Below, in pieces: positions 1 to 64,000 of a DNA stretch of 64,000 nt. A program made the translations under genes and the position numbers. The stretch's first letter is position 1. Every line of letters begins with the position of its first letter. The stretch is from Allopontixanthobacter confluentis (GTDB taxonomy: Bacteria > Pseudomonadota > Alphaproteobacteria > Sphingomonadales > Sphingomonadaceae), in NCBI RefSeq assembly GCF_009827615.1, contig NZ_WTYU01000001.1:1323001-1387000 (forward strand), given 5' to 3'. Below the pieces are notes generated by a model. It was not told the DNA's origin and searched no databases. It was given only the letters and a program-made list of their open reading frames with translations.

Positions 1-255
1 ACTGACAATGGCCTGCACGTCGCGTGCCAGCACATCCGGCGGATAGGCAGCGCTGTCATGCGGATGCGCGCTGTGCCCATGGGCGCGCAAATCCGGCATG
101 ATGACTTCGAATCCGGCATCCACCAGCTTTTGTGCATGGCCAAACCGGATCCAGTTCATCTCCGCATTGGAAAACAGGCCGTGCAGCAGCAGCACAGGGC
201 GGCCCGCGCCCTGCCGGTGTATCGCCAGTTCCACCCCGTCAAAGGATGGCAGCAT
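1..255 (-). CDS. alpha/beta hydrolase, partial (C-terminus beyond left edge)
   Basis: The first 85 residues of an alpha/beta hydrolase fold protein are visible and the rest lies off the left edge. The reading begins MLPSFDGVELAIH, then RPVLLLHGLFSNAE, which carries the HG oxyanion-hole motif, and PDLRAHGHSAHP, which is the usual strand after the second helix. The nucleophile elbow (GxSxG) and the Asp/His residues are outside the window, so catalytic competence cannot be judged. The frame is open upstream without another ATG, so base 255 is the best start. It is divergent from the MarR/efflux operon. Substrate unknown. Confidence 0.75.
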   Translation of the reverse strand, partial: MLPSFDGVELAIHRQGAGRPVLLLHGLFSNAEMNWIRFGHAQKLVDAGFEVIMPDLRAHGHSAHPHDSAAYPPDVLARDVQAIVS

Positions 256-386
256 GTCCAGCGTGATTTCAGCAGCAGTGATGGCAATGACCCTTCTTGC
301 ATCCGCGCGCCGGCAGGACGCGCTGAATGCGGCGCTGTTACCCGATATCCATGGGCTGGAAAACCCGTAACAGACAGACGTTGCCA

Positions 387-406
387 ATAGTAAGGCAGCT
401 TATTAT
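387..406. promoter_or_regulatory. candidate MarR operator (imperfect palindrome)
   Basis: ATAGTAAG and CTTATTAT form two arms of 8 bp, matching at 7 of 8 positions, around a GCAG spacer. The site ends 13 bp before the marR start codon, in the gap between the divergent hydrolase and the MarR gene. MarR dimers bind about 16-20 bp palindromes overlapping their own promoter, so autoregulation is a reasonable inference. No binding evidence exists here. Confidence 0.45.
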
Positions 407-419
407 ATGTGGCCTCGAC

Positions 420-863
420 ATGGCTAATATCGGATATTTGATGGCGGATAATTCCCGCCAGCTGCGCCGCGCTTTTGACCAGCGTGTGCGCGCTCTTGGC
501 GTCACTGGCCCGCAGGCTCGCCTCCTCCTCATGCTGGATCGTGAAGGCGGCCAGAATCAGGGCTTCTATGCTGATCGTCTGGATGTGGAAGCGATAACCC
601 TGTGCCGTATGGTGGACCGGCTGGAAGAAGCAGGGCTGGTTGAACGCAGGCGTGATCCGGCGGACCGGCGGGCGTGGAACCTGCACCTCACCCCCAAGGC
701 CGATGCGCAAGTCAGCCGGCTGGCCGGGCATATCGGCGAAATGGTCGAAGAAGCGCTAACCGGGATGGACGATGCCGACCGCGCCGAATTCACCCGCATG
801 CTGACGCTGATCGGCAGCAATCTTTCCGCACGTCGTGATTTCAAGGATGCGGCCAATGGCTGA
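420..863 (+). CDS. MarR family transcriptional regulator
   Basis: A 147-residue winged-helix regulator. The start at MANIGYLMADN was chosen because it gives the usual MarR length; the frame is open further upstream to base 327. The central region (about residues 35-100) has the MarR fold: GVTGPQARLLLMLD, then the recognition helix VEAITLCRMVDRLEEAGLVE, followed by the wing RRRDPADRRAWNLHLT with the typical D-x-R pattern. It overlaps the following efflux gene by 8 bp, so the three genes form one operon. In such operons the regulator usually represses the pump and is released by a ligand; this is inferred from context. Confidence 0.9.
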   Translation: MANIGYLMADNSRQLRRAFDQRVRALGVTGPQARLLLMLDREGGQNQGFYADRLDVEAITLCRMVDRLEEAGLVERRRDPADRRAWNLHLTPKADAQVSRLAGHIGEMVEEALTGMDDADRAEFTRMLTLIGSNLSARRDFKDAANG

Positions 864-1953
864 AGCAGATCCCACCCCGCCTGTGCCTCACACACACAAT
901 TCTTCGGCTGATACAGGTGGTGACAGCACGGCTGAAACAGCCAGACCCAGGCGCCGCTTGGGCCGTTTGGGCCTGATGGCGCTGGTGCCGTTGGCACTGC
1001 TGCTGGCGGGCGGTTTTTACTGGTATGGCCTGCAGGGCACTGTTTCGACCGATAATGCCTACCTCAAACAGGACAAGGTTTCCATCAGCGCGGAAGTAGG
1101 CGGGCGAATTGTGCAGGTGGCCGTTGCCGAAGGCGATGAAGTTGCCGCTGGCGACCTGCTGTTCACCATCGATCCTGAGCCTTTCCGCCTGGAGGTTGCG
1201 CAGGCCGATGCTGCCATTGCCGGCGCGCAGGCCAATGTCACAGCGCTTGCCAATGACAGTGCATTGTCGGGCGCCGATATATCAGCCGCACGCGAACAGA
1301 TTGCCTTTGCCCAGTCACACTTGCAGCGCCAGCAGGCCCTGTGGGATCGCGGCTTTACCACCAAGGCTGATTATGAAGCGGCGCAGCATAGCGTGGCGCA
1401 GGCGCGAGAGGAGCTGCGCATGGCGCAGGCCCAGTCGCAGGAAGCGCGCGCCCGGCTGGCCACAGGCGCTGCAGTGCCTGGCCAGAATCCGCAAGTGGCA
1501 GCGGCCACGGTGCAGCGCCAAACCGCCCGACTGAACCTTTCGCGCACACAGGTACGCGCGCCCATGGCAGGCCGCATCGCAGAAGCGGACCGGTTGCAGA
1601 CCGGCCAGCAGATTGTCGCCGGCCTGCCCGTTGTCACGCTGGTCGAAAGCCGCACGAGTTATGTCGAAGCCAATTTCAAGGAGACCGATCTTGCCGATAT
1701 GGCAGTGGGCCAGTCTGCTGAAATCCGCTTTGACGCCTATCCCGAGTTGGTCCTGAAAGGGCACGTGGCGTCCATCGGTGCGGGCACGGGATCGGAATTT
1801 TCCGTTCTTCCCGCCCAGAATGCCACTGGCAACTGGGTCAAGGTGACGCAGCGTGTGCCTGTCCGCATTGCCATAGACAGCAAGAGCCCGCGCGCGCTTA
1901 TTGCCGGACTGTCGAGCGAAATTACCGTCTTTACGGATGGTCGGAAGCGCTAG
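856..1953 (+). CDS. emrA: HlyD/EmrA family membrane fusion protein
   Basis: The periplasmic adaptor of a tripartite drug efflux pump, 365 residues. A short charged N-terminus precedes one membrane segment at about residues 38-56. The family signature STDNAYLKQDKV follows it, then a lipoyl-like half (VAEGDEVAAGDLLFTID), a long Ala/Gln-rich coiled coil (about residues 120-240), the second lipoyl half and a beta-barrel. The start ATG at 856 lies inside the end of marR, giving an ATGGCTGA overlap. It should link the inner-membrane transporter encoded next to an outer-membrane TolC-like channel that is not in the window. Confidence 0.88.
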   Translation: MAEADPTPPVPHTHNSSADTGGDSTAETARPRRRLGRLGLMALVPLALLLAGGFYWYGLQGTVSTDNAYLKQDKVSISAEVGGRIVQVAVAEGDEVAAGDLLFTIDPEPFRLEVAQADAAIAGAQANVTALANDSALSGADISAAREQIAFAQSHLQRQQALWDRGFTTKADYEAAQHSVAQAREELRMAQAQSQEARARLATGAAVPGQNPQVAAATVQRQTARLNLSRTQVRAPMAGRIAEADRLQTGQQIVAGLPVVTLVESRTSYVEANFKETDLADMAVGQSAEIRFDAYPELVLKGHVASIGAGTGSEFSVLPAQNATGNWVKVTQRVPVRIAIDSKSPRALIAGLSSEITVFTDGRKR

Positions 1954-1957
1954 GCAG

Positions 1958-3571
1958 ATGGCTTCGGCCGCGCCGCCCGGCACCAGCGCCGCAGGTCCGC
2001 CGCCAGCAACGGGCGCTGATGAGGCGCAATTGCCGGTTGCCAACCACATGCTGCTCATTGTCGGCATTATGGCTGCGTCATTGCTGCAAGTGCTGGACAC
2101 CACAATTGCCAATGTGGCCATCCCGCACATGCAATCATCACTGGGGGCCACGGCCGATACCGTCACCTGGGTGCTGACCAGCTATATCATCGCTTCTGCC
2201 GTTGCCATGCCGATTACAGGCTGGCTGGCCGACAGGATTGGCGGGCGGCGGCTGTTTATTCTCTCGGTCACAGGCTTCATCCTGGCATCCATGCTGTGCG
2301 GTGCAGCGCAGAACCTGGAAGAAATGGTCCTGTTCCGCGCCATTCAGGGTGTTGCAGGCGCTTTTATTGCGCCTCTCAGCCAGTCCTTCATGCTGGATAC
2401 CACCAAGCCCAGCCGCCATCCGCAAATGATGGCGCTGTGGGGCATGGGAATCATGATCGGGCCTATTCTGGGGCCGGTTCTGGGCGGCTGGCTGACCGAA
2501 TATGCCAGTTGGCGCTGGGTATTTTATGTCAACCTGCCGGTTGGCGCGCTGGCGCTGGCGATCCTGATGGCAAACCTGCCGCACCGCGATGGCACACGGC
2601 GCAAATTCGACCTCCTCGGCTTTGCCCTCATCGCCATTACGCTTACATCGTTCCAGCTGGTTCTTGACCGCGGGCAACAGGTGGACTGGTTTCAATCCGG
2701 CGAAATATGGCTCTATAGTTTCCTCCTAATATCGGGCGCATGGATGACGGTCATTCATCTTGCTTCCGCGCGGGGTGCCCTGTTTGATCCGGTGATGTTC
2801 AGGGACCGCAATTTCACGCTGGCACTGTTTTTCATGGTGGCCATCGGCATCATCATGTTCGCCACCATGGCTTTGCTTCCGCCCATGTTGCAGCATCTGT
2901 TCGGCTATAGCGTGATTGATACCGGCATCGTGCTGATGCCGCGCGGGGTGGGCGTGCTGATAAGCATGCAAGTGGCCGGATTGCTGATGCGCAAGGGCGT
3001 GGATTCGCGCCCCGTGGTGGCCAGTGGCTTCCTCATCACCACATTATCGCTGTGGGAAATGTCCCACTGGTCGCTGGGTGTGGACCAGCAGACCATCATC
3101 GCCTCCGGACTTGTTCAGGGCCTTGGCATGGGGCTGGTTTTCATCCCACTCAATGTCAGCGCCTTTGCCACCCTTCCCCCCCGCATGCGCACCGATGGTT
3201 CCAGCCTGCTGAATCTGTTCCGGTCCGTCGGCGCTTCGGCTGGCATTTCCCTGATGACAGTATTGCTGGCCCGCAATATCCAGACCGCTCATGCCGATCT
3301 GGGCAGCAATGTCACTTCTACGGCCAGCAGCGTGGTCGATATCTCGACCGTGGACCAGTTCCAGTCGATGGGTGACGTGGGGCTCAGATTACTCGATCTT
3401 GAAGTCAACCGGCAGGCGGCCATGATTGCCTATATCGATGATTTCTGGCTGATGATGTGGCTGACACTGGCAGCGGTGCCCATGGCGTTTCTGATGCGGC
3501 GCAATGCCGGACCGGGCAAAGGTCCGGGGCCCGGACCAGGTGCTGGCGCGCCGCCCCCGCCGCCGGAATAA
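1958..3571 (+). CDS. emrB: DHA2 family MFS drug transporter (EmrB-like)
   Basis: A 14-helix major facilitator protein of about 537 residues. Motifs visible include LDTTIANVAIPHM in helix 1, the loop motif GWLADRIGGRRLF between helices 2 and 3, and the antiporter motif C region GPILGPVLGGWLTEYASWRWVFYVNLP. The chosen ATG lies 4 bp after the emrA stop; an in-frame ATG at 1937 is an alternative. The C-terminus is an unusual Gly/Pro tail whose DNA (about 3518-3535) can fold into a GC hairpin. It should exchange protons for hydrophobic drugs together with the EmrA-like adaptor. Confidence 0.9.
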   Translation: MASAAPPGTSAAGPPPATGADEAQLPVANHMLLIVGIMAASLLQVLDTTIANVAIPHMQSSLGATADTVTWVLTSYIIASAVAMPITGWLADRIGGRRLFILSVTGFILASMLCGAAQNLEEMVLFRAIQGVAGAFIAPLSQSFMLDTTKPSRHPQMMALWGMGIMIGPILGPVLGGWLTEYASWRWVFYVNLPVGALALAILMANLPHRDGTRRKFDLLGFALIAITLTSFQLVLDRGQQVDWFQSGEIWLYSFLLISGAWMTVIHLASARGALFDPVMFRDRNFTLALFFMVAIGIIMFATMALLPPMLQHLFGYSVIDTGIVLMPRGVGVLISMQVAGLLMRKGVDSRPVVASGFLITTLSLWEMSHWSLGVDQQTIIASGLVQGLGMGLVFIPLNVSAFATLPPRMRTDGSSLLNLFRSVGASAGISLMTVLLARNIQTAHADLGSNVTSTASSVVDISTVDQFQSMGDVGLRLLDLEVNRQAAMIAYIDDFWLMMWLTLAAVPMAFLMRRNAGPGKGPGPGPGAGAPPPPPE

Positions 3572-3596
3572 GTGCCAACCACCGGGGCTGCGCGGC

Positions 3597-4244
3597 TCAG
3601 CGTTCGGCAAGGCCTTTTTCATTCATGCGCCACAGGACCATTTCAATCCGGTCCTGCCCGAAAAACGGCTCGCCATCGAACACCAGCGTGGGCACGCCCC
3701 AATGGCCGCTGTCTTCCAGCGCCTGCTGATTGGCGGCAATTTCATCATCCAGCGCAGCAGCATCAGACGCAGCCTGTTCTTCCAGTTCTGCCCAATCAAG
3801 CCCGGCCCGCGCCGCGGCATTGGCAAGATGATCACCCTCGTGCCACCCGGCCGTGCCACCCCAGATCAGGCGTGACACTTCTTCTGCAAATACCAGTCCC
3901 TTGCCCTTGCGTGCGGCCACTTGCCCCAGCCTTGTCAACCGGAAGATATGTGGCTGCTCATCCGCAATCCGCCGCGTTGCCATATCCTGCACAATCGGAT
4001 CAGGTTTGGGGGCTGCAAATGGGATGGAATGAAACTGGGCCACACGCATCATGTCGCGGACCGTATAGCCGAGCCAATTGGGGTGGCTGCGCTCAAAGAA
4101 ATCAGGCTGCCTGATCGCCAGCGGATAAACCGGGCGCAGGTCAATCTCGACATCGTAAATCTCGGTCAGGGCACGATACCGGCCAATCGCCAGATAGCTG
4201 TAGGGCGACCGGAATGAAAAATAGAGATCAGCCTTCAAAGTCAT
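3597..4244 (-). CDS. DsbA-family / 2-hydroxychromene-2-carboxylate isomerase-like protein
   Basis: A 215-residue thioredoxin-fold protein. It opens with LKADLYFSFRSPYSYLAIGR, where the SPYSYLA segment replaces the CxxC active site, as in the kappa-class GST/HCCA isomerase branch of the DsbA superfamily. It ends with GVPTLVFDGEPFFGQDRIEMV, the conserved cis-Pro loop and helix of this family. The start was chosen at 4244 because GAGGTGAGG sits just upstream. It lies 7 bp from the lipoprotein gene on the same strand. Glutathione-dependent isomerase activity is likely for the family, but the substrate is unknown. Confidence 0.75.
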   Translation of the reverse strand: MTLKADLYFSFRSPYSYLAIGRYRALTEIYDVEIDLRPVYPLAIRQPDFFERSHPNWLGYTVRDMMRVAQFHSIPFAAPKPDPIVQDMATRRIADEQPHIFRLTRLGQVAARKGKGLVFAEEVSRLIWGGTAGWHEGDHLANAAARAGLDWAELEEQAASDAAALDDEIAANQQALEDSGHWGVPTLVFDGEPFFGQDRIEMVLWRMNEKGLAER

Positions 4245-4251
4245 CCTCACC

Positions 4252-4857
4252 TCACCTGAAAAAACAGTTGGTCCCTGCATACAGGCTTTCCACCTGTTTG
4301 CCGCTGCCCCTGTCCGATAGGAAACCGTTGATGCCGCCTGTTGAGGTGAACTCATCACCCAGGGTGCTGCCCTCGATCCGCTCTACCGCATAAGCGGCCT
4401 TTAGAGCAGCTTCTTGTGACCCCACGCCTATGCCCCTGGCGGTGGTAAAGCCCTTGTCTTCCTCGCTCCGTTCCAGCGCCCAGCCTGCAAAAGCGCCGTT
4501 CTGGAAATTGAGCGTCAGCCCGCCTGCAAAACTGGTGAATTGCATGGGGCCAGCGCCGCATTCTTGATTGGCAAGGCGGCTCACCGGTTCTCCCATGCGG
4601 CTGACCACGGCTTGTTCCACCACGGCGCGTTCCTGCCCGAACGACAGGTTCTGTGCGCCGGGTCCGGCAATTTCCAGACCTGTTGCTGATGGATGGACGC
4701 GGCTGGACATTACCGCTTGCGCCAGTGGTTCGCTGTCTAGCGACTGATCTTTCCCGCTTTGGGACCCTGAGTTTTGGGCTCCTGCGTTTTGGGCCTGCAT
4801 CGGCTGGCTGTCCGGCGTGGGCGAACATGATCCAAGCGCAATGGCCCCCAGCACCAT
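4252..4857 (-). CDS. hypothetical lipoprotein
   Basis: A 201-residue protein of unrecognised family. The N-terminus MVLGAIALGSC reads as a short lipoprotein signal with lipobox LGSC, so Cys11 would be lipidated. A Gln/Ser/Asn-rich linker (about residues 14-45) follows, then a globular domain with three cysteines. An in-frame TGA sits about 50 bp upstream, so only non-ATG starts could lengthen the rather short signal (LAFRLIAN precedes it). It starts 28 bp after the asd stop and is probably co-transcribed with asd. Function unknown. Confidence 0.7.
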   Translation of the reverse strand: MVLGAIALGSCSPTPDSQPMQAQNAGAQNSGSQSGKDQSLDSEPLAQAVMSSRVHPSATGLEIAGPGAQNLSFGQERAVVEQAVVSRMGEPVSRLANQECGAGPMQFTSFAGGLTLNFQNGAFAGWALERSEEDKGFTTARGIGVGSQEAALKAAYAVERIEGSTLGDEFTSTGGINGFLSDRGSGKQVESLYAGTNCFFR

Positions 4858-4885
4858 GTTCGCGATCAGCCGGAAGGCCAGCGCC

Positions 4886-5911
4886 CTAGCCCTTTTTCAA
4901 ATGGCGGCGGCCCAGCAGTTCGGCAATCTGCACCGCATTCAGCGCCGCGCCCTTGCGCAGATTGTCCGATACGCACCACAGCGTCAGCCCATGTTCCACC
5001 GTCGGGTCTTCGCGCACGCGGCTGACATAGGTGGCACTGTCGCCAGCACATTCAACCGGCGTGACGTAGCCTTCATCCTCCCGCTTATCGACCAGCATGA
5101 TGCCGGGGGCTTCGCGCAGGATATCCTGCGCCTGCTCCGACGTCAGCTCGTTTTCGAATTCGATATTCACGGCTTCGGAATGGCCCACGAACACCGGCAC
5201 GCGCACGCAGGTTGCTGTCAGCTTGATCTTGGGATCGAGGATTTTCTTGGTTTCGACCACCATTTTCCATTCTTCCTTGGTCGAGCCATCGTCCAGGAAA
5301 ACATCAATATGGGGGATGACATTGAACGCGATCTGCTTGGTGAATTTCCTCGGTTCGCAGCTGTCGCCAACAAAAATGGCGCGGCTTTGCTCGAACAATT
5401 CGTCCATCCCCGCCTTGCCCGCGCCGGATACGGATTGATAGGTGCTGACCACCACGCGCTTGATGGTCGCGGCATCGTGCAGGGGCTTCAGGGCCACTAC
5501 CAGCTGCGCTGTCGAGCAATTGGGGTTGGCGATGATGTTGCGCCTGGAATAGCCATCAATCGCATCAGGGTTCACTTCCGGCACGATCAGGGGGACATCC
5601 GGGTCCATGCGGTAAAGCGAGCTGTTATCAATGACGACGCAGCCAGCGGCAGCGGCCTTAGGGGCATAGGTGCGCGTAGCGTCAGAACCGGCGGCAAACA
5701 GGGCGATATCCCACCCGGCCCAGTCAAAATGCTCGATATTTTTACACTTCAGCATTTTGCCAGTGTCGCCGAATTCAACTTCGGAATTATGCGAACGCGC
5801 GCTGGCAACAGCGGCGATTTCGTCAATCGGAAATTCCCGTTCAGCCAGGATCGCCATGATCTCGCGGCCCACATTGCCGGTCGCACCCACGACTACTACG
5901 CGATAACCCAT
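4886..5911 (-). CDS. asd: aspartate-semialdehyde dehydrogenase
   Basis: Converts aspartyl phosphate to aspartate semialdehyde with NADPH, the branch point for lysine/diaminopimelate, threonine and methionine. The 341-residue protein has the nucleotide loop GATGNVG (residues 9-15), the catalytic cysteine in NPNCSTAQ (Cys132), and substrate-binding segments such as VSTYQSVSGAG and VRVPVFVGHSE. The length is normal for the family. It is the first gene of a minus-strand run with the lipoprotein and DsbA-like genes downstream. Confidence 0.96.
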   Translation of the reverse strand: MGYRVVVVGATGNVGREIMAILAEREFPIDEIAAVASARSHNSEVEFGDTGKMLKCKNIEHFDWAGWDIALFAAGSDATRTYAPKAAAAGCVVIDNSSLYRMDPDVPLIVPEVNPDAIDGYSRRNIIANPNCSTAQLVVALKPLHDAATIKRVVVSTYQSVSGAGKAGMDELFEQSRAIFVGDSCEPRKFTKQIAFNVIPHIDVFLDDGSTKEEWKMVVETKKILDPKIKLTATCVRVPVFVGHSEAVNIEFENELTSEQAQDILREAPGIMLVDKREDEGYVTPVECAGDSATYVSRVREDPTVEHGLTLWCVSDNLRKGAALNAVQIAELLGRRHLKKG

Positions 5912-6048
5912 CTACCAACTCCAGTTCATGTTCGCGCCCGCAGTAAGGGGCATGGCGCTGCTCGCAACGCAAATCGTCTTTACCGGCCGCAAATCAAGCT
6001 CGTCCGCATAATAAACCAGCCGTGGCAGCCGCAATTGGCCTACCGGTA

Positions 6049-8316
6049 TTATTCTGGCGGAGTGACGCCGTGCTTTTCGAGAAAGCTGAAAATCGTATTC
6101 CACAAATGCGGGCTGATCTTCGCCCCGGAAACGCGGTGGGTGAAGCCCGGATACAGCATCATTTCGAACGACTGATTGGCACCCTGCAGGCGCGCAATCA
6201 GTTCGCTGCTGTTTTCAAACACCACATTATCGTCCGCCATGCCATGCACCAGCAGCAGCGGATCGGTCATGCGGGCAGACTGGTCTATCGCGTTGGATGC
6301 ATCATACGCGCTTTTCACATCTTGCGGGTTGCCCATATAACGTTCGGTATAGTGGGTATCATACAGTTCCCACCGCGTGACCGGCGCGCCAGAAATGCCT
6401 GCGGCATATAGGCCGGGGTCAGCCTGCAACTGCTTCAACGTCATGTAACCGCCATAGGACCAGCCATATAGCGCGATTTTTGCAGGATCGACATAGCCCA
6501 GGGTTTGCAGGAATTTCGCGCCCGCCTTCTGGTCGGCCACTTCCACGCTGCCCATGGCGCGGGAAATAGGCTGTTCGAATGCTGCGCCCCGGTTTGCACT
6601 TCCGCGATTGTCGATCTCGAACCAGATATAGCCCTTGTCGACCACCGCCTGCTGCAGCGACCCTCCCCATGCCTTGTTGACCACCTGGGCATGCGGGCCG
6701 CCATAATGGTTGAAGAATACCGGATAGGTTTTGCCTTTTTCCATTTTGGGCCGGATCATCTTCCAATGCAGTGGCGTGCCATCTTCTGCCGCAATCGTGC
6801 CGAATTCCGGCATGGTATGGCTGGCAAGATAAGGCGCATAGGGATGCCCCTGATCGAGCCTGTTTTCTTCGATCCATTCCAGCCGCTGGCCTTGCGCATC
6901 GGCAATATAGGATTGCGGCGGCTGGTTTGCGGCAGACCGCGATATCAGCAGCGTGCGCCCCTTGGTGTCCATGCTGGCAGAATTGGCGAATGCTGTATCG
7001 CTTAAGCGGGTGATGTCATTGGGGCTGGCAAGATTGATCGCGTAAATCTGCTGCGCCAGAACGCCGTCACGCGTGCCGGCAAAACTTATCCGGCCGCTCT
7101 CTTCATCCACGCCAAGCAGTTTTGTCACCACCCAGTCGCCCGCCGTCAGCTGTGTCCATTTGCCATTGGCCAGATGATACAAATGGCCAAAGCCATCCCG
7201 TTCGGACCACCAGACAAGGCTGCCGTCTTTCAGGAATTTGTAATTATCCGTCAGATTCACCCAATAGTCGGGCAAGGCCGGCGTTTCGGTAAACAGCACA
7301 GTGCTTTTGCCAGTGGCAGGATCGACTTTCAGCATATCGAGCACGGTCTGGGCGCGGTTCTGCCGCTGCACATAGAGGGCGCTGCCATCAGGCGACCAAT
7401 CCACCCGCGCCAGATAAATGTCCTTGTCCGCCCCCAGATCAACCGCCACGCGGTTCTTCCCATCGGGGTCCATCACATACAGGCTTACATCCACATTGGC
7501 AGAGCCTGCCACAGGGTAGCGCTGGTCATACACTTTGGTCCCGGTGGCACCGATAGCCGCGCGGGTGACAATGCCGACCGATTTTTCGTCAAACCGTTCG
7601 ACTGCGATGCGCTTGTCATCGGCTGACCACCAGAAACCGGTCATCCGGCCCATTTCTTCCTGCGCCACGAATTCCGCCTCGCCCCAGCGAACCGTGTCTT
7701 CTTCTGCCGGTGTGACAGGCACCGCATTGCTGCCATCCACCGGGCCGACCCACAGCTGGCGGTTGCGGACAAAGGAAATATGCGCGCCGGTCTGGCTCAG
7801 CCGGGGGTTCAGTTCGCCTTCTTCTGTATTGGTCAGCCGGGTAATCGTGCCGTCCAGACCCGCCAGATACAGGTCGCCGTCCAGTGGCACGAGGATTGCC
7901 TTGCCATCGGACGACCACTGATAGGTGATGATGCCCTTGATGTTGCTGACACGGCTGCGTTCACGCTGCATTTTTTCATCTTCGGACAATTCACGCCCGC
8001 TGCCGATCTGCTGGGAATCCACCAGCATCCGCCATTCGCCTGTATCACGGTCGAAACCCCACAGATCATACCGGTCGCGGTCTTCGGCGCGGTTGCGCAG
8101 CAGAGTCAGGAAACGCCCGTCGGGGGAAAGTTTCGCCTCACGCGGGGAAGACCCGTCCAGCGACGGGCTGGCAAATACGCGTTCGAATGTCAGTGCGGCA
8201 TCGCTCTGGTCTTGAATCACAGGCTGCTCCTGCTGCTGTGCTGCGGCGAGAGTTGGGAAACCGAGAACGCTGCCAAATGCTGTGGCGGCAAGAACCAGTG
8301 ACGAAGTAAGCCGCAT
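6049..8316 (-). CDS. S9 family peptidase, dipeptidyl-peptidase IV-like
   Basis: A secreted serine peptidase of 755 residues. A signal peptide (about residues 1-26, ending AAA-QQQ) is followed by a beta-propeller domain (about 40-490) and an alpha/beta hydrolase domain. The catalytic Ser620 lies in GWSYGGY, Asp695/696 in HGMADDN and His727 in FTHR. The propeller has AQEEMGRMTGFWWS with a paired Glu (220-221), like the Glu pair that binds the free N-terminus in DPP-IV, which suggests release of N-terminal dipeptides. A strong terminator separates it from the upstream rplS gene, so it probably has its own promoter. Confidence 0.9.
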   Translation of the reverse strand: MRLTSSLVLAATAFGSVLGFPTLAAAQQQEQPVIQDQSDAALTFERVFASPSLDGSSPREAKLSPDGRFLTLLRNRAEDRDRYDLWGFDRDTGEWRMLVDSQQIGSGRELSEDEKMQRERSRVSNIKGIITYQWSSDGKAILVPLDGDLYLAGLDGTITRLTNTEEGELNPRLSQTGAHISFVRNRQLWVGPVDGSNAVPVTPAEEDTVRWGEAEFVAQEEMGRMTGFWWSADDKRIAVERFDEKSVGIVTRAAIGATGTKVYDQRYPVAGSANVDVSLYVMDPDGKNRVAVDLGADKDIYLARVDWSPDGSALYVQRQNRAQTVLDMLKVDPATGKSTVLFTETPALPDYWVNLTDNYKFLKDGSLVWWSERDGFGHLYHLANGKWTQLTAGDWVVTKLLGVDEESGRISFAGTRDGVLAQQIYAINLASPNDITRLSDTAFANSASMDTKGRTLLISRSAANQPPQSYIADAQGQRLEWIEENRLDQGHPYAPYLASHTMPEFGTIAAEDGTPLHWKMIRPKMEKGKTYPVFFNHYGGPHAQVVNKAWGGSLQQAVVDKGYIWFEIDNRGSANRGAAFEQPISRAMGSVEVADQKAGAKFLQTLGYVDPAKIALYGWSYGGYMTLKQLQADPGLYAAGISGAPVTRWELYDTHYTERYMGNPQDVKSAYDASNAIDQSARMTDPLLLVHGMADDNVVFENSSELIARLQGANQSFEMMLYPGFTHRVSGAKISPHLWNTIFSFLEKHGVTPPE

Positions 8317-8337
8317 AGTGAACGATCCTGATCGTGA

Positions 8338-8382
8338 AACAAAAAAGGCGCCCCGGCTTGTAAGCCGGAGCGCCTGTTTTTC
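8338..8382 (-). terminator. Rho-independent terminator after rplS
   Basis: On the minus strand the inverted repeat AGGCGC-CCGGCTT / AAGCCGG-GCGCCT (8346-8375) is followed by a run of T residues (complement of the A run at 8341-8346). It sits directly after the rplS stop and closes the ffh-rplS cluster. A T run also follows on the plus strand, so it could work both ways. Confidence 0.85.
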
Positions 8383-8409
8383 AAACGTTCTTGACGAACG
8401 ACGCAGATA

Positions 8410-8784
8410 TTACGCCTTGGGCGCAAAATCCCGACGTTCAGCAATACGTGCGCGCTTGCCGGTAAGGCCACGCAGATAATACAGCTTCGCCCGACGCACG
8501 ATACCGCGGCGCACCACGGTGATGTTGTCGACAACTGGCGAATACAGCGGGAACACGCGTTCCACACCTTCACCGAAGCTCATTTTACGAACGGTGAAGT
8601 TGCTGCCCATGCCGCGATTGGAGCGAGCGATGCAGACGCCTTCAAAATTCTGGACACGTTCGCGCGTGCCTTCGACAACGCGCACACCCACGCGGACGGT
8701 ATCGCCTGCGCGGAATTCCGGGATGTCCTTCCCGTCACGGAATGCCTTGATGGCTTCCGCTTCAAGTTCCTGGATAAGGTTCAT
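8410..8784 (-). CDS. rplS: 50S ribosomal protein L19
   Basis: A 124-residue ribosomal protein at the 30S-50S interface. It begins [16 protein letters not shown] and has [35 protein letters not shown], the L19 core, then [24 protein letters not shown]. The start codon overlaps the trmD stop (ATGA), so the two are translationally coupled, the normal arrangement in bacteria. Confidence 0.97.
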
Positions 8785-9527
8785 TGACCTTGGTCCTCAT
8801 TTTCTCGCCGCGCGCCAGAGGCAGGTCGGTCCCGAACACCACAATGGCGTTCCCAAAGGTCCGGCCTGCGTAACCGTGTGTGATCTTCCGACATGGCTTT
8901 TCGCCAAGCAGAAATCTTCGCATGATCCCCCGATCGCAGCACTTCGGGGATCGTGCGCCCTTCCCATTCCTGAGGTCGGGTATATTGAGGATATTCGAGC
9001 AAACCCTGTTCAAAGGATTCCTCGGTACCACTCGAAGCCGCGCCCATTACGCCGGGAAGCAGGCGAATGCAAGCATCGAGTATCATCAGCGCGGCAGGTT
9101 CGCCGCCCGACAGGACGATATCGCCGACAGACACTTCCTCGACAACGCGGCCTTCGAAAATTCGCTCGTCAAACCCCTCAAAGCGGCCGCATAGGATGAT
9201 GACACCCGGCCCCGCCACCAATTCGCGAATCCGGGCCTGGGAAATGGGTTTGCCCCGCGGGGTCATCGCCAGCACCGGCGCTTTCGGGTTCTGCATCCGC
9301 GCATTGTCGATGGCCGCTGCCAGCACATCTGCCTTCAGCACCATTCCCGCGCCGCCGCCTGCTGGCGTGTCATCTACCGTGCGGTGCTTGTCAGCGGCAA
9401 AATCGCGGATCTGGATAGTGTCGAGCGACCATTTCTGCTCCTCCAGCGCGCGTCCGGCCAATGACAGTCGCAGCGGCCCGGGAAACATCTCGGGATAAAG
9501 GGTGAGAATGGTTGCAGCAAAGGTCAT
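8781..9527 (-). CDS. trmD: tRNA (guanine-37-N1)-methyltransferase
   Basis: A SPOUT methyltransferase that adds the m1G37 mark which prevents +1 frameshifting. In the 248 residues, the knotted AdoMet site shows as [13 protein letters not shown] and [25 protein letters not shown]. The N-terminus is [17 protein letters not shown], and the C-terminal tail [28 protein letters not shown] binds the tRNA. It overlaps the preceding small membrane gene and rplS by 4 bp each. Confidence 0.96.
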
Positions 9528-9856
9528 TCGGCCAGCTTCCCTCGATCCGCCACGCTCGCGCGCCCGCGGCCAGCCCTGCTGGAAAATACATAGGCCACCG
9601 GAAAGCCGACCAATCCGGCCATCAGCAGGGCAAAAACGCCCGTCGCGCTGAGTGCGACCATCCGTTCGGCCGGACCTACCACATCGTAACCAATCGCAAA
9701 AAAAGCCGGAATCGATGGAATGATGCCAGCACCAAGCGATGCGGCAAGAACCCTGCGCCTTAGAGACATCGCGGGGCGGGCCACAGCCAGGATAAAGCTG
9801 AATGCAATGGAAAACAGGGCCACGACTACTGCCAGAAAAAGAATGCCAAGGACCAT
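9524..9856 (-). CDS. small membrane protein of unknown function
   Basis: A 110-residue protein with three probable membrane helices (about residues 2-25, 40-56 and 67-92) and a basic C-terminal tail. I do not recognise a family. Its stop overlaps the trmD start (ATGA) and it begins 12 bp after rimM, so it is embedded in the rpsP-rimM-trmD-rplS operon, which often has no extra gene at this place. Its position suggests translation-coupled expression, not a ribosomal function. Confidence 0.75.
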
Positions 9857-9868
9857 GATCCGGCCTGA

Positions 9869-10360
9869 TTACTCAAGCACGAAGGCAGAGTCGATGACCA
9901 CTCCTGCACGGGTCAGTTCAGGGACCGCTTCTGCATTCACTGGAACCATGAAGCGCTTGCCGTTGGGGCGCTCAATTTCGAGGATGTCGCCAGCCCCGTA
10001 ATTCATCACCTGCACAACTTTGCCCAGCGCTTCCCCCGTTTCGGAGGTGGCCGGCAGGTCGATCAGGTCGGCGTGATAATATTCGCCGTCTTCCAGTTCA
10101 GGAAAATCCGCGCGCGTGATGGTCAGCGCCGTGCCGCGCAGCTTTTCAGCCGTATTGCGGTCGGTGCATTCCTCGAAGCGGGCAATTGCGCCGCCCTTGT
10201 TGTCATCGCGGATTTTCCTGAGCGTGAAAGCGCCATCGTTGAAGGTCTTGTAACGCTTGAGCGCGTCCCAGCCTTCACCGAACAGCTTCAGGCGGACTTC
10301 GCCCGTCACGCCATGCGCGCCGATAATGGCTGCCAGCGTAACGGGCTTGTCCTGTGCCAA
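9869..10360 (-). CDS. rimM: ribosome maturation factor RimM
   Basis: Assists maturation of the 30S head through binding to S19. The 163 residues split into an N-terminal RimM domain ([24 protein letters not shown]) and a C-terminal PRC-barrel (about residues 90-163; [22 protein letters not shown]). It begins 5 bp after rpsP and lies in the usual rpsP-rimM-trmD-rplS order. Confidence 0.95.
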
Positions 10361-10365
10361 GGAAA

Positions 10366-10836
10366 TCAGCCCTCGGCCTTATCTTCGGCAGGTGCGTCTT
10401 CAGCTGCTGCTTCTTCGGCAGGAGCTTCTTCAGCAGCCGGTTCTTCAGCAGGTGCAGCCTTGGCTTCTTCTTCAGCAGCCTTCAGGGCTTCTGCAGCTTC
10501 AGCTTCCTTGGCAGCCTTTTCTTCAGCGCGCTCAACAGCCTTTTCACCTGGCTTTGCCTTGTTGGGGTTGTTGCGCGGTGCGCGTTCCAGAATGCCGGCA
10601 ACATCGAGGAAGCGTGCAACACGGTCACTTGGCTGGCCGCCAACGCCGAGCCAGTAACGCGCACGGTCTTCGTTCAGCGTAACGCGCTTTTCGTCATCCT
10701 TGGCGAGCAGCGGGTTATATGTGCCGATCTGTTCCAGATACTTACCATCGCGCGGGGCGCGCTGGTCAGCGGCCACGATACGATAATAAGGACGCTTCTT
10801 GGAACCACCGCGCGAAAGCCGAAGTGCAATTGCCAT
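10366..10836 (-). CDS. rpsP: 30S ribosomal protein S16 with acidic Ala/Glu tail
   Basis: The first about 85 residues are typical S16: [32 protein letters not shown] and so on. The remaining about 70 residues form a low-complexity extension built from Ala, Glu and Pro pentad-like repeats (PAEE, AAEEA). The protein is 156 residues against about 80-90 in many bacteria. Similar Ala/Glu tails are common in Sphingomonadales S16. The tail should be disordered and exposed on the ribosome surface. Confidence 0.95.
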
Positions 10837-10896
10837 GTTAGATTACCTTTCAAGTATAAATATTTGTAACGTTAGAATTGTCTAAGTTGAAAACTG

Positions 10897-12354
10897 TTAT
10901 TTCTTGGGCCCGCCAAGGCCAGGCAAACCACCCATACCGCCGGGTAGGCCGCCCATTGCGCCCATGCCGCCACCGCCCATGCCCGGCATTCCGCCGCCGC
11001 CGAACAATGCGCCAAGGCCCTTGAGGCCGCCCATTTTCCTGATCTGCTTCATGGCCTTGGACATTTCCTGATGCATTTTCAGCAACCGGTTTACGTCCTG
11101 AACCTGCATCCCCGCACCTGCGGCGACGCGTTTCTTGCGCTTTGCATTCAGCAGCGCGGGATTGGCGCGTTCCTTGGGCGTCATGGACCCGATCACCGCA
11201 TCCATATGGACCAGCACCTTGTCGTCCATGCCGCTCTGCGCCAGCGCCGCCTTGGCTTTCTTCATGCCCGGCAGCATCCCTGCCAACATGCCAAGGCCGC
11301 CCATGGACTGCATCTGCTTCAACTGGGTGCGCAGGTCGTTCAGGTCAAACTGACCCTTCGCCATGCGTTTGGCCAGTTCTTCGGCATCTTCGGCCTTGAT
11401 CGTGGCCGCAGCCTTTTCCACCAGGCTGACGACATCGCCCATGCCCAGAATGCGGTTGGCAATGCGGCTTGGCTGGAACGCTTCCAGCGCATCCAGTTTT
11501 TCGCCCGTGCCGGCAAATTTGATGGGCTTGCCCGTGACATGGCGCATCGACAGTGCCGCGCCGCCGCGCGCATCACCATCCAGCCGCGTCAGGACGACAC
11601 CGGTCAGGTTCACTTCACCGGAGAAGCTCTGCGCGACGTTGACTGCATCCTGCCCGGTCAGCGAATCGACCACCAGCAGCACTTCGGTCGGGTTGGAAAT
11701 GCCGGCCACTGCCTTCATTTCCGCCATCAGCGCTTCATCGACGTGCAGACGGCCCGCCGTATCCAGCAGCAAGACGTCGGCTGCCTGCAATCGCGCCGAT
11801 TCCATCGCGCGGCGCGCAATGTCGACTGGCTGCTGCCCTGCGATTATCGGAAGTGTCGCCACGTCGATCTGCTGGCCCAGAACAGCCAACTGTTCCTGCG
11901 CAGCAGGACGATTGACGTCGAGCGACGCCATGATGGATTTCTTGCCGTGCTTTTCGCGAAGATATTTCGCCAGCTTGGCGGTGGTGGTGGTCTTGCCCGA
12001 ACCCTGCAGGCCGACCATCATGATGACGACCGGGGGTTTGACATCAAGGTTGATGCCCTGATGCGTTTCGCCGCCCAGCGTTTCGATCAATTCGTCATTG
12101 ACGATCTTGACGACTTGCTGGCCCGGCGTGACCGATTTCAGGACTTCGGCGCCGATCGCTTTTTCGGTTACCGCATCGACAAAGCGGCGCACCACCGGAA
12201 GCGCGACATCGGCTTCGAGCAGGGCCACGCGCACTTCGCGCATGGCATCGCGAACGTCCTGTTCAGACAGCGCGCCACGACCGCGCAGCCGATCGAAGAC
12301 CCCACCAAGGCGGTCTGACAGACTGTCGAACATCGTTCCTCGCTCCTCCGCCAC
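10897..12354 (-). CDS. ffh: signal recognition particle protein Ffh
   Basis: The SRP GTPase that binds signal sequences and 4.5S RNA for co-translational targeting. The 485 residues comprise an N domain (about 1-95), a G domain with GLQGSGKTTTTAKLA, DTAGRLHVDE and TRLDGDARGGAALS, and an M domain (about 300-440) with the methionine-rich groove. The C-terminus is a Gly/Met/Pro-rich tail (about 40 residues). It starts the minus-strand translation cluster, 60 bp upstream of rpsP. The SRP RNA gene was not found in the window. Confidence 0.97.
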   Translation of the reverse strand: MAEERGTMFDSLSDRLGGVFDRLRGRGALSEQDVRDAMREVRVALLEADVALPVVRRFVDAVTEKAIGAEVLKSVTPGQQVVKIVNDELIETLGGETHQGINLDVKPPVVIMMVGLQGSGKTTTTAKLAKYLREKHGKKSIMASLDVNRPAAQEQLAVLGQQIDVATLPIIAGQQPVDIARRAMESARLQAADVLLLDTAGRLHVDEALMAEMKAVAGISNPTEVLLVVDSLTGQDAVNVAQSFSGEVNLTGVVLTRLDGDARGGAALSMRHVTGKPIKFAGTGEKLDALEAFQPSRIANRILGMGDVVSLVEKAAATIKAEDAEELAKRMAKGQFDLNDLRTQLKQMQSMGGLGMLAGMLPGMKKAKAALAQSGMDDKVLVHMDAVIGSMTPKERANPALLNAKRKKRVAAGAGMQVQDVNRLLKMHQEMSKAMKQIRKMGGLKGLGALFGGGGMPGMGGGGMGAMGGLPGGMGGLPGLGGPKK

Positions 12355-12465
12355 AGCAATGCAGCGCTAAATGCCAAAAACGCCGGCGAACGAAACCTCG
12401 TTGGCCAGCGTGCGGTCATGGACCGTCTTTCTCTCAATATCACAGATACCGAAATATCCGAAAAT

Positions 12466-12541
12466 TGGTGGAGCCTAGCGGGATCGAACCGCTGACCTCA
12501 ACACTGCCAGTGTTGCGCTCTCCCAGCTGAGCTAAGGCCCC
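12466..12541 (-). tRNA. tRNA-Ala (anticodon GGC)
   Basis: On the minus strand a 76-nt cloverleaf begins GGGGCCT and ends AGGCTCC-ACCA, with a 7-bp acceptor stem (one G-T pair), the D-arm GCTCAGCTGGGAGAGC, the anticodon stem CAACA-CTGGCAG-TGTTG, and the T-arm with TTCGATC. The anticodon is GGC. The 3' CCA is encoded. Confidence 0.97.
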
Positions 12542-12655
12542 GTACCAATTTTTTGTCCCGCCAATTGCCGGGACGCCGCCCTTTATGGATGGCGGCCCGG
12601 CTTGGCAAGAATTTTCCTCATCAAATTCCGGATGATTACCGGAAAAAGGAAAAAA

Positions 12656-12976
12656 TCAGCTTTCAGGCTCTTCGTCGTCGCCCTTGCCCTTGCTTACGCC
12701 AAGGTCGTCGTCGCCGCCCAGGTCAACATCATTGTCCGGCGAATCATCATCGTCGTCGATATCTTCCAGATCATCATCGGCAAGGTCAGCATCCGCTTCC
12801 TTGTCTTTCTTCTTTTCTTCCTCGAACGGAATCGGCTGCTTGGATTTCAGCACGGGCTCCGGATACCATTCTTCACCGCATTCGATGCAGGTTGCCGGAT
12901 CTTCCTTGCCCAGATCGTAAAAGCGGGTGCCGCATTTCGGGCACGAACGCTTTGTACCCCATTCTGGCTTGACCAT
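12656..12976 (-). CDS. TIGR02300 / FYDLN-acid family zinc-ribbon protein
   Basis: A 106-residue protein conserved in Alphaproteobacteria. The N-terminal half has WGTKRSCPKCGTRFYDLGKE and CIECGEEW, two CxxC pairs forming a zinc ribbon plus the namesake FYDL segment. The C-terminal half is almost entirely Asp/Glu/Lys with a stretch of Asp residues. The molecular function is not established. It lies next to tRNA-Ala and is divergent from aroA. Confidence 0.9.
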   Translation of the reverse strand: MVKPEWGTKRSCPKCGTRFYDLGKEDPATCIECGEEWYPEPVLKSKQPIPFEEEKKKDKEADADLADDDLEDIDDDDDSPDNDVDLGGDDDLGVSKGKGDDEEPES

Positions 12977-13126
12977 TGTGTTTCCTTAAGAGCTGCAGGG
13001 CCGTATTGGCCGATGCGTAAAATTCTTCGTGGCTGTCCGGATCAGCCCGTGCATGAGCACAGCGCCGGAATCAAGAGCGGGCGCGCATTGCCATAGGCCA
13101 ATCTCGCTGTCAAAAGCCGCCCCTTA

Positions 13127-13163
13127 CAAAAACAGTCGATGTCAAAAACAGTCAATGTCAAAA
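13127..13163. repeat. 16-bp tandem repeat upstream of aroA
   Basis: CAAAAACAGTCGATGT at 13127-13142 is repeated as CAAAAACAGTCAATGT at 13143-13158, with a partial third copy CAAAA. The copies differ at one base. The repeat ends about 43 bp before the aroA start, in the divergent aroA / TIGR02300 gap, close to where a promoter would be. Confidence 0.8.
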
Positions 13164-13205
13164 CCGCCGCTTTCCGCGCGATCCGCAATATAGGGACTGC
13201 TTCGC

Positions 13206-14540
13206 TTGTCTGAAACCCCCACCCCGCGCCGCTTTACCGCATCGGGCCCGCTGCGCGGAACCATGCGTGTGCCCGGTGACAAGTCGATCAGCCACCGGTC
13301 CCTGATGCTGGGCGCGCTGGCAATTGGCAAAACCACGATCACCGGCCTGCTGGAAGGTGAAGACGTGCTGGCGACTGCCGCTGCGATGCGCGCGATGGGG
13401 GCCACCATTGAACGCGGCGATGACGGGACATGGACGGTTCACGGGGTCGGCGTGGGCGGATTGCTCCAGCCTGCACAGGCATTGGACATGGGCAATAGCG
13501 GCACATCGACCCGCCTGTTGATGGGCGTGGTGGCGAGCCACGGCATTACTGCCAGCTTTACCGGCGATGCCAGCCTTTCGGCACGTCCGATGGGCCGCGT
13601 GATCGAGCCACTTTCGCAAATGGGCGCGCAATTCACCCCCAGCCCGGGTGGCACGCTGCCGTTGATGATGCGCGGCTGCCTGCCTGCCGTGCCGATCACC
13701 TGCCGCCTGCCGGTGGCTTCCGCGCAGGTCAAAAGCGCGATCCTGCTGGCGGGCCTCAATACGCCGGGCATTACCACCGTCATCGAACCGGTTGCCACCC
13801 GCGATCATTCGGAACGGATGCTGAAGGGATTTGGCGCGCGTCTGGAAGTGGAGGAAGCTGAAGGCGCTGACGGGCCGGAGCGTATCATTCGCATCCATGG
13901 CGATGCCGATCTTGTGGCGCAGGACATTGTTGTGCCGGGCGATCCATCTTCTGCCGCCTTCTTTATCGTTGCGGCATTGATCGTGCCGGGCAGCGATCTG
14001 CGAATCGAGAATGTCGGCCTTAATCCCACGCGCGCCGGCCTGATCGACGTATTGCGCGAAATGGGCGGCCAGATCGACCTGCTCAACCCGCGCGAAGTGG
14101 GCGGTGAGCCCGTCGCAGACCTGCGGGTCCGCCATTCGCAACTGCACGGTATCACGGTGGACCCTGCCCTTGCTCCCAGCATGATCGATGAATTTCCTGT
14201 CCTGTTTGTGGCTGCATCTGTTGCAACAGGCCAGACCGTCACCAGCGGGCTGGACGAATTGCGAGTGAAGGAATCCGACCGGCTTTCCGTCATGGCAACC
14301 GCGCTGCGCGCCATTGGCGCAAGCGTCGAGGAGCGAGAGGACGGTCTCGTCATAACCGGCACCGGCGGAACACCTCTGGCTGGCGGCGGCCCCGTCACCA
14401 CCCATCTCGACCACCGCATCGCCATGAGCATGGCGATCGCCGGTCTTGCCAGCACAAACGGCGTCAGCGTGGATGATACCGCGCCGATTGCCACCAGTTT
14501 TCCGACATTTGAAAAAATGCTCCTTGAAAGGGCTTCATGA
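13206..14540 (+). CDS. aroA: 3-phosphoshikimate 1-carboxyvinyltransferase (EPSP synthase)
   Basis: The sixth shikimate-pathway step, joining shikimate-3-phosphate with phosphoenolpyruvate. The 444 residues carry MRVPGDKSISHRS, SAQVKSAILLAG, RDHSERMLKGFG, NPTRAG, and DELRVKESDR, with HLDHRIAMS near the end. GDKS, SAQVK, RDHSE and NPTR match the class II (CP4-like) branch. At the phosphate-loop site the sequence is GNSGT (residues 96-100), with Gly99 where CP4 has Ala. The start is a TTG, since the next ATG (13263) would remove the conserved N-terminus; an AGGGA lies upstream. Confidence 0.95.
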   Translation: MSETPTPRRFTASGPLRGTMRVPGDKSISHRSLMLGALAIGKTTITGLLEGEDVLATAAAMRAMGATIERGDDGTWTVHGVGVGGLLQPAQALDMGNSGTSTRLLMGVVASHGITASFTGDASLSARPMGRVIEPLSQMGAQFTPSPGGTLPLMMRGCLPAVPITCRLPVASAQVKSAILLAGLNTPGITTVIEPVATRDHSERMLKGFGARLEVEEAEGADGPERIIRIHGDADLVAQDIVVPGDPSSAAFFIVAALIVPGSDLRIENVGLNPTRAGLIDVLREMGGQIDLLNPREVGGEPVADLRVRHSQLHGITVDPALAPSMIDEFPVLFVAASVATGQTVTSGLDELRVKESDRLSVMATALRAIGASVEEREDGLVITGTGGTPLAGGGPVTTHLDHRIAMSMAIAGLASTNGVSVDDTAPIATSFPTFEKMLLERAS

Positions 14541-14806
14541 CCAATTTCATCACCCCGTTCGCTGCCGACCTTATCGGGTTTGCCGGCAGTTTCTGCATCG
14601 TGGCAGCCTATGCCTACAGCAATATTTCCAAGGCCATGAACATGGTGGTGTTCAATCTGGTGAACCTCATCGGCGCTGCCCTGCTCGCCATATCGCTGAC
14701 GGTGAATTACAATCTGCCGACGCTGGTGCTGGAATTTGTATGGATGGGTATTGCGCTGCTCGGCCTTGGCCGGACGCTGTTGTCACGCAGGAAGGTCGCG
14801 CAGTGA
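14537..14806 (+). CDS. CBU_0592-like small membrane protein
   Basis: An 89-residue protein with three predicted membrane helices (about residues 9-27, 35-56 and 62-80). The pattern DLIGFAGSFCIVAAYAYSN is typical of the CBU_0592 domain. It overlaps the aroA stop (ATGA) and its own stop overlaps the cmk GTG start, so it is translationally coupled on both sides. Its function is unknown, and its place between aroA and cmk does not by itself imply a metabolic role. Confidence 0.8.
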   Translation: MTNFITPFAADLIGFAGSFCIVAAYAYSNISKAMNMVVFNLVNLIGAALLAISLTVNYNLPTLVLEFVWMGIALLGLGRTLLSRRKVAQ

Positions 14807-15426
14807 TCATTGCTGTCGACGGGCCTACCGCCTCGGGCAAAGGCACAATAGCCAAGGCGCTGGCAGCCCATTACGGATTGCCGCATCTCGACACCGGCCT
14901 GCTGTATCGCGCCGTCGGCTATCAGGTCCGGGCGAATGGCGGCGATGCCAACAATCCGGATGATGCGCTGGCGGCGACCTTGTTTCCCGAAACCCTCCTT
15001 GAAAACCCGGAACTGCGGTCCGAATCGATGGGCGGGCTTGCCAGCCGTGTCTCTGCCCATCCCGCCGTTCGCGAAGCCCTGTTCGACCGGCAGCGCGCTT
15101 TTGCGACACAGGCTGGCGGCGCAGTGCTGGATGGCCGCGATATCGGCACCGTCATCGCGCCCGAAGCGGATGTGAAGCTGTTTGTCACGGCTTCTGTCGA
15201 TGCCCGCGCCCAGCGCCGTTTTAACGAAATGCAGGGCCGCGGCGAGAATGTGACGCTGGAAACCATCGCCGAAGACCTGCGCCGCCGCGATGAACGCGAC
15301 AGCACCCGAGCCGCCGCGCCGTTGATCCCCGCACCAGACGCCTTTCTGATCGACACATCATCTCTCGGCAGGGACGAGGCCATTGCAGCGGCCATTGCAG
15401 CCATCGCTGAAATTACCGCTTCGTAA
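14803..15426 (+). CDS. cmk: (d)CMP kinase
   Basis: Phosphorylates CMP and dCMP to the diphosphates. The 207-residue protein starts VIIAVDGPTASGKGTIAKALA, which includes the Walker A loop at residues 7-15, followed by LDTGLLYRAVG and LDGRDIGTVIAPEADVKLFVTAS. I chose the GTG at 14803 because it is preceded by AGGAAGG at normal spacing and yields the family N-terminus; the frame is open much further upstream inside aroA. It overlaps the preceding gene by 4 bp and precedes rpsA, a conserved pairing. Confidence 0.95.
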   Translation: MIIAVDGPTASGKGTIAKALAAHYGLPHLDTGLLYRAVGYQVRANGGDANNPDDALAATLFPETLLENPELRSESMGGLASRVSAHPAVREALFDRQRAFATQAGGAVLDGRDIGTVIAPEADVKLFVTASVDARAQRRFNEMQGRGENVTLETIAEDLRRRDERDSTRAAAPLIPAPDAFLIDTSSLGRDEAIAAAIAAIAEITAS

Positions 15427-15721
15427 CATCTGCGCTTCGGCACACCGCAAAATCCTTGCAATTTGCTGCCCGGTGGCTTAGGCGCGCGTCCGTTCGACGG
15501 GCTTATGTCCCGGTCGAAGGCAAGCTACCCAGCATTGCCGGTGCAAGAGCAAGGCGCATGGCGCCTCACCTCCTGATATTTCCGGCCGGTATCTTCCGTC
15601 TTCTGCCGGTCACGAGTCACAAGAGCCTTCATCGCGGCATCCGGTCCGGTGGAGAGTTCGGCCACAAGACCCCGGGAACCAACCCGGCGGCCGGAAAAAA
15701 TACTGTAGGAAACTCTAACCC
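15427..15721 (+). promoter_or_regulatory. rpsA leader / intergenic region
   Basis: A 295-bp gap between cmk and rpsA, with no credible gene. It holds a short inverted repeat GGCGC-ATG-GCGCC (about 15555-15565) immediately followed by CACCTCCTGA, which matches the 3' end of 16S rRNA and is complementary to Shine-Dalgarno sequences. GTAGGAAAC lies just before the rpsA ATG as the likely ribosome site. S1 is known to repress its own translation in enteric bacteria, so a structured leader would make sense, but this one is not a recognised class. Confidence 0.4.
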
Positions 15722-17428
15722 ATGGCATCAACAGCCAACCCAACGCGCGACGATTTCGAAGCGCTTCTTAACGAACAACTCGGCGGTGCAGACGACGGCG
15801 GCTTTGAAGGCCGCGTTGTAAAAGGCACCGTAACGTCGATCGAAGGCGGCCATGCCGTTATCGACGTTGGCCTGAAAAGCGAAGGCCGCATCGATCTCAA
15901 GGAATTTGCCCGCGGCGAAGAAAGCCACGGCCTGTCCGTTGGTGACGAAGTCGAAGTCTATGTCGACCGCGTCGAAAACGCTGACGGCGAAGCCATGCTC
16001 AGCCGCGACCGCGCACGCCGCGAAGCAGCCTGGGACAAGCTCGAAAACGAATTCGGCGAAGGCAAGCGCGTCGAAGGCCGCATCTTTGGCCGCGTCAAGG
16101 GCGGCTTCACTGTCGATCTCGACGGTGCCGTAGCCTTCCTGCCCGGCAGCCAGGTCGATATCCGCCCCGTGCGCGATGTGACCCCGCTGATGGAAATTCC
16201 GCAGCCTTTCCAGATCCTGAAAATGGACCGTCGCCGCGGCAACATCGTTGTTTCGCGTCGTGCCGTTCTGGAAGAAACACGTGCTGAACAGCGCAGCGAA
16301 CTGATCGACAAGCTGGCTGAAGGCCAGGTTATCGACGGTGTCGTCAAGAACATCACCGATTACGGTGCATTCGTTGATCTGGGCGGCATTGACGGCCTGC
16401 TTCACGTCACCGACATGAGCTACAAGCGCGTCAACCACCCCAGCGAAGTGATCAACATTGGTGACACCGTCACCGTGCAGATCATCCGCATCAATGGTGA
16501 AACGCAGCGCATCAGCCTCGGCATGAAGCAGCTGGAAAGCGATCCATGGGATGGCGTTGCAGCGAAATATCCGGTTGGCATGAAGCTTTCGGGCGTGGTC
16601 ACGAACATCACCGAATATGGTGCGTTTGTTGAACTGGAAGCCGGTATCGAAGGCCTCGTCCACGTTTCGGAAATGAGCTGGACCAAGAAGAACGTCCATC
16701 CGGGCAAGATCGTTTCGACTTCGCAGGAAGTTGAAGTGATGGTGCTGGAAGTCGATTCCGACAAGCGTCGTATCTCGCTCGGCCTGAAGCAGGCCCAGGG
16801 CAATCCCTGGGAAGAATTCGCTGACAAGCATCCGGTTGGTTCCACCGTCACCGGTGAAGTCAAGAATGCTACCGAATTCGGCCTGTTCATCGGTCTCGAC
16901 GGCGACGTTGACGGCATGGTCCACATGTCCGACATCGCCTGGGGCATTTCGGGTGAAGACGCACTGGCACTGCACCGCAAGGGTGAAGAAGTTCAGGCAG
17001 TCGTTCTCGACGTGGACACCGACAAGGAACGCATCAGCCTCGGCATGAAGCAGCTCGAAAAGGGCGCACCTTCGGCAGAAGGCGCAACCGGCGGCGCGCT
17101 GAAGCGCAACGACGTTGTCACCGTCAATGTTCTCGAAGTTCGCGATGGCGGCCTCGAAGTTCAGGTCGGCGACGATGGCGCAACCGGCTTCATCAAGCGT
17201 TCGGACCTTGGCCGTGACCGTGACGAACAGCGTCCCGATCGCTTCCAGGCCGGTCAGAAGATCGACGCAATGGTTATCGGTTTCGACCGTTCCAAGAAGC
17301 CGAACTTCTCGATCAAGGCCCGCCAGATCTCGGAAGAGAAGCAGGCAGTGGAACAGTATGGTTCGTCCGATTCGGGCGCATCGCTGGGCGACATCCTTGG
17401 CGAAGCACTGAAGGGCAAGTCCGAGTAA
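15722..17428 (+). CDS. rpsA: 30S ribosomal protein S1
   Basis: The mRNA-binding ribosomal protein S1, 568 residues. Six S1 RNA-binding domains can be followed, starting GRVVKGTVTSIEGGHAVIDVG at residue about 30. The later copies have the classic pattern G-x-V-x-N-I-T-[DE]-Y-G-A-F-V-[DE]-L and end in -RISLG[ML]KQ (three such ends). The length is normal for Alphaproteobacteria. It follows cmk and ends at a clear terminator. Confidence 0.97.
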   Translation: MASTANPTRDDFEALLNEQLGGADDGGFEGRVVKGTVTSIEGGHAVIDVGLKSEGRIDLKEFARGEESHGLSVGDEVEVYVDRVENADGEAMLSRDRARREAAWDKLENEFGEGKRVEGRIFGRVKGGFTVDLDGAVAFLPGSQVDIRPVRDVTPLMEIPQPFQILKMDRRRGNIVVSRRAVLEETRAEQRSELIDKLAEGQVIDGVVKNITDYGAFVDLGGIDGLLHVTDMSYKRVNHPSEVINIGDTVTVQIIRINGETQRISLGMKQLESDPWDGVAAKYPVGMKLSGVVTNITEYGAFVELEAGIEGLVHVSEMSWTKKNVHPGKIVSTSQEVEVMVLEVDSDKRRISLGLKQAQGNPWEEFADKHPVGSTVTGEVKNATEFGLFIGLDGDVDGMVHMSDIAWGISGEDALALHRKGEEVQAVVLDVDTDKERISLGMKQLEKGAPSAEGATGGALKRNDVVTVNVLEVRDGGLEVQVGDDGATGFIKRSDLGRDRDEQRPDRFQAGQKIDAMVIGFDRSKKPNFSIKARQISEEKQAVEQYGSSDSGASLGDILGEALKGKSE

Positions 17429-17470
17429 ACCTCGGCCTGACCCCCTGCCCCGGCAGGAAATTGGCTTAAC

Positions 17471-17513
17471 GGAAGGCCCGCTTGCTCATCAGAGCAGGCG
17501 GGCCTTTCCTTTA
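17471..17513 (+). terminator. Rho-independent terminator after rpsA
   Basis: GGAAGGCCCGC-TTGCTC pairs with GAGCA-GGCGGGCCTTTCC around a 4-nt loop, followed by TTTCCTTT. Directly after it, GCGGGCCTTTCCT (17498-17510) is repeated once more at 17515-17527, as if the right arm had been duplicated. Confidence 0.85.
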
Positions 17514-17555
17514 GCGGGCCTTTCCTATGGAGTATTGTCGCGATAGGATGGCGCC

Positions 17556-18311
17556 ATGCTCCAGATTCACCAGTTCCCATGCCTGTCCGATAATTACGGA
17601 TATCTCGCCCATGATCCGGCCAGCGGCGAAACCGCCTGCATCGATACGCCCGATGCGGCCGAATATCTGAAGCAGGCAGACGCCAAGGGCTGGAAAATCT
17701 CCCATATCTGGAACACGCACTGGCACCCTGACCATGCCGGCGGGAATACGGCCATCAAGGACGCAACCGGCGCGCTGATTGTCGCGCCGAAGGAAGTGGA
17801 GCGATTGAGCGCAATCGACCTTGTGGTTGCCCATGGCGATACGGTGAAACTGGGCAGTTTGAACGCCGAAATCATCGATGTGGGCGGGCACACCAACGGC
17901 CACATCGCGTATCACCTGCCGGACGCCAGCATTGCCTTTGTCGGCGATGCCGTATTCGCGCTTGGCTGCGGACGGATGTTCGAAGGTCAGCCGGACCAGT
18001 TCTGGGCCAGCCTTGAACGGATCAAGGCCCTGCCGCCTGAGACGATGCTATATTGCGCGCATGAATATACTACCGCCAGCGCCAAATTCGCAGTGCATGC
18101 GGACCCGGAAAATGCGGAACTGCTGCGATATGCCGATGAAATCGCTGACAAGCGCAGCAGGGGCGAGTGGACTGTCCCCATGCCGCTGGGCCGCGAACTG
18201 GCTACCAACCCCTTCCTGCGGGCAGATGATCCATCCCTGCAGGCACGCTGGGGCGGCACGGAGCCGGCACAGACATTCGCGGCGCTCAGAGCCGCCAAGG
18301 ATAGCTTCTAG
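17556..18311 (+). CDS. gloB: hydroxyacylglutathione hydrolase (glyoxalase II)
   Basis: Hydrolyses S-D-lactoylglutathione to glutathione and lactate in methylglyoxal detoxification. The 251-residue metallo-beta-lactamase fold protein shows NTHWHPDHAGG, the binuclear metal motif, then GGHTNGHIAYHLP and FVGDAVFALGCGRMFEG. The C-terminal domain has YCAHEYTTASAKFA with the second-metal ligands and ends near LGRELATNPFLR, which binds glutathione. It is 5 bp from the next oxidoreductase gene. Confidence 0.95.
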   Translation: MLQIHQFPCLSDNYGYLAHDPASGETACIDTPDAAEYLKQADAKGWKISHIWNTHWHPDHAGGNTAIKDATGALIVAPKEVERLSAIDLVVAHGDTVKLGSLNAEIIDVGGHTNGHIAYHLPDASIAFVGDAVFALGCGRMFEGQPDQFWASLERIKALPPETMLYCAHEYTTASAKFAVHADPENAELLRYADEIADKRSRGEWTVPMPLGRELATNPFLRADDPSLQARWGGTEPAQTFAALRAAKDSF

Positions 18312-18316
18312 CCATC

Positions 18317-19297
18317 ATGCAGGCCTTGCGCGTAGAGCAACTGTCTGACGACCTGTCAGGCTGCGCATTAGTGGACATTCCGGTGCCGAAGCCAGCGGCA
18401 GACGAAGTGCTTGTGCGTGTTGCGGCCGCATCGATCAATTTCCCCGACCTGCTGATGACCAGCGGCGGCTATCAGTCCAAACCGGACGTTCCCTTCACCT
18501 GTGGTCTCGAAATGGCTGGAACCGTGGTTGAGGCTGCGGATTCAAGCCCGTTCAAGCCGGGCGATAAGGTGATGGGAGGCGCCAAAACCGGTGCGATGGC
18601 AGAATATGCCGCCCTGCCCGCCCGGTCGCTCAGGCCTATGCCCGTTGGCCTTGGTTTTGCGCAGGCAGCAGCTCTGGGCGCGGCTTACACCACAGCCTAC
18701 ACCTCGCTGGTGGAACTTGGGGGCTTGAAAAAAGGCCAATGGGTGCTGGTCCATGGGGCCAGCGGCGGTGTGGGTCTGGCGGCGGTCGACCTGGCGCTGG
18801 CGTTGGGCGCGAAGGTTGTCGCTACATCCGCATCAGAAGAAAAGCTGAAGCGGATACAGAAGGTATATCAGCTCGATGTCACCATCGTTGCACAGGGCCG
18901 CTTCCGGGAAAGCGTGGCCGATATAACCGGCGGTGCGCTGGCCGATATTGTCCTCGACCCAGTGGGCGGAGATGTGTTTGATGAAAGCACCCGCTGCGTA
19001 GCCTTTAGCGGGAAATTGCTGGTGGTCGGCTTTGCAGGGGGCCGGATCCCGGAAATTGCCGTGAATATCCCCCTGATAAAGGGGTTTTCCGTAGTTGGTG
19101 TGCGTGCAGGCGAATATTCCCGGCGCTTTCCTGATCGGGGTAAGGCCATTTCACAGGCTGTGTCGGACATGGCCGCCAACGGCACGATTACGCCGCACAT
19201 AGATCGCCAATTGCCGCTGTCACGCTGGCGTGAAGGGTTTGAAGCGATGGCATCGCGCCAACTGGTCGGAAAAGTGGTACTGCTTCCGGGTAGCTGA
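18317..19297 (+). CDS. NADPH:quinone oxidoreductase-like MDR protein
   Basis: A 326-residue zinc-independent medium-chain reductase. The N-terminal GroES-like half has VRVAAASINFPDLLMTSGGYQSKPDVPFTCGLEMAG. The Rossmann half has the loop HGASGGVGLAAVDLALALGAKV, and the zinc-binding cysteines of alcohol dehydrogenases are absent. The family reduces quinones or enoyl compounds with NADPH; the substrate is unknown. It begins 5 bp after gloB and may share its transcript, which would fit a carbonyl/oxidative stress role. Confidence 0.85.
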   Translation: MQALRVEQLSDDLSGCALVDIPVPKPAADEVLVRVAAASINFPDLLMTSGGYQSKPDVPFTCGLEMAGTVVEAADSSPFKPGDKVMGGAKTGAMAEYAALPARSLRPMPVGLGFAQAAALGAAYTTAYTSLVELGGLKKGQWVLVHGASGGVGLAAVDLALALGAKVVATSASEEKLKRIQKVYQLDVTIVAQGRFRESVADITGGALADIVLDPVGGDVFDESTRCVAFSGKLLVVGFAGGRIPEIAVNIPLIKGFSVVGVRAGEYSRRFPDRGKAISQAVSDMAANGTITPHIDRQLPLSRWREGFEAMASRQLVGKVVLLPGS

Positions 19298-19301
19298 AAC
19301 G

Positions 19302-19332
19302 GAAAAGGGCGACCACAAGGCCGCCCTCTTCA
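19302..19332 (-). terminator. probable terminator after atpF
   Basis: On the minus strand, GAGGGCG-GCCTTGTGGT-CGCCCTTTTCC forms a 6-7 bp GC stem followed by four T residues. It lies between the convergent atpF and quinone oxidoreductase genes and could also weaken read-through on the plus strand. Confidence 0.55.
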
Positions 19333-19356
19333 CATTCAGTCTCGACGGCCCTTGCG

Positions 19357-19920
19357 TCAGATATTGGCAATCATTTGATCGGCCAGCAGACTGTCAGCGG
19401 CAGCATCATGCTTTTCCGCAATCAGGCCGCGTGCCGCACTGGTTGCGGCAGATGCAGCGCGGTTGCGCACATCTTCGATTGCTTCACGCTCGGCAGCGGC
19501 GATCTTGTCTTCCGCCATCTGCTGGCGGCGGGCGACCATCAGCCGGCTGTCATCTTCTGCCTTGACGAGGATGGCATCCGCTTCAGTGCGGGCACCAGCG
19601 ATCATCGCTTCTGCATCTTTCTGCGCGCCTGCGATCTTGGCAGCATATTCATTGCGCAGGGCTTCGGCTTCTGCGCGCAGCTGCTTGGCTTCATCAAGCT
19701 GGGTGCGAATGGCAGCGATCTTGCTGTCCAACCCGCCGACAATCATGCCGGGGACTTTCTTCCAGATCATGATGACGATCAGAACCAGCATGGCCAGAGC
19801 GACGATCTGATACGGTGCAAAGCCGAACAATTCAGGTTCGATATGCTTGGCAGCGCCGTGCTCGATCACCGCATTCACGTCAGCCGGTGTGGTTGCAAAG
19901 ACTTCAGGGGCATTAGCCAT
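19357..19920 (-). CDS. atpF: ATP synthase Fo subunit b
   Basis: The peripheral stalk subunit. Of 187 residues, about 30-50 form the membrane anchor (FAPYQIVALAMLVLIVIMIWKKV), preceded by a longer N-terminal region (about 30 residues), and the rest is a long charged coiled coil rich in Ala, Glu and Lys. It overlaps the b' gene by 8 bp and is the last gene of the Fo cluster. The F1 genes are elsewhere, as is usual in Alphaproteobacteria. Confidence 0.9.
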   Translation of the reverse strand: MANAPEVFATTPADVNAVIEHGAAKHIEPELFGFAPYQIVALAMLVLIVIMIWKKVPGMIVGGLDSKIAAIRTQLDEAKQLRAEAEALRNEYAAKIAGAQKDAEAMIAGARTEADAILVKAEDDSRLMVARRQQMAEDKIAAAEREAIEDVRNRAASAATSAARGLIAEKHDAAADSLLADQMIANI

Positions 19921-20407
19921 GGATCATTGCTTTCTTCACAGCTGACTTGGCAGTTGCAGCAGTAACACTGACCCCGGCGAGACGCTGGACAATGTCCTGC
20001 GCCGCTTCGGCAGCAACCGTTTCCACTTCTGCCAATGCAGAAGTGCGGGCAGCGGCAATATCCTGCTCGGCCTGAGCCAGCTTGGCATCCAGCCGTTCCT
20101 GCGCAGCAGACAGCGTTTTTTCATTACTGGCCGCTGCATCCGCTTTGGCTTCAGCCACGATTGCCTGTGCAGCGGCGCGATTTTCATTCTCGCGCACACG
20201 CCAGGCTTCTTCTTCCTCGTCGGCCTTGGCACGGGCGGCAGTGGCCGCAGCAAGGTCGCTGGCGATCTGCTGGTCACGCTGGGCAACCGTGTCCATGACC
20301 TTGGGCACCATTCCCCGTCCGACAAAGACGAAGACGATGCCGAAAAACACCAGCAACCAGAAAACCTGGCTGGAGTATGTTTCGGCAAGCTGGGCAATCT
20401 GGGGCAT
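19913..20407 (-). CDS. ATP synthase Fo subunit b'
   Basis: The second, diverged b-type stalk subunit, 164 residues. The anchor VFWLLVFFGIVFVFVGRGMVPKV is at residues about 15-37, followed by a coiled coil (about 40-135). Having both b' and b marks photosynthetic-type/alphaproteobacterial ATP synthases. It follows the c-subunit gene by 80 bp and precedes b with an 8-bp overlap. Named atpF' or atpG2 in different genomes, so no symbol is given. Confidence 0.9.
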   Translation of the reverse strand: MPQIAQLAETYSSQVFWLLVFFGIVFVFVGRGMVPKVMDTVAQRDQQIASDLAAATAARAKADEEEEAWRVRENENRAAAQAIVAEAKADAAASNEKTLSAAQERLDAKLAQAEQDIAAARTSALAEVETVAAEAAQDIVQRLAGVSVTAATAKSAVKKAMIHG

Positions 20408-20487
20408 TGAAACGGATCCCGTTGATCAGGCAAACGAAGAAAATAGCTGGCCGGAAATCACATCCCGGCCAGCCACGATAGCAAGTG

Positions 20488-20715
20488 TCAGGCGACGAAG
20501 ATCAGGATCATCGCAACAACGAACGACAGCAGGCCGAGAAGTTCAGCAGCCGCGAAGCCGATGAACAGGCGGCCCTGCTGGCCGTCAGCAGCACCAGGGT
20601 TACGAAGTGCGCTTTCAAGGAAAGAACCGAAAACGTTACCCACACCGATGGCGGCCATGCCGGCACCAATTGCAGCGAGACCGGCACCGATCAGTTTTGC
20701 AGCTTCTGCGTCCAT
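20488..20715 (-). CDS. atpE: ATP synthase Fo subunit c
   Basis: The 75-residue rotor ring subunit. It is a hairpin of two membrane helices with the glycine pattern [17 protein letters not shown] and the proton-binding Glu58 in [13 protein letters not shown]. The polar loop is [11 protein letters not shown]. The additional polar residues of sodium-binding c rings are not seen, so it should be proton-coupled. Confidence 0.97.
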
Positions 20716-20761
20716 TGTATTATTCCTTTTTCGTTTAATTTGAATTGGTTAGATGAAAGTC

Positions 20762-21550
20762 TTAGTGAAGATTCTCGGCATCGTTGATATACAGCGATGT
20801 CAACAGGGCGAAAACATAGGCCTGAATACCGGCGACCAGAATTTCCAGCGCACAAATGCCGACCATCAGGATGAAACTGGGAATGCCGACCAATGCGGCA
20901 AAACCGGCGCCAGCGTTGGTTCCGTCGATCACGAAGCTGGAAAGCACTTCGAGCAGAACGTGGCCAGCCATCATGGCAACAAACAGTCGCAGACCGAGGC
21001 TGAAGGGACGCACGAGGAACGAGATCAACTCGATCGGGAAAATGATCGGGATCATCGGCAGCGGCGTTCCGCTGGGAATGAAAAGCGAGAAGAAATGCAG
21101 GCCGTGCTTCCAGAAGCCAACAACCAGCACGATGGCAAAACTGATGATTGCCAGGACGCCTGTGACGGTGAAGTGGCTGGTGAAGGTGAACGGGTGAACG
21201 CCCACCACACCGAGCGGCATCAGGCCAAGAATATTGGCGAACAGGATGAACATGAACAGCGAGAAGATATAGGGCACATATTTGCGCCCCGCCTTGCCGA
21301 CGTTCGCTTCCAGCATATCGTCAATGAAGCCGGTGAAAAATTCCACCGACATCTGCCAGCGGCCGGGCACGAGCTCGCGCTTCAGACCGCCTGCGACAAA
21401 AATGATCAACACAACAGTGGCAATGGCCATCCATAGCGCGCTGTTGGTGAAAGCAATGTTGAAGCCTGCCAGTTCCCAGTTTGCCGACCCGCCCAAAGGC
21501 GCAATCGTGAACTGGTGCATTGGATCGACTTTAGCCACTTCGGCTGCCAC
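20762..21550 (-). CDS. atpB: ATP synthase Fo subunit a
   Basis: The proton-channel stator subunit with about five to six membrane helices in 262 residues. LISFLVRPFSLGLRLFVAMMAGHVLLEVL contains the essential Arg facing the c ring. The start appears to be a GTG at 21550, preceded by GGGAC; in-frame starts at 21538 or 21520 (MHQFTI) are also possible. It lies 46 bp upstream of atpE. Confidence 0.95.
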   Translation of the reverse strand: MAAEVAKVDPMHQFTIAPLGGSANWELAGFNIAFTNSALWMAIATVVLIIFVAGGLKRELVPGRWQMSVEFFTGFIDDMLEANVGKAGRKYVPYIFSLFMFILFANILGLMPLGVVGVHPFTFTSHFTVTGVLAIISFAIVLVVGFWKHGLHFFSLFIPSGTPLPMIPIIFPIELISFLVRPFSLGLRLFVAMMAGHVLLEVLSSFVIDGTNAGAGFAALVGIPSFILMVGICALEILVAGIQAYVFALLTSLYINDAENLH

Positions 21551-21592
21551 GTTCTGAACGTCCCTACGCCAATTGAACGAAAACGCCCCTGC

Positions 21593-21928
21593 TCACCCCT
21601 CGGGAGGAGTATCGCCGGGACGCACATTCGCTGTCCGGATGATGTTTCTGAAGGCTACGATAATTCCGAGGAATAACATAATCAACAGTCCCCAGGGCGA
21701 GGTGCCGGCAAAGTAATCAATTACCCAGCCAATCACCAAACCGCCGAGAATCCCGCCAAGAAGGTCCGCCAGCACTCTGTTACCGCTACGATAATTCGCA
21801 TCAGCACCAGTTGCCTTTGGCCGGTTACGCTCCTCTTCACGCTCGCGTGCAGCTTTCAGCCGCGCTTCGAGCGCGTCGATCCGCGCATCCTCAGCAATGG
21901 GTTCCCGTGCGGACTTGTCTTCGCTCAT
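21593..21928 (-). CDS. atpI: AtpI/AtpQ-like ATP synthase assembly protein
   Basis: A 111-residue protein with an acidic/charged coiled N-terminus (MSEDKSAREP...EARLKAAREREEER) and two membrane helices (about residues 58-75 and 80-97; LGGILGGLVIGWVIDYF, GLLIMLFLGIIVAFRNI). This is the AtpI form that heads alphaproteobacterial Fo operons and helps c-ring assembly. The start was chosen at 21928 because a GGAG lies 8 bp upstream; an upstream ATG at 22018 would add 30 unlikely residues. Confidence 0.85.
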   Translation of the reverse strand: MSEDKSAREPIAEDARIDALEARLKAAREREEERNRPKATGADANYRSGNRVLADLLGGILGGLVIGWVIDYFAGTSPWGLLIMLFLGIIVAFRNIIRTANVRPGDTPPEG

Positions 21929-22165
21929 ACCGTGCTCCTTGAAACAGAATGCTAGGCATGGGCAAGACCTGCCCGCCGAGGGCGCCGCCCCCTTAGGCGG
22001 GGGGTATTTTGAAGTCAACCGGTGCCAGCCCGGATGATCCCGAATTTAAGGACTGCAAAATATCAGGACGGGCTGATCCCTGTCAGAAAATGCTGGCCGC
22101 CAGAGAATACTGGCTGTCATTCCGGCAGCCCTTGGTTGCTTGGCCGTTTTACCAGCCCTGCCCAA

Positions 22166-22576
22166 TCATGCGGGGCAGCGGCTGTCGCGCATCGGCGGCG
22201 CGGAGGTACGCGTTTGCCATGTGCCATCAGGCGCCTGATATTTTTCCCCCGGCGATGTGCGTGCAATGGCAAGGCACCCTGCGGTCAGGGCATATTCTTC
22301 CAGCGTGGCGTTGGCGGCCTGCGCCTTTTGCGCATAAACCGCCCGGCGCTTGATATTGATGTCATTTACCAGACGGCGAAGTTCAGACGATTCGCTGCCG
22401 ACAATGCCCAGATATCCATCCATCTTTTCGCCCACCGACCCGCTCGAACGGGCTGCATCATAGGCAGGGTCGCGCTGCGCGTGGGCCGCTGTTGCCAGGC
22501 CGCCAATGGCAAGAGTGCCGGCAGCAATGCCCAAGATGGCGCGGCGGATTACAGTGGTATTCATCATTGTTCCCAT
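22166..22576 (-). CDS. ydbL: YdbL family (DUF1318) periplasmic protein
   Basis: 136 residues. A signal peptide (IRRAILGIAAGTLAIGGLATAAHAQ) precedes the DUF1318 core SSGSVGEKMDGYLGIVG...LVNDINIKRRAVYAQKAQ. In Escherichia coli, YdbL is the periplasmic partner of the outer-membrane lipoprotein YnbE and regulates how YnbE assembles with YdbH. The ATG overlaps the ynbE stop (TGATG); starts 9 and 12 bp further in (MMNTT) are equally possible. Confidence 0.88.
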   Translation of the reverse strand: MGTMMNTTVIRRAILGIAAGTLAIGGLATAAHAQRDPAYDAARSSGSVGEKMDGYLGIVGSESSELRRLVNDINIKRRAVYAQKAQAANATLEEYALTAGCLAIARTSPGEKYQAPDGTWQTRTSAPPMRDSRCPA

Positions 22577-22752
22577 CAGAAAATATCTGCGTTTTCTTCA
22601 ATCGTATTGCCTGCATCTTCTGCCAGGCGGTAAATAACTTCCTGCCGGATATTTATGTTCAGTTCGATCACGATCGGCTTGTCCGGCGCGTTGACGCTTA
22701 TGCATCCGCCAAGCATCGCCGCGCCTGCTGCCGCCATCGCCATCGCTGCCAT
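22576..22752 (-). CDS. ynbE: YnbE family outer-membrane lipoprotein
   Basis: A 58-residue lipoprotein. A short signal (MAAMAMAAAGAAM) ends in the lipobox LGGC. The mature part ISVNAPDKPIVIELNINIRQEVI matches the YnbE pattern of a Pro-Ile-beta-strand that pairs end to end and with YdbH to form a bridge. The ATG at 22752 was preferred because GGGAGG sits 4 bp upstream and the length matches the family (about 60); a longer frame from 22887 exists but its first 45 residues are repeat-derived. Confidence 0.88.
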   Translation of the reverse strand: MAAMAMAAAGAAMLGGCISVNAPDKPIVIELNINIRQEVIYRLAEDAGNTIEENADIF

Positions 22753-22758
22753 CCGCCT

Positions 22759-22792
22759 CCCGCTAACCAATGGCCCGCTCACCAATGGCCCG
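22759..22792. repeat. 15-bp tandem repeat before ynbE
   Basis: CCCGCTAACCAATGG (22759-22773) and CCCGCTCACCAATGG (22774-22788) with the start of a third copy. The minus-strand reading would give the pentads GPLVS-GPLVS. It lies in the 149-bp ydbH-ynbE gap, a few bases from the proposed ribosome site of ynbE. Confidence 0.85.
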
Positions 22793-22901
22793 GTTTCCAA
22801 GCACCCATGTCCAATGCCCGAAGTTTCATCCTGCATGGGCAGGAAGGTCGCATTCGGACCCTGCAAGGTCAATCGCGGATTTTTCATGGCACTCTTTCGC
22901 T

Positions 22902-25900
22902 TTATGGATTCTGAACAGAGCTGACGGGCTTGGCGGATGGTCCGTCAGGAATAAGATCGGATGGCGTAATTTGCGGCGGCGGCGCGGTGGTCTGCTGTTT
23001 CAGGCGCGTGCCATTGGCCGACACCAGCCCTAGGTCACGCGGGTCTTTGACAAAGGCAGGGTCATACATCGCCTTCACCGAGGTTATCAGCTGGTAGAAC
23101 GGCGCCCGGATATTGACGCGGAATTGCACCGGCAGATTGGCAATCTGGCGGGTGATGAAATTGTTTTTCGTGCCGGCCCCCTGGCTGACGCCATCAAACC
23201 GGACCCGGGTGACGATTTCGCCCGACAGCGACCCGTCCATGGCAATTTGCATGTCGTCAAAATCAAGGCTGCGAAGCGCGCCGAAAGCGAAATTGGCGAT
23301 TGGTGTCAGGTCTCTGTACGTCAATTCGCCCACATAGGCGAGATTGCCGCCGGGCGGGCGCGAATCCAGCCTGCCGCCTTCAATCCTGCCATTGCCGGCT
23401 TCGTCGAATATAATCGGGATAATACCGTCAAAAACGCCGGTAGCGCTGAGATTGCCCAGTTCCATCTGCGCGATAAATTGCGCCGCATCCAGCCCGGTGA
23501 TTTCGAGCACGTAGGCGCGGGATTCTGCTGTGCCAAGTTTGAGGTTCACCGGTTTCAGCGCCAGCGTCCCGCCCATGAACGGCCATGTTCCACCTGCAAC
23601 AGACAGCATTTGCCCGCCCTGCAGGCTGATGGAAATTTCCCCATCGTTTACTTCAATGCCGGGGTTTAGCGATGCCACCTTGATACGCTGGTCAGGCGCG
23701 GTCGTCAGCCCCAGCAAATCGGTAAAACGCACCGTGCCCGATGCCCCGCGGACCGGCCCGAACGCCGCTGCAAAATCAAGCGAATCGCTGGAAAATACGC
23801 CCGTGCTGGTTACGCCTTGCGAATTCCAGTCGATCCGCCCGGTGCCGGTCACCACGCCTTTGGCATTGGCAATAACGCCGAGCGCCAGCATGCTGAGGTC
23901 TTCCGGCTGCAGCCGGTCATCAAACAGCAGGCCATCAACGGCCAGATTCGCATGGCCCGTCCCGCTGGCCAGGCTGTGGACAATATCCACGCGGGTGACT
24001 TCGCGGTCGCTGCGCGGTTCGCGCAGGACAGCATCCGCGTTGATGATACTGTCTTTCAAGGTCAGCGATGCCCCGCGTGCCTGCATGATTTCAAACCGCT
24101 GATCGGCAGAACGGTCGCGCAGCGTAAAGGATGCGTCCGTAATCGTCAGCACGCCCCCGGAATAGTTCCAGTTGCCGCTGGTATTGCCCAGATCGAGCGG
24201 CACGGCATACAGGCGAACATCAGCATCTGAAAAACTGCCGGCAATGTCCTTGCCGATTCTCGCATCCAGATTGCTGATGACAAAGCGGTTGGCGCTGTCA
24301 TCACGGCCCAGCGTAATATCCAGATTGCGCGCTGTCAGCGCGCCGGGATAGGCAAAGCCGACAGGTCCGCTGGCGATACGGATGGGCGTGCCAGCCAATG
24401 TCCCGGCCAGATCCAGCGTGGGCGCGCCTGCTGCAATACGCAAGCCTGCAGGGCCGCTGCGCACGATGGCCTGACCGCCTGCCGGGCACAGGGTAAGTGC
24501 GCGCCGGTCAAAGGTGAGATTGGCCACCGCCAGCCGGTCAAACCTGATCAGCGTGCATTGGCGCCACAAGGACAAGCCACCCGATGGCGACCAATTGCCT
24601 GACAGCGGCACTTGCAGATTTCGCGCCGAACCGCCCGGCATTGCGCCACTGGCGACCGCTTGCCCGGCAAAGCCGATGGCGCCTGACCGCGCCTGTGATA
24701 CCACGAGTTGCGGGATTGCCAGGCGGCTTTCACCAGCAGCATATTGCGCCATCCGCAGCCTGAAAATGGACTGGCCATTGCCGCTTCTTTCCATCCGCCC
24801 GATGATTTCCGGCAGCCCTGCCCCGCCAGTTGCGATATTGCCAGAAAGGCGCGGTCTGCCGCCGTCAGTCGCCCCCCATTGCACCCGTGACAGGGACAGC
24901 AGCGTAGCCCCGCTGCCGCCGCGCAGCGTGGCTTGGGGAATGTTGGCTGACATGACTGCGCCTGTTTTGCGCACGCGAATGTCTGCGGCCAGCTGGCTGC
25001 CTCTGGCTTCCCGGCGCAGGCTCTCGCGCATTTTCTGGACCAATGGCGCGGCAAAACTGCCGTCGGCAGTAATGGCCATATCCGCCAGCGCACGGTCGAA
25101 TGTGTCCCCCAGCCTTACGCCATTGCCTTCAACCTGTGCGTCAACTTCCACCTGATCAAACATGCCCCGGCCGCGGAGCGAGCCTTTCGCTGTCATTACC
25201 GCAGCGCCCAGTTGCGAAGTATCCACCGCGCCGGCGGCGATTGCAAAGGTTCCATCCAGCGAGTCATTCGCCCATTTGGCGCGCAGGGTGCCGTTCAGGC
25301 CCGCCGTGCGGTTACCCGCGGCAGATGCCGCGCCTGTGGCCAGTTGGCCGCGCCCTTCGAAACGGGAAAACTCTGCATCAGACTTGGCATCCAGCTTCAA
25401 GGCGGCATTGCGCAGTGAAATCCGGCTGTCGGAACAGGTCAGGCGGCCCACCCGCACGGGTCCGGAAAAACGCGGCTTGCCTGATTGGGTAGTGATGGCG
25501 CCATACAAGGACGCATTGGACGCCGCGCAATCGCCAGCTTTGAAGTCCGGCGCAACTGCTGCCAATATCCCGCTGAAGCCGTCATTCAGCCGGCCTTTGC
25601 CCTCCGCTTTCAGTCCGATCGGGCCAAAATCAGTCAGCACCAGCCCGCGTGCGTCCACCAGCGCAAGGTCAAGGTCCGGCAATCCTGCGGGCTGGTCAGT
25701 CTCGCCAAACAGCAGCGGATCCAGCGCGCCGAATGACAAGGTGCCGTTTCGATAGGTTCCATACAGACGCGGCTTCACCGCCGTGACCCGGCCGATTGCA
25801 GGCGTGCCGAAGCGGTATCGCAGGCTGATTTCGACCCGTTCGATGGTCAGATCAGGCTTCGCCGGATCGCCAATCACCAGATTTGAAATAACCTGACGGT

Positions 25901-26162
25901 CGGGCGCTATTTCTTCAATGTCATAAGTGGCAGCAACGCCAAGGCGTTCTAGTTGATCGGCAAGGATATTGTCGGCGATAATCTCACGCGATTGCCAGAT
26001 TGTCAGCGCCGCACCAAAAAGCAGCGCGACCACGGCCAGCAGCACCCGGCCGGCTACGCGCCTGCGCGCACCACTACCCACGCTGCTAACCACGCCTTTA
26101 CGGCGTGCAGAATCGGGCACAGTATCGTCCATAACGGTATTGTTTTCTTCGGCCTGCGCCAT
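22902..26162 (-). CDS. ydbH: YdbH family AsmA-like intermembrane transport protein
   Basis: A very long (1086 residues) inner-membrane-anchored protein. One membrane helix (about residues 33-53; AGRVLLAVVALLFGAALTIW) is followed by a continuous beta-rich periplasmic region typical of the AsmA-like/YdbH group. The family forms long grooved bridges that move phospholipids from the inner to the outer membrane, with partly redundant partners TamB and YhdP in enteric bacteria. The start was chosen at 26162 with GGGAGTGAG upstream. It leads the operon ydbH-ynbE-ydbL. Confidence 0.88.
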   Translation of the reverse strand: MAQAEENNTVMDDTVPDSARRKGVVSSVGSGARRRVAGRVLLAVVALLFGAALTIWQSREIIADNILADQLERLGVAATYDIEEIAPDRQVISNLVIGDPAKPDLTIERVEISLRYRFGTPAIGRVTAVKPRLYGTYRNGTLSFGALDPLLFGETDQPAGLPDLDLALVDARGLVLTDFGPIGLKAEGKGRLNDGFSGILAAVAPDFKAGDCAASNASLYGAITTQSGKPRFSGPVRVGRLTCSDSRISLRNAALKLDAKSDAEFSRFEGRGQLATGAASAAGNRTAGLNGTLRAKWANDSLDGTFAIAAGAVDTSQLGAAVMTAKGSLRGRGMFDQVEVDAQVEGNGVRLGDTFDRALADMAITADGSFAAPLVQKMRESLRREARGSQLAADIRVRKTGAVMSANIPQATLRGGSGATLLSLSRVQWGATDGGRPRLSGNIATGGAGLPEIIGRMERSGNGQSIFRLRMAQYAAGESRLAIPQLVVSQARSGAIGFAGQAVASGAMPGGSARNLQVPLSGNWSPSGGLSLWRQCTLIRFDRLAVANLTFDRRALTLCPAGGQAIVRSGPAGLRIAAGAPTLDLAGTLAGTPIRIASGPVGFAYPGALTARNLDITLGRDDSANRFVISNLDARIGKDIAGSFSDADVRLYAVPLDLGNTSGNWNYSGGVLTITDASFTLRDRSADQRFEIMQARGASLTLKDSIINADAVLREPRSDREVTRVDIVHSLASGTGHANLAVDGLLFDDRLQPEDLSMLALGVIANAKGVVTGTGRIDWNSQGVTSTGVFSSDSLDFAAAFGPVRGASGTVRFTDLLGLTTAPDQRIKVASLNPGIEVNDGEISISLQGGQMLSVAGGTWPFMGGTLALKPVNLKLGTAESRAYVLEITGLDAAQFIAQMELGNLSATGVFDGIIPIIFDEAGNGRIEGGRLDSRPPGGNLAYVGELTYRDLTPIANFAFGALRSLDFDDMQIAMDGSLSGEIVTRVRFDGVSQGAGTKNNFITRQIANLPVQFRVNIRAPFYQLITSVKAMYDPAFVKDPRDLGLVSANGTRLKQQTTAPPPQITPSDLIPDGPSAKPVSSVQNP

Positions 26163-26218
26163 CTCACTCCCACTTGCGCGCACCGCTACCAAAATGCAAT
26201 GCAGGTTTCTGAGAACTG

Positions 26219-26962
26219 ATGTGGGAGAATAGGTTGCGGCAAGCTGAAGACATGCTGCCTAAAGAGTCAGGCGGGCCAAAAAAATTCGGCCCTCATGCCG
26301 GCACCGGGCACAGATCGCGCCTGCGCGCCCGGTTATTGGGCGGCGGAGCCGAGGCGCTGGCCGATTATGAAGTGCTGGAATATTTGCTGTTTGCCACCAT
26401 CAGGCAGGGCGACACCAAACCGGTGGCCAAGGAACTCCTTGCCCGATTCGGAACCTTGGCGGGCGTGTTGAACGCTAGTGATAACGCATTGCAATCTGTC
26501 AAAGGCGTGGGCGAGACCAGCGCAGCAGCCTTGAAATGCGTGGCCATTGCCGCCCGGCGCATGGCGCGGGTTGCAGTGGAGCAAAATCCGATTCTGGCAA
26601 GCTGGCAGGCCTTGCTGGACTATCTCACGATCGACATGGCCCACCTGACGGTGGAACGTGTGCGGGTGCTGTATCTCAATACGCAGAATCGGCTGGTGCT
26701 GGACCATCACGTCGGCGACGGTTCAATCGACGAAGCAACCATTCACCCGCGCGAAGTGATGCACAAGGCGCTGGACATTGGCGCGACCGCGCTGATCCTT
26801 GTCCATAACCACCCCAGCGGCAATCCGGAGCCGAGCCGGGCCGACATCCAGATCACCAACCGCATTGCCGAAGCCGGGCGTTTGCTGGGCATCGTCGTGC
26901 ATGATCATGTCATCATCGGCCGCCAGGGCCATGTCTCGCTCAAGGCGAAAGGGTTGATCTGA
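26219..26962 (+). CDS. radC: RadC family JAB/MPN domain protein
   Basis: 247 residues. An N-terminal helix-hairpin-helix (VLNASDNALQSVKGVGETSAAALK, about residues 82-105) precedes a JAMM metalloprotease-like domain with ILVHNHPSGNPEPSRAD, the HxHPSGx8D zinc motif. Despite the name, a DNA-repair role is doubtful. The start at 26219 is the first ATG; 26252 (MLPKESGG) is an alternative. It is divergent from ydbH. Confidence 0.9.
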   Translation: MWENRLRQAEDMLPKESGGPKKFGPHAGTGHRSRLRARLLGGGAEALADYEVLEYLLFATIRQGDTKPVAKELLARFGTLAGVLNASDNALQSVKGVGETSAAALKCVAIAARRMARVAVEQNPILASWQALLDYLTIDMAHLTVERVRVLYLNTQNRLVLDHHVGDGSIDEATIHPREVMHKALDIGATALILVHNHPSGNPEPSRADIQITNRIAEAGRLLGIVVHDHVIIGRQGHVSLKAKGLI

Positions 26963-27012
26963 CCGGGCTTGCCGCCTAGCCGCCGCACGAACAGTTTTTA
27001 CCGGAGTCGAAC

Positions 27013-28323
27013 ATGGTCCCCCGCTACGCCCGCCCCGCAATGTCCGCCATCTGGGAACCGGAAGCGCGTTACCGCATCTGGTTCGAGATCGAAGCCCATG
27101 CGACCGAGAAATTGGGCGAGCTGGGCGTGGTGCCCGAAAGCGCCGCCAAGGCTTTGTGGGACTGGTGGGCAACAGACCCGGTAATCGACGTTGCGGCAAT
27201 TGATGCCATTGAAGCTGTGACGAAGCACGATGTGATCGCTTTCCTGACCTGGGTGGCAGAGCAGGTGGGCGATGAAGCCCGCTTCATGCATCAGGGCATG
27301 ACCAGTTCAGACGTGCTCGACACGACGCTGGCGGTGCAGCTGGCCCGTTCCGCCGACTTGCTGCTGGAAGATATCGACTTGCTGCTGGCCGCGATCAAAC
27401 GCCGCGCGGAAGAACACAAATACACCCCGACCATTGGCCGCAGCCACGGCATTCATGCCGAACCTGTCACCTTCGGCCTCAAGCTGGCGCAGGCCTATGC
27501 GGAATTTGCCCGTTGCCGCAAACGGCTGGTCGCCGCGCGCGAGGAAATCGCCACCTGCGCCATTTCGGGCGCGGTGGGCACATTTGCCAATATCGACCCG
27601 CAAGTCGAAGCCCATGTCGCGGAACGCCTTGGCCTCCAGATCGAACCGGTCAGCACGCAGGTCATCCCGCGTGACCGCCATGCGATGTATTTTGCCGTGC
27701 TCGGCGTGATCGCCAGTTCCATCGAACGGGTCGCCATCGAAGTGCGCCATTTGCAGCGCACCGAAGTGTTGGAAGCGGAGGAATATTTCTCGCCCGGCCA
27801 GAAGGGTTCATCGGCCATGCCGCACAAGCGCAATCCGATTCTGACCGAAAACCTGACCGGCCAGGCGCGGATGATCCGCGCCTATGCCCTGCCGGCGATG
27901 GAAAATGTCGCCTTGTGGCACGAACGCGATATTTCGCATTCCTCGGTTGAACGTTTCATCGGGCCGGACGCCACCATTACCCTGGATTTCGCATTGGCGC
28001 GGCTGACCGGCGTGATCGACAAGCTGCTGATTTATCCTGAACGGATGCAGAAGAACCTCGACCGGATGGGCGGCCTTGTTCATTCCCAGCGTGTGCTGCT
28101 GGCGCTTACGCAGGCAGGTGTAAGCCGTGAAGATGCCTACCGGCTGGTCCAGCGCAATGCGATGCAGGTGTGGGAATCCGATGGCGAGAAATCGCTGCTC
28201 GACCTGCTGAAAGCCGACAGCGAAGTAACCGCCGCCCTGTCCGAAGCCGAGATCGAAGACAAATTCGACCTCGATTATCATTTCAAACAGGTCGACTTCA
28301 TTTTTGACCGCGTATTTGGCTGA
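27013..28323 (+). CDS. purB: adenylosuccinate lyase
   Basis: Catalyses two purine steps: SAICAR to AICAR and adenylosuccinate to AMP, each releasing fumarate. The 436 residues have the superfamily signature GSSAMPHKRNPILTE (residues about 270-284), the catalytic-histidine region GRSHGIHAEP and MTSSDVLDT. A GGAG lies before the ATG. Length and motifs are normal. Confidence 0.96.
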   Translation: MVPRYARPAMSAIWEPEARYRIWFEIEAHATEKLGELGVVPESAAKALWDWWATDPVIDVAAIDAIEAVTKHDVIAFLTWVAEQVGDEARFMHQGMTSSDVLDTTLAVQLARSADLLLEDIDLLLAAIKRRAEEHKYTPTIGRSHGIHAEPVTFGLKLAQAYAEFARCRKRLVAAREEIATCAISGAVGTFANIDPQVEAHVAERLGLQIEPVSTQVIPRDRHAMYFAVLGVIASSIERVAIEVRHLQRTEVLEAEEYFSPGQKGSSAMPHKRNPILTENLTGQARMIRAYALPAMENVALWHERDISHSSVERFIGPDATITLDFALARLTGVIDKLLIYPERMQKNLDRMGGLVHSQRVLLALTQAGVSREDAYRLVQRNAMQVWESDGEKSLLDLLKADSEVTAALSEAEIEDKFDLDYHFKQVDFIFDRVFG

Positions 28324-28453
28324 ACTGCTCAAAGGCCGCTGGGGCAAAACATTAAGGGGGCACCTGCGGCTATGGCACGCCGCCGCGCTCCGGCCCTTCC
28401 CTTAGCCTTTCAATCCGCCTAGCATCGCTTTCACGCAAACCGTGGGGAATATC

Positions 28454-28843
28454 ATGCAGATTGTTCGCACCATCCTCTGGGTCCTGTTGTTTGCAGGGCT
28501 GATGGCCTTTTCCTTCTTCAACTGGAAACAGGTGGAAGTTCAGATCTGGACCAATCTGGTGCTGGAAACCAAGGTTCCGGCGCTTGTCATCGTGTCGTTC
28601 CTGCTGGGCATGGTGCCCACATGGCTGATGCACCGCGGGGTGAAATGGCGGCTGGAACGGCGCATCAAGGCGCTGGAATCCGCCACGCGCACCCCCTCGG
28701 TTGCGCCTGCAACGCCGGAAAGCCCGATTGCAGGGGACGCATATGTGGCAGACGATGGCCGTCCGCCCCACGAAGTGCCTGTGATACGTTCGGCCGGTGA
28801 CAAGGCTGATCCACTGGCCCCCAACCCGCGCACCGGTCTATGA
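28454..28843 (+). CDS. LapA-domain (DUF1049) membrane protein
   Basis: A 129-residue protein with two membrane helices (MQIVRTILWVLLFAGLMAFSFFNW; VPALVIVSFLLGMVPTWLMH), followed by the basic coil RGVKWRLERRIKALE and a flexible tail. This is the LapA layout (lipopolysaccharide assembly protein A domain), but the length and tail differ from the enteric protein. The start was moved to the ATG at 28454, with GGGGA upstream. Its stop overlaps the pyrF start (ATGA). Confidence 0.8.
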   Translation: MQIVRTILWVLLFAGLMAFSFFNWKQVEVQIWTNLVLETKVPALVIVSFLLGMVPTWLMHRGVKWRLERRIKALESATRTPSVAPATPESPIAGDAYVADDGRPPHEVPVIRSAGDKADPLAPNPRTGL

Positions 28844-29514
28844 GCAACCCGATTTATCTGGCGCTGGATCTGCCCCGCCTCGACGCGGCGCGGGCGCTGG
28901 CAGAAAAGGTGAAATCCCACATTGGCGGGATCAAGCTGGGGATGGAATTCTTTTACGCCCATGGCCACCACGGAGTGCATGACATTGCGAAGGTGGGCCT
29001 GCCCATTTTCCTCGATCTGAAGCTGCACGACATTCCCAATACCGTTGCGGCTGCCATGCAGGCCATTCACCTCAGCGAACCGGCCATCGTTACTGTTCAT
29101 GCCAGCGGCGGGCGGCATATGATGGAAGATGCCAAGGCCGCTGCTGCCGAAGGCACCAAGGTCGTGGCCGTAACCATGCTGACCAGTCTGGACGAGCGCG
29201 ATCTTGTGCGCACCGGCGTGGATGGCAGCGCGCATGACCAGGTCATGCGGCTGGCTGATCTGGCCCATGACGCAGGGCTGGACGGCGTGGTGTGTTCCGG
29301 ACAGGAAGTGGGCGCAGTCCGCAAACAGTGGAAGGACGGCTTCTTCGTCGTGCCGGGGCTGAGGCCAGCCGGCTCCAGCGTTGGCGACCAGAAACGCGTT
29401 GTAACCCCGCGCAAGGCCCGTGATGATGGCGCTAGCGTGCTGGTCATTGGCCGCCCGATCAGCCGCGCCGATGATCCGGTGCAGGCAGCGCGGGACATTG
29501 AAGCAACTCTCTAG
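28840..29514 (+). CDS. pyrF: orotidine 5'-phosphate decarboxylase
   Basis: Final step of UMP synthesis. The 224-residue TIM barrel has the catalytic tetrad region FLDLKLHDIPNT (residues about 58-69), GGIKLGMEFFYAHG near the N-terminus, and the phosphate loop PGLRPAGSS. The start overlaps the previous gene by 4 bp, and trpF follows 7 bp after. Confidence 0.96.
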   Translation: MSNPIYLALDLPRLDAARALAEKVKSHIGGIKLGMEFFYAHGHHGVHDIAKVGLPIFLDLKLHDIPNTVAAAMQAIHLSEPAIVTVHASGGRHMMEDAKAAAAEGTKVVAVTMLTSLDERDLVRTGVDGSAHDQVMRLADLAHDAGLDGVVCSGQEVGAVRKQWKDGFFVVPGLRPAGSSVGDQKRVVTPRKARDDGASVLVIGRPISRADDPVQAARDIEATL

Positions 29515-29521
29515 ACCGATC

Positions 29522-30163
29522 ATGTCAGCCAGGGTCAAAATTTGCGGCGTTTCCACGCCTGCCGCGCTTGATGCGGCCATTGGGGCGGGCGCGGATTATG
29601 TCGGTCTGAACTTTTACCCGCCCAGCCCGCGCTATGTCAGCGCGCAGGTTGCCGCCAGTCTGGCGGCGCGGGCTGCAAAACACATCCCCACGGTGGGCGT
29701 TTTTGTCGATGCGGGCGATGATTTTCTGGCAGATGCAATTGCGGCCGGCCAGCTGGATGCCATCCAGTTGCACGGCCATGAACCGCCGGAACGCGCCGCG
29801 CAGCTCAGATCACGCTTCGGACTGCCAGTATGGAAAGTGCTGTCGGTCGCCGGCCCTGAAGATATTGCCAGCGCTGCGGCCTACCGTGACACGGCTGATT
29901 TTCTGTTGTTTGACGCCAAAACGCCCGCAGGCTCCGCATTGCCTGGCGGCATGGGGCTGACTTTCGACTGGGGCCTGCTGGCCGCTTACAAGGGGCCGTT
30001 ACCCTGGGGCCTGGCAGGCGGTGTGACGCCCGCCAATGTGGCAGACGCGATTGCCATGACCGGCGCCCCGCTGGTGGACGTGTCATCCGGCGTGGAAAGC
30101 GCGCCGGGTATCAAGGACGTGGACAGAATCGCAGCCTTCTGCAAAGCGGCACAACATATATGA
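29522..30163 (+). CDS. trpF: phosphoribosylanthranilate isomerase
   Basis: Third tryptophan step. The 213-residue TIM barrel begins [20 protein letters not shown], with the catalytic cysteine in KICG, then [12 protein letters not shown] and, at the end, [17 protein letters not shown] and [15 protein letters not shown], which bind phosphate. The frame is open upstream into pyrF, but the ATG at 29522 gives the exact family start. Its stop overlaps trpB (ATGA). Confidence 0.95.
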
Positions 30164-31374
30164 CAGACCTGAAAAACTCATTCCGCAACCAGCCCGACGA
30201 GCGCGGGCATTTTGGTGATTATGGCGGCCGCTATGTTGCTGAAACGCTGATGCCGCTGGTGCTTGATCTGGAGCGGGAATATCGCACCGCACAGGCCGAC
30301 CCTGCGTTTCAGGCCCAGTTTGATGATTTGCTGGAACATTATGTTGGCCGCCCTTCCCCGCTGTATTTTGCCGAACGGCTGACAGAAGCGCTGGGCGGCG
30401 CGCAGGTCTGGTTCAAGCGCGACGAGCTGAACCATACAGGCGCGCACAAGATCAACAATTGCATCGGGCAGATCCTGCTCGCCATGCGAATGGGGAAAAC
30501 GCGGATCATCGCGGAAACGGGCGCCGGGCAGCACGGCGTTGCCACTGCCACCGTCTGCGCGCGCTTCGGCCTGCCATGCGTCATTTACATGGGCGCAGAA
30601 GATGTGAAACGCCAGTCCCCCAACGTGTTTCGTATGAAGCTGCTGGGCGCGCAGGTCGTTCCCGTCACCAGCGGCGCGGCGACCTTGAAGGATGCCATGA
30701 ATGAAGGGCTGCGCGACTGGGTCGCCAATGTCCATGACACATTCTACATCATCGGCACGGCAGCAGGCCCTCACCCCTACCCCGAAATGGTGCGAGATTT
30801 CCAAAGCGTGATCGGGCGCGAGGCCCGCGCACAAATGCTGTCACGCATCAATCGCCTGCCGGATATTCTGGTGGCAGCCATCGGCGGCGGTTCCAACGCG
30901 CTTGGCCTGTTCCACCCGTTTCTCGATGATCCGGCGGTGAAAATGCTCGGAGTGGAAGCGGCAGGCTACGGCCTTGATGGCGACCAGCATGCCGCCAGCC
31001 TGCTGGGCGGATTTCCCGGCGTGCTGCACGGCAACAAGACCTATCTGCTGCAGGATGATGATGGCCAGATCACCGAAGGCCATTCGATCAGTGCGGGTCT
31101 TGATTATCCCGGGATCGGGCCGGAACATGCCTGGCTGAAAGATATGGGCCGCGTGGAATATACTGCGGTCACGGATGAAGAGGCGCTGGACGCGTTCCAG
31201 CTCCTGTGCCGGACAGAAGGCATTATTCCGGCGCTGGAACCCGCCCATGCGATTGCCGCAGTGGCAAAAATCGCCAAGGATATGCCCAGCGACAGTATCA
31301 TTCTCGCCAATCTGTGCGGACGCGGCGACAAGGACATTTTCACAGTCGCTGAACGATTGGGAGTGGAGCTGTGA
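30160..31374 (+). CDS. trpB: tryptophan synthase beta subunit
   Basis: PLP enzyme joining indole with serine. Of 404 residues, [11 protein letters not shown] holds the PLP lysine (residues about 89-99), [13 protein letters not shown] follows, and the phosphate loop is GGGSNALG. The C-terminus has [16 protein letters not shown]. It overlaps trpF and trpA by 4 bp each, giving coupled translation of the alpha/beta pair. Confidence 0.97.
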
Positions 31375-32156
31375 ACCGCCTGGCTGCCGCCTTTGCCAAG
31401 CCGCACCCGGCGCTTGTCTGTTTCGTCACTGCGGGCGACGGTGATACAGCGGCCAATCTTGACGCGCTGGTGGCTGGCGGCGCGGATGTGATCGAACTGG
31501 GTATGCCCTTTACCGATCCCATGGCTGACGGCCCTGCCATTCAGGAAGCGAATATCCGCAGCCTTGCCAAGGGCACGACCACGGCCGATATTTTTGCCAT
31601 CGCTACAGGATTTCGTGCCCGCCACCCTGATGTGCCGCTGGTCTTGATGGGATATGCCAACCCGATGGTGCGGCGCGGCCCCCAATGGTTTGCCGACCAA
31701 TGCAACGCTGCCGGGGTGGACGGCGTGATCTGCGTGGACATTCCGCCTGAAGAAGATGACGCGCTGGGCCCGCAGCTGCGCGCCGCAGGGGTGGCCCCCA
31801 TCCGGCTGGCCACACCCACCACCGATGCAAAGCGGCTGCCTGCTGTGCTGCAAGGGTCTGGCGGGTTTGTCTATTACGTGTCTGTCGCGGGAATTACTGG
31901 CCTGCAGCAGGCGGCGCAGGCCAGCATCGACGAAGCTGTGGCAAGACTGAAATCTGCCACCGATTTGCCCATTGCCGTGGGCTTTGGCGTCCGCACGCCG
32001 GATCAGGCCAGCGCCATCGCCCGGGTGGCTGATGGCGTCGTGGTCGGGTCCGCGCTGGTCGAACTGGTGGCCAAGCATGGCGAAGATGCGCCGCTTGCGC
32101 TAAGAACATTGACTGCCGCACTGGCTGACGCTGTGCATGCGGCCCGAAAGGACTGA
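31371..32156 (+). CDS. trpA: tryptophan synthase alpha subunit
   Basis: Releases indole from indole-glycerol phosphate and channels it to TrpB. The 261-residue barrel has [13 protein letters not shown], the catalytic Glu in [20 protein letters not shown], and [10 protein letters not shown]. It starts with GTG inside the trpB stop (GTGA). The remaining trp genes (trpE/G/D/C) are not in the window. Confidence 0.96.
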
Positions 32157-32160
32157 TTGA

Positions 32161-33009
32161 ATGAACTGGATTTCCAAGGTCCGCAATTCGCTCCCCTTCA
32201 TGGCGAAGCGCGAAACGCCGGACAATCTGTGGGTGAAGTGCCCCAAATGCCAGGAAATGCTGTTTGCGCAGGAATATGAAGAAAACCAGCGCGTCTGCCC
32301 GCGTTGCGATCATCATGGCAGATTGGGCGCAGACCAGCGGCTCGCCACCTTGCTGGACGAGGGGTTTGCACTTCTGACCCAGCCTGAGGTGAAGGAAGAC
32401 CCCCTCAAATTCCGCGACACCAAGAAATATACCGACCGGCTGAAACAGGCCCGGGCGAAAAACCCGCATCGTGATGCTTTCAGTGTCGGTTCGGGCGAAA
32501 TCGAAGGCCGGCCAGCCGTGGTCGGCGTGCAGGATTTCGGCTTCATGGGCGGTTCCATGGGCATGGCAGTCGGCACGGCATTCTGTGCCGGGGCAGAATG
32601 CGCGCTGGAACGTGGATGCGCCTATATCGTGGTGACAGCCGCTGGCGGCGCGCGAATGCAGGAGGGTATTCTCAGCCTGATGCAAATGCCCAAGGCCACC
32701 GTGATGACGCGCCGCCTCAAGGAAGCTGGCCTGCCCTATATTGTGGTGCTGGCCGACCCGACGACCGGCGGCGTTACCGCCAGCTATGCCATGCTGGGCG
32801 ATGTGCAGATAGCTGAACCGGGCGCATTGATCGGCTTTGCCGGACAGCGCGTGATCCAGGATACAATCCGCGAAAGCCTGCCAGAAGGGTTCCAGCGGGC
32901 AGAATATCTCTACAAGCACGGCATGGTGGATATGGTGGTCAACCGCAAGGACATGCGCCGCACGCTGGTGGGCCTGCTGGATTATCTGCGTCCGGCCCAG
33001 GCAGCCTGA
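32161..33009 (+). CDS. accD: acetyl-CoA carboxylase carboxyltransferase subunit beta
   Basis: The zinc-ribbon half of the carboxyltransferase that makes malonyl-CoA. The 282 residues begin with a four-Cys ribbon ([11 protein letters not shown]...CPRCDHHG) and continue with the crotonase-fold core ([57 protein letters not shown]). A good AAGGA ribosome site lies upstream, 4 bp after trpA. Confidence 0.97.
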
Positions 33010-33018
33010 CAAACCCCC

Positions 33019-34347
33019 ATGGATTTCGCCAGGTCGGATAATCCGGCAGTGCAGCAGCAGCTTGACCGGCTGGCGCAATTATCCCTGCCGCAGGGCCGCT
33101 TCGGGCTGGATATTATCCGGCAATTGCTGGGCCGGCTGGGCAATCCGCACGAGCATCTGCCGCCTGTCTTCCATGTCGCCGGAACCAATGGCAAGGGCTC
33201 GACCTGCGCTTTTCTGCGGGCCATGCTGGAAGCCGATGGCAAGAAGGTGCACATGGCCACCAGCCCTCATCTGGTGCGCTATAATGAACGGATCCGCATT
33301 GCCGGAAATCTGATCGACGATGCGCTGCTTGCGTCATTGCTGGCAGAAGTGCTGGATGCGTCAGACGGGCTGGCGCCGAGCTTTTTTGAAGTCACTATTG
33401 CCGCCAGTTTTCTCGCTTTTGCGCGCCATCCCGCGGATGTCTGCGTCATTGAAGTCGGCCTTGGCGGCCGGTTTGACGCGACCAATGTGCTGGAACATCC
33501 CGCGGCGTGCGGCATCGCTGCACTGGGCATCGATCATGAACGGTTTCTGCTCGCGCCCGAAGAAGGCGCGCCGCAAGCGCCATTGGCGCGGATTGCCTTT
33601 GAAAAGGCCGGCATTGCCAAGCAGGGATGCTCATTGGTGACTTTCAACTATCCGCTCGAGGCTGAACTGGAGATCGAGCGCGCGGCATTGGCTGCGGGCG
33701 CTTTGCTGGCAATGCGCGGGCGGGACTGGGACATGAGCAGCATTGCCGCGCTGGAATATCGTGACCAGCACGGCGAACTGACCTTGCCATTGCCAACCAT
33801 GGCGGGCCCGCATCAGGCGCAGAATGCCGCGCTGGCCGTGGCCATGCTGCGCCATCAGGATTTTGTGACAGTTTCCGCCGATTCCATGGCTCGCGGCATC
33901 CGGTCGGCGGTGTGGCCTGCCCGGCTGCAACGCCTTGGCGCGGGGCCTTTGACCGGGGGACCATTAGGCGGGGTGCCATTAAGCGGCGGGCCAACAAACG
34001 GCGTGCGCGAAATCTGGCTGGATGGCGGACATAATCCTGACGCCGGACAAGCGTTGAAACGGCATTTCGATGGCCAGCACCTGCATCTGATCATCGGCAT
34101 GCTGGCCAATAAAGACCCGGCCTCCATCATCGAGCCGATGAGCGCGCAACTGGCCAGCATTACCATCGTGCCTGTTCCGGGGCACGATAGCCATGGGCCG
34201 GACGCTTTTACCGCCGCCACATCATCGGCGCCTGACGTGCCGGCGGCGCTGGCCGCCCTTCCCGACGATGGGCTGCCGGTGCTGATTGCCGGTTCGCTTT
34301 ACCTCGGCGGTGAAGTCCTGCGCCTCAATAATGAGATACCTGTCTAG
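33019..34347 (+). CDS. folC: folylpolyglutamate synthase / dihydrofolate synthase
   Basis: Adds glutamate to dihydropteroate and folates. The 442-residue Mur-ligase-fold protein has GTNGKGSTCAFL (residues 55-66), TSPHLVRYNERIRI, and EVGLGGRFDATNVL. Between the central and C-terminal domains (about residues 308-327) is a stretch of pentad repeats, GPLTG-GPLGG-VPLSG-GPTNG, encoded by four 15-bp units, which looks like a flexible linker expanded by repeat slippage. The C-terminal domain resumes with EIWLDGGHNPDAG. It lies 9 bp after accD, the usual order. Confidence 0.94.
   Translation: MDFARSDNPAVQQQLDRLAQLSLPQGRFGLDIIRQLLGRLGNPHEHLPPVFHVAGTNGKGSTCAFLRAMLEADGKKVHMATSPHLVRYNERIRIAGNLIDDALLASLLAEVLDASDGLAPSFFEVTIAASFLAFARHPADVCVIEVGLGGRFDATNVLEHPAACGIAALGIDHERFLLAPEEGAPQAPLARIAFEKAGIAKQGCSLVTFNYPLEAELEIERAALAAGALLAMRGRDWDMSSIAALEYRDQHGELTLPLPTMAGPHQAQNAALAVAMLRHQDFVTVSADSMARGIRSAVWPARLQRLGAGPLTGGPLGGVPLSGGPTNGVREIWLDGGHNPDAGQALKRHFDGQHLHLIIGMLANKDPASIIEPMSAQLASITIVPVPGHDSHGPDAFTAATSSAPDVPAALAALPDDGLPVLIAGSLYLGGEVLRLNNEIPV
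33940..33999. repeat. four 15-bp tandem repeats inside folC
   Basis: Units of exactly 15 bp at 33940, 33955, 33970 and 33985. The two middle ones are GGGGGACCATTAGGC and GGGGTGCCATTAAGC. The copies are degenerate but in frame, each giving a G-P-L-x-G-like pentad. The core CCATT-AGC resembles the repeat upstream of ynbE. Confidence 0.8.
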
Positions 34348-34430
34348 GCTGCGCGCCCTGTTCAGCCCTGGCGGGGCCAGCACTGCCTGACTGGAAATGC
34401 CGGCCCAGAACGGGCAGTTAGGCTTCTGCT

Positions 34431-35771
34431 TCAGCGCGGCTCGTCAGCGGGGCTTTCCACATCACCTGTCGAAATTTCGCCTGCTGTGCCCAGTGACTGG
34501 TCCACCAGCCCCTTGTGCATCATCCACCAGAACAGCAGCACGCCCGGCAGGGCCAGCGCCGTGGTCAGCAGGTAGAAATCAACATAACCGAAATTCTCGA
34601 TCAGGCTGCCCGCCGTGGTGCCCGTGACAAACCGGCCCAGGATGGATGCTGCTGCCGACAGCAGCGCAAACTGGGTGGCGGTAAAGTTGAGATTACACAG
34701 CGCCGACAGATAGGCGACAACGCAAACGCCGCCGATACCGCTGGCGAAATTTTCAAAACCGATGGCGGATGCCATGCCGATGTTGCTGTGGCCAACTGCC
34801 GCCAATGCTGCAAAACCAAAGTTGGATACGGCCATCAGGATCAGACTGATGAGGACCGATTTCTTCATCCCCAGCCGCGCATACAGGAACCCGCCGACAA
34901 ACACGCCGACCAGCAGTGCCCAGAACCCGACGCCCACGTCATAAATGGCGATTTCATCCTTGGAATAGCCAAGATCTTCAAACAGCAAACGGAAAGTCAG
35001 ATTGGCCAGCGTATCACCCAGCTTGTGGATGAGGACAAACACCAGCACCAGCATCGCGCCCTTGCGCTTGAAGAATTCTGCCAGCGGGCTGACATAGGCA
35101 ATCGCTGCGGCCAGCGGGCCTTTCAGCGGTTTGGGTTCGATGCGGCGGGCCGGTTCCCCCATCACAAGGCCGGTGCCAATGGCAAACAGCGCGAAGAACG
35201 CGACTGACGTATACGCCATTTGCCAGCCATAACGCTGGGCAACGATAAGCGCGGTCGCGCCTGCGGCGGCAGCGCCGATGCGCCAGCCATACTGGCTCAT
35301 GCCGGAGCCCACGCCCAACTGGCGCGGTTCCAGCAGTTCGATGCGGTAGGCATCAATCACGATATCGAAAGTGGCCCCGGCCACACCCACCAGAATAGCC
35401 GCCACAGCAACCGCTGCAATATCAGCCGACGGGTCCAGCGACCCCAGATAGACGATGCTGACCATCACCAATATCGCGGTGAAAATGAGCCAGGAAACAC
35501 GCTGGCCAATGCGCCCCAGCAACGGCAGTTTGATGGCATCGATAATGGGCGCCCACAGCCATTTGAAATTATAGGCAAGGAAAGTCAGCGCAAACGCTGT
35601 AACGGTGGATTTCTCAATCCCCGCTTCTGCCAGCCGGGTGGTCAGCGTGGCGGCAATCATGGCGAAGGGAAAACCGGAGGAAATACCGAGAAACAAAGCC
35701 GCCAGCGGAGCAGGTTCCAGATAGGGGCGCACCCCGTCCCACATTGTCCGGCGTTCGATCTGCTCACCCAT
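34431..35771 (-). CDS. AmpG-like MFS permease (muropeptide transporter family)
   Basis: A membrane protein of about 446 residues with roughly 12 helices. Segments such as ALFLGISSGFPFAMIAATLTTRLAEAGI, NFKWLWAPIIDAIKLPLLGRIGQR, and MSQYGWRIGAAAAG follow the AmpG/PAT family pattern of importing anhydromuropeptides in cell-wall recycling. The ATG at 35771 was chosen; a GTG at 35783 is an alternative. It converges with folC and is divergent from the Rieske gene. The substrate assignment is by family resemblance. Confidence 0.8.
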   Translation of the reverse strand: MGEQIERRTMWDGVRPYLEPAPLAALFLGISSGFPFAMIAATLTTRLAEAGIEKSTVTAFALTFLAYNFKWLWAPIIDAIKLPLLGRIGQRVSWLIFTAILVMVSIVYLGSLDPSADIAAVAVAAILVGVAGATFDIVIDAYRIELLEPRQLGVGSGMSQYGWRIGAAAAGATALIVAQRYGWQMAYTSVAFFALFAIGTGLVMGEPARRIEPKPLKGPLAAAIAYVSPLAEFFKRKGAMLVLVFVLIHKLGDTLANLTFRLLFEDLGYSKDEIAIYDVGVGFWALLVGVFVGGFLYARLGMKKSVLISLILMAVSNFGFAALAAVGHSNIGMASAIGFENFASGIGGVCVVAYLSALCNLNFTATQFALLSAAASILGRFVTGTTAGSLIENFGYVDFYLLTTALALPGVLLFWWMMHKGLVDQSLGTAGEISTGDVESPADEPR

Positions 35772-35919
35772 TATGCCTGTCACTTCCTGTCATATTGGCC
35801 CGTTTGGCCGGCCTGTTTGATTGGCCAATTCCGTATCGGCCCATGGGGCCGTACCGGACTTTGCACCAGTCCTTAATTCGTGCGACACTAGCGCCGCTGG
35901 AGATTTAAGGAAGTTTTCC

Positions 35920-37092
35920 ATGAACGAGACCGGAACTGTCGCCAGAGAAAAAACCCCCACCCAGCGTCCAACGCCGGGCCAAATGGTGCTGGCGCAGGCG
36001 ATTTTGCGCGGCGAACAGCGCTTCGCCGCTGAAATCACGCATGTTCCTGCTTCTGTCTATACCGACCCCCAACACTGGTTGCGGGAAAAATCTGCGCTGT
36101 TTGACCGCCTGCCGCAGGTCATCGCGCCGTCTGCGCTTTTGCCCGACAAGGGCATGGCGCTGCCCCATGATGCAACTGGCAGGCCCCTTTTGCTGACCCG
36201 TGATGTGGATGGCACTGTCCATGTTTTCATGAATGTGTGCCGCCACCGCGGAACCCGCCTGGTGGAAGGAGAAGAAACCGTCTGCGCGCGCCGGCTGGTG
36301 TGCCCCTATCACGCGTGGACTTACCGGCTGGACGGCCGCCTGCTCGCCATGCCGCGCCCGGAAACATTCCCCGGCCTCGACAAGGCAGATCATGGGCTGG
36401 TGGAATTGCCAAGTGTCGAGACAGGCGGCCTCATCTGGTTTGCACCTGCCCCGGATGCGGATTTTTCGCTGGCGCGGACATTGGGCGAGGATTTTGACGC
36501 TTTTGGCATGGCGGACCACCATCTGTTTGCCCGCAAGACCCATGAAGTGGCAGGAAACTGGAAGCTGATCATGGATGCCTTCCTTGAAAGTTACCATGTC
36601 ACCCGCCTGCACGCGCAGACGATCGGCCCGTTTTTCAAGGATGGCGTCACAGCAGGTGATATGATTGGCCCCCATGCGCGTGCTGCAGTGGGGCGGCTGG
36701 AAGATATGGACGGGGTGGACCTGGCCGATATGGCCGCACTGCGCCGGGTGGTCACATTTGCTTACCAATTGCTGCCTGCCACCATCATCATCCCCAGCCC
36801 CGATTACCTCAATGTCATGGTGCTGATGCCGCAGGCGCATGATCGCACTCTGGTTGAAGATTTCATGCTGATTCCGGAAAAGCCGACCACTGACAAAGCC
36901 CGCGACCACTGGCAGCGCAGTTGGAACCTGCTCGACGGGGGTGTCTTTGCATCGGAAGATTTCCGCGCCGCAGAATTGGGGCAACAGGGCCTGTCATCCG
37001 GCGTTATCGACCAGCTTACACTCGGCACGTTGGAAACCGGCATCACCCGTTTTCACGAAACCGTGCAGGACGCATTGCGCGCCTGCAATTGA
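35920..37092 (+). CDS. Rieske-type aromatic ring-hydroxylating oxygenase, alpha subunit
   Basis: 390 residues. The Rieske [2Fe-2S] motif is CRHRGT...CPYHAW (Cys-x-His, 17 residues, Cys-x2-His; about residues 107-129). The catalytic domain has [19 protein letters not shown], where the two His ligate mononuclear iron. A strong AAGGAAG site precedes the ATG at 35920, so 33 residues of open frame upstream were excluded. No beta subunit, ferredoxin or reductase gene is adjacent, so partner proteins and substrate are unknown. Confidence 0.88.
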
Positions 37093-37158
37093 GCGAATGC
37101 GAAGGGCCGATCAATTCAGCGCTTTGCGGAAGCGCGCGTAAACGGCTAGAGGGCCGCA

Positions 37159-38040
37159 ATGGCCCAACCCCACAGACCCCGTTCCGGCAGACCGACAGCC
37201 GATTCTCCATCCCGCAACCACGCCGATGGCCAATCGCATGGTCCGTCCGGCCAGCGCACACCCGCCAAGCCGACTGAACGGTCACCGGACCGGCCAGAGG
37301 GCGACCGTATTGCCAAGCTGCTGGCGCGCGCGGGCATTGCCAGCCGGCGAGAAATCGAACGGCTGATCGAGGAAGGCCGCATTTCGCAGGACGGCAAGGT
37401 CATCGAAACGCCGGCAACCTTCCTTACCAGCCTCAAAGGCATCACGGTTGATGGCAACCCGGTGGGCAAGGTGGAAGCAGCGCGATTGTTCCTGTTCAAC
37501 AAACCAACCGGCTTGCTGACCGCAGAACGCGACAATGCTGGCCGCCCGACAATTTATGCAGCGCTTGCCAATGCGCTGCCCAAGGATGCACCCCGCCTGA
37601 TGCCGATCGGCAGGCTGGATATGAATACCGAAGGGCTGCTGCTCTTGACCAATGATGGCGAGTTGAAGCGCGCGATGGAATTGCCGTCATCCGGCATCCC
37701 GCGCACATACCGCGCCCGTGCATTTGGCGATATTTCGCAAGCGCAGCTGGAAGAACTGATCCACGGCATCACCATCGATGGCATGCATTACGGCCGGATA
37801 GACGCCAATCTGGAGCGCCGGACAGGCCGCAACCAATGGATCGAAATGGTGATCAAGGAAGGCAAGAACCGCGAAGTACGGATCGTGCTGGAACATCTGG
37901 GCCTGGAAGTTTCGCGTCTGATGCGGACCACCTATGGCCCGTTTGAACTGGGCAATCTGGCGCGCGGCACGGCCGCTGAAATTCCCCAGTCGCAAGTGGA
38001 AAAATTCCGTAAGGATCTCCTGCGGGAAATCCGCAAATGA
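37159..38040 (+). CDS. RsuA/RluB-family rRNA pseudouridine synthase
   Basis: 293 residues. A Pro/Arg/Ser-rich disordered N-terminus (about 1-47) precedes an S4 RNA-binding domain (DRIAKLLARAGIASRREIERLIEEGRI) and the catalytic domain with LNKPTG-type FLFNKPTGLL and GRLDMNTEGLLLLTNDG, where the Asp is the nucleophile. It resembles RluB, which makes the 23S rRNA pseudouridine 2605, but RsuA and RluE cannot be excluded. Its stop overlaps rsmD (ATGA). Confidence 0.9.
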   Translation: MAQPHRPRSGRPTADSPSRNHADGQSHGPSGQRTPAKPTERSPDRPEGDRIAKLLARAGIASRREIERLIEEGRISQDGKVIETPATFLTSLKGITVDGNPVGKVEAARLFLFNKPTGLLTAERDNAGRPTIYAALANALPKDAPRLMPIGRLDMNTEGLLLLTNDGELKRAMELPSSGIPRTYRARAFGDISQAQLEELIHGITIDGMHYGRIDANLERRTGRNQWIEMVIKEGKNREVRIVLEHLGLEVSRLMRTTYGPFELGNLARGTAAEIPQSQVEKFRKDLLREIRK

Positions 38041-38582
38041 GGATTATTGCCGGGGATTGGCGGGGGCGCAAACTGATCGCGCCCAAGGGTGAAGGCACGC
38101 GGCCCACGGCTGATCGCACCCGGGAAACCCTGTTCAATATGCTGGCCAGCAGACTGGGCAGTTTCAACGATCTGTCAGTGGCAGACCTGTTCGCAGGGTC
38201 AGGCGCGCTGGGGCTCGAGGCGTTGTCACGCGGGGCAGCCTATTGCCTGTTTGTCGAACAGGACGACGCAGCGATCAAGGCAATCCGCGAAAATGTGCGC
38301 GCACTGGACGCAGGCACGCGCTGTGATGTGCGGGCTGGTTCAGTGATGAGCCTTGGCCCTGCCAAGCAGCCGCATGACCTGATATTGCTTGACCCGCCTT
38401 ATTTCTCAGGCGGGGCAACAGTGGCATTGGAACGGCTGCTGCGTCTGGGCTGGATTGGGCCGCAAACCTGGATTGCGGTGGAAACAGCCTCGATCGAAGA
38501 TGTCGAAGTGAAGCTGCTTACCGTTGAGGCGGAACGCAAGGTCGGCAAGGCGAAGTTGACGCTGCTGCGCCCCGAACAATAA
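38037..38582 (+). CDS. rsmD: 16S rRNA (guanine-966-N2)-methyltransferase
   Basis: 181 residues. MRIIAGDWRGRKLIAPKGEGTRPTADRTRETLFNML is the family start; VADLFAGSGALGLEALSRGA is the AdoMet loop, and LILLDPPYF holds the DPPY catalytic motif for base amino-group methylation. It overlaps the preceding pseudouridine synthase by 4 bp, pairing two rRNA-modification genes, and ends 0-1 bp from a terminator. Confidence 0.95.
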   Translation: MRIIAGDWRGRKLIAPKGEGTRPTADRTRETLFNMLASRLGSFNDLSVADLFAGSGALGLEALSRGAAYCLFVEQDDAAIKAIRENVRALDAGTRCDVRAGSVMSLGPAKQPHDLILLDPPYFSGGATVALERLLRLGWIGPQTWIAVETASIEDVEVKLLTVEAERKVGKAKLTLLRPEQ

Positions 38583-38610
38583 AAAGGCGCCCATAGCCGG
38601 GCGCCTTTTC
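38582..38610. terminator. bidirectional terminator between rsmD and secreted protein gene
   Basis: AAAA-GGCGCCC-ATAGCC-GGGCGCC-TTTT: a perfect 7-bp GC stem flanked by A and T runs, so it can stop transcription from both the plus-strand rsmD and the minus-strand gene at 38631. Confidence 0.9.
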
Positions 38611-38630
38611 ATGCTAATTAATGCGACGAA

Positions 38631-38924
38631 TTATTTCTTCATCGAACTGGCAGGCTGGCCCGGCCAATAGTTCAGCGCGCGGTTGCCCCACTTCAGGCCA
38701 GCGGCGCGCGGATTGATGCAGCCATCCTGATCCTTGGCGGTGCACACGTCATATGTCTTGCCGTCGATCATCACCTTGATGGCCTGACCACGGGCATTCT
38801 TTTCTACCACCTCGGCCTTCATCGCGTGGCCTTCGCCGTTTTCCATATGATGATCAGCCAGGACAGGGGCCGAAAGGGCCAATGCTGTGCCAGCAATTGC
38901 GGCGGACAATGCAATATTTTTCAT
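38631..38924 (-). CDS. small secreted hypothetical protein
   Basis: 97 residues. A clear signal peptide (MKNIALSAAIAGTALALSAPVLA) leaves a mature protein of about 74 residues starting DHHMENGEGH. It has a His/Met/Glu-rich segment at its N-terminus, which could bind metal, and two cysteines (YDVCTAKDQDGC) able to form a disulfide. I do not recognise a family. It is monocistronic. Confidence 0.75.
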   Translation of the reverse strand: MKNIALSAAIAGTALALSAPVLADHHMENGEGHAMKAEVVEKNARGQAIKVMIDGKTYDVCTAKDQDGCINPRAAGLKWGNRALNYWPGQPASSMKK

Positions 38925-39037
38925 GCGTCAATTCCTCAAATGTGAATCTCGAATGGTGCCAAGATAACGACACAGGCCCGCTCCGGTTCCGCATAGGCCG
39001 CAGCGCCGGTTCCATCCCGCTTGCATGCAGGCTAAGT

Positions 39038-39052
39038 GTTCCCTAACTGTTC
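39038..39052 (+). promoter_or_regulatory. LexA (SOS) box upstream of the UvrD-like helicase
   Basis: GTTC-CCTAACT-GTTC, an exact match to the alphaproteobacterial LexA consensus GTTC-N7-GTTC. It ends 8 bp before the helicase ATG at 39061, a position at which bound repressor would block transcription or elongation. It lies within the open frame upstream of that ATG, which supports 39061 as the true start. Confidence 0.7.
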
Positions 39053-39060
39053 ACTTGCTT

Positions 39061-41370
39061 ATGACTGATGATCCTGCCCTTCCCGCCGCCACCAATCACG
39101 GCGAAATTCCGCGCTATGCCTCCGGTCTCAACACCCCGCAGCAAGAAGCGGTGCTGACCACGGAAGGGCCGGTGTTGATGCTGGCTGGCGCCGGAACAGG
39201 CAAGACTGCGGCACTGACGGCCCGGCTGGCCCATCTGGTGGCCATGCGCAAGGCGTGGCCGAGTGAAATCCTGTGCGTCACATTTACCAACAAGGCCGCG
39301 CGCGAAATGCGGGAACGGGTTGGCCGCCATATCGGCGATGCGGTGGAAGGAATGCCGTGGCTGGGCACATTTCATTCCATTGGCGCAAAAATGCTGCGCC
39401 GCCATGCAGAACTGGTCGGCCTGCAAAGCAATTACACGATCATTGATACTGACGATCAGCTACGATTGCTGAAACAGCTCATTCGCGATCAGGATCTGGA
39501 TGAAAAACGTTGGCCGCCACGCCAGCTGTCCGGATTGATTGACCGGTGGAAAAACCGCGGACTGAACCCCGCCGATCTCGATTCCGTTGAAAATGAAGCC
39601 TACGCCAATGGCCGCGGACAGGAATTTTACGCCCTGTATCAGGACCGTCTGAAATCCCTCAACGCTTGCGATTTTGGCGATCTGCTGCTGCATATGCTCA
39701 ACATCCTGCGGCGCAATCCGGAAGTTCTGAAGATGTATCAGGACCGGTTCAAATATATTCTGGTCGATGAATATCAGGACACCAATCAGGTCCAGTATCT
39801 GTGGCTCCGTCTGCTGGCACAAACGCGCAAGAACATCTGCGTGGTGGGCGATGATGACCAGTCGATCTATTCCTGGCGGGGCGCGGAAGTCGCCAATATC
39901 CTCAAGTTCGAGAAGGATTTTCCCGGCGCCAAAGTGGTCAAGCTGGAACAGAATTACCGCTCCACGCCGCATATTCTGGCGGCCGCATCGGGGCTTATCA
40001 ATGCCAATAGCGAACGCATCGGCAAAACGCTGTGGACGGAGTTTGAAGGCGGCGACAAAGTTCGCGTCATCGGCGTGTGGGACGCGCCTGAAGAAGCGCG
40101 CCGCGTGGGCGAGGAAGCAGAGCGGCTGGAACGCGAAGGTGCCTCGCTGGATCAGGTGGCCATATTGGTGCGGGCGCAATATCAGACCCGCGAATTTGAA
40201 GACCGTTTCATCCAGATCGGGCTGAATTACCGCATCATCGGGGGTTTTCGTTTTTACGAGCGGGCGGAAATCCGCGACGCCCTCGCCTATTTACGGGTGA
40301 TTGCCCAACCGCGTGATGACCTGGCGTTTGAACGGATTTACAACCAGCCCAAACGCGGCCTTGGCGCCAAGACGCTGGAACGGATGTTCCAGCATGCGCG
40401 GGCCACCGGCCTGCCACTGGCCGCGGCATCGCTGCAACTGGCCGACAGTGATGAATTGCCCAAACGCGCTGCGGGCACGATTGGTGCATTGATGCGCGAC
40501 TTTCTGCGCTGGGGCCAACTGGCGGAGCAAACCACACCTGCCGAACTGCTGCGCACCGTCATGGATGAATGTGGCTATACCCTCATGTTGCAAGCTGAAA
40601 AATCAGCCGAAAGCGCAGGCAGGCTGGAAAATATTTCCGAACTTGCCCGCGCCATGGAAGAATATGAAACACTGGGCGATTTTCTGGAACACGTATCGCT
40701 GGTGATGGACAATGAACGCGCCAATGAGGGCGAAAAACTGACCATCATGACGATGCACGCTGCCAAGGGCCTGGAATTTGACAATGTCTTCCTGCCGGGC
40801 TGGGAAGAAGGCGTTTTTCCTTCGCAGCGTTCGCTGGATGAAGGGGGGCTTGCCAGCCTGGAGGAAGAGCGGCGGCTGGCCTATGTGGCCATCACGCGTG
40901 CGCGCAAACGGTGCACCATCCTCTATGCCGCAAACCGGCGTATCTACGGCCAGTGGACCAGTTCCATCCCGTCACGTTTCGTCAATGAACTGCCCGATGG
41001 TCATGTGGACCGCGAAACCACGATGACCGGCGGCGCATCGCTATGGCAGGCCAACTGGAGCGAGAATGAAGACCCGTTCGCCCATGTCAGCACGAGCAGG
41101 CCGGAACGGTCCAACCAGCGCGGTCCGGGGTGGCAGCGCGCGCTGACTGCAGGCTATGATACAAAGCAAGTCCGCGTGAAGGAACCGGGCCGAAGCGCCG
41201 CCAGTTTTGCGGCCAAGCCGCGCAGCGATATCGAAATCGGCGCACGGGTTTTCCATGACAAGTTCGGCTATGGCAAAGTCACCGCGCAGGAAGGCAACAA
41301 GCTGGAAATCGACTTTGAAAGCGGGGCGGCCAAGCGGTTGATCGACAGTTTCGTCACACTAGCAAATTAG
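39061..41370 (+). CDS. UvrD/PcrA family 3'-5' DNA helicase
   Basis: 769 residues of superfamily 1A. Motifs in order: Q-motif LNTPQQEAV, Walker A GAGTGKTA (43-50), Ia CVTFTNKAAREM, II ILVDEYQDTN, III GDDDQSIYSWRGA, IV KLEQNYRS, V MTMHAAKGLEFDNVFLPG, VI YVAITRARKR. The C-terminal Tudor-like domain is GARVFHDKFGYGKV. It probably serves nucleotide-excision and mismatch repair or clears RecA and RNA polymerase. An SOS box lies upstream. The stop codon sits in a 14-bp repeat array. Confidence 0.94.
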   Translation: MTDDPALPAATNHGEIPRYASGLNTPQQEAVLTTEGPVLMLAGAGTGKTAALTARLAHLVAMRKAWPSEILCVTFTNKAAREMRERVGRHIGDAVEGMPWLGTFHSIGAKMLRRHAELVGLQSNYTIIDTDDQLRLLKQLIRDQDLDEKRWPPRQLSGLIDRWKNRGLNPADLDSVENEAYANGRGQEFYALYQDRLKSLNACDFGDLLLHMLNILRRNPEVLKMYQDRFKYILVDEYQDTNQVQYLWLRLLAQTRKNICVVGDDDQSIYSWRGAEVANILKFEKDFPGAKVVKLEQNYRSTPHILAAASGLINANSERIGKTLWTEFEGGDKVRVIGVWDAPEEARRVGEEAERLEREGASLDQVAILVRAQYQTREFEDRFIQIGLNYRIIGGFRFYERAEIRDALAYLRVIAQPRDDLAFERIYNQPKRGLGAKTLERMFQHARATGLPLAAASLQLADSDELPKRAAGTIGALMRDFLRWGQLAEQTTPAELLRTVMDECGYTLMLQAEKSAESAGRLENISELARAMEEYETLGDFLEHVSLVMDNERANEGEKLTIMTMHAAKGLEFDNVFLPGWEEGVFPSQRSLDEGGLASLEEERRLAYVAITRARKRCTILYAANRRIYGQWTSSIPSRFVNELPDGHVDRETTMTGGASLWQANWSENEDPFAHVSTSRPERSNQRGPGWQRALTAGYDTKQVRVKEPGRSAASFAAKPRSDIEIGARVFHDKFGYGKVTAQEGNKLEIDFESGAAKRLIDSFVTLAN

Positions 41371-41408
41371 TGGGGCCAAATTAGCGGCGCCAAATTAGTC
41401 CGGCCAAA
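41363..41408. repeat. 14-bp tandem repeat across the helicase stop codon
   Basis: CAAATTAG is repeated at 41363, 41377 and 41391, exactly 14 bp apart, separated by TGGGGC, CGGCGC and TCCGGC, and then CAAA again. The first TAG is the helicase stop codon, and a second copy of the same TAG falls in a different frame. The GGCCAAATTAGC core resembles the ynbE and folC repeats. Confidence 0.85.
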
Positions 41409-41460
41409 AAGGGGGCCAAGCCAGGTGCCAACTTGAACTGGCCATTTGTGGGTTAAAACC

Positions 41461-41497
41461 AAAACGGGCCAGACAGTTCGTCTGGCCCGTTTTGTTT
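41461..41497. terminator. bidirectional terminator between the helicase genes
   Basis: AAAACGGGCCAGAC-AGTTC-GTCTGGCCCGTTTT, a perfect 14-bp inverted repeat (including the A/T flanks) followed by GTTTGG. It serves the convergent UvrD-like and RhlE-like genes. Confidence 0.92.
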
Positions 41498-41505
41498 GGG
41501 ATTTG

Positions 41506-43029
41506 TCAGTTGATCGCGGAAACTTCCAGGAAGCCCGGGATCGGCCCGTTCCACTCGCCCGGCTCGCTTGGCCCGTCATTATCACGGTGGTGATAACGGG
41601 GCTGTTCCGGCGCCTTGTCAGACACCTTGCGCGGTCCACGCTCTGCCCGCCGCTCCGGCGCTGGTCGTGGGGTTGATGCCCGCTCCGGCACGTCCGCCTG
41701 TTCGGTCTGACGCGTATCATCCGCAGCTTTGCGGCGGCCGCGTGGCTTGCGTTCTTCAGCAGGCCGCCTCTCCTGCGCGCGGTTGCTGTCTGCTCGCTGC
41801 CTCGTGCGCGGCGCGTGTTCCGCCTTTTCATCGCGAGCCGTCTCATCGCGAACTGGGTCATCGCGAACTGGGTCATCGCAAGCTGTGTCATCGCGGGCTG
41901 GCTTTGGCGCAGCCTTGGCCGGTGCGTAAAGCGGGATTGGCCCGCCCGTCAGCTTCTCGACATTGGCGATGGCTTCTGCATCTTCCGCAGTAACGAAAGT
42001 GAATGCGCGGCCCTTGGCACCGGCGCGGCCGGTGCGGCCAATGCGGTGGACGTAATCGTCAGGGTGCCACGGCGTGTCGAAATTGAACACATGGCTCACG
42101 CCCTTGATGTCCAGACCGCGTGCGGCAACATCGGATGCTGCCAGAATGTTGATTTCGCCTGCCTTGAACAGGTCCAGTTCGGCAATCCGGCTGGACTGGT
42201 CCATGTCACCATGGATCTCACCGACCTTGAAGCCTTCTTTCTTCAACATCTTGGCAAGGTCGCGCACGGTGGTTTTCTTGTTGGAGAAAACAATCGCATT
42301 GCTGACATTGTCATTGCGCAGGAACCAGCGCAGCGCCTCGCGCTTTTTGCGCGGGGTCATCATCACCTTGAACTGGGCGATGTCGGCATTAGTCGATGCC
42401 GCGCGCGACACTTCGATCTGCTTGGGATTGGTCAGGAACTTGTCCGCCAGTTTCTTGATCGGCGGCGGCATGGTTGCCGAAAACAGCAGGGTCTGGCGCG
42501 GTGTTGGCAGCTTGTCGCAGATGAATTCGATATCGGGAATGAAGCCCATATCCAGCATCCGGTCCGCTTCGTCGATGACGAGCAATTCGCAGCCATTGAG
42601 CATGATCTTGCCGCGTTCGAACAGGTCCATCAGGCGGCCAGGAGTCGCGATCAAGACGTCAACGCCTTCATCCAGCGCCTTTACCTGATCGCCCATTTGC
42701 ACACCGCCGATGAGCAGCGCCATCTTCAGATCGTGCTTGGCACCGTATTTTTCAAAGTTTTCCGCCACCTGTGCCGCCAGTTCGCGGGTCGGTTCGAGAA
42801 TGAGGGAGCGCGGCATACGCGCGCGTCTGCGTCCACTGTCGAGAATATCGATCATTGGCAAAACAAAGCTGGCGGTCTTGCCAGTGCCCGTCTGGGCGAT
42901 GCCAATGATGTCCTTCATCATCAGGACTGCGGGGATGGCCTGGGCCTGAATAGGCGTAGGCTCGCTGTAGCCAGAGGTTTCCACCGCTTGCAGCAATTTA
43001 TCGGAAAGGCCGAGATCGGCAAAAGTCAT
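41506..43029 (-). CDS. DEAD-box RNA helicase (RhlE-like)
   Basis: 507 residues from ATG at 43029; a GTG at 43059 would add 10. Motifs: Q-motif EPTPIQAQAIP, I AQTGTGKT (45-52), Ia PTRELAAQ, II DEAD in VIDEADRMLDMGF, III SATMP, V ASDVAARGLDIKGV, VI HRIGRTGRAG. The C-terminal about 130 residues are charged and disordered, including an Arg-Asp pentad repeat (about 376-401) from a 15-bp minisatellite. Probably involved in ribosome assembly or RNA decay. Confidence 0.93.
   Translation of the reverse strand: MTFADLGLSDKLLQAVETSGYSEPTPIQAQAIPAVLMMKDIIGIAQTGTGKTASFVLPMIDILDSGRRRARMPRSLILEPTRELAAQVAENFEKYGAKHDLKMALLIGGVQMGDQVKALDEGVDVLIATPGRLMDLFERGKIMLNGCELLVIDEADRMLDMGFIPDIEFICDKLPTPRQTLLFSATMPPPIKKLADKFLTNPKQIEVSRAASTNADIAQFKVMMTPRKKREALRWFLRNDNVSNAIVFSNKKTTVRDLAKMLKKEGFKVGEIHGDMDQSSRIAELDLFKAGEINILAASDVAARGLDIKGVSHVFNFDTPWHPDDYVHRIGRTGRAGAKGRAFTFVTAEDAEAIANVEKLTGGPIPLYAPAKAAPKPARDDTACDDPVRDDPVRDETARDEKAEHAPRTRQRADSNRAQERRPAEERKPRGRRKAADDTRQTEQADVPERASTPRPAPERRAERGPRKVSDKAPEQPRYHHRDNDGPSEPGEWNGPIPGFLEVSAIN
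41828..41902. repeat. five 15-bp repeats in the RhlE tail
   Basis: Units begin TCATCGCG or TCATCGCA at 41828, 41843, 41858, 41873 and 41888. Two are identical (TCATCGCGAACTGGG). On the coding strand each gives a pentad such as VRDDP, VRDET or ARDEK. The phase is in frame, so copy-number change would not shift the reading frame. Confidence 0.9.
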
Positions 43030-43180
43030 GTAAGTCAGATTGTCCGGTTGTTGGGGCACGATGCCCGTGGATGCAGGCGAATGTAGCCTGTAGTAAAACC
43101 GCCGCGCATTTGCGCGCTACGGCGAGAAAAGTCAAGAAAATGGCGCGCAGTCACTATAAGGCCAAATATCTGCGCTGGCG

Positions 43181-43738
43181 TTATTCGGAAACCACCTGCC
43201 GCATGCGGTTCACTTCGCAATTGGCTCCGGTACGCGAATGCAGCTTGTCGCGGTCAATGCAAAGCAACCCGTCCTTGCTGCGTTCAACGTAAAAACCGGA
43301 ATAGAAATCATTGGCGCGGCAGGATTTTTCGAGGCGGGCCGTAATAACGCGCTGGTCACGCATGAACAGCATCAGGCGGTTATCCCTGGTCGGCTGGACG
43401 CCGGCAATGCCATTTACAGGGACGCATTTGCCGAACTTCCGCTCTACTGTCCGCGCAGGCACAGGGGCAGTCAGGATATCTGCTGCCATGTTCTGACGCA
43501 CAATCGGCGCCCGCGGGGAAATACGCACCACCAGACGGCGTTCTATCCGCACCTGCTGGTTGATTGCGGCTGCTTCCAGTGCATCCAGCATCAGCCAGCC
43601 GGGGGCAGCGCCATCTGTCTGGGTCTCTGCAATATCCGCCCGCGGCACCAGATGCGGCGCATCACTGCCGGGTGCATCTGCAACAGAAGCCGAGATCAGC
43701 AGCGCAAGCGGCGCAAGAAAGACAGAAAGGCTGGACAT
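43181..43738 (-). CDS. secreted hypothetical protein with four cysteines
   Basis: 185 residues. A signal peptide (MSSLSVFLAPLALLISASVADA) precedes an exported domain containing IERRLVVRISPRAPI and, in its C-terminal half, four cysteines (GKCVPV, EKSCRAND, GLLCIDRD, ANCEVN) that could form two disulfides. No family recognised. The gene is monocistronic and located between two plus-strand-oriented regions. Confidence 0.75.
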   Translation of the reverse strand: MSSLSVFLAPLALLISASVADAPGSDAPHLVPRADIAETQTDGAAPGWLMLDALEAAAINQQVRIERRLVVRISPRAPIVRQNMAADILTAPVPARTVERKFGKCVPVNGIAGVQPTRDNRLMLFMRDQRVITARLEKSCRANDFYSGFYVERSKDGLLCIDRDKLHSRTGANCEVNRMRQVVSE

Positions 43739-43910
43739 ATCCAGTGGCGTTCAAACTCCATGACCGGCCCGCGCATTTACGCTGGCCCGTGTTCGTCATA
43801 TGCCCCCATACTCTGAACGGTTGAACGGCGGCTTAATCCATCTGCATATTTCTGCAACCTGTGCATCGCCGGACTGGCGAATTGCTGCCGCCTTGTGCCA
43901 TAACAGGCTC

Positions 43911-45389
43911 ATGAACGATCAGGACGCATTTTGCGCAGCCGCTGCCGCGCTGCTTGGCCCACGCGGTTTTACCCAGGATGAAGATTTGGTAGGCCCGTGG
44001 CTGACTGACTGGCGCGGGCGCTATCACGGCGCGGCATTGGCGCTGGCTTCGCCTGAGAGCACGCAGCAGGTGTCTGATCTGGTCCGATTATGCAGCCAGT
44101 TCAATATTGCGATTGTGCCGCAGGGCGGCAACAGCGGCATGTCCGGCGGGGCCACGCCCGACACCAGCGGCAATGCCATCGTGCTGTCGCTGCGGCGGAT
44201 GAATGCCATTCGCAAAATCGATACGGCAGGCGGCGAGACGGGCGACAATAACGGCATGTCCGGCGGGGCTGGAGGAAAGGCCCTGTGCGAAGCAGGCGTT
44301 ATCCTGCAATCCCTTCACGAGGCAGCAGAAGCACGCGCCATGCGCTTCCCGCTTACGCTTGGGGGCAAGGGTTCCGCCACGATTGGCGGCCTGATCTCGA
44401 CCAATGCCGGCGGCACGCAGGTGCTCCGCCACGGCACGATGCGCGCGCAGGTGCTGGGTCTGGAAGCGGTCATGCCCGATGGGTCCATTTTCAATTCGCT
44501 TACTCCGCTGAAGAAGGACAATCGCGGATTTGACCTGAAACAGATGCTGATCGGATCGGAAGGTACGCTTGGCATCGTCACGGCTGCCACGGTGCGTTTG
44601 CTGCCCGCCATTGGCGGCCGCGTGGTGGCATGGGCGGGGCTTGCCTCTGTGATCGATGCCCGAAAATTGCTAGTGCACTGCGAAGCGCAAGCGGCCGATA
44701 TTCTCGAAGGGTTCGAAATTGTGCCTGACGAATGTCTGACCTCGGTTCTGGACCATCAGCCTGATGCACGATCACCGCTGGATGCGCGCTACCCCTGGTA
44801 CGCACTGGTTGAACTGGTGGCACAGCCTGACCAATACGATGCACTGTATCAGCGGGCGGAGGATATTCTTGGCAGCGCCATGGAAGCTGGCCTGCTGGAA
44901 GATGCCGCCATTGCCGCCAGCGAAAGCCAGGCCGAGGCATTCTGGCATTTGCGCGATTCGATTTCAGCAGCCGAGCGGGCAATCGGCCCTGCCATGCAGC
45001 ATGACATTTCCGTTCCAGTGGAACTGATGGCGCAATTTGTGGACCAGACAGTGGCAGAAGTAGAAGCCCGTTTCCCCGGCACCAGAGCCCATGCCTTCGG
45101 CCATCTGGGCGACGGGAATGTCCATTTTCATGTGCTGGCACCTGCGGGCGCGGTCGCTGGGGAATGGGAACTGGCGCACGGCAGGCAGATCAGCATGTTC
45201 GTGCATGACCGCGTTACCAGCTGGGGCGGGTCCATCAGCGCGGAGCACGGCATTGGCCAGATGAAGAGGGATGAACTGGGCAGGCTGGGTGATCCGGTGT
45301 CGCTGGCCATGATGCGCAGTGTGAAACATGCGCTCGACCCCAAAGGCCTGTTCAATCCGGGCAAGCTGGTCCCGACTGGCCCTGCATAA
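43911..45389 (+). CDS. FAD-linked oxidase (D-2-hydroxyacid / D-lactate dehydrogenase type)
   Basis: 492 residues with the FAD-binding type-4 layout: QGGNSGMSGG (FAD diphosphate loop, about 71-80), GGLISTNAGGTQVLRHGTMRAQVLGLEAVMPDG, IGSEGTLGIVTAATV, and the C-terminal FAHLGDGNVHFHV-like FGHLGDGNVHFHV and SAEHGIGQMK. It should oxidise a D-2-hydroxy acid such as 2-hydroxyglutarate or lactate. Residues about 110-120 carry a second copy of the NGMSGGAGG loop that interrupts the usual strand before EAGVILQ, an apparent internal duplication. The start is the ATG at 43911. Confidence 0.88.
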   Translation: MNDQDAFCAAAAALLGPRGFTQDEDLVGPWLTDWRGRYHGAALALASPESTQQVSDLVRLCSQFNIAIVPQGGNSGMSGGATPDTSGNAIVLSLRRMNAIRKIDTAGGETGDNNGMSGGAGGKALCEAGVILQSLHEAAEARAMRFPLTLGGKGSATIGGLISTNAGGTQVLRHGTMRAQVLGLEAVMPDGSIFNSLTPLKKDNRGFDLKQMLIGSEGTLGIVTAATVRLLPAIGGRVVAWAGLASVIDARKLLVHCEAQAADILEGFEIVPDECLTSVLDHQPDARSPLDARYPWYALVELVAQPDQYDALYQRAEDILGSAMEAGLLEDAAIAASESQAEAFWHLRDSISAAERAIGPAMQHDISVPVELMAQFVDQTVAEVEARFPGTRAHAFGHLGDGNVHFHVLAPAGAVAGEWELAHGRQISMFVHDRVTSWGGSISAEHGIGQMKRDELGRLGDPVSLAMMRSVKHALDPKGLFNPGKLVPTGPA

Positions 45390-45617
45390 ACGCCGCTGGC
45401 AGGGCGCGGTGCATCAGGATAAACCTGCCTCTCGCCGCATGGCCCGGCAAATGCCTGCGCTCGCAGCATTGCCGCCCCTTGCTTCGCAGCGCGCCAGCCC
45501 TTACAGCGCGCGCTTCACGCGATGGGCTGGCCGGACCTTTGCCGGGCTGCCATCGAAATGATTTTCTCGGATTTGCCAGCTTTTTCTGGCGGTTTTTCGA
45601 CTTGATGGAGAGATCCC

Positions 45618-46412
45618 ATGGCCAGCGCGCCGCAGCCCACCCTGCCCCTGTTCTACAACGACCTTATGCCGCTCAACAGCCGCGATCACTCGACCTGGAA
45701 AACCAAGCCGATTGAAGCTGCCACCTGGCTGGTCAGCCAGCATGCCATTCCGCTGACGGTGGATGAATTCGTGCAGGCGCAGCGCGATTACCCGATCGTG
45801 TTCTCGTCAGGCGACAACCCCTTGCCGCTGGCGCTGATGGGCCTGAACGAAGGCGTAAACACATTTGTGGACGAGCAAGGCAAGGTCAATGAGCCTGTCT
45901 ATCTGCCTGCCTATATCCGCCGCTACCCGTTCATGCTGGCACGGCTGACGCAGGATGCCGAGGAATTGTCCCTGTGCTTTGACCCCACCACCGAATCGCT
46001 GGGCGAATTTGAAGATGGCACGCCGCTGTTCGATGCAGAAGGCAAGCCGTCTGAAGGCACCAATGAAATCCTGCAATTCTGCGAACGGTTTGAAGAAGCC
46101 GGCGTGCGGACCAAGGCCTTCATTGATGAACTTACCAAGCACGAGCTGCTGATGGACGGCGAAATCGCCATCTCGCAGACGGATAATCAGGAAAATCCGT
46201 TTGTGTATCGCGGCTTCCAGATGATCGATCAGGAAAAGCTGCGCGAAGTGCGCGGTGATGTTCTGCGCACCTGGAACCAGAATGGCCTGATGGCGCTGAT
46301 CCACGCGCATCTGTTCTCCCTCGACCTGATGCGCGCTATCTTTTCCCGTCAGGTGCAGCAGGGCAAGGGTCCGCAACTGGCTGCTCCGGCTGCTGCTGGA
46401 CCTGCTGCCTAA
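45618..46412 (+). CDS. SapC family protein
   Basis: 264 residues beginning APQPTLPLFYNDLMPLNSRDHSTWKTKP, followed by EFVQAQRDYPIVFSS and PAYIRRYPFMLA, which are the SapC family core. No signal or membrane segment is seen; the C-terminus is an Ala/Pro tail. The family takes its name from an S-layer-associated protein, but its role in sphingomonads is not established. A GGAGAG ribosome site is present. The 228-bp upstream gap contains no gene and one weak hairpin near 45580. Confidence 0.85.
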   Translation: MASAPQPTLPLFYNDLMPLNSRDHSTWKTKPIEAATWLVSQHAIPLTVDEFVQAQRDYPIVFSSGDNPLPLALMGLNEGVNTFVDEQGKVNEPVYLPAYIRRYPFMLARLTQDAEELSLCFDPTTESLGEFEDGTPLFDAEGKPSEGTNEILQFCERFEEAGVRTKAFIDELTKHELLMDGEIAISQTDNQENPFVYRGFQMIDQEKLREVRGDVLRTWNQNGLMALIHAHLFSLDLMRAIFSRQVQQGKGPQLAAPAAAGPAA

Positions 46413-46450
46413 CCGCGGCTGGCCAAAGACACGATAGACCGAGACTGGAT

Positions 46451-46606
46451 GGAGGCACGGCGGGCTTGAACTCGCCCGGCGTGCCTCCTATCTTGCAGAT
46501 GTTCGGCGGCGCCACCCTCATAGCCCGCCTGAACCGGTGCACTCAGGTGCACCACCTCCCTGAACCTTGGCCACCTCGCGCGGAAACGTGCGAGGTGGTT
46601 TTTTTT
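46451..46606 (+). ncRNA. candidate structured 3' UTR or small RNA after sapC
   Basis: Three successive hairpins with no coding potential: 46451-46488 (9-bp stem, one mismatch, 5-bp inner stem), 46536-46553 (GGTGCAC-TCAG-GTGCACC), and 46571-46598 (terminator). Between the second and third is ACCTCCCTGAACC, unpaired and complementary to a Shine-Dalgarno sequence, as in many trans-acting sRNAs. It could be a processed sapC 3' end or an independent sRNA; no promoter can be assigned by eye. Confidence 0.4.
46571..46606 (+). terminator. Rho-independent terminator of sapC / candidate sRNA
   Basis: CCACCTCGC-GCGGAAACGT-GCGAGGTGG is a 9-bp perfect stem directly followed by eight T residues. The oriented T run shows it serves the plus strand. 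Confidence 0.93.
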
Positions 46607-46651
46607 GATATTTTTGCGTTGGGCGTGGTGCAGGCCGGCACGAGTGTCGTC

Positions 46652-47599
46652 CTATTCGGCAGCCATCGGCAGACTGCCTTCGCGGCCCAGCGATGCGGTA
46701 TATTCGCCCAATTCACGCACCAGCCCCGATAGCAGCCGAATAATCGCATTCATTCTGGCGGTGGGTTCGGCCAGATGCCTGTCCAGATAGGCAGTGCGGC
46801 AAATCTCAAGCTGGATTGCGTGAATGCCCCGTGCAGGGAAACCATGCCGGTCCAGCACATAGCCGCCCGCATAGGGCCGGTTATGCGCTGAGGGGCGTTC
46901 ATGGCGCGCCAGATAGGAAAATGCGCTGGCCACCAGAATACCATCGCTGGATGCTCCGAACCTGTCACCCAGCACAAATTCTGCGGGCAGATCCCCTTCA
47001 TGGCGGGGTTTCAACGGCGGCATGGAATGCAGATCCAGAAGCAGCACCGCACCCCATTTGTCGCGCAGCGATTCCAGCGCTTGCGCCAATGCGCGGTGGT
47101 AGGGCCGGTGGACAGTGTCAATCCGGTCCTGCAATTGCTCCTTGCTGATCTGGCCTTTCCAGATTTCCCCCAATCTGGGCAACCGGCGCGGGATCAGGCC
47201 CAGCCCGCTGCGTGACCGGCGATTGCCAGAATTGCGCACCTGATCGCCGGGTAGACCATCGCGGATCATTTCCCAATCCACATCATCGCTATGACGGTTA
47301 AGGTCTATCATCGCACGCGGCGCCTGCGCCACCAGCAGCCCCGCACCTGTCTGGGCGGCGACTTGTGCCGCAATCCGGTCAACGTAGCGGTCTTCCAGCC
47401 GGAGGACCGAATATTCCGGATCGCGCATCGCTTCCAGCACGCAATCGGGATAATCGCGCCCTGCATGGGGCGCCGCAATCAGCACCGGAATCGACTGGTC
47501 CGAAGGTGTCTGCAATATAAACGCAGGGTTGGATGTGCCGGGAATCACGCCACCGCGCAAAATGCGGGTATCGTTGGAATTGCGCGGGCCACCGTTCAT
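46652..47599 (-). CDS. N-formylglutamate amidohydrolase
   Basis: 315 residues. Recognised by VLIAAPHAGRDYPDCV at the N-terminus, RLEDRYVDRIAAQ, APRAMIDLNRHSDDVDW, and LLLDLHSMPPL, with zinc-binding His/Asp/Glu residues, and EICRTAYLD at the end. The family removes the formyl group from N-formylglutamate in histidine breakdown, but no hut genes are adjacent, so the in vivo substrate may differ. The ATG at 47599 was chosen; a TTG at 47647 would add 16 residues. It converges with sapC. Confidence 0.85.
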   Translation of the reverse strand: MNGGPRNSNDTRILRGGVIPGTSNPAFILQTPSDQSIPVLIAAPHAGRDYPDCVLEAMRDPEYSVLRLEDRYVDRIAAQVAAQTGAGLLVAQAPRAMIDLNRHSDDVDWEMIRDGLPGDQVRNSGNRRSRSGLGLIPRRLPRLGEIWKGQISKEQLQDRIDTVHRPYHRALAQALESLRDKWGAVLLLDLHSMPPLKPRHEGDLPAEFVLGDRFGASSDGILVASAFSYLARHERPSAHNRPYAGGYVLDRHGFPARGIHAIQLEICRTAYLDRHLAEPTARMNAIIRLLSGLVRELGEYTASLGREGSLPMAAE

Positions 47600-47721
47600 T
47601 CCGGAATGCTGAACGGTATCGCCGGCTTTGTCAAAGCACACGGCCAAGGCACAGCTTCAGGGCCGAACAAAACGCCTCGCTGACAAAGATTTCTTAAGCG
47701 AACTGCGCTACAGGGTTTGCC

Positions 47722-48111
47722 ATGAACCAGTCACACACCCATCGAATCCTTCTGGCAGAGGATGAAGAAGCGATGCGCAGCTATCTTGCGCGCGCGCTTG
47801 AAAATGCCGGCTATGACGTTGTCGCAGTTGATCGGGGGACAGCAGCCATCCCATATCTGGAAACAGAACATTTCGATCTGCTGCTGTCAGACATCGTGAT
47901 GCCCGAAATGGATGGTATCGAACTTGCCCAGCGCTGCAACGAACTCAGCCCCCATACAAAAGTGATGTTCATCACCGGGTTCGCGGCAGTCACGCTGAAG
48001 GCCAGCCGCGAACAACCCCAAGCCAAGGTGCTGTCAAAACCGTTCCATCTGCGTGATCTGGTGATGGAAGTTGAACGGATTTTCGCCGATCAGGCCCAGG
48101 CATCGCTCTAA
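47722..48111 (+). CDS. cpdR: CpdR-type single-domain response regulator
   Basis: 129 residues, receiver only. Phospho-acceptor Asp in LLLSDIVMPEMDGIELAQRC, acidic pair LAEDEEAMRSYLARALENAGYDVVAVDRG, then MFITGFAAVTLKA and LSKPFHLRDLVMEVERIF. These segments closely resemble Caulobacter CpdR, which, when unphosphorylated, primes ClpXP to degrade cell-cycle substrates. It is phosphorylated via CckA-ChpT; a CckA-like kinase is encoded at the right edge of this window. Confidence 0.9.
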   Translation: MNQSHTHRILLAEDEEAMRSYLARALENAGYDVVAVDRGTAAIPYLETEHFDLLLSDIVMPEMDGIELAQRCNELSPHTKVMFITGFAAVTLKASREQPQAKVLSKPFHLRDLVMEVERIFADQAQASL

Positions 48112-48202
48112 TTCAGCCTGCAAATGGCCAACTTGCGCTTGCACCTGCCGAACTGTCCGGCTAGAGGGCGCGCCTGCTGTTACGGCAGAACATGAATAGA
48201 GT

Positions 48203-48277
48203 GGGCGTATAGCTCAGTGGTAGAGCACTGTGTTGACATCGCAGGGGCCGGGAGTTCAACTCTCTCTACGCCCACCA
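48203..48277 (+). tRNA. tRNA-Val (anticodon GAC)
   Basis: A 75-nt cloverleaf from GGGCGTA to TACGCCC-ACCA with a 7-bp acceptor stem, D-arm GCTCAGTGGTAGAGC, anticodon arm CTGTG-TTGACAT-CGCAG (anticodon GAC), and T-arm with TTCAACT. The 3' CCA is encoded. Confidence 0.96.
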
Positions 48278-48454
48278 TTCATGGTCTTTTCTCAAAATTT
48301 TCGGCAATCTGGTCATCGGTGACGTTGCGCGTTTTCGGCCCGCGCGCCGGCCTGTGCCGCCCATGCTGCCGGGCTGACATGCAAGCGCCACCTTGCACAT
48401 GGGCTTCCACCTGCTAAAGCCCGCGCAACTTAAAATTCGAAAAACAGGAAGACC

Positions 48455-49675
48455 ATGACGAAGATCAAGGTAGCAAACCCCGTCGTCGAACTCGACGGCG
48501 ACGAAATGACCCGGATTATCTGGCAGTGGATTCGCGAGCGGCTGATCCTGCCTTATCTCGATGTCGACCTGAAATATTACGATCTTTCCATCGAAAAGCG
48601 TGACGAGACAGATGATCAGATCACTGTCGATGCCGCCAATGCGATCAAAGAGCACGGTGTGGGCGTAAAATGCGCGACCATCACTCCTGACGAAGCGCGG
48701 GTCGAGGAATTCGGCCTTAAAAAAATGTGGCGTTCGCCCAATGGCACGATCCGCAATATTCTCGGCGGGGTGGTGTTCCGTGAACCGATCGTGATCGACA
48801 ATGTGCCGCGTCTGGTCCCCGGATGGACTGACCCAATCGTGATCGGCCGTCATGCGTTTGGCGACCAGTATCGCGCCACAGACACGCTCATCCCTGGCGC
48901 TGGCAAGCTGCGCCTGGTGTTCGAAGGGGCTGACGGCAAGAACATCGATCTCGACGTGTTCGAGTTTGAAAGCCCGGGCGTTGCCATGGCAATGTATAAT
49001 CTGGACGATTCGATCCGCGATTTTGCCCGTGCATCGATGAATTATGGTCTGGACCGCAAATGGCCAGTGTATCTCAGCACCAAGAACACGATCATGAAGG
49101 CCTATGATGGCCGCTTCAAGGATCTGTTCGACGAAGTGTTCGAAGCCGAATTTGCAGCCAAGTTCAAAGAAGCCGGCATCACCTACGAACATCGCCTGAT
49201 TGATGACATGGTGGCATCTGCTCTTAAATGGAACGGCAAGTTTGTCTGGGCCTGCAAGAACTATGACGGCGACGTGCAGTCGGACACAGTGGCACAGGGC
49301 TTCGGCTCGCTCGGCCTGATGACGTCCGTGCTGATGACGCCTGATGGCAAGACCGTTGAAGCGGAAGCTGCCCATGGCACCGTTACCCGCCATTACCGCC
49401 AGCACCAGCAGGGCAAGGCTACCAGCACCAACCCCATCGCTTCCATCTTCGCATGGACACGCGGCCTCATGTATCGCGGCAAATTCGACAACACGCCTGA
49501 TGTGGTCCGCTTTGCCGAAACGCTGGAACGCATCTGCATCGAAACGGTCGAAAAGGGCAATATGACCAAGGATCTGGCCCTGCTGATCGGTCCCAGCCAG
49601 AACTGGCTGACCACCGAGCAGTTCTTCGAAACGATTGTCACAAATCTCGAAACGGAAATGCAGAGCTGGGCCTGA
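48455..49675 (+). CDS. icd: NADP-dependent isocitrate dehydrogenase
   Basis: 406 residues, of the eukaryote-like homodimeric NADP type. [57 protein letters not shown] is the diagnostic start; [19 protein letters not shown] binds isocitrate (Ser-Asn-Arg). [21 protein letters not shown] holds metal ligands, and [35 protein letters not shown] is the NADP-binding signature. A strong AGGAAG site lies upstream, 177 bp after the tRNA. Confidence 0.97.
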
Positions 49676-49819
49676 CCCGTTCCTGATCATCAGGTGCCAG
49701 GGCGGCTGATCCCACGCTAATTCCATCTGGATTGCGCCCTGGCCCGATGGTCCTGCCCCGCAAGCACCACACCATCGGCGACCAGTCCTGCTCGCCCCAT
49801 TTTACAAGCAGGAGCCTGT

Positions 49820-51457
49820 ATGAGCGCCCCCAAATCCAAAGCCCGCCTCGAAGTCCGCCAGGCGCGTCCGGCAGATGTGCGCGCCATCGCGGACCTTGTC
49901 CGCCGCGCCTATGCCGATCTGCCAGCCTATACCCACGGTGAAATTCGCGGCCAGATCAACAATTATCCGGAAGGATGCTTTGTCGCCAAGCTGGATGGCA
50001 CGGTGGTGGGCTATTGCGCGTCGATGCGGCTAGATGAGCATGTCGCGCTGAAACCGCACAGCTGGGACGAAATTACCGGCAACGGGTTTGGCTCGCGCCA
50101 CGATCCCACAGGTGACTGGCTGTATGGCTACGAAATGTGTGTCGATCCCAAGGTGCGTGGAACACGGCTGGGCAGGCGCCTTTATGAAGAACGCCGCAGT
50201 CTGGCTGAACAGCTCGAGCTGTCAGGCATCGTCTTTGGCGGACGCATGCCGAACCTGTCGCGCAGCTGGCGCAAGGTAGAGAGCGCACAGGATTATCTCG
50301 ATCAGGTGCTGGACAACAAGATTCACGATCCCGTGCTGCGTTTTCAGCTGGCCAACGGGTTCGAACCCATCGGCATTCTTGAAAACTATCTGCCGGAAGA
50401 CAAGAAATCGAAGGGTTTTGCGGTCCACATGATGTGGCGCAACCCGTTTGTGGATACGGACAAGCCAAAGAAACATCGCTTGCCGCGCGGTGTCGAAAGC
50501 GTGCGTATCGCCACGTGCCAATTGCAGGCGCGGCAGGTTGCCGATTTTGACGAGTTCATGCGCCATGTCGAATATTTCGTCGATGTCGCAGCGGATTACG
50601 AAGCAGACTTCATCGTTTTTCCCGAATTGTTCACGCTGATGCTGCTGTCCTTCGAGGAACGCGAACTTACCCCGATGGAAGCGATCGAAACGCTTTCCAA
50701 CTATACCCCGCGCATTCGTCAGGGCCTGTCGGACATGGCGCTGAAATATAACATCAACATCATCGGCGGCTCCCATCCGACCCGCCTCGATGATGGCGAT
50801 ATCCACAATATTGCCTATGTTTGCCTGCGTGACGGGTCGATCCACAGCCAGGAAAAAATCCACCCCACGCCCAATGAAGCCTATTGGTGGAACATCAAGG
50901 GCGGCGATACGATTGACGCCATCCCGACCGATTGCGGCCCGATTGGCGTGCTGATCTGCTATGATAGCGAATTCCCCGAACTTGCCCGCCGACTGGTGGA
51001 TGAAGGTGCGCGGATCATCTTCATCCCGTTCTGCACAGACAGCCGCCAGGGTTATATGCGCGTACGCTACTGCGCGCAGGCCCGCGCCATCGAAAATCAG
51101 TGCTTTACTGTGATGAGCGGCAATGTCGGTAATTTGCCCAATGTGGCGAATATGGACATTCAATATGCCCAGAGCTGTATTCTGACCCCTTGCGATTTCC
51201 CCTTTGCGCGTGACGGCATTGCAGCCGAAGCCAGTGAAAATGTCGAAACACTGACCATCAGTGACGTGAATCTCGCGGATCTGAGCTGGGCCCGTGCAGA
51301 AGGCACGGTGCAGAATCTGGCTGACCGCAGGTTCGATCTTTACCGCATCGTGTGGGATAAACGCGTGGGATCCCTGCCGCAGCACACACGGATTGGCGAA
51401 GACAGGGACACTGGCATCACCAAGCCAACCGGCAGACATTCGCCCGGCGGCGGTTAA
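49820..51457 (+). CDS. GNAT acetyltransferase fused to a carbon-nitrogen hydrolase
   Basis: A 545-residue two-domain protein. Residues about 10-210 are a GNAT fold (VRQARPADVRAIADLVRRAY; the acetyl-CoA loop VDPKVRGTRLGRRLYEERR). Residues about 227-520 are nitrilase-like, with the triad Glu269 (FPELFT), Lys346 (EKIHPTPNE) and Cys380 (LICYDSEFPE). Fusions of this form are a named nitrilase branch with unknown chemistry; the two domains suggest paired acylation and amide hydrolysis. A good AGGAG site precedes it. Confidence 0.92.
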   Translation: MSAPKSKARLEVRQARPADVRAIADLVRRAYADLPAYTHGEIRGQINNYPEGCFVAKLDGTVVGYCASMRLDEHVALKPHSWDEITGNGFGSRHDPTGDWLYGYEMCVDPKVRGTRLGRRLYEERRSLAEQLELSGIVFGGRMPNLSRSWRKVESAQDYLDQVLDNKIHDPVLRFQLANGFEPIGILENYLPEDKKSKGFAVHMMWRNPFVDTDKPKKHRLPRGVESVRIATCQLQARQVADFDEFMRHVEYFVDVAADYEADFIVFPELFTLMLLSFEERELTPMEAIETLSNYTPRIRQGLSDMALKYNINIIGGSHPTRLDDGDIHNIAYVCLRDGSIHSQEKIHPTPNEAYWWNIKGGDTIDAIPTDCGPIGVLICYDSEFPELARRLVDEGARIIFIPFCTDSRQGYMRVRYCAQARAIENQCFTVMSGNVGNLPNVANMDIQYAQSCILTPCDFPFARDGIAAEASENVETLTISDVNLADLSWARAEGTVQNLADRRFDLYRIVWDKRVGSLPQHTRIGEDRDTGITKPTGRHSPGGG

Positions 51458-51497
51458 GCGGGTGACAACTGCGCCAGCCCTGCCATAGAGTGCGAAT

Positions 51498-53255
51498 ATG
51501 GCTGGCGAACTCTCCTCTCCGTTTTTATCTGATGCGCTGGTAATTCTGGGCGCAGCCGGGATCGTGATTCCGGTGTTTACCCGGTTCAGGATTACCCCGG
51601 TGATCGGCTTTATCCTGATCGGCCTTGCGGTCGGCCCCTTCGGGCTGGGCAAGCTGGTGTATCAGTATGGCTGGCTTGAACATGTAACCATCACCGACCC
51701 CGAAGCGCTGGACCCATTTGCCGAATTCGGGATCATCCTGCTGCTGTTTACCATCGGGCTGGAATTGTCGTTCAAGCGATTATGGACGATGCGCCGGATG
51801 GTGTTTGGCCTGGGCGCGCTGGAACTGCTGATTATTGGCGGAATGCTGGCCATATTCCTGTCCATGATGGGCCAGTACTGGACTGGCGCTCTGGGCCTTG
51901 GCCTGGCTCTGGCGCTGTCATCGACTGCTATCGTTCTGCCAATCGCGGGCACCACCAGCCCCGTTGGCCGCGCCGCGCTGTCGATGTTGCTGTTTGAAGA
52001 TATTGCCATTGTTCCCATCATCTTCATGCTTGGCGCCATGGCCCCCTATGCCCAAAGCGATGGCTGGGAAGGGCTGTTCGATACATTGTGGCTGGGCGCG
52101 CTGGTGGTCATTGCGCTGCTGGTGCTGGGCCGCCTCGCGCTGCCGCGTCTGTTTGCGCAAGCCGCCCGCACGAAAAGCCCGGAACTGTTCCTCGCGGCCA
52201 GCCTGCTGGTCGTCATCGGCGCCAGCCTTGCCACATCAGCGGTTGGCCTTTCCCCCATCGTCGGCGCGCTTCTGGCAGGCTTGCTGATTGCAGAAACCGA
52301 ATATCACGGCGAAGTCGAAGCCATTATGGAGCCTTTCAAGGGCCTGGCGCTAGGTGTGTTCCTGATCACCGTGGGCATGAGCATCGACCTCACCACCATC
52401 TGGGCCAATCTGGGCCCGATCATGCTGGCCGTTGTGCTGGTTCTGACATTCAAGGCGCTGGTCACCGGCCTGTTGCTGCGTTTGATGGGGGCACGGCGCA
52501 GCACAGCAACCGAAACCGGCATATTGATGGCCAGCCCATCGGAAACCACTCTGATCGTTCTGGCCGCCGCAAGTTCGGCCCTGCTCATTCAGCCGGGAAC
52601 CGCGCAATTCTGGCAGATTGTCACCGCCATCGGCCTCACCATAACGCCAGTGCTGGCACGGCTTGGGCGGATCATCGCCCGCCGGGTGGAGCCTGCACCA
52701 GAACTGGCAGAGGAAGACCGCGGCACCCCGCGCGTCATCATCATCGGCGCAGGTCGGGTTGGCCGCCTTGTCGCTCAAATGCTGACGACGCACGGCAAAC
52801 CCTATGTGGCCATCGATTCCGATGCCGACCTGATCGAGGTCGCAAAACGCAAGGGTTACCGCGCAACCTTTGGCGATGCGGCGCGCGGCGATGCGCTTGT
52901 CCGCCTCGGCGTGGATCATGCGCTGGCAGTTATCCTGACCATGGATGAACCGATTCTGGCCCAGCGCCTGACGGCCAAATTGCGCAAGGCCTACCCCGAT
53001 TTGCCCATCATCGCCCGCGCGCGCGATACTGTCCACGCCGCCGAACTCTATCGCAGCGGCGCGAGCCATGCCGTGCCCGAAACTTTGGAAAGCTCGCTGC
53101 AATTGTCAGAAGCCGTGCTGGTGGACATTGGCGTAGCAATGGGGCCGGTCATTGCATCGATCCACGAAAAGCGTGACGAATTTCGAATCCGCATCCAGAA
53201 GGATGCTGGGCTCGATCAAAAGCCGAAATTACGCACGAGCAACGTCGGCAGTTAA
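51498..53255 (+). CDS. Kef-type cation:proton antiporter with TrkA-N domain
   Basis: 585 residues. About residues 1-395 form the membrane exchanger of the CPA2 family, including FAEFGIILLLFTIGLELSFKRLW and LALSSTAIVLPI. From about 405 is a Rossmann RCK/TrkA-N domain (VIIIGAGRVGRLVAQML, with the acidic AIDSDADL). Such proteins release potassium in electrophile or pH stress under nucleotide or glutathione control. No KefF/KefG-type ancillary gene is adjacent; the ion specificity is not determined. Confidence 0.9.
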   Translation: MAGELSSPFLSDALVILGAAGIVIPVFTRFRITPVIGFILIGLAVGPFGLGKLVYQYGWLEHVTITDPEALDPFAEFGIILLLFTIGLELSFKRLWTMRRMVFGLGALELLIIGGMLAIFLSMMGQYWTGALGLGLALALSSTAIVLPIAGTTSPVGRAALSMLLFEDIAIVPIIFMLGAMAPYAQSDGWEGLFDTLWLGALVVIALLVLGRLALPRLFAQAARTKSPELFLAASLLVVIGASLATSAVGLSPIVGALLAGLLIAETEYHGEVEAIMEPFKGLALGVFLITVGMSIDLTTIWANLGPIMLAVVLVLTFKALVTGLLLRLMGARRSTATETGILMASPSETTLIVLAAASSALLIQPGTAQFWQIVTAIGLTITPVLARLGRIIARRVEPAPELAEEDRGTPRVIIIGAGRVGRLVAQMLTTHGKPYVAIDSDADLIEVAKRKGYRATFGDAARGDALVRLGVDHALAVILTMDEPILAQRLTAKLRKAYPDLPIIARARDTVHAAELYRSGASHAVPETLESSLQLSEAVLVDIGVAMGPVIASIHEKRDEFRIRIQKDAGLDQKPKLRTSNVGS

Positions 53256-53394
53256 GGTCCTGAAGGGGTCTCAAGCTCGCCGCTTGATCCTCCGGTAAAG
53301 GCATCATCACCCTTGGCGCAGCAAGCTGGCTTATAGCTGACGCAGCAGCCGCCACCGTCAAGGCCATGCAGGCGGGGCGGCGGCTGCGGGCTAT

Positions 53395-56046
53395 TTATCC
53401 GCCGATGGCCGCGCGTACTGCCTCAATCGCGGCCTGACCCTGGCTTGCATCCGGACCGCCGCCCTGCGCCATATCGGCCCTGCCGCCGCCGCCCTTGCCG
53501 CCGAGCGTTTCGACGCCGAGCTTCACCAGTTCCACGGCATCGAAACGGCTGACCAGATCATCGGTGACGGCCACGGCGATTGCCGCGCGCCCGTCATTGA
53601 TGGCGACTGCAGCGGCAATGCCTGAACCCATGCGGTTCTTGGCTTCATCCAGCAATGGACGCAGTTCCTTGGGGTTCAACCCGTCAAGCACCTGACCTGA
53701 AAATTTGATACCACTTACATCTTCATCCTGCGGTCCTGCGGCATGGCCGCCACCGCCCAGCGCAAGTTGCTTTCTGGCTTCGGCAAGTTCCTTTTCCAGC
53801 GATTTGCGTTCATCCATCAGCGAGTTGACACGCGCCGGCACATCGTCAGGCGCGGTCTTCATCGATGCAGCGATGGCTTTCAGCGCGTCTTCGCGGGATA
53901 CCAGCCATTGGCGCGCCGCTTCCCCGGTCAACGCTTCGATCCGCCGCACGCCAGAGGAAACAGCACTTTCAGAGATGATCCGCAGCAGCGCGATATCGCC
54001 GGTCGCGTTCACATGCGTGCCGCCGCATAATTCGACCGAGAAATTGCGCCCACCATCATCGGACCGGCCCATGGACAGGACACGCACTTCATCGCCGTAT
54101 TTTTCGCCAAACAAGGCCATCGCGCCAGCTTCGATTGCATCATCCGGGCTCATCAGCCGGGTCGATACAGTCTCGTTGGCACGAATTTCCTCATTCACAT
54201 CGCGTTCGATTGCCGCCAGATCATCTTCCGTCAGCGGCTTGGGGTGCGAAAAGTCGAACCGAAGCCGGTCTTCTGCAACCAAGGACCCTTTCTGCGTAAC
54301 ATGGCCGCCCAGCCTGCGCCGCAGCGCGGAATGCAACAGGTGGGTGGCCGAATGGTTCGCGCGGATACGGTCACGGCGGCCGACATCCACATCAAGATGG
54401 ACTGTATCGCCCACGCTGATTGAACCGGATTTCACAGTGGCATTATGGACGTGCAGCCGGCCCAGCGGCTTGGATGTATCGGTCACGTCAATCTGCAAGC
54501 CTTCAGGCGTGCTGATCGTGCCAACATCACCCGCCTGACCGCCACTTTCGCCATAAAACGGCGTCTGATTGGTCAGCACCAGGACAACATCACCGGCATT
54601 GGCCCGCTCGATTTCGGCACCATCTTTCAGCAAGGCGACAACCCGGCCCTCGCCGCTGGTCGACGTATATCCGGTAAATTCGCTGGCGCCCTCGCGCTCT
54701 GCAATGTCGAACCAGATTTCGCCCGATGCCGCTTCGCCGGAACCTTTCCATGCTGCGCGGGCAGCAGCTTTCTGCCGGTTCATTGCTTCATCAAAGCCCG
54801 CCCGGTCGACGCCAATGCTGCGTGCGCGAAGGGCATCTTCGGTCAGATCATAGGGGAAGCCGAATGTGTCGTAGAGCTTGAATGCGGTTTCACCGTCAAG
54901 CTGGTCGCCCGATGTCATATTGCCAGTCGCATCGTCAAGCAGGCGCAAGCCCTTGTCCAGCGTTTGGCGGAAACGGGTTTCCTCGCGCTCCAGAACTTCT
55001 TCGATCAGGGCCTGTCCGCGCAGCAATTCGGGATAGGCCTGGCCCATCTCGCCGACCAGTGCTGGCACCAGACGGTGCATCAACGGCTCGCTCGCCCCCA
55101 GAAGATGGGCGTGGCGCATGGCGCGGCGCATGATCCGGCGCAGAACATATCCGCGGCCCTCATTCGATGGCAGAACGCCATCAGCCAGCAGGAAACTGGT
55201 GGACCGCAAATGGTCTGCAATAACTCGGTGGCTGGCGCGGTTGTCCCCTTCTGCAGCAACGCCTGTCAGCGATTCCGAAGCGGAAATCAGCGTTCTGAAA
55301 GTGTCCGTATCGTAATTATCGTGCACGCCCTGCATCACCGCGGCAATACGCTCCAGCCCCATTCCGGTATCGATGGATGGTTTTGGCAGTGGTGTCCGCT
55401 CACCGCTGGCGTCCTGCTGGAACTGCATGAAAACGAGGTTCCAGATCTCGATGAAACGGTCCCCGTCTTCATCTGGCGATCCTGGCGGGCCACCGGGAAT
55501 ATGGTCCCCGTGGTCGTAGAATATTTCACTGCACGGGCCGCACGGGCCGGTATCGCCCATCGACCAGAAATTGTCATTGGTAGCGATGCGAATGATGCGT
55601 TCTTCCGGCAGCCCAGCGATTTTCCGCCACAGATCGAACGCTTCGTCATCGGTGTGATAAACCGTGGCGGTCAGCTTGTCGGCCGGCAAACCCCATTCTT
55701 TTGTCAGCAGGTGCCATGCGTGACTGATGGCTTCTTCCTTGAAATAATCGCCAAAGGAAAAGTTGCCCAGCATTTCGAAAAACGTGTGGTGGCGCGCAGT
55801 ATAGCCGACATTATCGAGGTCATTATGCTTGCCCCCGGCGCGCACGCATTTCTGCGAACTGGTGGAGCGCGGTGCTGGCGCTGCTTCCAGTCCGGTAAAG
55901 ATGTTCTTGAAGGGAACCATGCCTGCATTGACGAACATCAATGTCGGGTCATTGTAAGGCACCAGCGGCGCGCTTGGCACCGGAGCATGGCCCTGGCTGG
56001 CGAAATATTCCAGAAACGAACGGCGAATGTCATTGGTCGAAGTCAT
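53395..56046 (-). CDS. alaS: alanyl-tRNA synthetase
   Basis: 883 residues, class II synthetase. Start [30 protein letters not shown]; aminoacylation core with [11 protein letters not shown]. The editing domain zinc site HSATH (in [12 protein letters not shown]) and [11 protein letters not shown] is visible, and a C-terminal coiled coil/C-Ala domain is rich in Gly ([16 protein letters not shown]). I chose the ATG at 56046; the frame stays open to 56082. It converges with the Kef-type gene. Confidence 0.96.
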
Positions 56047-56178
56047 GCCGCAGCAATTAGGCATTCTGCTGCGTTGCGACAAGCGTATTAACCGGGATCC
56101 TGAAAGCGAACCGCTCGATCACGCAAGTGTTTGCAAACCTCGCCCCCTTTCCGGCCCGGTTCGGGACAGGACTGGAGG

Positions 56179-57012
56179 CTATTTCGGCGCATCACCGGTG
56201 CGCGCTGAGACGATCCATGCTGCAGCATCCAATGCCACCATTTGCCCATCACGGTGCTGCACCAGAAATTCGCGCAATTGCTGGATAAAAGCAGCGCGCT
56301 GGGCGTGCTGCAATTGCGCGGCAGCGCGGGCAGCAGGACCAATCTGAAGGAAATAGCCAAGCGCATCTTCGACAGGATCATCCCCTTCCCCTGCAACATA
56401 GGCGTAATTCACCGGCTCGAATGCAACATCCAGCCAGCCAGCGCGGGTCAGCATGGCCGAGACTGCATCACGGTCAGCAAAAGCGAATGGCCCAGGCACC
56501 ATTGCCGCAGGTTCTTCGACCATGCCTTCAGGCAGGAATCTCGTGATCCCGCTCGCCCAGTCATTTTGCGACATATCGCGAAAACAGCTGAAGATGAGGC
56601 GGGCATTAGGCGCCGCGATGCGAGACAGATGCGCGAATGCCTGCACCGGTTCGGGAAAGAACATCACTCCATGGCGCGAAATCAGCAAATCCGGCGTGAA
56701 GCCGTCCCCCGGCCAGGCACCGGCATCTGCAATTTCAAAGTGCGTGTTGGGCAAATTCGCAGCGCGCTCCCTTGCAACATCCACCAGTTCATCGCTGATA
56801 TCGATGCCGCGAATTTGAGCATCCGGAAGCGCGCGGGCAAGCGCGATTGACAATTCGCCTGCGCCGCAGCCAATGTCGAGCATGCATTTTACTGGCCGGG
56901 AAGTAGCCCGTGCAACCAGATGGTCGGTCAGCCCGCCAAAGCTGCGGTCCGTGCGGCGCCATTCGGCGGCCCATTTCTGGCCAACACGGCCCTGCCATTC
57001 ACTCGCCTGCAT
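56179..57012 (-). CDS. class I SAM-dependent methyltransferase
   Basis: 277 residues. The AdoMet loop is CMLDIGCGAGELSIALARALP (residues about 43-63), followed by RGIDISDELVDVARERA and ISRHGVMFFPEPVQAF, the usual methyltransferase-11/25 pattern. The WQGRVGQKWAAEWRRTDRSFGGL start is typical of a small-molecule methyltransferase group. The substrate is unknown. An AAGGA ribosome site precedes the ATG; it lies between recA and alaS, apparently monocistronic. Confidence 0.85.
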   Translation of the reverse strand: MQASEWQGRVGQKWAAEWRRTDRSFGGLTDHLVARATSRPVKCMLDIGCGAGELSIALARALPDAQIRGIDISDELVDVARERAANLPNTHFEIADAGAWPGDGFTPDLLISRHGVMFFPEPVQAFAHLSRIAAPNARLIFSCFRDMSQNDWASGITRFLPEGMVEEPAAMVPGPFAFADRDAVSAMLTRAGWLDVAFEPVNYAYVAGEGDDPVEDALGYFLQIGPAARAAAQLQHAQRAAFIQQLREFLVQHRDGQMVALDAAAWIVSARTGDAPK

Positions 57013-57107
57013 TCAAAATCCTTCGCGTTAGATGATCGCCATCACGCATGACCCGACTGTGCGAAGGCGGGCGCTAAATATCAATTGCGTTTTTGTGCAG
57101 GACAAAA

Positions 57108-57150
57108 GAAAAGCCGGCGTGGATCCGTGAGGATACTCGCGCCGGCTTTC
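57108..57150 (-). terminator. terminator after recA
   Basis: On the minus strand AGCCGGCG and CGCCGGCT pair across a loop of about 18 nt, followed by TTTTCTTTTG. It lies 46 bp after the recA stop codon. Confidence 0.75.
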
Positions 57151-57196
57151 CGTTTTCCCGGATGCCATTCCTGCATCCGCTTGAGAAGAAATAGCG

Positions 57197-58258
57197 TCAG
57201 GCGTCCGCGTCTGGCCCGGCCATCATCTCCTCGGCGACCTTGTCGGTGCGGCTGCGGATCGCAGCTTCCAGCCGGTCGCTAACTTCGGGATTGTCCCTGA
57301 GATATTGCTTTGAATTTTCACGGCCCTGACCAATCCTGATGCTGTCATAGCTGAACCAGGACCCCGATTTTTCAACGATACCCGCCTTGACACCGAGATC
57401 GAGAATCTCGCCCAGCTTGGACACGCCTTCGCCATACATGATGTCGAATTCGACCTGCTTGAACGGCGGAGCAACCTTGTTCTTGACCACTTTGACCCGG
57501 GTGGCATTGCCCACGATCTCATCGCCAGCCTTGATCTGCCCGGTGCGGCGGATATCGAGGCGGACCGAGGCATAGAACTTCAGCGCGTTACCGCCGGTCG
57601 TGGTTTCAGGGTTGCCATACATCACACCAATTTTCATCCGCAACTGGTTGATGAAAATGACCATGGTCTTGGACCGGCTGATGGAACCCGTCAGCTTGCG
57701 CAGGCTCTGCGACATCAGGCGCGCCTGCAGGCCCACGTGGCTGTCGCCCATTTCGCCTTCAATTTCAGCGCGCGGCACCAATGCCGCCACCGAATCGACC
57801 ACCAGAACATCAATCGCGTTGGAGCGGACGAGAGTATCGACGATTTCCAGCGCCTGTTCACCAGTGTCAGGCTGCGAGACAATCAGTTCGTCAATATCGA
57901 CGCCCAATGCCTTGGCATAGACCGGGTCCAGTGCGTGTTCCGCATCCACAAAAGCAGCCGTGCCGCCATTTTTCTGCGCTTCGGCAATGGTGTGCAGCGC
58001 CAGCGTTGTCTTGCCCGAGCTTTCCGGGCCATAAATTTCAATCACCCGGCCACGCGGCAAACCGCCCACGCCGAGCGCAATGTCCAGCCCGAGCGAACCG
58101 GTCGAGATCGTTTCGACCTGCATTGCCGGTTTCTGGCCAAGCTTCATGGCCGACCCCTTGCCATAGGCACGGTCGATCTGGGCCAGTGCTGCATCAAGCG
58201 CCTTCTGACGGTCCACGTTCATTTCTTTACCTTCTACAAGCTTCAGATTTGTTGCCAT
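57197..58258 (-). CDS. recA: recombinase RecA
   Basis: 353 residues. DNA strand exchange and LexA co-protease. Walker A GPESSGKT (about 74-81), Walker [11 protein letters not shown], LexA-cleavage/DNA loops in [27 protein letters not shown] and [17 protein letters not shown]. The C-terminus is acidic (GPDADA). GGAGG precedes the ATG, and a LexA box lies about 90 bp upstream. Confidence 0.98.
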
Positions 58259-58346
58259 GACACGGCCTCCATCAGTTGCCTAGAGGCGGGATGCGTTTGA
58301 CCCCGCTTGTTCCACTGTTGGACCATGTACCGCATTTGTTCTGTTG

Positions 58347-58361
58347 GAACAAGTGTAGAAC
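58347..58361 (-). promoter_or_regulatory. LexA (SOS) box of recA
   Basis: GTTC-TACACTT-GTTC on the minus strand, an exact GTTC-N7-GTTC match, 89 bp upstream of the recA start. Its second half overlaps TTGTTC, which with TACATG 17 bp further could form the -35/-10 of the recA promoter, so bound LexA would occlude RNA polymerase. Confidence 0.85.
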
Positions 58362-58433
58362 ACAATTTTCTTGCACTACGCTATCCAACTGGAAAAATAC
58401 TGAAATTTACACCTGGGTCTGGCCTACCTGATT

Positions 58434-60050
58434 TTACCCTGTCTGGCGCACCTGCCATCGGAGTGTCCGCGTTGACGATGCAGGAATTGTCGCTTCGATG
58501 ACATAGTATCCATCTTTCAGCTTCGCGCCGCTTGCCTTGCGGATTTCCCATTCGGCCGATGCCCCGACGGGTATTCTGACCTTGATGGCATGCGGGTTGG
58601 CGTTACTGATCTGGGTCTGCCTGCTGCGCCATTTGCGGGCAGGCCATTCTCCGCCGTTGCGCTTGGTGCTGCCATTTTCGCAGCGGGAGAATACCTGCGT
58701 GCTGTGACCAAGGACTATTTCGACATCCTGCCCTTCGGCAAAATCCCGCAAATTTTCTTCTCCTACCAGCAGATCGCCGCTGGCTGAGGGTTCGAAGATG
58801 GTGATGCCGCCCATTGGCAAAGCAACGCCCAGCCCGTGCTTCTCGTCATTTTTCGTCGCCAGCAGCATTTGCATCGGGCCATTTGCGCCACTGTCATCAA
58901 AAGGATTGCAGGCAGCGACATAGAGATACTGCCCTTTGACTCCATCGCGCTGGAGAAATGCGACCTGCTTCAGCCCCTTGGCAGCCACGGTCATTCGTTC
59001 CGGCACACGATAGAGCTTGAGATCGCCCAATTGTTCTTCGCTGGCCACCACCGATACCGGCGCTGCTGCATCGAACATTTTGTTCTGAATCCTCGATCCG
59101 GTGACGATGATAGCTTCACTTGCCGCGACCGGAGGAGGAGGCGGTGGCGGCGGAGGAACCGCGCTATAATACAGTTCCGGCGACCCTGCCGCCGTGCTGC
59201 CGATAGGATAGCAGACCAGTTGCAAGGGCTTGCCCGTCGGCGGGTCGGCCAGGCCCTGCAGATCGCTGGTGATTTGCAGCGTGCCAGCCACCGCCATCAG
59301 CTGCGCATTGGCAAAGGTCTGGTCATTATCATTCAGGATTGTCAGCCATGACACCAGATTGATGGAGCTGGCATCACGGTCCTGCGGATCCGGCAGAGTT
59401 GCGACATAATGCGCCTGCCAGTCGAAACCCCACGCCAGATATGTCAATGTTACGCGGTAAGTTCCGCCGGCATTGGACGACGTGTTTACCGAGAATACGG
59501 GATTGGCGGACAGGCCGGCCGGAATTCGGTCAAACGACAGGCCTTCTGCACTGCCGGAACAGCGCACCGCTTCGAAACCGTCACGCGTTTGCAGCACCAG
59601 TCCGCCATCGGCACGGCTCCTGACCACGGCGGACTGGGAGGTTTTCTGCCCATTGGCCGGGTTGGTTCGTGTCAGGGTGACGCGGTTTCCCAAAGTCCCA
59701 TCCACCAGTGCAGCGGGTGAGAGCAGGTCGGCATTGCGGTTTTTCTCAAACGTCCCACCCGGCAGGCCAGTGACAATTGCGCTGACTGCCACCATGCCTT
59801 CTGCCACACCGTCAAAACGGATGGTGGACTGGCCTGCTGGCAACGTCACATCCCGCGTTTCGCTGATCATGGCGAAGCCGCGCGGCCAGCCGCGATCCAT
59901 CTCTGCGCCCGGAAGCCGCTGAGGATCGCGATAAACGGTTACCGACAGGTCGACCGGCGCGGATGCATCCACCGTCTCGCGGCCCATAACTGCTGGCGGC
60001 GCTGATATTGCAGCCAGGCTGATCGAAACGAGAATGGGCGAAAAGCGCAC
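58434..60050 (-). CDS. DUF4139 domain protein with embedded TonB-box-like segment
   Basis: 538 residues starting at a GTG (VRFSPILVSISLAAISAPPA signal peptide), 8 bp after the upstream paralogue's stop; a longer frame reaches 60125. The DUF4139 region is visible as VTLTYLAWGFDWQAHYVATL...INLVSWLTILNDNDQTFANAQL and, at the end, VRIPVGASAEWEIRK. After a run of nine prolines (about 299-307) comes EAIIVTGSRI...APVSVVASEEQL (about 312-341), which reads like the N-terminus of a sphingomonad TonB-dependent receptor plug. The paralogue lacks this insertion. Function unknown. Confidence 0.85.
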   Translation of the reverse strand: MRFSPILVSISLAAISAPPAVMGRETVDASAPVDLSVTVYRDPQRLPGAEMDRGWPRGFAMISETRDVTLPAGQSTIRFDGVAEGMVAVSAIVTGLPGGTFEKNRNADLLSPAALVDGTLGNRVTLTRTNPANGQKTSQSAVVRSRADGGLVLQTRDGFEAVRCSGSAEGLSFDRIPAGLSANPVFSVNTSSNAGGTYRVTLTYLAWGFDWQAHYVATLPDPQDRDASSINLVSWLTILNDNDQTFANAQLMAVAGTLQITSDLQGLADPPTGKPLQLVCYPIGSTAAGSPELYYSAVPPPPPPPPPVAASEAIIVTGSRIQNKMFDAAAPVSVVASEEQLGDLKLYRVPERMTVAAKGLKQVAFLQRDGVKGQYLYVAACNPFDDSGANGPMQMLLATKNDEKHGLGVALPMGGITIFEPSASGDLLVGEENLRDFAEGQDVEIVLGHSTQVFSRCENGSTKRNGGEWPARKWRSRQTQISNANPHAIKVRIPVGASAEWEIRKASGAKLKDGYYVIEATIPASSTRTLRWQVRQTG

Positions 60051-60058
60051 TGCCCGTC

Positions 60059-61630
60059 TCAGTATCGCGCTTCGTAGGTTACGCGAAATTCGCGAGTGCC
60101 ATTGGCAGGCACAGGAACCAACCATTTACGGCGGTCAGTGTTCAATTGCCGGCCGGGCACATCTTCGCTGACTATGCGGTAATCATTACCCCACCACCCG
60201 CGGTCCAGCCCTTGCTGCACCAGATCGACCTCAACTGCGACCGGCTTTGCATTGGTCATGGTGTAACGCATGGTCGTGCGGTAATATTCGGTAGGGCGTT
60301 CAGCTTCCACCTGGCTTACGGAACCGTCTTCGGCAATCACTCGGTAACGTGCGGTTTTCTGCCATTCAGCGCCGGCAATCTTTTCCCGTTTTTCCACCTC
60401 GGCCTGGACATATACGTCGAACGCATCGCCTGTTCTGAGCATCAGCTCGCTACCCACAGGCGTATGGCCAATGCCGCTTTCGCCAATGAATTGCGGTGTG
60501 CCCTGCGCATCGCGCTGGTAAAAACGGACGGTGCCTGCCGGCAATGCATCGCCCAGCCCGGCGCTGCGTGATGTGGCAAAGGACAAGGCGCTGGACACAG
60601 CCTGCGGCCGTTCGTCATTTTGCAGCCAGTCAATGCTGCGCGCATAAACCCGGCGCGCGGCCACGCCCTGCACATCAAGGAAGCTGACCTGCTTGGTCTG
60701 CGCGTTTGCAATCGTGGTGCGTTCAGCGATGGGGTAAAGGTAGAAATCGCCCACCTGTTCGCGGTTGGCAGTTTCTGTTCCGGGCCGCACCATGCCGGGT
60801 GGCGGCGGCGGAGATGGTGGCGCGGCCATCCGGCGGCGGCTGTAATTGCCCGCGTTTGCCTGACCGGGGCTGCCTGCCACCAGCAAGGTGTCCGCATTAT
60901 GAAAAGTGGTGCCTGTATTGTTGGTGAGCGTAACCCACCCCTGCATATCGATGGCGCCTTTGGCTTCATCAAACAGGGCCACATAATCTGCCGACCAGCC
61001 AAGGCCCGGGGTCAGATAGCGGATGGATGCCGGCCGCGTCCCGCTGCGGACAGAATCCACCATGACCGACAGCGTTGGCCGGGCGCGCAGGTTTGGCGGA
61101 ACCCGGTCAAACACGGCCCGCACAGGCAAGCCATCATCGCGCAACACTTCGATCCGGTCGCCAATCTGGACCACGACCCCGCCTGCAGTGGAGAGCACCA
61201 CGGCCCGTTCGCGCGTTTCGGTGCCGGTGGCCGGGTTGGTGCGGACCAGTGTAATGGTCTGCCCAATGGCCTTTTCCATCAGCTTGGTCGGGGTCAGCAG
61301 ATCGAAATCGAAATTCTGCTCGACAATACCGGCACCAGCCGCCGCAAAGCTGAGGGTTTCAGGCCTGATCTGGGCTGACACATCGGGAAATTCGATGCGG
61401 CTGCGGCCCTGTGCAATTGGCAATTGCCGCACATCCTGAACCAGTGCCTGATTGTTGTTGTAAATGGTGACAGACACATCACCCTGGGCAGTGGCATCGG
61501 GGTCGGCAAGCACGGCGGAGGAAGTCTGCGCGGATGCGGCAGAACCCAGCGGAGAGAACAACGGCGAAAACAGCTGCGAAACCATAGTCAAGGCGGCAGC
61601 CGTCCCAGCCAGATATCTGATCCCGATCAT
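60059..61630 (-). CDS. DUF4139 domain protein (paralogue)
   Basis: 523 residues from the ATG at 61630 with GAGGGG 8 bp upstream (61636 would add two). A signal peptide (about residues 1-35) precedes DVSVTIYNNNQALVQDVRQLPIAQGRSRIEFPDV, the DUF4140-like N-terminal strand; IRYLTPGLGWSADYVALFDE; GWVTLTNNTGTTFHNADTLLVAG; a Pro-rich linker; and GDFYLYPIAERTTIANAQTKQVSFL. Exported, probably periplasmic or surface-associated; biochemical function unknown. It is the first of a tandem pair with the next gene. Confidence 0.88.
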   Translation of the reverse strand: MIGIRYLAGTAAALTMVSQLFSPLFSPLGSAASAQTSSAVLADPDATAQGDVSVTIYNNNQALVQDVRQLPIAQGRSRIEFPDVSAQIRPETLSFAAAGAGIVEQNFDFDLLTPTKLMEKAIGQTITLVRTNPATGTETRERAVVLSTAGGVVVQIGDRIEVLRDDGLPVRAVFDRVPPNLRARPTLSVMVDSVRSGTRPASIRYLTPGLGWSADYVALFDEAKGAIDMQGWVTLTNNTGTTFHNADTLLVAGSPGQANAGNYSRRRMAAPPSPPPPPGMVRPGTETANREQVGDFYLYPIAERTTIANAQTKQVSFLDVQGVAARRVYARSIDWLQNDERPQAVSSALSFATSRSAGLGDALPAGTVRFYQRDAQGTPQFIGESGIGHTPVGSELMLRTGDAFDVYVQAEVEKREKIAGAEWQKTARYRVIAEDGSVSQVEAERPTEYYRTTMRYTMTNAKPVAVEVDLVQQGLDRGWWGNDYRIVSEDVPGRQLNTDRRKWLVPVPANGTREFRVTYEARY

Positions 61631-61712
61631 CTCCATTTCCCCTCAAATGCCTGATTAATCCGGCCTGTTACTGGTCGTCTTACCCTTCATACACACTAAT
61701 TGATACAGTATA

Positions 61713-64000
61713 TCATTTTTTGCAAGCCGCCATCACATCGCCAACCTTCTGGCCAATTTCTGCCACGCTGAAAGGTTTCGGAATGAAGAACATGTTTTCG
61801 ATATCAATATCGCGGCGCAATTGTTCTTCCGCATATCCTGACATGAACAGGATGGGCATGGCTGGTTTCAGCCGGCGAATTTCGCGGGCCATTGCCGGGC
61901 CATCCATCCCGGGCATGACGACATCGGAAACCACCAGATCGAACGCGCCGCCATTGGCGATTTCGGCCAGCCCTTCTTCGCCATCGGCTGCTGTCGTCAC
62001 CTGGTATCCGGCGCGCGTCAACGCCCGTTCTGCCACCGCACGAACCATGTCTTCATCTTCTACCAGCAGCAGCCTGCCGCCGCCTGACCATTCACTGGCG
62101 GGCGCTTCTGCAACCTGTTTTGCCGGCTGGGGCATATCGCCGTGATAGACGGGCAGATAGACGGTGAAGCGGGCACCCGCCGGTTTTCCGCCCGGCCCTT
62201 CGACATTGTCGCAGAAAATGAACCCGCCCGACTGTTTGACAATGCCATAGACGGTCGAGAGGCCAAGCCCGGTGCCTTTGCCCTGTTCCTTGGTCGTGAA
62301 GAAGGGTTCGAAAATCTTGCCGATCTTGTCTGCTGGCACGCCGCTGCCATCATCCTGCACGATCAGCATGGTGTAATCCGCCGGCGGCAGAATGTCGGAC
62401 CCCATTTTGCGGATTTCCGGCGCGGATATGCGCCGCGTGGAGAGCGTCAGCTTGCCCGTGCCATCGCCGCGTGAATGGATGGCATCCCTTGCATTGACTG
62501 CTAGGTTGACAATCACCTGTTCCAATTGCTGCGGATCAGCCCGCACCATGCCCAGATCGCGGTCATGGCGAACAGTGAACGCAATCTTTTCCCCCATCAG
62601 CCGTTTCAGCAACTGGCTGACCTCGCTGACTACGTCTGGCAATTGCAGCACTTCGGGGCGCAAGGTCTGCTGGCGGGAAAATGCCAGCAATTGGCGCGTC
62701 AGCGAAGCCGCGCGGTTGGAATTCGCGCGGATTTGCTGGATGTCGTCATAATCGCTGTCGCCCGGCGTGTGGCGCAGCAGCATGAGATCGCAATAGCCGA
62801 TGATGGCGGTGAGAACATTGTTGAAATCATGCGCCACACCGCCTGCCAGCTGGCCCACGGCCTGCATTTTGGTGGCCTGTGCCACTTGGCGTTTGAGGCG
62901 CGTTTCCTCGGTCGAATCAGCAAGGCTGAGGAGCACCGATGCTTCGCCCAACCCTCTGACACCGGCAAGGCCCAGCGACACCGGTTCGTCAGCCGCGCTG
63001 CGCAGGCGCACGGCCATGTCCCCGCTGCTGCCTGAACCGCGGCCGAAGCGGCGCACGGCATCTGCCAGCACCGCCTTGTCCTCGCGCACCACCAGATCGG
63101 ACGGGAATTGTGGCAGGCCGTCCTTTTCCTGATCAATGGCGCGCAGGAAGGCATTGTTGGCAAACAGGAAACGTCCGTCCCTGTCGGTCATGGCAAGACC
63201 CAGCGGCAATGCGCCCAACAAGGCTTCAAGCTGCGGAGTGGAAGCCTGCCCCGCCCCGTCCCAGCCGCCGCCAATGCCCACCCCTGAATCAATCAGCAGC
63301 ATCAGCGATGGGCCTTCATCAGCGCCCTTGGGTTGCGGCGATGCGGGATCTGCCAGCGGAACCTGGATCAGGGTTTGCGGGCTGCCACGGCGGCCATCGC
63401 GGGAAAAGAAAATACGGTCGCGTTCGTCGCTGCGCAACTGGGCGACAAAATCCTGTCCCGCCATGGTGGCGGCAGGATCGCCGGAAGCGCGTTCCGCAAA
63501 ACCTTGTGCAACCGCGCGGATTGCCCCGTCTGCCCCCACCAGCGCGGCTTCGATACCGGCGCGGGACAGCAATTTGCCAAATGGCCCGGCCAGCCGCGCA
63601 GCCATGGTGGCCGACATGTCTTCTTCCACCAGCGCCTCGAACCGCCAGACCAGAAAATCATCGCCCCGGCCCGCGCGTTCAGCGGTGGCTTTCCAGCGCG
63701 ATGCGCCGTCTTCGCTGGATAGGCTGTCCGCTTCTGCCCTGCCATCGCGCCATGCCTCGCGGGCAGCGCGGGACAGCTTTTCCAGCCCGGGCCGGTCCAG
63801 TGGCAAGCCGGGCGGCGCGAAGTCGATACCGAACCAGTCTGCATATAGCTGACTGGCACAGGCCAGCCGATTGGCCCGGTCAGTAATGGCAATGGCAATG
63901 CCGGGCTGTTCAATCGCCGCGACCGTTACCGACCAGTCAGGCGCTGTAAAACCCCCAGCATCAGCAGGCGCGCGCAGGGAACTGATGGCAAAGCCTGCCA
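61713..64000 (-). CDS. cckA: CckA-like hybrid histidine kinase, partial (N-terminus beyond right edge)
   Basis: The visible 761 residues run from an open frame at the edge. They include a PAS-like region (VTVAAIEQPGIAIAITDRANRLACASQLYADWFGID), a second PAS (ALPLGLAMTDRDGRFLFANNAFLRA), HisKA with GGVAHDFNNVLTAI and RQLLAFSRQQTLRPEVLQL (the CckA signature), an HATPase (NLAVNARDAI; GTGLGLSTVYGIVKQSGG) and a receiver with VVSDVVMPGMDGPAMAREIRR. CckA starts phosphorelay to ChpT, CtrA and CpdR. N-terminal membrane helices would lie outside the window. Confidence 0.88.
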   Translation of the reverse strand, partial: AGFAISSLRAPADAGGFTAPDWSVTVAAIEQPGIAIAITDRANRLACASQLYADWFGIDFAPPGLPLDRPGLEKLSRAAREAWRDGRAEADSLSSEDGASRWKATAERAGRGDDFLVWRFEALVEEDMSATMAARLAGPFGKLLSRAGIEAALVGADGAIRAVAQGFAERASGDPAATMAGQDFVAQLRSDERDRIFFSRDGRRGSPQTLIQVPLADPASPQPKGADEGPSLMLLIDSGVGIGGGWDGAGQASTPQLEALLGALPLGLAMTDRDGRFLFANNAFLRAIDQEKDGLPQFPSDLVVREDKAVLADAVRRFGRGSGSSGDMAVRLRSAADEPVSLGLAGVRGLGEASVLLSLADSTEETRLKRQVAQATKMQAVGQLAGGVAHDFNNVLTAIIGYCDLMLLRHTPGDSDYDDIQQIRANSNRAASLTRQLLAFSRQQTLRPEVLQLPDVVSEVSQLLKRLMGEKIAFTVRHDRDLGMVRADPQQLEQVIVNLAVNARDAIHSRGDGTGKLTLSTRRISAPEIRKMGSDILPPADYTMLIVQDDGSGVPADKIGKIFEPFFTTKEQGKGTGLGLSTVYGIVKQSGGFIFCDNVEGPGGKPAGARFTVYLPVYHGDMPQPAKQVAEAPASEWSGGGRLLLVEDEDMVRAVAERALTRAGYQVTTAADGEEGLAEIANGGAFDLVVSDVVMPGMDGPAMAREIRRLKPAMPILFMSGYAEEQLRRDIDIENMFFIPKPFSVAEIGQKVGDVMAACKK

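Follow-up and report, generated by a model that had tools for sequence, protein, structure and literature searches.

The feature under study lies towards the end of the window, the whole stretch of 64,000 nucleotides analysed here, in an ORF on the reverse strand (58434-60125, 563 codons counted from the first ATG) that encodes a 563-aa DUF4139-like, putatively exported protein. Comparison with orthologues, several of which have an ATG at this place, indicates the GTG at 60050 (residue 26) as the more probable start. Behind it, inspection of the sequence by eye shows a signal-peptide-like stretch, and the mature protein begins at about 59981 (RETVDAS), about residue 49. Directly upstream, on the same strand, a tandem DUF4139-like paralogue occupies positions 60059-61636. 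As read by eye from the ORFs in the region 53395-61636 of the window (reverse strand), the tandem pair adjoins recA, with alaS near. Elsewhere in the window, at 22166-26192 on the reverse strand, a 1096-aa protein is followed by two smaller ORFs, one lipoprotein-like and the other exported and 136 aa long; the three resemble what is presumably a YdbH-YnbE-YdbL set.

The two beta-rich halves of the protein are joined by a proline-rich linker, running from LVCYPIGS to SEEQL (59028-59219; this and the following features are on the reverse strand), predicted to be disordered and variable among 89 distinct orthologue linkers. It contains, in this order, a tract of nine prolines (59130-59156), the string EAIIVTGSRI (59088-59117), eight residues, and APVSVVASEEQL (59028-59063), similar to a first plug strand; the strand GDLKLYR follows at 59007-59027. 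The IIVT-containing segment behind nine prolines, on which the initial annotation was based, is thus a confirmed observation. Within it, IIVTGSR (59091-59111) is the putative TonB box, so designated on the grounds of conservation, of profile matches and of the four residues IIVT, as found in the tested box of the DdvT receptor (available part of PMC6874591).

In the linker of the paralogue a shorter proline run, SPPPPPGMV, is followed by GDFYLYP, and the box is absent: the annotated lack of the insertion holds. The assignment to DUF4139 is also to be qualified. A Pfam scan of the 563 residues returned no family at E<=1, and so neither a plug nor a barrel domain; PF13598 (DUF4139) is included in this negative result, and the paralogue itself reaches PF13598 only below threshold (27.1 bits, with 31.8 needed). 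The window protein and the paralogue are 36% identical over residues 44-282 (E 8.4e-30), and it is because of this homology, with no Pfam match of its own, that the former is called "DUF4139-like".

An AlphaFold2 model of the mature protein, based on 34 aligned sequences, has a mean pLDDT of 79, with values under 50 for mature residues 256-274 and 284-309. The box, at 291-297, falls within the latter stretch: rather than a buried ordinary strand, it is predicted to be exposed and flexible. The same model was compared with known structures. Foldseek against the PDB gave a single match at E<=0.001, chain 8b6l_O of a translocon-OST entry (E 1.2e-7, probability 0.99), with a TM of 0.13 and an rmsd of 24.6. 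The best VIA match had a Z of 7.8 over 82 residues, and N-terminal parts of M1 aminopeptidases scored about 6-6.7, both in the common range of the tool. None of these fold relatives is convincing, beta-rich domains being the most that may be read from them; the 8b6l_O match could reflect a true, distant kinship of beta domains. Profile searches against PDB sequences returned one match, at E 0.86, for the whole-family profile, and none for the segment profile.

Conservation of the box in orthologues and its absence from other homologues

The search with the window protein covered 298 same-family genomes, with matches at E<=1e-3 in 170. For 16 of them only weak matches were found (E 5.7e-5 or worse); the other 154 contain a strong relative, G052 and G056 possibly holding the paralogue only. 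From the 101 orthologue loci read, three devoid of the downstream anchor were removed (L008 and L057, where the box is visible, and L056, interrupted before the linker), and identical linkers were collapsed, leaving 89 distinct ones. The upstream partner is present in 61 rows of orthologue loci; two orthologues, L014 and L016, feature one in-frame TGA each inside the matched stretch.

The pattern [IVLMF][IVLMT][VL][TS][GA] occurs in 88 of the 89 distinct linkers, whereas 1000 shuffles that preserve composition give 1.0 such linkers on average and never more than 5. The only exception, L076, reads MIAVTGAR and was omitted from the 88-row profile. The core consensus is [DE]x-I-[VIM]-V-T-[GA]-x-R; the strict form [IVM][IV]VT[GA] is found in 61 of the 89 linkers (shuffle mean 0.1), and an R or K stands two or three residues past the five-residue pattern in 87 of the 89. 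Among the 88 rows, the column counts are 79 for I, 85 for V, 85 for T, 88 for G or A and 74 for R, V and T thus being the single residues kept most often; an acid is present at -1 or -2 in 72 rows, and a basic residue (R or K) follows at +6 or +7 in 87. All four valine codons are in use for V and all four threonine codons for T, indicating that it is the protein, not the DNA, that is conserved.

The surroundings of the box behave differently. The seven core residues carry 1.8-4.2 bits of information per site, versus 0.3-1.5 at the 31 flanking positions, and flanks, proline tract and box position vary freely among the 89 distinct linkers. The box may be placed ahead of the proline tract or behind it, depending on the orthologue; the spacing to the next strand ranges from 7 to 34 residues in the 61 strict-form linkers, and a plug-strand-like P[IVLM].[IVLMAT] element is present in 36 of the 88 rows. 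The conserved segment with freely diverging surroundings, named at the outset as what would support a function, is therefore what the orthologues feature. The segment is also found beyond the family, in tandem orthologues from two other families: L199 (DEVVVTGSRI) and L200 (ETIVVTGSRI, with no proline tract). To account for the VTG and VTA states on the tree of the 88 rows, 23 changes or more are needed. When rows are counted naively, VTG-S-hydrophobic and VTA-Q-R appear as linked alternatives (Fisher p 1.6e-5 and 7.8e-6); phylogenetically independent pairs, in a tree test, did not support this linkage, which was dropped.

The homologues of other kinds that were examined are devoid of the box in the linker. 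In the upstream paralogues (61 rows, 3 of which have no readable anchor) it is absent from the 60 residues before the anchor in all 58 readable cases, and the upstream partners of L199 and L200 do not contain it either. A class-level search found a relative in 56 of 337 genomes; in 23 further loci from this level (L201-L223), neither the linker nor the protein body contains the box, and the five-residue pattern is matched only in N-terminal, signal-like stretches, at 4 of the 23 loci. A phylum-level DUF4139 sample, where 64 of 249 genomes matched, was examined at its 30 strongest loci: the box pattern is found in none of these best 30, the looser five-residue pattern occurring by chance in three, one of them within a signal peptide and none with a following R or K.

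Similarity to TonB-dependent receptors and to a second carrier family

When a 41-aa piece of the segment was compared with the whole genome of origin in six frames, the non-self matches were three receptor N-termini (E 4.3e-5, 4.7e-4 and 8.8e-4). The same genome was searched with a profile built from 20 segments, chosen by hand from the rows that have a plug strand, the segment of the window protein among them: its 12 best non-self matches are all receptor N-termini, six of them with E below 1e-3 and the seventh at 0.00103. Eleven of the 12 overlap places of Plug domains, and the remaining one, L186, looks like a protein with a plug. The 87-row profile, built without the window and run on a smaller set of 2481 frames, likewise placed receptors first and the window second. 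Receptor N-termini are thus returned by both profiles. Neither of the outcomes that the initial annotation had named as refuting it was observed. A weak signal of the 87-row profile in a 122-aa frame of the window (E 0.038) was rejected: read by eye, it falls by chance on the signal peptide of a lipoprotein. In the same genome, 15 of the 20 Plug-domain proteins contain [IV][IV]VT[GA] within their first 260 residues.

A tested counterpart is available in the literature. In the DdvT receptor of Sphingobium SYK-6, as described in the available text of PMC6874591, the TonB box is IIVT, identical to the string in the window protein: the single mutants V42A and T43A were impaired, and with both V and T replaced by alanine the mutant was reduced to what is seen when the gene is deleted.

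In the 16 genomes without an orthologue, all 18 matches of the whole protein (E<=1e-3) fall on the linker and span the box. Read by eye, 13 of them are receptor N-termini, three (L233, L235, L236) were not assigned, and two, L226 and L239, are lipoproteins with YfbK_C, vWF_A and VWA domains, exceeding the cut-off for PF12034, PF12450 and VWA. Around these two, 32 vWA loci of the same family (f1) were collected, the remaining 30 being the best matches. The box is found ahead of the vWA domain in 24 out of 32 (shuffle mean 0.5, maximum 4), mostly behind a lipobox-like Cys and at some loci in two copies; as judged by the pattern, it is missing in the other eight, as well as in two further same-family loci, L340 and L341. 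A wider set of 70 vWA loci (L272-L341), scanned from the lipobox Cys, or over 170 residues, up to the anchor, was readable at 64, the anchor being unreadable at six. In the alphaproteobacterial family f5 the pattern is present at three of seven loci, and three more contain near forms, recognized by eye (L302 IVVNGSRI, L306 IGVTGSRI, L308 IAVTGSRA); the DUF4139-like profile also touched an f5 vWA linker independently (G317:C18, E 3.3e-4). The 55 readable loci that remain when the seven of f5 and two of f1 are set aside all belong to other families and served as controls; the box is in none of them. With the 260 residues ahead of the anchor considered instead, the five-residue pattern turns up in three controls (L274, L320, L334), each time in a stretch that resembles a signal peptide and lies at the lipobox or N-terminal to it.

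Some linkers also resemble pieces of the receptor plug. At the vWA locus L250, 53 aa of the linker align with L158, a receptor of the genome of origin, at 64 bits; weaker likeness to receptor plugs is found in the vWA linkers L253 (27 bits, a plug piece without the box) and L302 (24 bits), and L035, from the DUF4139-like family, resembles another receptor type at 19 bits. A further locus, L079, looks receptor-like by eye and was discarded, having no phmmer match to the receptor set. For the four captured linkers, Pfam reports a sub-threshold Plug in L250 (E 0.015) and none in the other three, and the NCBIfam receptor models match L250 at E 0.003-0.15, far below cut-off. The receptor origin of the L250 segment accordingly rests on the pairwise match. 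The 53-aa plug fragment indicates that linkers of this type have taken up the 5' end of a receptor gene in one case at least, that of L250.

Proposed role of the box and known systems

The preferred reading, to which a probability of roughly 0.65 may be assigned on sequence grounds, is that the box would be a functional TonB docking motif in envelope proteins that are not receptors. Its most likely ancestor would be a gene for a TonB-dependent receptor, the 5' end of which was captured into the linker, selection retaining the box while the rest of the plug decays. The DUF4139-like protein would be exported to the periplasm, as suggested by the signal peptide read by eye, and there the flexible linker would display the box. 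The C-terminal domain of TonB may then add the box to its sheet as a strand, as with receptors; such strand addition is described for FhuA in the available part of PMC11658791. TonB might pull the protein and so reshape it, or alter how it contacts the outer membrane or the tandem partner; alternatively, the protein might hold or titrate TonB. A wider proposal, also drawn from sequence comparison and put forward only tentatively, is that in sphingomonads and at least f5 among the other alphaproteobacterial families the Ton motor may have a set of non-receptor clients, including DUF4139-like proteins and YfbK-type vWA lipoproteins, whose boxes would come from receptor 5' ends captured in proline-rich linkers, and may thus act mechanically on the envelope, beyond nutrient uptake, as Tol does.

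The initial annotation had also considered a fossil fusion. As regards origin this idea holds in part, since receptor 5' ends do get captured (L250); lack of function fits poorly. Receptor-gene fragments might keep landing in proline-rich linkers, a functionless box persisting by recurrent capture or gene conversion: captures do exist, at 64 bits over 53 aa in L250 and more weakly in L253, L302 and L035 (27, 24 and 19 bits), and the 23 or more changes of the VTG/VTA state on the tree of 88 agree with such a process. Neutral fragments, however, should decay as a whole, yet the core stays while only 36 of the 88 rows keep a plug-strand-like element, and a clear loss of the core is seen in none of the 89 distinct linkers; a mere passenger is thus rather unlikely. 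Least probable is that the box is an ordinary structural element of the DUF4139 fold, receptor-like by convergence. It does precede a conserved strand, LGDLKLYR, but the variable distance to it (7-34 aa), the predicted disorder, and the linkers without the box in 58 of 58 readable paralogues and 23 of 23 class-level homologues speak for something else, as do the best 30 DUF4139 loci, only three of which match the five-residue pattern, none with the following R/K.

The same string is also found in serpins. The reactive-centre loop of L117, a lipoprotein serpin of the genome of origin (G000:C2:1026507-1027775, reverse strand), contains KIVVTGSRI, and a homologue 78% identical to it KIVVTGSRM. 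When nine serpin loops are compared, L118-L120 included, related strings are present in two more (ITTGSRI, VVTSARI), while the other five differ, L122 being partly alike (VVTSAPI). The 87-row profile also matches serpins, the nearest two with E values of 0.0044 and 0.051, and the serpin occurs in 10 of 119 genomes of the family. Since two serpin loops share the box string, the string can arise for another reason. In the serpins it may be due to chance, may imitate the site of a protease, or may mark a third carrier; the serpin loop was also considered as the key to the box and kept as no more than a side lead. The box could accordingly be the recognition or cleavage site of another periplasmic factor, such as a protease or a chaperone, that also acts on receptor N-termini, as the four serpin loops and the two profile matches would suggest. 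That five of the nine loops read differently, that the serpin is confined to those 10 genomes whereas almost all orthologues have the box, and that the tested role of the string in a sphingomonad is that of a TonB box (available part of PMC6874591) make this a poor candidate, somewhat less probable even than the passenger.

TonB boxes are known from receptors and from imported colicins. To our knowledge, the roles of DUF4139-like and YfbK-type proteins are unknown. In the open-access literature, to which the search was confined, no paper was found linking a TonB box to either; in the available text of PMC12204202, YfbK and TonB-box are mentioned once each, in separate places, the latter about receptors. 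The only non-receptor carriers named in the literature found are colicins (available part of PMC11658791). What we rate as new is the occurrence of a known docking motif in conserved hosts that are not receptors. If docking by TonB is the correct reading, Ton would be a general envelope motor with undescribed clients, and both DUF4139-like and YfbK-type proteins would gain a function open to direct testing. How a short docking motif can spread would also be cleanly illustrated by receptor 5' ends that are captured into disordered linkers.

Among known systems, receptors such as DdvT of Sphingobium SYK-6 and BtuB and FhuA of E. coli share with the window protein an acid, three hydrophobic residues, T, G or A, any residue and R, and a part of the orthologue rows also shows a plug-strand-like stretch after the box; their box, however, is near the mature N-terminus, while that of the window protein is internal, in the linker that joins its two folded halves. 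Colicins such as colicin M (PMC11658791, as far as its available part describes them) are likewise non-receptor proteins with a TonB box in a disordered region, but are imported toxins, whereas the window gene is an envelope gene kept with its tandem partner. The organophosphate hydrolase of Sphingobium is, likewise, a sphingomonad envelope protein, not a receptor, tied to Ton components (PMC7142613, citing Gudla et al. 2019); it is an unrelated protein, and the available text of that source mentions no TonB box for it. TolA/TonB-like force transducers with a vWA fold (available text of PMC12204202) similarly tie a YfbK-like vWA fold to motors of the Ton/Tol type: in that system the transducer itself contains the vWA domain, while here the vWA lipoproteins carry the putative box that a transducer would bind.
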